DNA from: Struthio camelus
Lineage: Eukaryota; Chordata; Aves; Struthioniformes; Struthionidae
DNA: 64,000 nt
Direction: 5' to 3'
Assembly (NCBI RefSeq): GCF_040807025.1
Contig: NC_090952.1
Location: 14,505,068 to 14,569,067 of the forward strand
Below the pieces are notes generated by a model. It worked only from the letters and a program-made list of their open reading frames with translations. It was not told the DNA's origin and ran no database searches. The translations under genes and the position numbers were made by a program. Of the stretch, positions 1 through 64,000 are shown one piece after another. Every line of letters begins with the position of its first letter. Positions within the stretch are counted from its first letter, which is position 1.

Positions 1-345
1 TCTGCAGGTCAGGTAGTCCAACCTCCTGCCTAAAGCAGGACTACCACGTACACTAGGTACAGTGAACCATGTCTTTTTTTAGCCAAGTCCTGAACACCTC
101 CAAGGACGGAGGCGTCACAACCTCTGATGACTTGGTCTGGAGTCGTACTACGCTCCTTCCCCCTCCCCCCGCCCATGCCTTCCCTGAATCTCCCAAGCAT
201 TTATAATTAGCCATTCCCCTTCACATTGCTTGTCATTACCAAAAAAAAGTTTGGCTCCGTCATCTTCGTAACTACCCTTCAAATACTTTTCAGTATCTAT
301 TAGATCACCATTTAGCCTCCTCCTCAATCATTAAGTTCAGCTTCT
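1..345 (-). mobile_element. Degenerate CR1 LINE fragment
   Basis: The left part (GTAGTCCAACCTCCTGCCTA, then CTCCAAGGACGGAGG) is the antisense of the CR1 3' region. Further right, the minus strand keeps traces of the upstream CR1 segment (GATCTAATAGATACTG...GTATTTGAAGGGTAG). It is much decayed and may extend beyond the left edge. Confidence 0.7.
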
Positions 346-682
346 CTTCACTGCACTTTCACAGAGTCACTACTTTCTTAGATTAAACCTCCCTTCCCAC
401 AAGTAAAGCCTCCACTACATTCTTTGTACTAATGTACGCAACTATACTTAGTCATATTGCATCATACATTTTTTGCTTGCGCTGAGGTTAACAAGCTAAT
501 ACGACATTTTGTATCGACGAGTTGTTTTCAGTGTTAAAATTACAGGCAGAAATAAATGCAAGTTTTCACTTAGTTTTTCAAGTCACCACTCTTATCAAAG
601 TAGAAGAAACAGAAGTGAAAATCGTATCGTCTGACCAGAAAAAGCATTTGGCTAAGAAGCAACAATTTACAGCTATACTTAC

Positions 683-820
683 TGTCTTTAAATGGGGTAT
701 AACACTTCAGTTCATAGCTGATTTTGGAAGGACAACATTTATTTTCCAAGCATTCTGTTGTGTTAATGCTCTCTCCTACACGACAAGGAATTAAGATTTG
801 CTTGTCTTTGTGACGGCATG
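683..820 (-). CDS. FMR1NB: FMR1NB trefoil (P-type) exon
   Basis: 138 nt, TTAAAG acceptor and GTAAGT donor, phase 1 at both ends. It encodes [20 protein letters not shown], then [20 protein letters not shown] and TPFKD. The cysteine spacing (C...PC...C-x4-CC...C) fits the P-type trefoil pattern. A proline follows the CC pair where an aromatic residue is usual. Confidence 0.88.
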
Positions 821-3800
821 CTTTAACAAAAGAAATAAATAAAATGTAAGTTTTCAGTTCTAAAGATCAACGTTCAAACAAATAAAGGGAAGTTGAAAAC
901 ATCACTTTGATGTCTCTAAGATATTTTGCGAGTGTTTTGTGTTAGTAATAAACATTAATAAAACAGAATCTAAACATCATTGTGCCACAATTGTATTTAG
1001 GTTTGCAAAATAACCAGGAAAGAAAAATTGTTTAACTGGACTGTTTGTCATTAAAAAATAAAAATAAAATAATTAAAAAAAATACATCCAGAAACTCAAG
1101 ACAATTTAAATTTCTTCATTTTTTGAAGGACTCTGCACACAATATATTGCAACTACTTATGTCTCCATTTGGCACTAACTGCATATTTCCACAAGCAGGT
1201 AGCTTTCAGCTGCTAGTAACAAAAAGCTAAGATATCCAGTCCAGCTGGAAACAATAATATTAAATAGCAATTTAAAAACATATATTTAGATAACAGATTT
1301 GTTGGGAATCATGAGATACTCTGTGGGAAGGGCCTAAATGAATAAAATAATTATATGTCATATATAAGCTGTGACTTCTGTAAAATCTGGTAGCACATCC
1401 TTATGTGACACTTTTACAGCAGTTGCACAACATCATTTAGTTCCAACCATACTCTGAGTTTGGCTGCATTCTCAATCTCACTTTTATCACAGCCATAACT
1501 GGTAGTCAAAGTCCAAACTCATTTAATTAAACGTAGAACCAGGCACTTCATGAGAAGTCTTTACTTACTTAGGGCTAGGTGGTAACAATTAGCGCATCTC
1601 CATTGCTTCTAGTAATGTAATGGAGCAACGTACCGAGGGAAAACTAGTTTCTCTGTCTTTCCTTCGATTTATCTGTGACGTAATTATGAAACCAGGCTTG
1701 TAGCCTTTGTATATGCCAAGCCCTTTCTGCATTCATGGATATTATCTTTCATATCAATATTTGCAAATACATTCCATTGCTATTTCCTTCTCTGTAGTTT
1801 TCTGAAATAACGCAGCTCTTGTCATTTAACTTCAGCGGTCCAAAAGTTGAGCAGTTTAGTCTAAGCTAATTGCTCTGGGTCCCTCTTTAGCCAATGAGAA
1901 GTGGGAAAGCGGGACCACTATAGTGCAAAATTCTTCTTCCATTTAGGGTGCGCTGAATTGCTCTTTCCTTCTTGTGCTTATAGCAGTAATCTAGAAAACT
2001 AGTTCAGATCAGATGCAAAGGTACACAAGGTGAACCCTACTCTGAAGCGTCCAGCATTTCTAGCACAAGCACATCACTCAGGATAAAGGGTTTTGTAGGA
2101 CAACAGTAACGCAATAGAAGCAAATCACAAATCTGTAGTTGTTCCAAAGGGGTATTTAACAAAACCATTTTATGAAATCTACTACGTTTTACAATAGGGG
2201 ATAGAGGGTTTCATACACCCTAAGCGTTGGCAAGTATGGGTGGAAGTGTGGGCTGGAGGTGAGGCAGAAGGAAAGGAGAGAAGAGAGAAGGAATGTGCAG
2301 GGATGAAAGTGACACTTACTCACTGGAGCGAAGAAGTTTACAAGAGCTTCTAACGTATCTTTCAGTTTCACTTTAAGTTTGCCGGGCGCCACCTCACTTT
2401 TTTCTAAAACATGCTGAGTTGGTGATGCAAAACCTGAAAGCTCGTAATGATTGGCTCATTACCATCAAAATATCCTTAATTAATTAAATGCAATGACATT
2501 TTCATACTGATTATCTTTCATTATGAAGGCATTTATAGTCATTATGAATTGTGACTAGTGATGGCTAGCAAGGTTAAACACAAATGTCTTTCTGTCGTGC
2601 TCAATTGTATTCCTTCAAATTGCTTCATGAACCAAAATGAGTAAAGAACTGAAACTGTGAATTTTAAATTATATTAAATAATTCTTTCAGCTGGAAATTG
2701 TCAAGACAAAAAGCACTATTGTTCACATACCAGATATAGATTACATTAGAAGTATTTTATATCTACAGAGGTTTTTCTTCTCCTATATGGTGTATAAGAG
2801 CAGAATTTTTGGTCTTTTAGATCAAGATCAGACCAGAACCAAAACAAAGAAAGAGAATAGAGTAAAAAGTGGGTTTTTCAGATACAACAAACAGAGCATC
2901 TAACCTGTCTCAAACAGTGGTGAATAGGAAAGAGCAAAGAAACCCCCAAACATGGAGATACTGGGATATTTTCCCACACTCTAGTGATTTGTGACCCTGG
3001 GACTTCTTGATCAAGTCTCATTTTTACTTTCCTGAAAAACATAGCACAAATAGGTTTTGTTGCTTCACTATACACCTCTTTTCTTTTAAGGTCATGGAGA
3101 ACAGAAGAGGTGCCTGAGGACTGGAAGAAAGCAAATGTCACTCTATTCTTCAAAAAGGGCAAGAAGGAGGACCCAAGGAACTACAGGCCAGTCAGCCTCA
3201 CCTTGATTCCTGGAAAGGCAATGGAGCAGCTCATCCTGGATGCCATTTCTAAGCACATGAAGGATAAGAAGGTGATCAGGAGTAGTCAGCGTGGATTCAC
3301 CAAAGGGAAATCATGCTTGACCAATCTGATAGCCTTCTATGATGGAATGACTGGCTGGGTAGATGAGAAAGCCGTGGATGTTGTCTACCTGGACTTCAGC
3401 AAGGCTTTGGACACTGTCTCCCATCACATCCTTGTAGATAAGCTCAGGAAGTGTGGGCTGGATGAGTGGACAGTGAGGTGGATTGAGAACTGGCTGAATG
3501 GCAGGGCTCAGAGGGTTGTGATCAGGGGCACAGAGTCTAGTTGGAGGCCTGTAGCTAGTGGTGTCCCCCAGGGGTCAGTCCTGGGTCCAGTGTTGTTCAA
3601 CTTATTCATCAGTAACCTGGAGGAAGGGACAGAGTGCCTCCTCAGCAAGTTTGCTGATGATATAAAACTAGGAGGCGTGGCTGATACCTCAAAGGGCTGT
3701 GCTGCCATTCAGACAGACCTCAACAGGCTGGAGAGATGGGCAGAGAGGAACTTCCTGAAAGTCAACAAAGGCAAGGGCAGGGTCCTGCACCTGGGGAGGA

Positions 3801-6317
3801 ATAACCCCAGGCACGAGTACAGGCTGGAGGTTGACCTGCTGGAAAGCAGCTCTGCAGAGAAGGACCTGGGAGTCCTGGTGGACAACAAGTTGACCATGAG
3901 TTGGCAATGTGCCCTTGCGGCCAAGGTGGCCAGGGTATCCTGGGATGTATTAGGAAGAGTGTTGCCAGCAGGTCAAGGAAGGTGATCCTTCCCCTCTACT
4001 CAGCCCTGGTGAGGGCACACTTGGAGCAGTGTATCCAGTTCTGGGCTCCCCAGTACAAGAGTGATGTGACACTCCTGGAGAGAGTCCAGCGGAGGGCTAC
4101 TATGATTAAGGGACTGGAGCATCTCTCATATGAGGAAAGGCTGAGAGAGCTGGGACTGTTCAGCCTGGAGAAGAGAAGACTTGGTTTGGGGGGGGGGGGG
4201 GCATCTGATCAACATGCGTAAGTATCTGAAGGGAGGGTGTCAAGAGGATGGGGCCAGGTTCTTCCAGGGGTACCCCCAGTGACAGGACGAGAGGCAGCAA
4301 GCACAAATTGAAACACAGGAAGTTCTGTCTTAACATGAGGAAAGACTTCTTCATGGTGAGGGTGACTGAGTGCTGGAATAGGTTGCCCAGAGAGGTTGTG
4401 GAGTCTCCATCATTGGAGATATTCAAAAGCCATCTGCAAACAATCCTGGGCAGTGTGCTTTAAGTGACCCTACTTGAGCAGGAGGGTTGGCCTAGATGAT
4501 CTCATTCTTCTCATTCCATTAATGAGAGGTGCACATCACAGTGGCAGTCCACGGGCAATCAACTACTCCACAATGGTGGGGGTGGAGGAAAGAGGGGAGA
4601 AGACAGAGGGGAACACCACCTCACCCTGGGTATTAAATTCCCACTTGCTGTTTCCTGCCTTTTTTCCCCTCTCTACGCAAGAAACTTACCCCATCACAGC
4701 TTTGTTTAACCCCTTTCAGCGATGGAGTTCATTGAAAGCCATTTCACAGCTTTATAGTCCTTTGCGAGTAGGACAGAGATCATGGCCTAACCAGAAACTA
4801 AGATATTGAACAACTTGCTGGTCTTTTAGATGATTCTTCAGCTAGTAGCATCAAGAGCCTCAGGCATATAAATCCACTGTTCATTCTGAGGCATAACTTG
4901 CTTTTTCTGTGCAATATAGGACTCCCTTGAGGAAAAGTATCTGAGTAGGGAGAATTGAACGTATATCAAAATAGAGAACATGAAACTGACATTAACAGAA
5001 ACACATCCAAAGTTCAGACCAACAGTTATGTCATGGTCCCTGGTGGTCAAGGCACAACAGCAGAAATAGTTTTGAAGATTTTAAAATGATTTCAAAGGAA
5101 GTTCGTAAGAGAAAAGTCATCTGGCACTCTGTTGGGTAAGAAAAATCTAAGAAGAGGACCATGGTTGTCCTACAAGTTACTCCTTCATATGAGGATTTAG
5201 AGACACATGCCATATATGAAGCTCTAATAGGCACTCCACATCAAAATATGCTGCACCATGTACTTATGATTCATGTTTATACCTACATTAGAACACACCC
5301 TGAAAGTGGAATGGCTTATTCATCTAGATACTGCAGAAACATTTTACAATAACTCTTGGATCACTTGACAGCCCTTTACCAGGATCTGAAAGTGTTGCTT
5401 CTGAAGTCTAACCTTCTCAAGACCTAAAGGATCAAACACAAGCTGAATGTGTAGGCTGAGCCTTTATGCACAATTTCCAATGACTAAAGTTAACTTCTGC
5501 TGTGAATGCAACTTATCAGCCTGACAGCAATCTTAAAGTTAACTATTTTAGTCTATCTGCTATAGTATGCATGTTAAACCTTTTCAGATTTCACAAATGC
5601 CTTTAACTGTAGGCTGGGAAAACAAAATAAAAAAATAAAACCAAAAAAAAGTCAAAGTGGAAAAGAAGAATCTATAATCTAAGGTAAAACAAAAACAAGA
5701 TGCACTACCAGGGATGAAACAACAAGCATGTGTTTCTTTCACAGATGTACAAAGAGGGAAACGGTGACTATGCTTTGATGAAAAATATACTTTCCTGTAT
5801 TTTTCAGGACTATGATCAACCCTCTTTGCAGTACTGCCTTCTTATAACATTTTTCAATATTTTTCAGTCATAGCTGAGAAAGTTGTAACCTTAATTTCCT
5901 GCTAGTAAAATTATTTGCTTCTTCTATAAAGATACTTTCTTCTTGCAATACTCACTTGAACCGATGCTATGAAACAACACCAATATCACACAGTTCCACA
6001 ACAGATGAGTGCCAGTTACTCCTTGCAGCATTACTGCAATGAAAACAGTAGTAACAATGAATATGTGGTTTTGTATAAGTAACTTATTTTTTTACTTTGT
6101 ATTTACTCTTTGTAACATGACAGAAGACTGCTGCACAGAGTAGGACTGCCATCTTCATGCATTAAGATGCAGGCCAAACTCAGTAAAAAAATTACGGGCA
6201 ATAATTCCTGATTTTGAAGAAATTAGTCGCTTAGGAGAACTTACTGGGAGGACCTTGAACAGAGACTAGCCAAAAAATGGTTTCTTTTGAAGTATCCCAG
6301 TGCTGGCTATTTGACAT
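683..6317 (-). CDS. FMR1NB: FMR1NB orthologue (FMR1 neighbour, trefoil-domain membrane protein), 3'-incomplete
   Basis: Four small exons on the minus strand, at 6245-6317, 5956-6033, 2320-2433 and 683-820, join in phase. They give a short N-terminus, a hydrophobic segment ([18 protein letters not shown]), a linker with [13 protein letters not shown], and a P-type trefoil domain with [19 protein letters not shown]. Human FMR1NB, from memory, has LEALLNFFFPTTC at the same place, followed by its P-type domain. Position and orientation, immediately 3' of FMR1 on the same strand, also match human. The downstream exon(s), which in human encode a second membrane segment and a basic tail, would lie left of position 1. 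The human protein is testis-restricted and of unclear function. The first exon is the least certain. Confidence 0.82.
2320..2433 (-). CDS. FMR1NB: FMR1NB linker exon
   Basis: 114 nt, CTTTCAG acceptor and GTAAGT donor, phase 1 at both ends. It encodes [20 protein letters not shown] then [17 protein letters not shown]. The last part aligns with human DSALEALLNFFFPTTC. The split threonine codon at the junction (A + CA) restores TC before the trefoil. Confidence 0.85.
3070..4522 (+). mobile_element. CR1 LINE, 5'-truncated, reverse-transcriptase part of ORF2 to 3' end
   Basis: A 5'-truncated copy lying antisense in the FMR1NB intron. A long frame (3110-3985) shows reverse-transcriptase motifs in order: [32 protein letters not shown], the catalytic [25 protein letters not shown], and FADDIKLGG with the paired aspartates. 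The frame then shifts to 3901-4221 ([20 protein letters not shown]), which runs into a 13-bp G run near 4188-4201 and is broken. The 3' tail has the CR1 GGTTGGCCTAGATGATCTCA signature. It is well preserved compared with the other CR1 fragments here, so it is among the youngest. Confidence 0.93.
5956..6033 (-). CDS. FMR1NB: FMR1NB hydrophobic-segment exon
   Basis: 78 nt after a strong polypyrimidine acceptor (CTGTTTTCATTGCAG), ending at a GTGAGT donor with phase 1. It encodes [20 protein letters not shown] then HSIGS, and the split codon gives S before FASP. Human FMR1NB has a tryptophan-containing membrane segment ending in GSSYF at this position. The hydrophobic run is short and could be a signal anchor or a signal peptide. 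The ATG at 6029-6031 could itself be the start if exon 1 is non-coding. Confidence 0.7.
6245..6317 (-). CDS. FMR1NB: Candidate FMR1NB first coding exon
   Basis: From ATG at 6315-6317 an open frame of 24 codons ([20 protein letters not shown] then QGPP) runs to a strong CCCA/GTAAGT donor. Its phase joins in frame with the exon at 6033 across a 211-nt intron. An in-frame TAG precedes the ATG. A frame this short can arise by chance and similarity to the human N-terminus is weak, so this is tentative. Confidence 0.45.
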
Positions 6318-9300
6318 TAAAAGCTAATCACTTTTAGCTGTTTTAATTCAGGTTTAGGGCCAGAAGTGGGACTGAAGAAGCAACCATCTTTGGAAAATTA
6401 TGACAGATTATCTAATTTAGCTTACTGAATTCTTCAGTCTTTCCAACGCTAGAGAGTATGAAATACTTTGGATAAAAAAAACATTTTTAAAAAAGGGGTC
6501 CAAAAGGATACTTTAGATAAAAATATTTAAAAAAAAATCCCAAGCCATTCACATTAATTGAGCAGCAGATGTTGAGATGGGCTTTATACCCCAAAACTGC
6601 TTCTTGAAGACTGCTTTAACGGATGCTGTATTTCACTTTGCCTGGCTGCTACCTGTTCCTGTGACCTTTAACGAGTCTTCCAATTATTACCATGTACATA
6701 TTTAGTAGCTAAAGCAGCTTAAACCTAAAGATTATTTTAAATGATTAGTATTGGTATGGGAGCAGAACTCCATTTTCATAAGCACCGCACACAGAGGAGT
6801 AAGATTGCATTTTACACAGATCCTGTCCTTTGAAGGAGCTATTCTCTCTGTACTCCTGCTAAACGTGAATAACTTCCCTGCAGTTAGAACATACCTGTTC
6901 TGTAGAATAATATACAAGTATGTTCTCTGCCCCACAGAATAGCTTTGCCTTGGCACTTAAGTGTGAAATTATTTCTTAACAGGACAGGTCACAAGGAGCA
7001 AAGGCAAAACTTGCTTTTCCAGAAATCTATTATAATGCAATGCCATCCAGGAGAAATGGGAAAGGAGGAAACACTTTCTGAGAGTGGGGAAACAAGGCAG
7101 ATTTAAAGGTTCTAGCTTTGCCCCTTACCTACTTCGCCTTTCGCTATCTTTCTCTGCTACTGCTGGAACTGGAAGATCATGGCTATCCACAACGCAGCAG
7201 CTACAGACTTCTTAGGCAAGACAGAACATGGACACAGGAAAGCCTGTCACAATGGACTCCCTGTTACCCGTGACATCGCTCACAGTGAACAGTACAGATG
7301 CGGTACCTGCATCAGCCATTTAAGGGAATGTTAAAAAGCCACATATGCAGTTAACTCCTGAGAAATTCGGCCCCTAAAAGAGCCAAGACCAAGTTACAGG
7401 CCCCTTAGTCTTCCCATCCCCTGAGTTAAAACTGAGTTTATCCCATTCTCTATCACAGCTCACTGTGCAAAACAAAAACACCACCTAGAAAACAACTGTG
7501 GAGATCAGGTAATAGAAACTGCAGTCCATTGATATACTCCTCAAATAGCCAAAGTTTAGGCAGATCATATAAGGTAGAACTTCCTAATAATTCCACTGTA
7601 TGTAAACTGACACGTAACATTTCATTCAGGTGTCAAAAAAATTGGCTCAAACATGTAAAGTGCACACTAATTCTTGAATGAGGGTCACCCTACCAGTTCC
7701 CGAAACAAGTCTCCACACTGGAAGCAAAGGGCTATTCAAACATCAGTCTCTCTCATTCTTAGACATTTCCATTCAATTTATTAATGGAATGTTCTTTGGA
7801 TAGACCAGGAACAGTGTTTAAAAAAAATACAGAAACCTAAAGTAAATGTAGACACTGGAGGAAAAAAAAAAAAAAAAAAAGCTCTCAAAACAATCTAGCT
7901 CCCTAAAGCATTTACCATGTTTTAGAAAAAGCTTAAGCATCCACTGCTGTCTAAACAGATAAGAGATCTTGAAAAAAGTTACATATATGCACATGTATTT
8001 TTTTATCCTTAGTTAACTAATGAATAATGAGTTAAGAAGGGTGACTTCTTTTAAACTGCACTTTCTAAATAGCATTAGTTTGTTACGACAAAGTCAAGGA
8101 GCCTCACTTGCATTGTTTCTTTCTGAACAAACTATATGCTGCCACTCTCAATACTACCAATGAGGAGATATTTACAGACAGCCAATACAGAAGCATTTGA
8201 CCGAACATATAATTAAGATTTTGCTTTGATTTCCGTCATGGAACACTGCATATGATGGAATGCATTACTGGGACCATACAACTATGGGAATTTTCAGATT
8301 GCAGGGAGTATTAGAAAGGTGTCCATACATGTTATCACCTTGTCGTTGTTTTTCTAGTTTAAGGCTGATGACTCTCCTTGCTGTAGCCTACTCCTGAGGC
8401 CTAAGCTAAAACCATCAGCCCACCCCCCCAAAAACTCCGCAAACTCCAAAGAGTTCTTCCAGTTACACCATTTTTGTAACAATCATATTTCTATTCATTT
8501 ATAGGGATAACATGCCTGCAGAGAGAGAGAGAGAGAGAGAGAGAGAAGCAGCTGGCTTACATCCACGCTTTAGTAGTCAGTATTTACTTCCACCAGCAAT
8601 TTGATGATGATCTTTATAGCCAAGCAAGCAGGAGTGAGTGGCATGGGGTACTCTTGAGAAAAACCTCTTAGGATTATGAAAAGGATTCCTCCCAACAATG
8701 GCATCAGCTCCAAAGGCTGATGTGCAAGACTCATGCTACTTAAGAATAGAGAGCAGTAATAGTAAACCTAACCTTTTCAATGGCACAAGTACTGTAAGAA
8801 CATGATGTGAAAGTCACACCACATCTAAGTAAGCCTGGTACAACTCTAGCAAGGGAAATAACCCTGCAGATCAAACCGGTATCTATTCAGAACACTTGTC
8901 TTAGGAATGATCTGTTTTCATCACATATATAAAGATGATGTCATACACTTAAAATATCAAAGTTCCCCTAGCCATCCTGATTTTCATGGCTGTGAATACA
9001 GTTGGGGAAGACTGACTAACAATATCATTAAGTGAAAGTGGACAAAAACCAATCTTACTACACGCTGTTACAAAAACTGCTACTACATCAGGCTAACCTT
9101 GCTACTTTAAGCACCCAACAGAATCTAGATTTTATTTATTTTAAATATAGGTATTCCATTATGAGTCTTAGTGTTTCTGGAAATGGAAAAAATCTTTTAA
9201 CAATACACAATAAAAGAAAAAAAACTTTAAGACTCACCTTTGCTCTTGCAGATTAGTACAGAATGCCAGTTTCCAGAATCATACAGTCGGGTTCCTGAAG

Positions 9301-10514
9301 CAGCTGAGGAATACTTATTCAGAAGCTAATTAATCTATTTCCTTTTAATATTCAATTACTGAAGAGTTTTGAGGAGAAAGCTGTTGCAGTTCAGGAAAAT
9401 CAGTTATCTTTCACAGTAAGCGCTCCTACGAAGAACGCAGAGTCTATGCTCAGTATCATAATCACAGTACTTAATTTTGTTTCTGGCTTGTTGAAAGAAA
9501 ATCAAACACAGTATACAAAATTATGTTTGAGATTAGAGATACAAACTTCAGAAAAGCTCATGTGCAACTAAGTCATTTAAAGAATTTAAATGTATAATAA
9601 GTACTTAAGAATAAAGTACTCAAGAAACTAAATTGATTTGCTTCTTGAATTCAGGCTCATAAACAGAAAAGATCTTCATCTGTTTCAAATAAGCTATTTT
9701 AAAATACTCCTTTCTTGATGTAGTTTTATACCAACTCTGAAAATCTTAACTTCCCACCATAATTAATAAAAATGTATTTACTAAAGAAAGGAAACAAACT
9801 TTCTCTCTATTTTCATAAGCATTTGTTATTTTATAGGCTTTGAGCTTAGCCTTATTGAAATTTAAACTTTGGCATCATTCACAAATAGCTCTCACTCTTT
9901 AAAAAGGACTTTATTTTTAAAATAATTTTAATTCATTAGACCATACTTGATAAGTTACCAGTAGGACCTGAACCCAAGCATCAGACATTTGCTGCACTTT
10001 CAAGTTTTGTAACAACACATGATTTTCCAAAACAAACAAAAAAAAATTGTACATTTAGATTTACAGTTCAGTTTGTTGAAATTTACTAACATTTAAAAAC
10101 ACTGGAATTTGAATCAAAAGGGATACATATTAAGCACGTAGAAATACTGAAAAAGGTCATAGCCCCAAAATACATTTGGAAATGGAATGTGATTAATATG
10201 ACAGACTGCAGTTTAGTAATTTCACGTTTAACCTAGTTAGCACCTTAGTGAACTCAACTACTGAATATAAAAAATTTAACGCATATAACGTGACAACTCA
10301 ACAGGTATTGTACCATTTCATCATGAAGTTTCATTTTTTTGTGAGCATTATGTGCCATGTTTTGGAAAACTTCTGAAATATTACAAGTTTTCAAAATTAT
10401 GTGAAAATAAGCAATGGCTACAGTTAAAATTTTAAACAGAGAAATACTTTCCTTCTACTTGTCATAAGTTGACTTTTTTAAAGCAATCATTTATAAGGAT
10501 TGCATCAACATCAC
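6318..10514. other. FMR1 to FMR1NB intergenic spacer
   Basis: About 4.2 kb. It must contain the FMR1NB promoter and any non-coding first exon. No CpG island or convincing TATA box was seen. It holds an A18 run at 7862-7879 and the (GA)13 at 8521-8546. Short open frames here resemble nothing known to me. Confidence 0.6.
8521..8546 (+). repeat. (GA)13 microsatellite
   Basis: An uninterrupted GA dinucleotide run between FMR1 and FMR1NB. Confidence 0.95.
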
Positions 10515-12301
10515 AGTTAGCAGAGGAAGATCAAACTTTATTGAAACTGCTTGCATACAAAATATATTGCACTATAACCAAACAAATGTCAACATAAAAT
10601 CCAATCTGTTGTAGCTAATATGTACAGAGAATATTGCCCAAGAGCAGTTACATTACAAGGTCAGTCTACCTTGGTTAATTATCTACAGTATTTTAAACCA
10701 AACAGCTTACAGATGATGTGTGCAAGGTACCAATTTCTGTTTCAAATACTATACATTCCCAAAATAAATAACTAGAAATCAACATTAATGTTTGGCAATA
10801 CTTTTTAAGACATTTTTATATTCGTTAAATCATGTGCAGTTTGTTGCCTTTTTAATATGCTCACCTGTATGCAAGGAAAAGAACAGAATGAAAAAGCAAA
10901 GAAACAAAACTCACAAAATACATCAGAGGCAAGGTCAAGTTTGTACAATTCTGTACATAATCAGTGGCTCCCTTCTGGAGTAATTTGAATAAAAATGGAT
11001 TAAAATGAAGGTCCTTATACAGTTTTGCCCAGTAAATTTAATTCATGATCAGAAATAAAAGAAAGCACAACTCCTCCCACCGCTTCCCACCCTTCCCTTG
11101 TGTATGATCGTACTTTGTATCAAATTCTGCAATAGCTTCCAATTGGCTGGTAATTCAGACCTTGTACCTCAAAATATTATGAATTTGTTCTCCCTATAAT
11201 ATATCCAGATGCTATACCTGAATTTCCAGGGCATTACATATGGTGATTTTCTTCTTACCTCCCCTGAGATAATCCCCAAATTAAAATAAGCAATTCAAAA
11301 ATTTTAGGAGGATGAAAAGCGCTTTAAACTGGTCATCTGGCCAAATAGCAGGCACACACTACTAGCTTGTGAACAAGTTACATTTGTTCCCTCAGTAACG
11401 ATGAGTTTTTAGTTTTCCACAACGGAAAGGTTTTTTTTGTTTAAAAAAACAAAAACAAAAACCTTCTGTACTGCCTACAAAGAAAAAAATTACACCCCTC
11501 TCTCAATAACACTATTTTTCCAAATCTTCAGTGCAAAATAAGTTTCCTATTCTTATAACTGCCTAACCCAATGTTTATGTAAGGAAAAAATTATGGAAAG
11601 CATGCACTTGTCTATAAAGTACTAATGTCTGACAAGGATTGCTACATATATTTTACATTTAGTGTTACCGACTCATCTTCCCTGATTTCTGCATCCAAAT
11701 ATAATATTCCTACCTGCCAAGATATAAAAAAGGCACAGATCATACAACTTTTTTGCTAATGAAAATGACAATTGTTACATCACACATATTTCAGGGCCCA
11801 CTAAAATACTGAAAAAGGTGGACCAGAATGTGAACTGACACAGGACATAAAACGACATAGCATTTCATGAAGAACTTGTAAGTCAGATTGAAAACAGAAG
11901 CCAATTTGATTACTGCAAACACTATTTATTCTGAAAATTGAAATTGAGCAGTGATTTTGACCCGATGCGTTAAAATGGTACAACTGAACAGAAAGTTTAC
12001 CAATGCACAGCTCAGTATTTTTAAAACAAACAAAAAAAGATTCTTTCATTGTTTGAAGTGCAATATGTACTTGAAAGCGATTTTCGGAAATTCAGATATT
12101 TTTATGCAAATATTTGAGTAACTTCTTATTCTGAAAACAACTGCTTACTGTTGATGTTAAAAAAGGCTAACAGAGAACATATGTTCATTTCATGCCCTGC
12201 GCCATCTTGCCTACTATTTGTCTTTGGCCTAACAAGTTTCTCTAACGTGGAATAGGAATTACTGAAACAGTATAGGAAATATGACTTTAGAATTATGCAG
12301 T
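10515..12301 (-). other. FMR1: FMR1 3'UTR
   Basis: This is the non-coding end of exon 17, about 1.8 kb. It runs from the stop codon to a predicted cleavage site 10-25 nt beyond the AATAAA. It is AT-rich with several U-rich stretches on the mRNA strand and has no coding frame of note. The 3' boundary is inferred from the signal, not from transcripts. Confidence 0.75.
10537..10542 (-). terminator. FMR1: FMR1 polyadenylation signal AATAAA
   Basis: The context on the minus strand is CAGTTTCAATAAAGTTTGATC, followed within 30 nt by a GU-rich stretch (CTGTGATGTTGATG). It is the strongest signal after the stop codon. Confidence 0.75.
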
Positions 12302-44410
<32,109 letters not shown>

Positions 44411-44690
44411 GTTGTGCCGCGGCGGCTCGGTGCGGGAGACCCAGGCCCGGCGCCTCCTCCCTTCCCTTTCTCTCGCTCTCGGCGCAGGAGGGGGAAGAGG
44501 AGGAGGTGGATGTGTGCCGGGGAGGGGGAGGGGAGGGGGAACCTCAGTTCACGCCGTGCCCGAGGGGGGTGGGGCCGCGCGAGGGGCGGAGGGCGAGGCT
44601 GCCGGCGAGCGGCTGGGGGGGACGCCGCGGGGACGCTCCTCGCCTCCGCTCCGCGCCCGCGCCCGCCCGGAAATGAAAGCGAAACGGTCA
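44411..44690 (-). other. FMR1: FMR1 5'UTR with CCT-rich tract instead of CGG repeat
   Basis: About 280 nt between the inferred start site and the ATG. On the mRNA strand it carries C/T-rich runs: CCCCTC-type repeats at about 44519-44541 and CCTCCTCCTC-type at about 44483-44508. There is no CGG array, only CCGCCGCGG next to the ATG. A CCT 5'UTR repeat has been described for chicken FMR1, which fits an avian source. The plus strand across the tract is G-run rich. Confidence 0.8.
44667..44690 (-). promoter_or_regulatory. FMR1: FMR1 start-site block with ETS/IRF-like element
   Basis: The plus strand reads CCGGAAATGAAAGCGAAACG, a GGAA core followed by GAAANNGAAAC. The human promoter, from memory, has CCGGAAGTGAAACCGAAACG at its pyrimidine-rich initiator region. 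The block therefore probably marks the avian transcription start. The start position is inferred. Confidence 0.65.
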
Positions 44691-44744
44691 CCGCCGGGCG
44701 GCGCGGGGGGCGGGGGGGGGAGCCTGGGGGCGCCCGCTCCGAAT

Positions 44745-44772
44745 GTAAACAGTAACCCTGCGTCACGTGACG
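44745..44772 (-). promoter_or_regulatory. FMR1: FMR1 proximal promoter: E-box palindrome and GTTTAC motif
   Basis: A perfect 12-bp palindrome CGTCACGTGACG (44761-44772) combines a USF-type CACGTG with TGACG half-sites. GTTTAC follows at 44745-44750, read on the minus strand. The same order, CACGTGACG then GTTTACA, occurs upstream of the human start site as I remember it. Confidence 0.7.
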
Positions 44773-44773
44773 G

Positions 44774-44790
44774 GCCCGGGCGGGGCGGGC
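44774..44790 (+). promoter_or_regulatory. GC box (Sp1-type) in the FMR1 promoter
   Basis: GGGCGGGGC lies directly next to the E-box palindrome, matching the classical Sp1 site. Confidence 0.5.
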
Positions 44791-44856
44791 AACTGGCTGC
44801 AGCCCGCGCGCCCCGCTCGCGGACCGCCTAACGGCCAGGCCGCGCGCGCGCCGGCT

Positions 44857-44885
44857 CGACCCGACCCGACCCGACCCGACCCGTC
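44857..44885 (-). repeat. (GGGTC)n pentanucleotide repeat
   Basis: The plus strand reads CGACC repeated about five times. On the minus strand this is GGGTC repeats, four or more G3 runs with 2-nt loops. It lies about 170-200 bp upstream of the inferred FMR1 start. Confidence 0.85.
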
Positions 44886-45008
44886 CCGCGCCCCGCCGCG
44901 CCCCTCCCGCGCGCAGCCGCAACGGCGAGGGGGCAACCTAACCCGGCAGTTGCGAGTCACATCCCGCCTCCCCCTTGCCCTGGCGCGCCTGACTGACGGC
45001 CCCGTCGG

Positions 45009-45047
45009 CCAATGATACTGCGCCCTGGACATCGCGTCCCAGCCAAT
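45009..45047 (+). promoter_or_regulatory. Paired CCAAT boxes (NF-Y type)
   Basis: GGCCAATGA (CCAAT at 45009-45013) and AGCCAATCAG (45043-45047) lie in the same plus orientation, 34 bp apart, about three helical turns. They are about 320-350 bp upstream of the FMR1 start and point away from the gene. Confidence 0.55.
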
Positions 45048-48000
45048 CAGAAGCGGGTGGGAGCGCGCGGCCCGTTTTGCGAGGCCCTTATGACTGGGGG
45101 GGGGGGGGGAAGCTGGGGCAGAACCGTTGGTTCAAAGCGGCTCCCGGCGGCTGGGGGGGAGTGCTGTGAGGAGAGAGGCGGGAGGAGGAGCGCGGCTAGG
45201 CCTGGGGGGCGATGGGGCCTCCTGAGTGGAGGAAGGGGGGCTGCATAGGGGCTCTTGGGAGCGATGCCGTTGTGGGGCCTGCAGGGGGGGAGTGAGGGTG
45301 GTGGAGCTGAGGGTGTGGGGGCAGCCGGGGATGGGTGAAGGGGAGGAGAGAGCCTGTGGGGCCAGGGCTCGAGTCCCATGGGTGCTCTGCGGGAGATGGC
45401 CGCCAAGGCAGGCAGAGGTAGGCGAGGCTGTAAACTGGCCTGTGGGTCACCTCTGCTCCCCTTACAAGTAGCCTCTGTTGTAATACTCCTGGTACTACAC
45501 TCTTGATTACACACTGAGGACTAAAATCTGAACCTTTGTGACATGTGTTGTAATACAAATACTGTGCTTCCCAATGGTCTGACTTGGGGGTATGCTGAAG
45601 ACCTACATGCCTCATAGAGGTGTACTGTAAAGAGACCAGTAGGCTTGGAAAGTTTCTGTGCTATTCACTCTACTTCACCCTGGGAGAGTTAAGCTTTGTT
45701 CAACAAACTCTCAGTTTGCAAAAAAACAAGTCTGCTATATCATATATGCTATTAATTTATTTCTATGTAAAGACTTACTGCATTTTTGCATGTTGAAGTG
45801 GTCGCTTCCCACGGACCTTTAATCGCTTTTTAGATCTTCTGGCAGTTAGCAAAATGTAACAGTTTGCATATTCACTGTAGAACTTGATCGTTGAACAAAC
45901 TTAAAAGAACCACCGTAACTGTGATGCAGTATTCACAGTTGGAAGTGCATTGGAAGTAAGGCTGTTTGTTCGTTTTTCATTAGACCTGCACAAACATTAA
46001 CAATTCTTCTGATGTATTTTTTGTATGAGTTACAAATAATAAACAAAAATGGTTCTGCTGTTACCCACTCCACCAAAAATCACAACTGCAATATATTATC
46101 CGAGCTGTAATTTCTCTGAAAAAATGTGTGATGCTCGTGTTATGTAAGTAATGGGGTAAAATCCTGTACCTCCTGATGATTTTTCAAAACTCTTGAATCA
46201 GTAAACCTATGATTTCATACCTCCTCTTGATTTTTAGTTTCAAACCTTGCCAAATCTGTGTTTCTCTGTGTGCTGCATGGCAAGCTGTTCTGTACTCTTA
46301 CACTTATGCTAAAAAGGGTATACAATATTTCTTGCAAATTGTAATAACTTTTCATTTTTTCCCCTGTGAGGGATTTAAATTGCCTAATTCTTGCATACTC
46401 TGTGTTCACCTGCTTATTGTGATGTTTGTTGTATGCATATATAGTATTGAAGTCGAAATTCAATAGTGTGATTGCTAGGCAGTGTATCTTGAAAAGGAGT
46501 TTGATTCTCTTTTCAGCAGATTTGCATACTCTTTTCAGCAAATTCTTGAGGACAATGAAGGATCAATTCAATCTAATGACTTAGCTTGACAGCCTGCTGT
46601 GCTCATTAAAGAGGCTGTCCCAGGACTGACTTGCTTGCCGTTGGCAGAGCGTCCAGGAGAACTGAAAGAGAAGTGAAAAAAGAGGGAGCAATGACACAAG
46701 AGTTGTGTATAAATTAAAGCATCTGAGAGATCAGATCTTATGGAGTCCCCATCATGAAGAAATTTAGGTGAGACGCACCTCTTCTGTCTGACTTGTTCAT
46801 GTTAGGAGTACTTTTGTTGACAAAGAGTACTTTGTTTTAATAAGGTTGTTTTGAAGGATGATAACTCTTCTAAGCTGAACAACAAATCAGATCACAGCAG
46901 GAATTGAAAGAATGGTGATTCTCATCTCCAATGATCTGTATGGGAAAAACTGACAGCAACAAAGGAAGATTTCACTTAAGAATTACTGTAAGGACCTTGA
47001 AGTAAGTCAGATAACAAAAGAGGTAACTTTGTTCCTCTTAAGGTGTTCCTCTTAAGGCGGTGCCTTACCGCCTCCCCTCCGCCAACAATCAAGTAAAGGA
47101 TTAAAGAAATATTTATATTAAATAACCACCTCATAGTTTTGTTTAGTCTTAGGTTAAACTGGATTTGTAAAAACTCATATTAATTATAATTGCAAAGCTG
47201 AAGATTGTTCTTCTCCCAAAACTCCACTTAAATCAAATTGGTACTGTTGACTGTTGCCTTAATTTCTCATACCTTTGTAGTAGTTCAGTTTTAATTGATT
47301 ACTTTGGTGTCTAAACATTATTGCCCAAAGTATTCCCATTTTTGTTACGAGTGACAACTATAATGCTATTAGAGTTACTTTCTTCAAGTTTCGCAGCACA
47401 GCTTACTGTGATTATAGGAAAAAACACACCTACCTCACTTTTTTCCTAGGTCTTCCTGTAGATTCATTGACAATGTTATATTGATTATACTTGTTTCTCA
47501 TGTTCTTCACATATAGGAAAAGTAGAAGCCGTCTAAAGCATCAGAAAAGGAGATGTCACTGGAACCATATAAATGGTTCAGGTCAAAATAACCCAGCAAT
47601 CAGCCGAGAGAGTTGATGCCTAACTCTAAAACAAAGCTGTCTGAAGATTTTTGGCATTCATTACTGGTTGTAATTATTCTCTTGTTAATAAATTAGGTTG
47701 CTGTCATGCGGGCAGATTATTTCTAAGCAGATAGAATAGAAGGGTGTCTGATTTAGCTCTGACTTCCAGTGATGATTTCACTACTTTCCCTAAGCTAAGA
47801 ACTGCTGTGCTGTATAATCTCCCCTAATGCTTGGCTTAAATTTTCCTTGCTGTTTCTTAAATTCAACATTTTTCACTTTATTCTGACTAGTGAATGTTTT
47901 AATCCTTGCCTACTTGATGAAACAGATTGGCAGATTTTCAGAGATCTCTTTATTTTTTTCTGCTGATTGACTCTTAACCTTTCCTCTTATTTTCCAAATT

Positions 48001-51000
48001 ACTGTTTTTACTGTGTTACTTTGAACTGCCTCCAAACAATACCCCTTCTGACATGTGATGTTCACAAATTTAATAAGTTTTTATGTAGACTTAATGTAAA
48101 CTAGATCCTTTTAAATATGGCTATTTCAAAACCAGTAACATTGTAAAAATAGATCTCAGTAATTCTGTAAAAGTCTTTTCGTCTGAACAGTAAAATGTTA
48201 TTTCATTCAAATGTTAGACTTTATTTATTCTATGTAACAGTGGTATTCATTTACACTACACCGTGGCCTTGGAATTATAATTTAACTAAAATGCATTTTT
48301 AATTTCCAGAATTCTCTCATAGTTCCCAATAGTCTCAATTCACCTGTTTCTGGTCTTGGCTTTGGTCTTACAGATGCTCAGTGCTTTTATTTCCTATTCA
48401 GATATATACTACTTCGTGTTTGCAGGTTGATCTACTAGCTGGAAAGTATTTCAGGCGCACTGCATTTGGAATACCTGTTTTCAACATCAGAAAAATTCAA
48501 GAAAATCTTAGACTTTTATTCACTACTGCCTCCACATGAGGGCTTTCTTAAATATTTGTAGGAAATGTAAGAAAAATCTTTCCTCCTTTAGGAAAGTTGA
48601 AGTGCAGAAAACTAAGGTAAATGGCACTTCTCAGAGCATATCACAGTCGTATAGTTAACAGTGATTGTCATTCATGTCCTTACTCATCGGTGCAGGTTTA
48701 GCTACTACTGTTTCCCTAGGATTTACCTTAAGTGAACCAGTTCTTTGTCTATTTATCTTTACCATGAAATGCTGACTTTACTTAGATACATTGAAGAGTT
48801 AAGCATTTAAAATCTAGTCATCGACACTGGCCCTTCAGAACAACACCAACAATCGAGCATCAAGGGTTTGCTCTAGATATGTGAAAAACCCTTCATATAG
48901 ATCAAGGGGTAAGAACGACAGGAATGACTTGAGTATTTTCTCCAGCCAGTGCTATTTATCTTAAGGCTTGGTGAAGGATTCCAAATAAGACTTAACTCAT
49001 GAAACATTATTTTTAGAATGGTCATCTGGTAACTACCAAAGTCTCTTAAGGGCATTTTATGCCGTTCTCCTTATTTACACACTCATTTTGAGCTGCAGCT
49101 CAGTCCTTCTGAGGTTCATAGAGCTTTTAACTCAGCCTTTTAAATTCTTTTCTGCTGATTTTCCTTGTGCATCGCTTCAGACAGTAATCTCTCCAGGATG
49201 AGTCCTTTCCCCTTACAGAATGTGATACGGGTGACACTCAGACTTCGCCTGAAATTCATTCCTGTATTTCCATGTAAGCCAGACCGTCGCAATATATGTT
49301 TCTTATTTCTGAAACCATATAGGACACTGGGAAAAAATAATTTGTGTATGTTTGAGATACATAGGGTTGTGAGTTATTTCAGTGAGACCAAATGGTTCAG
49401 TCTGTTGTCCTCTCAGTCTGCAGCTGTAACTAGATGTTTCAAAGGTTGTTGGTTTAAAGTGTAGTCTCTGTAAAGTGCCTGTACCTGTAATGTTACAGTC
49501 AATAGGTGAGCAATTGGAAGAAGCCGTTATAATCAATGGAGATATAAAGATGCAAAACTTCTTAGACATGGTTGCTTTATGATTAATCAATAATAGCTGA
49601 AGGTTGAGTGTTACCAAAGTATTGCAGTTTTATTAGCCTATCCTTAACTGAACTAACACCCAGAAATGACACATGTCCAAATGAGGGTGTAGAACAGCAG
49701 GTAGTCCCAGAATTTGTAAAAAGAAGCTGAACTAAAACAGACAAGATTTGTGTTACCATATGTATACAAGGAATCAGATTATGCTGAGTTCATTCAGTTC
49801 TTTACACATGCAATGTGAACTTTATGTGGAAATCCTGACAAAATTCTATAAAAGGTAGTGTTCATGTGGAAAAGTAGTAAAAGCATAATCATTAAAAAAG
49901 ACAAATGTTGTGAAAATTAACAAATAGAATGAAAAATCCTTCCTCACGTTTCCTTCTTTCTTTATCAGTCATTGTTCCACCCCTTCCTTATACAAATTTA
50001 ATTATAGTTATTCGTGTAGTAAATTAGGAATAGATATGCATCCAAGGCTCATTTTGCCGCAGATTCTACTATAGTTTAGATATATCTTTCCAGTAGTGGT
50101 TTTCAGTTTCTAGAGTATACTATATCTTCCTGACCTGAATACGTAAGGACACCTGAGGGATTTAAGCCTACTTTGCACCTGCAGTTCAAAAGCTTCCCAG
50201 TTTCAGGAAGACGAGTCGAAGAAGTAAATACTAGAATGTAAGCTTCAGAAGGTTATTAAATTCAGTAATTTATGAAAATATGATCTTCTACAATACATAT
50301 TTTGAAAAGGCTGCATATAAACGATCAAGTTCTAGCTCAGTTGTCATCCAAAAAACAACTGTCATGCTATTCAGTTCAGCTGTGAAATAATTGTCTAAGT
50401 GGGTGATCTCCTTATTTGCTTCATATTATGTTTTCTGTTAGAATAATGGGTTTTATTTAAAATTTATAGTAGTTTCTGTATTCTTCTAGAACAATTTCTG
50501 TATATCCTGTTGTTGGTTCACAACTGTCAGTAACATTTTCTTTTTTCTTTTTTAAAATTAATGGTGAGTATGGAAGCATGCATACAGAGTTTTGCTGTTT
50601 AATGATTTGGTTTCATCTCCCGTTCATGAGTCTCTATCTATTCCTCTTGTAACCCTACAAATACATTTATTAGTGCATTAAGCCCACATGTTATGTCTTC
50701 TGCAGAAGTATATCAGGGCTATACACAGTCCATGTTCATAGGCAACACTCGCATTCGTATGTAAAACTGCAGATGTAAATTCTTCAGCTTTTTTTTTTAT
50801 TAATCATTAATCAAACAGTATTTGAATGAAAGTGAACGGATTCCCTGCATTATACAGGTCTTGCAACTGAATGGATGAATACAGTAAAAATTACTAGTAA
50901 ACATGGAGTATAGCTGCTTATAATGTAATTCAAGATAAATGTTCTTCTCTTTTCATGGTGTGGGACAGCATTCATAACTGTAAACATACGGATGCTTCTC

Positions 51001-54000
51001 TGCAACATGTATGATGGATAGCTGTGTGTGGATAGTGTATGCTAATCTGTATACTAGTCCTCGTTTCAGCAAACTGAACTATAGTAAGAACGTGCAGCAC
51101 TTACGTAATTCTTTATGTCTCTAGAAACACTACAAACCTTAATTAATCTCTGATCCCCATGAATTAGGCATTAATGTTGCCATTCAGAAAAGAGAGGATT
51201 GATGCATTAAAAGTTAACTCACCAAGAATAACTTTGGTTCATAGAATTAAGAATCCTATCCAAAGGTTCTGGAGCCAAAATGGCAGAGATTTATTTCACC
51301 ATCTTGGGAGTAACATGAATTTCAGTGTCTGTAAAGGGAATCTTAGCTAACTACTCAGAGGAAGAGGCCTACATGCTAGGCATGTACATTTAGTTAGACA
51401 AATTCCACATTACAAGTCTTTTTGAAGTTTTTGGCCAGCTCCTGTATACATACTAAGGGGCAGTATTCATTAACAACAGTTCCAAAGATGGAACTCATGA
51501 GCTTATATGGTCTAAATTTCTATGCAATCTTGTACATGAAGTTATTCATACAATAAATAGGGATTACCTGTGTATTTCGCATTTAATTCTATAATACAGA
51601 ATGCAAGCATATTTTTCTAGTACCCATTAACCCTAGATTAAAATTCATGTAAACTGTTCTTACTCCTTGACCCCAAACCATCCCAGATAAGTAAAGCAAT
51701 CAAAGAAAAAGTAATTGCAGTAACCAATTTCTGACCATGCCATTTACCCCTTTCAAAAAAATTGAAATGCTGGAGTACCTAATTTCTCAACAAACGACTT
51801 AGAGTTCTTATTCTTGTTACAAGATGCTAATTTTTCAGATGGTTTTAGTAAAGAAAAAAGGGGGACATTTATTTAGAACACCACTATTACAATAAACTGT
51901 TACACTTTCATTTTACACTGAAATAAATATTACAGCTAATTAGAATTATTATGTCCTGCAGTATGATTTTGTTTTGGAGAATGAATATATGGGAACTTCT
52001 TCATTACACTCATATCTGTTCTTGCAGGTTTTTAGAATCGTTGCAATTGATTTCACTGTGATTGAAAGTTAGTGGGGTTTGCCGATTTTACTTTTCCTAA
52101 CATGGCAGAATGTTTCTTTGTATAAGAATTGAAATAAAAAAAGTATTCTCATGGATTTCATTGTGATTATTTTGTGTTATTTTTAGGTGATTGTTTTGTT
52201 TGATGGAATACAATTTATTTGTGAAGATGAATCTAATGCACTGCATAAAAATCAAATAGAAATACCGTGTTTATCAGAGTGAAATTTTTTGACTTTTCCA
52301 ACTAGATACCTAGAAAGATTTGGGGCTCTGTTCAGAGAATCAAGGAAAAAGTTTGTGCCCATCGTCTCTACTAACGTTCACAGTCTTGATAGAGAGTACT
52401 GGAGACCATTGTTAAAGTCTGTTCTCTGCTTCATCTAGAACAAGGAAGCACAACAAGATCTCCGGTTTCCTAAAACAGTGTATTTCTTACTGCTGTGCTA
52501 TAGAATGTTTAGGCTTCCTGTCTTTTAACACATTTAAATATGCAGGAACTAGAAAACGGGTGCTCTACCTTCAAAGTGAGAGTGCTACCATTAAGCCAGA
52601 AGAGAGGTGCTTCTATTCTTTTTAGCCCTTTGCTTATACAAATGTGCCTGGAAATAGAACTCCATTTTAGTTTTGACAGTGTGAGATCAGAGGACAGATA
52701 GGGATATCCTGGATAATCAATTCTTGTTCCCCCCAAACAATCAAAACCAGCTCTGATATAAGAATTAAATCAAGAAGGTTCCACAAAAGCTCTGCTTTCT
52801 GCATGGTCAGTTGTAGATTATCCTCCATCTTATTGTAAGTGAAAGACTACAAAAGCTTCAAAAAAATACAATGTGCCATGTGAAGAGACCAAGAGAAAGG
52901 CAAATATTTTGTTTCCCTCTTCCCCACCAAATAACTTTCCACAAACCCAAAACAAGCAACAGGAAAAAAAGATTTTTCCAGAACTGTGAAAAAAATGGAG
53001 CTTGACCAGCGTTATGTTCGAATCACATAGATTTGAAATTCATGATGCAAATATTTCACTTCCATAAATGCCCTTAAGAGTGGCAGATGTTTATAGATAA
53101 ATAAAAGTATTGCTGTTGGAATAAAATGTCCTGTGGTAAACCAATACTGAATTGAAAAGGTAGTGATTTTAGCAGGGCGTTCATTCTGTTGTGCATAAAA
53201 GCAGGATGTTTCAGTACTGAAGCTAGTACAGAGATGTATGAAGATTCATTGTTCCTGCTCTTGAACACACTGCAATTTTGACGAAGATTAATCTGGATAA
53301 AGCACGTGACTCTTCCTAGTCTGTAGCAGAACTCCCAGAGATGTCAGGCTGCAATAGGTCTATATTTCAAAGGCTCTATATGGTAATATGTTTATATGGC
53401 CTTAACATTGTTTGTATTGACTCTGGTGGTGAGTACTATGGAAGAACTATATAAAATGTCATCATCCTGACGTACTGTAATATTTAGCTCCCCGTTACAA
53501 GCACATATAACCTGAAAGTTTTTTGTTTTTCCCTTAAATTGTTACATAAACCAATGCTGTAGTCTTGTACAGTAGTAGCAGGTGAATAATGTGTGAAAAA
53601 AGTAAAGAGCAAAGGAAGCAATCAAACTGTAATAATGGTCTTTTAGTCCTGCTTTCTATTTTATTTCCAGCAATAGCTAACATTTTATCCTTTACTAGTT
53701 TCAAAAACAGTCTGATGTATCATTTGTATGCTTATACCCTGGACATGTTTGGTATAGCTATACATTTACCATCCTTTTTTTATGTGGTTTTCAAAAATCA
53801 CTTAATATTAACTTGCATTTTCTATAGTTTCACAAACTGCAGAGAATTTTTTGAAAACGGATCTGTGCCAAGTTTTCCTGAAGTCCACAAGGATTTGGAG
53901 TGCACTAGTTAAGTCTTACCACTAGAGGACCCCCAAAGACAATTTGTCTTTTAATGCACATACTATATTTCAATGGTAAAGTGAAAGGTAACGCGGAAAA

Positions 54001-54737
54001 TGAGGTACTACAACTTTGTCTTCAGAATACTGATGTATCCCATATATTTAATTATGTTTCAAGATAGCTGATATATTTCACTGTAATTTAGACACAGATA
54101 ATCTGAATGGCAAAAATAGTGACTATGGACTTGGTTAGGACTGACAATATTTCACATAAACTCAGGAGCCATAAATGAACCAAATTAAATTTTAAGAACG
54201 TATAATGCTTTCTGTTAACAATCTTTTTACTGTTAGTATATTTAAATGTTTATAAATATTATTTTTATTATTGCTAAAAATATTTCAGTTTTGAAAACTG
54301 TCCTGTAAACCATGAGCTAGATTGCTCTTTCATTACTTTCATCCACTCAGGGGAACAGTATGAAACACTTACATATGTAGTACATGCGTTGAATCCTGAA
54401 GTTCCATAGGAACCCTTGAACTAGATTATACTTACTCTGCTTTAATGGTCCTGTCCCTTCCAGCTCAGAGTTCTTTTTCATTTTCATAGACTTTCAAAGA
54501 AAATGACATGTATTGAAAGCGGGGAGTGAGGTTATGCTCTCTTAGATTATTATGAGAAGTCAACTAAATTTTCTCATTCTACAGGAAGGACTTTGGTGTG
54601 GTACTCTTTACTCTTTAAAAAGCTCCACTTCAATAATGTGTTTCTGAACTAAATCAAATGAGATTTTCAACAAAACCAGCTGACAGATGATATTAAATAG
54701 GAGGCTACTAGAGGAACATCCCCTCTAATCTGATCTC

Positions 54738-54755
54738 AAAAAAAAAAAAAAAAAA
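54738..54755 (+). repeat. A18 tract in the upstream intergenic region
   Basis: A simple poly-A run with no recognisable retrotransposed body before it. Confidence 0.8.
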
Positions 54756-56885
54756 TTGGATATAAAGGAGTGGAAACTTACTCAAAACATTTAAACTACT
54801 TTATGGCAAGTAAAAGAAAGTGTATCTTTACAGAAGAAAAATATAGGTCATAGCTTTAGAAGGATAGTCTGCTTAGCATACAGAAAATTTGAAATCAGGA
54901 CACTTAGGGGAGTAAATGTGTGTGTAAAGACTAACTTCAATAACCCATTAAAATAGCCCATTGTTGAGTACAGAAGAGCTAAATCTAGCAGCATGTAATA
55001 ACTAAGGCTATTTCTTTAAATAGACAAAACTGTAACATTTTCCCATTACTTTTTAGGAAAACCAAAAAGTGCAAACACTTTATGATATCCATCAGAACGG
55101 TTCGACTATCTAGAGTTCCACAGAGAGTAAAACCTACTTTGCTACTATAAAAGAAGGCGGTATTCTCCTTGTAATGATAATCAAGCTAAATAGCAATTCA
55201 TTTTCATACATGTTACTTTGTATCAAGTTATACAATCACTGCAGCTCATGTAGCAATCTTGCATCAAAGCAAAATTGTAGGTCTGTGTTCAGCACAAGCA
55301 ACAGCAGTATTAAAATCAGTATGAATTAGTTTTACTAAAGTATGATAGAAAACATTTTCCTCAAATCTCTTAATCTGAATATTAATATTTTAATGACATA
55401 TCTTTGAGCTTAGACTGGTATTATCCAGTATTAATCAGTACTTCTGCAATAGCAAAGCACCTGAAAGACTAGCAGAAATCTTGCAGTCGTCTAGATATAT
55501 TATCATGTTAGTAGGAAGCCAAGTTCTTGTATGTGTAAATATGAGTGAAGTGTTTGACTGCATTGACTGGTCTCTCCTCTGCAACTATGGAAAGTACTAA
55601 GGAGAGGACAAGAAGAAGGGCTGCTGGACCTGTTTCAGTTCTGCTAGGATAATTTCCTTAATGAATGATAATATTATACTTGAAGGGAATTCAAACCCAG
55701 ATTTATATGGTATATTCACCAATAAGAAAATGAAAATTAACTTCACTGCAAATTTATTCATATATTTACATGTCAAAAGCCTATGTGTACAAGTTTTAAT
55801 TTTGAAAATACAGTCTGAAAACTTCCTCCATCACAATTTGAATAACAGAGTTTCAAAGCCTTGGAGACGTGGTCCTGGAGCATCCTTTATTCACAGACGG
55901 AGAATTCTAGAAATCACTTGACATGCTGCCTACATAGGGCAGTTACCTTACCCGGTATTTCCTTGTGTATGCGATACCTCTTCTTTTTGTTTGGTTCTTA
56001 CGTAACAAAAAAGAACATGTACTGACAGTAACTGTTTATGTTAATAAATAAATTGTTTCTAAAAGAGTGCAAATATTCAAATGTAAAGAACACAACTGCT
56101 CTTAAAATGCAGAAGTTTTTTTTTTTTAATGTAATGAGAAATTATTCCTTCCCCTCCCCCCAAAAGGAGCACGTGATTAAATAGATGACTTTGTGGTCTT
56201 TCAGACTGAGATTGCTTTGTTATACCAAAACTCATTTGTCACCCTACTTTATACAACATCTTCTGCTTTTGTTAAAATCATTGTCCAAACATCTCGTCCT
56301 GTAGTAAGTTAGATTAGCAAGCCACAACTTTTTAAAAATATTTGGCAGAATGCCACTGTTTTGATTTCAGACATGATTACTGATTTGCATTTTGAAGAGG
56401 TGTAATTCACTCAGTGCATCATTTTTCCTTTTGTACTTGTACAATTTTTCAGAAGAGATGGGGAAAAAAAAGTGTAAATTTATGAGTGCTCTCTAAATCT
56501 CCGGTAACAACAGACATTACTGAATGTGGGAGCTGGTGGAAGAAATATTTAAAGCATGGAAGGAAACTTATAGGTTTCAGGGAGTGAAAGATGTGCCTAT
56601 TTTTGCGGAGACTTTGTGTCTCTGCATCAGTTGCAGACAGCTGTTTGTCTCCTGACAGTGCAGGCTACTTGGCATTGCTTGTTCTGCATGCGAAATGCCA
56701 GCTTTGGTTGCTGACATGAGGAAAGTCATCACTAGGAATCACGAGCCATCTTGAGCCATCATCATGATTCATTTCATCAAAGTGCTCTGCTGCACAGTCA
56801 TCCATGAGAGTTTTGCTACTCGTTTCAGTGAGATCAAGGCTCCAAACTGTTGTCTACCACTTTGATCACCTAGATCTAAGTAAGC

Positions 56886-56967
56886 TCATAGCAGTACAAG
56901 CAGGGGGTTGGACCACATGGTTTCCAGAGGTTCCTTCCAACCTTAATTTTCCTGTGATTCTGTAATG
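56886..56967 (+). mobile_element. Short CR1 3' tail
   Basis: GCAGGGGGTTGGACCACATG, GGTTCCTTCCAACCTTAA and TGTGATTCTGTAATGG match the terminal CR1 segment including the ATTCTRTG-like end. It is 5'-truncated to about 80 bp. Confidence 0.85.
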
Positions 56968-59900
56968 GTGCAGTAATTCTGCATTTCAGTCATGTTCATC
57001 TATTCATGCCTTTTTAATGAAACAAGAAGTAATGCCATTGTGGCCAGTTTTCGTTAGGTATTAAAAGGCCACATCTATAGTATTAAAAAAAAAAAAGTTC
57101 AGGGGACCGCATTTGTCCTCTTTATTGACTTCTAGTGCCTTGCTGAAGCTCACTTGCTCGAAGTTCCATGGAAACAGATCTCTAAGTTGGAAGGTATGCT
57201 ACAGTAAGGTTGTGAAGTAGTAAAATAGGTTATATCGCATCGGCTTTAAACAGATGTCAGGTATTGACAAAAGGTAGCTGATGAACATGGAGGAATGAAA
57301 TAACAGAAGATAGAAGCAATCAACAGCTGAGAACGAGCATCTCAGAATAGTAGGAAAATGTCTTTGAAATTACTGACTAACACTTCCCAGGAAGAGACAA
57401 TCAGAATCACAAGAGACCGATTGTTCTTTTATGACATTATGATGATAGGCATCTTAAAACCTGAAGGAATTTGTCTTAATGAAGTAATCTGGCAATTCCA
57501 TGTACAGCAGCTTCCAAATGATATAAACACAAATTGTCTACTAATTCATATAAACTGAAATGTTTCTGTAATTAGTTGTAAAGGCTATTAATGGCTTTAG
57601 TTTTGTCACTGATGAAAGAGAGGAAAAAGATCAGTCAAGACTTGTAGGTCCATTTTGCCTAATCCCATTTTGTATTTTTCACAGCCAGAGGAAAAACAGC
57701 AGGACAGTGGTTACCTGAGGAGAGGGTATGAAACAAGATTGCTAGTAAGATAATTTCTCCCCTATTTTGTTATTGATTGGGCAAGCAGTAAATGAATCCG
57801 AGCCTCTGGGCTTAGCTGTTGGGGAAGATGACTTTATTATTAAAATGATAATACAGGAGTTTTGTAGAGAAGACAAGGGAAGAAAAATTAGAGGTCGTGC
57901 TCTGGATTTGGTACAATTGGGAGGCTGATGAAATGCCAAGGGGTTGTTGCTGTAGAAGCAGGCCAAAATATGATCCTGGCTATGAATGAAGTTGCTACTG
58001 GTGAACAGTTTTATGACCCAATAGTATGTTGATGGTGACACTGTGTAAACTGAAACAGCCAAGTTATAAACTGAAAAGAGTAAAGGCCTAAAGGCTTATT
58101 TTCTCTCCTTTGGTTTGCCCTGCAAGGCAGTGGAAGAGAATAGGAGGAAGACTCACTGAACGGGATCTTGAATGAATAACAGGAAAGGTGCGGGCAGACC
58201 CAGAGGCACAGCATTTTTCTCCTTTGTCTCTGGGGTCTATGATGATAGGCCAGCAATCTTAATTAGCCACTGCAATAAGGTGACGATCAAGTAACAGTTA
58301 TACCTATTAAAGTCAATGGCACTTTCATTTGTTACCTGAATAGGAGTAGAATAGAGCTATTGATACTCTGTGCATGAAATAGCTCTATTAAATCCCTGCA
58401 TTACTTGGATAATTGGCTGTTGCTGATGTGTTGACTTGATCTGAGCTTTGTTTGCTTTTCTGACAGCTTCACAAAGTGAAAATGAGTGATTAAAACATGT
58501 TATTCAGAGATACTATTTGAAGAGAAAAAGGTGATAGGCAGTATGTGCCCCTGGTGGTAACAAAATAGTCCATCAGAAAGGAGATCAAGAATTCTCTGAG
58601 GAAGGAACTGAGTGAGGATTTATGTTCAAATGAAAGTGATTTAGGGCATTAGGAAGACAAACAAGGAACTACAACTGAGGTATCTTTTTTCAAGGCTATT
58701 TTCAGTCTAAACGAAGTGAACAGTGTGGGAAATAGCATCCTTCCTGGTCTGTCCACTGGTAAAAGATATTTCCCAGCTCTCTTAGAGACTGCACAGGCTG
58801 TGCAAGCCCTTCAGGGCCCTCAACGATTAAAGATCTAAGAGACTAACCTGTTTTCCACAGAAATGAAAGCAAATTTCGTAGCGATTTCAATGGAAATAAA
58901 AAAGAGCCAGAGAAAACAAGTAGGAAAATGCTCAAACATTTCCACATCAGAGAATAGAAATTAGCCTGTTTTTTAGGATCTGAATCTATACATGCAAAAG
59001 AAAGTAAATATAGTGTTCTTCAATACCTAGTGAGGTGTATGTTAATAAAAATCTGAGATCTCTAAAAATGTTACTCTTAATTGGTCTAGGCCAAATTAGT
59101 CTCCATTAGGATTTTATCCAAGCAGAGTAAAAACAGCAGTGTTGTTTGTCAAAACATGGAACTTTGGTTCCAAATCATTATTCTTATTCTCTTGCAAAAT
59201 GAGTCTGTATCAGATGACAGTCTTAATGAAAAAATAGTAGATACCTTTTAAGTCTCCAGTGATTACATAGAAGACTATCAGATAGTTTTCTGGGAGATTT
59301 GCATTCTTAGTTACAGTTGTTTGCCATCTCCTAAAAGTGGTTGCTTCACCAGCTATTCTTGTGCAAAAAGAAAAGCTAACTTTATGTCAACTGGAAAACT
59401 GACCATTAAATTTCCTTTCTTTTCGGCCAGTACCGTCAAATAGAACAGATTCACAACCTAAGTACAGCTTATACGAGTTCCCTTTTATCCTTATTACATC
59501 ATAGATGTACATTTTAGATGCAGCTTAATGCCAAAACACTTTTTTCCTATCATGGTGTGAAAGTATGTCGTTAACATGTAATTATTCAATTTATTTCCAC
59601 TTTATTTTCCTTAACTATTGCATCAGCCTTCTAATCTTTAACTCAAGTGAAACAAACTAATTATATCTTCTTCAGAAGCAATGCTGAAAATTTTTTGTTC
59701 CCTTTGGTAGGCTGTGGGTGATGGATGCATGATTGATGCTTGAAGGTATTTTTTGTTAGAAGGTAGATTAATTTTTGTATTTTTGGTCACTTTCACTGTG
59801 AGCTTTGGTAATAGAGGTTAGTCATTAAAAGGTTTAAAACTTGTTAGGAATAAGAAATATAAAACCAAAATATTTATTTTCAGTAAACAGGGTTTGACTT

Positions 59901-62900
59901 CTGAACCACAGACTATAGTAATAATAACAAGTAAGACAATTTTATAAGCGTTATCTTTAGGAAATGTAATAAAATAGCTACAAGAAGAGACATGTTTGAA
60001 ATTTTCTTACTGATCATATTATGCAATATATGTTAGAGATTAGAAACAATCATATCTTGTTTCCTGTGGTAAAAACAGGCTAATAGCAATGGCTGTAATA
60101 TTAATAGCATTGTTGCAGTTAGCCTGTATTGCTGGAATTTAACATACACTAAAGAAAAATATACACATTTCTCTTTTTAGTGTGCTTATGTTTAGATTTT
60201 GCCATAAGAAGATTCTTTGCTTCTTATCCAGATTTGCATTGCAGATACTTTTGAGCATCATGAAGCTTGAGCTAGTACTTGATTTACCAGCAAAGTGCAT
60301 CCACATTTGAGATTCATTTGTTTTCAAGGGTAGTACAGGTTGATCTGTTTGATCTTAACCTGAAGGTTTGGTTCTGCTGTCATTCCTCTGGAGCAGGTAG
60401 GAGAGCAAGTTGGAAAAGAGTTACATGATGTGGGTGGTGGTCCCTTTGCCATGCTGATAACACCAAAATCTGTTTTATTGTTACAAGTCATGACTCAGTT
60501 TTCTGAGAATGTGGTTGAGACAGCAGCTTAGAAAAGAGAAAGATGGTTTTGTGATAAGACAACAAGTTCTGCTTGGTAGGAAGAACCTAGGAAACAAAGC
60601 AGTTGCCCTGAAGAAGTATGTTCTTTGTCCATGATGCTGAAGTCAGAATCAGAGCTGCAGCTGAAACTCTGGAAGCTCTGGAAGTCTGAAACTCTGGAAG
60701 CTTCCAGATATATGTGGAGTAGAAATAAGCAATCTTTCCCACCTCATTTCCCATCAGCTTTTGATTAAGCTATTTATCCGTTTTCTTTGAAACATGTCTT
60801 GCTGTGCTATTCCTGCTTTTACAAGGGGACACGTACTTACTCTAGAAGAATGCTTAGTGATTGCAGCAATTGTATTTTGCTGGCTGTAATTCCTAACCGG
60901 AGCACACGCAACTTAGCTTTACAGATTGCCTGGGTCTTGTAGACCTTCCAGACACATGCCAAAACATTTGTTACATTTCTGTGCGCCCTTTTGTCTTCCA
61001 TCATTCAGCTAAGCGTGGCCTTTCAACCACCATCCTAACAGAAGCAACAGGGCTTTATGGAACTAAGCATCCAACTCTTCTTGAACCACTGCTACTCCGC
61101 CTTCCTGGCGGTGGCATTCTTCCTAAATGCTAAGTGGCTTCTAAGTCGCACAGTAACTTAGGTAGTGCTATTTGAGCACATCTTCTCTTTAGACAGAGTT
61201 CACTATCCTTTTATGAAAGTTGCCCTGAGCTAATAGCCAGGAGGTCCTGCCATGCTGTCCAGTTAGTGCCTTCTCTGCTGCCTGGTGTTGTGTTAGCAGA
61301 GAGATGAGGGACAGAAAGGTCCCTGCTGGTCTTGTTCATTGGTCTTCAATGATACTATGGAGGAAAAATTTGCTCCAAAGCTGTCGTTTCCTCTTTATGT
61401 TCTAATTATATATTTTCCTTGTTAAGTTGCCTCATCTTGGGAGAAAAAAAAAAAAAAGCATTGACTAATTGCAGACTATATACAAATCATTTCTAAAAAT
61501 ATCTGCTCTGAAGAACGACCTTTCTGTTGAATGGATAATTACAGATAAAATGTGTGTTCTGGCAATTTTTTCAGAAGAAAAAACATTTTTTTGAATTGGA
61601 CTGTGACTATACTAAGTAGAAACAATCAGTTTGTATAGAGTCTAGAACATCCACAGGAAGCACGAAATCTTCAACAAGTATGTCAAGTTTAGAACACTCA
61701 GCTTGATTTCTTTGTCAGGTTCTTAATTTCTATGGCTGTCTTTGCTCTACCATTCCACTTTTCCCTCTTCTGTAAAAGAAATACATTCCAGAATCATTTC
61801 AACTTCACCTGCAAATGCATTGCCTTTATTTTCCCTTTTGTTCTTTTAGTTGTCTGGCAATCAGATTTTCAGTGACTTGCACTGCAGTTTCCTCTAAGTT
61901 TATTGCACTATTACATTGGGTCCAGCCTGGAGTAAAGGCTTATTATGTTTGGCATGGTAGAGTTACAGAGTAGTAGGTCTATCCTCGCTTCAAACCATTG
62001 ACAAGATGAGTAGGCAAAACGGTTTGAGAAAAAAGGTGTAAGGCACAGGCAATGTAAACCACATGATTTTGACATTTGTCAAATTTATGCCATAATGTGA
62101 GAAAAAAAAAAAAAGGAGTTTTGAATCTGAGACAAGTAAATTAAACAGAAAGAAAGTGGAAAAAAGAGGAGCTGCTAAAAGAGGGCAGATAATAGAAAAC
62201 CTATTTTTCACCTTCCACAGATGTAGAATATTAGAGATCTTTCATAGAGCAAAGCCTGCACGATGAGACTTTGAGGCTGGGTATGGTACCTTTAGAAATT
62301 ATTGAGTAGAGGCAGGATATTTCATCAAAAAAGACACCAGTGAAAAACAGCACATAACCTTAATGCTTTTGACATAGATGTCAACGTTCACTAACACATT
62401 ATTCAGTATTTTCAGAATAGAAGGACATAGGGACACAGAGCCAGTGGCAGGCTAATGTCCTTGTCTTACAGTTGGTAGCCGGTATCGAGGCTGATTTTGA
62501 GACACATAAGGTCAAAGTCCTAATGTGCTGTCAAGCTCCAGCTTCAGGTAATTATTGGCATTCAGTGCTTCAAAGATTACAGGACAGGCATGTTAAGTTG
62601 AACAGTCCAAAACTAAAGCAGCTCCTTTTGAGAACAATGTCACAGGTCACCCAAGAAACGCACAGGAAAATGAGGACTAAAATTCCCCTCCTATGACCAG
62701 TTCACTATGTAATTGTAACAGCTTCCATTCCCTTATATGCATATACACATATAAGGTATGTTGGACTTTTTGTGCATTTGAAATCCAATTAGAGCAGTAT
62801 AAGAAGTAAGAGCTCTCCAGCTCATAGGTGGTAGATAGCAATAGGCATGTACAAGATGCATGCTGTTAATCCATTGTCACAAAATAAACTGGGTTTATTT

Positions 62901-64000
62901 AAACTGTAATTTAAGCTGCATCTAGTTAAAACTTAAGGCTGTCATCAGGTACAGCTGATAGCTGATAGTAGAGTAGTCCTACATAACAGGTGGTAACAGT
63001 GACTGCAAAACTGTTCGGCCTTGTTGCTAAATGGTGCTCTGGATTTGAAGCCAACGAGTGTTGTAACAAATTAAGAAGCCTGTTAGATATTCAGCTCTTG
63101 AAGACCCAAATTCAAATATAATTAGTTAGGTCAGCAGCTCGTTTCTTAGGCTGAGTGACACGTTTTGAAATTTTCTCTGTACTCAGAGAAAGGGGAAAAA
63201 AAGCTGACTAAAGCATTCCTCTTGACCTATAATGCAGAGAGGTTCCAGGCACTAAAACTGCTGATCTGACAATCCAGTCTCTCTTCTACTGGATGGAGTG
63301 TTGGGCATGCGCAAGGCGGCAAAAAGCAGCAGTGTATTCATAACTATGAAGTGGAGAGGGTCTTAGTAGTTGACTACCATGCCAGGTGAAGCAAATGTCA
63401 TGTTATATTTTCCAGGGCAGTAGCAGCAAGGTGGACTTCCGGGTGATCCAAGCTTTGTCCAGCCTTTATGTCTGTGATTTGCATATCATCCTGAAAATGC
63501 TGCTGGGTTTTGGTCTCCACTAAGTAGAGTGAGCTAAAGCTTTTATTTTATTTATTTGTTTAAAGGAAGGGCATTACTTTTTACTGAAGATTCACAGAAG
63601 GGCTGGTTAACTGCTGAAAGTATCTTCTTTCTAATTTCCTAAGCTGTCAGGCTCTGGTATTTAGATATCCCTGGGATTCAGAAAGTCCCCTGGGTTAAAA
63701 GTGTTAGTCCTTATATTCATTACAACAGTTACCATGTATGGTAATCTTCCCCTAACACGCAATGATGACCAAACACACAGCTGTTGAGAGAGCACCTCAA
63801 AAATCACTAATTTTGTGTTTTATTCCACTTCTCTCTACTCTGCTTCCAAAGCCACTATTATTCTCAGCAAATTGATTTTCATATAAATGTGCCAAAACGA
63901 AGTAAGTAGCTGTTTCCTTATTATGTGCTTTATGTCTTCCCCGCAAATTTTATCATACTTCTGTTAGTTCAAGATTGGGCCTCAGGGAGGTGCTATGCCA

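Follow-up and report, generated by a model that had tools for sequence, protein, structure and literature searches.

Human FMR1NB, an X-linked cancer/testis antigen, lies 3' of FMR1 in the same orientation. According to PMC3573764, the human protein, also named NY-SAR-35, is a rare cancer/testis antigen of the cell surface; PMC10876628 describes it as supporting the fidelity of mitosis in tumour cells. Mouse Fmr1nb expression falls in early prophase I and in pre-pachytene spermatocytes (PMC3916230), and the gene is reported from knockouts to be dispensable for spermatogenesis (PMC7270182). FMR1NB is fast-evolving, with a human-chimp dN/dS of 1.64 (PMC1890293) and a mouse-rat dN/dS of 0.65 for Fmr1nb versus 0.06 for Fmr1 (PMC3916230). 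A table in PMC7270182 locates mouse Fmr1nb (68.76 Mb) between Fmr1 and Aff2 (69.5-69.8 Mb), with Fmr1 entered ahead of Fmr1nb and given no position. In a blastp survey of 189 vertebrates, among them 3 birds and 18 reptiles, FMR1NB has also been scored and ranked last among nine hits, uncorrected, for coupling with PRDM9 (PMC8892340). Our literature searches, which say little about gene databases, found no description of an avian FMR1NB.

Here we report a bird gene adjoining FMR1 that, judged from its sequence, is very probably the orthologue of mammalian FMR1NB (NY-SAR-35, CT37) and apparently intact. The window referred to below is the whole stretch of DNA that was analysed, 64,000 nt in length (C11:14505068-14569067); negative window coordinates lie to its left.

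Gene structure

Four minus-strand exons had been set out in the original prediction. Cut out and translated anew, they were reproduced letter for letter in their coordinates, GT-AG borders, phases and single open frame (Table 1). Exons 2-4 are each preceded by AG, all four are followed by GT, every junction is in phase 1, and the resulting frame encodes 134 residues with six cysteines. The remaining exons were sought after adding 40 kb to the left of the window (104 kb in total), by searching for phase-1 exons with a hydrophobic stretch. A second membrane-segment exon, which the original prediction had suggested looking for by extending the sequence leftwards, was found in this way as exon 5. 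It was picked from 26 hydrophobic phase-1 candidates, reads NLQLTFRLFVLGAGGFFILGCLPFCCCACLQR and ends at the donor AGGTAAGA in phase 2; compared with the human TM2 peptides, it was the top of 454 candidate phase-1 acceptor exons by a thin margin (34 versus 32). Exon 6 follows about 0.6 kb further on, with a strong acceptor, a matching phase and a TAG stop codon at -2590, and an AATAAA signal is located at window -2619, 29 nt after this stop.

The full model comprises six exons and five GT-AG introns (211, 3522, 1499, 2417 and 611 nt) with an unbroken frame of 215 aa. Its coding sequence extends to window coordinate -2590, and the span given originally (683..6317) covers part of the gene. The acceptor of exon 3 scored 0.51 on an ad hoc scale, versus 0.73-0.98 for the other four acceptors of the gene. 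The earlier statement that no exon exceeds 140 nt fails once all six exons are counted, as exon 6 has 148 coding nt. That the internal exons are symmetrical and skippable holds for exons 2-4 (78, 114 and 138 nt), which are in phase 1 and multiples of three, and which from their sequence might be skipped without a frameshift. Silent skipping is not open to all internal exons, since the length of exon 5 (97 nt) cannot be divided by three.

A sequence that looks like a bird CR1 LINE (window about 3100-4500) takes up a large share of intron 2 (3.5 kb). A search of the 64,000-nt window against Rfam gave 0 matches at gathering scores.

Table 1. Features of the putative bird FMR1NB gene and its neighbours (window coordinates unless a contig is named).
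Feature	Position	Strand	Details
FMR1 coding exons	44410-12305	-	tblastn, 13 alignments, M1 through C-terminus
Exon 1 (as proposed)	6317-6245	-	73 nt; 24 codons + 1 base; donor CAGTAAGT
Exon 2, hydrophobic segment (signal peptide or signal anchor)	6033-5956	-	78 nt; acceptor and donor both good
Exon 3, linker and conserved LEAL motif	2433-2320	-	114 nt; acceptor weak
Exon 4, six-cysteine lumenal/extracellular domain	820-683	-	138 nt; C-terminal end KCYTPFKD; NTT as potential glycosylation site
Intron 4, part inside the window	1..682	-	gene runs on to the left of the window
Exon 5, second membrane segment	-1735 to -1831 (L002:8265-8169)	-	97 nt; CLPFCCCACLQR
Exon 6, tail and TAG	-2443 to -2590 (L002:7557-7410)	-	148 coding nt
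AFF-family gene	C11:14084776-14299181	-	PF05110 matches; about 203 kb beyond exon 6

Exon 1 and the start of translation

The status of exon 1 as coding sequence is uncertain, and it could be 5' untranslated or wrong. It is one of two ATG-led frames with a phase-1 donor (score of at least 6) between positions 9900 and 6040, and the context of its ATG is weak, with T at both -3 and +4. Exon 2 carries an ATG of its own as the second codon, which after splicing has A at -3 and is followed by a signal-peptide-like stretch; from the sequence, translation may start in either exon. The printed human N-terminal peptides (contigs h1 and h2) gave no convincing match in six frames of the 104 kb, and no counterpart of them was found in the bird protein. 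Since the N-termini of fast-evolving proteins often escape detection, we do not count this mismatch as defining for FMR1NB orthology. A CpG island is absent at the gene start, the observed/expected ratio being 0.19 in the 500 nt from 6500 down (window 6000-6500), whereas titles in the reference lists of PMC10876628 and PMC3573764 point to control of human NY-SAR-35 by CpG-island methylation.

Similarity to human FMR1NB

Predicted epitopes of human NY-SAR-35, that is, FMR1NB from UniProt Q8N0W7 (255 aa), are printed in a vaccine-design study (PMC11207152). Once merged, these peptides span the protein from membrane segment 1 as far as the first cysteine; the region between the last cysteine and the end of membrane segment 2 is covered in pieces. 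The peptides LEALLNFFF and FFFPTTCNL (PMC11207152) confirmed the human pre-trefoil motif that the original prediction had cited. The printed peptides are collinear with exons 2-5 of the spliced bird protein, and the human KCFAPF aligns with the C-terminal end of exon 4. For the TM1-to-PTTC stretch (score 86), the KCFAPF-to-CLPIYC stretch (54) and the LEAL contig LEALLNFFFPTTC in exon 3 (55), none of 2000 shuffles of either partner attained the observed score, while 3 of 2000 did so for the human TM1 stretch alone against exon 2. The small human contigs are weak when taken alone, as 19 (h6), 716 (h7) and 157 (h8) of 2000 human-side shuffles reached their scores. Taken singly in an unspliced six-frame scan of the 104 kb, the short human peptides had their best match inside the gene for only one of eight contigs (h5).

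With the printed human letters only, the best tblastn match in the 104 kb was exon 3 (E 0.010), and blastp gave an E value of 3e-4 (composition-adjusted, for an assumed database of 25 million residues). When the unprinted middle of the human protein was filled in provisionally, blastp gave 37.5% identity over 136 columns and an E value of 3.6e-18 (composition-adjusted, same assumed database); this provisional region may contain errors, which would bear on the blastp, Pfam and whole-genome figures obtained with it. A tblastn search with human FMR1NB had been proposed as a check. Run with the partly provisional query over the whole genome (1.45 Gb, 262 contigs; 2 candidates scored), it reported a sole match, which is exon 4 (E 4.9e-4). 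Exons 2 and 5 were missed by unspliced tblastn, both in the whole genome with the partly provisional query and in the 104 kb with the printed letters.

A second intact copy was not found when the bird protein was compared with the genome (7 candidates scored): five of the six matches are its own exons on contig C11, and the sixth, on contig C5 (E 0.02), contains four stops. The bird gene appears to be single-copy and is autosomal-looking.

Genomic neighbourhood

FMR1 was located with a provisional FMRP query. The bird gene starts about 6 kb downstream of the FMR1 stop codon on the same strand, and the order FMR1, bird gene, AFF-family gene, all on the minus strand, bears out the predicted location 3' of FMR1 in the same orientation. 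Matches to the AF-4 family (PF05110) form four clusters in the genome, on contigs C1, C4, C11 and C13; the place of the gene on C11 suggests that it is AFF2 and no other AFF. In bird and mammal alike, FMR1NB lies next to FMR1. The two genes were therefore together before the bird-mammal split, as had been proposed for the tandem pair, and the order FMR1-FMR1NB-AFF goes back at least to the ancestor that birds and mammals share.

The longest AFF-family match on C11 (C11:14293336-14294235) contains one internal TAG, which may lie in an intron or at the edge of the gene model, or be a genuine stop. Just ahead of the FMR1 start codon, window 44340-44760 (minus strand) is GC-rich and has no CGG run like the human fragile X repeat; a tandem-repeat scan near the FMR1 start found only a CGACC array and a 21-mer at 44857-44920.

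The six-cysteine domain

A loosened pattern for the cysteines of exon 4, C-x(9,10)-C-x(9,10)-C-x4-CC-x(9,10)-C, has a single occurrence across the six frames of the 104 kb and none in 100 first-order Markov sequences of the same length. The domain had been called a P-type trefoil. The six-cysteine spacing is near that of trefoil domains, if not exactly that of TFF1, but the Pfam Trefoil profile (PF00088) is silent on the bird domain: it matched neither the spliced partial protein nor exon 4 with or without flanks, while a human TFF1 control scored 64.5 bits. Exon 4 is likewise absent among the 35 genome-wide Trefoil matches listed at E up to 10, of which 14 lie above the cut-off. In contrast to the bird domain, the human FMR1NB domain, in its partly provisional form, scored 22.1 bits against a cut-off of 21. 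A sequence search of the PDB gave no support for a trefoil in the bird domain. AlphaFold2 applied to exon 4 alone (45 residues, single sequence) yielded a model too poor to judge the fold by (pLDDT 62.6, pTM 0.36), for which comparison with the PDB by Foldseek and VIA-align found no fold match. None of these four approaches gave support for assigning the bird domain to Trefoil. Since Pfam is silent and the spacing is the sole direct support, we use the label six-cysteine domain; its sequence suggests that it is probably a diverged trefoil by descent. In PMC8892340, FMR1NB is among 15 genes without detectable domains.

Discussion

The identification as the FMR1NB orthologue, already made in the original prediction, is supported by the collinear human peptides, by FMR1 and AFF neighbours on one strand and by the presence of exon 5. 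The resemblance might be argued to be a coincidence of chance open frames, given the shortness of the exons, the frequency of splice-like sites (GT[A/G]AG occurs once per 514 nt on the gene's strand) and the 26 candidates available for exon 5. Such a coincidence is exceedingly improbable in view of the collinear stretches that no shuffle matched, the failure of Markov sequences to produce the six-cysteine pattern, the position flanked by FMR1 and an AFF gene, and the sole reported genome-wide match of the partly provisional human protein, which falls here. We also give next to no credence to a gene of the TFF-like trefoil-factor family without kinship to FMR1NB: although the cysteine spacing is close to that of trefoil domains, the profile that detects TFF1 misses the bird domain, both in the protein and among the listed genome matches, and the flanking membrane segments and LEAL motif agree with FMR1NB.

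The locus could also be that of FMR1NB and yet hold a decaying or non-expressed relic, open by chance or following recent loss, which would be in keeping with the weak acceptor of exon 3, the lack of homology support for the first exon and the lack of a CpG island at exon 1 (observed/expected about 0.2). A frame that is open over six exons (215 codons), with five GT-AG introns and AATAAA after the stop, makes a relic very unlikely, as does the retention of all six cysteines and of the second membrane segment; in a very old relic, one would expect stops or frameshifts. The preferred reading is an apparently intact FMR1NB orthologue.

At least five consecutive exons encode, in this order, a hydrophobic N-terminal segment, the LEAL linker, the six-cysteine domain, a hydrophobic segment ending in cysteines and a polar tail. 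The first hydrophobic segment would bring the six-cysteine domain into the lumen or outside the cell, and the second would stop transfer and leave the short tail facing the cytosol. The product would be a two-pass membrane protein, or a one-pass protein if the first segment is cleaved, with a small disulphide-stapled domain held on the lumenal or cell-surface side and a cysteine-rich membrane end that is perhaps palmitoylated. By analogy with its mammalian counterparts, germ cells would produce the bird protein, and its action would take place at the membrane, where the six-cysteine domain probably makes the contacts.

The coupling of FMR1NB with PRDM9 can be considered in the light of this gene. 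A genome search for SSXRD (PF09514), a marker of PRDM9, gave 0 matches (17 candidates scored), though it was run without a positive control and does not show absence. Birds are not known to carry PRDM9. This agrees with the account of losses in PMC8892340. If this bird is without PRDM9, it follows that FMR1NB persists without it. We tentatively propose, as a reading that falls somewhat short of even odds, that FMR1NB, a germline membrane protein of ancient amniote origin, persists in a lineage without PRDM9, so that the uncorrected statistical coupling in PMC8892340 would not represent functional dependence, and that the bird lumenal domain has kept the cysteine lattice while drifting past trefoil recognition.

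We regard the result as a sound gene identification and not as a new kind of system: the bird FMR1NB is real, correctly named and ordinary in kind. An autosomal-looking counterpart beside FMR1 in a bird implies that the gene predates the X linkage of the mammalian copy. On its own, the bird gene answers no mechanistic question. It provides an outgroup with which to study the protein's function and to ask which of its parts are constrained, conspicuous candidates being the LEAL motif, the cysteines and the second membrane segment, and a bird model would aid the annotation of an easily missed gene.

Comparison with known systems

Trefoil proteins such as TFF1 and the bird domain have in common six cysteines, a C-x4-CC core and a similar spacing. 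The bird domain differs in having x10 between the second and third cysteines, where the TFF1-type trefoil has x9, and a proline after CC, where trefoil proteins have an aromatic residue. It is flanked by membrane segments, whereas TFF1-type trefoil proteins are secreted.

Compared with human FMR1NB, the bird model is shorter (215 versus 255 aa) and has a cysteine run, CCCAC, after CLPF that is unlike the human protein. Its tail presumably also differs in sequence, as judged against a provisional human tail. In both species, the gene adjoins FMR1, and the protein has a cysteine domain between two hydrophobic segments, the motif LEALxNFFxPxTC, KC[FY]xPF just ahead of membrane segment 2 and CLPxxC at the end of that segment.
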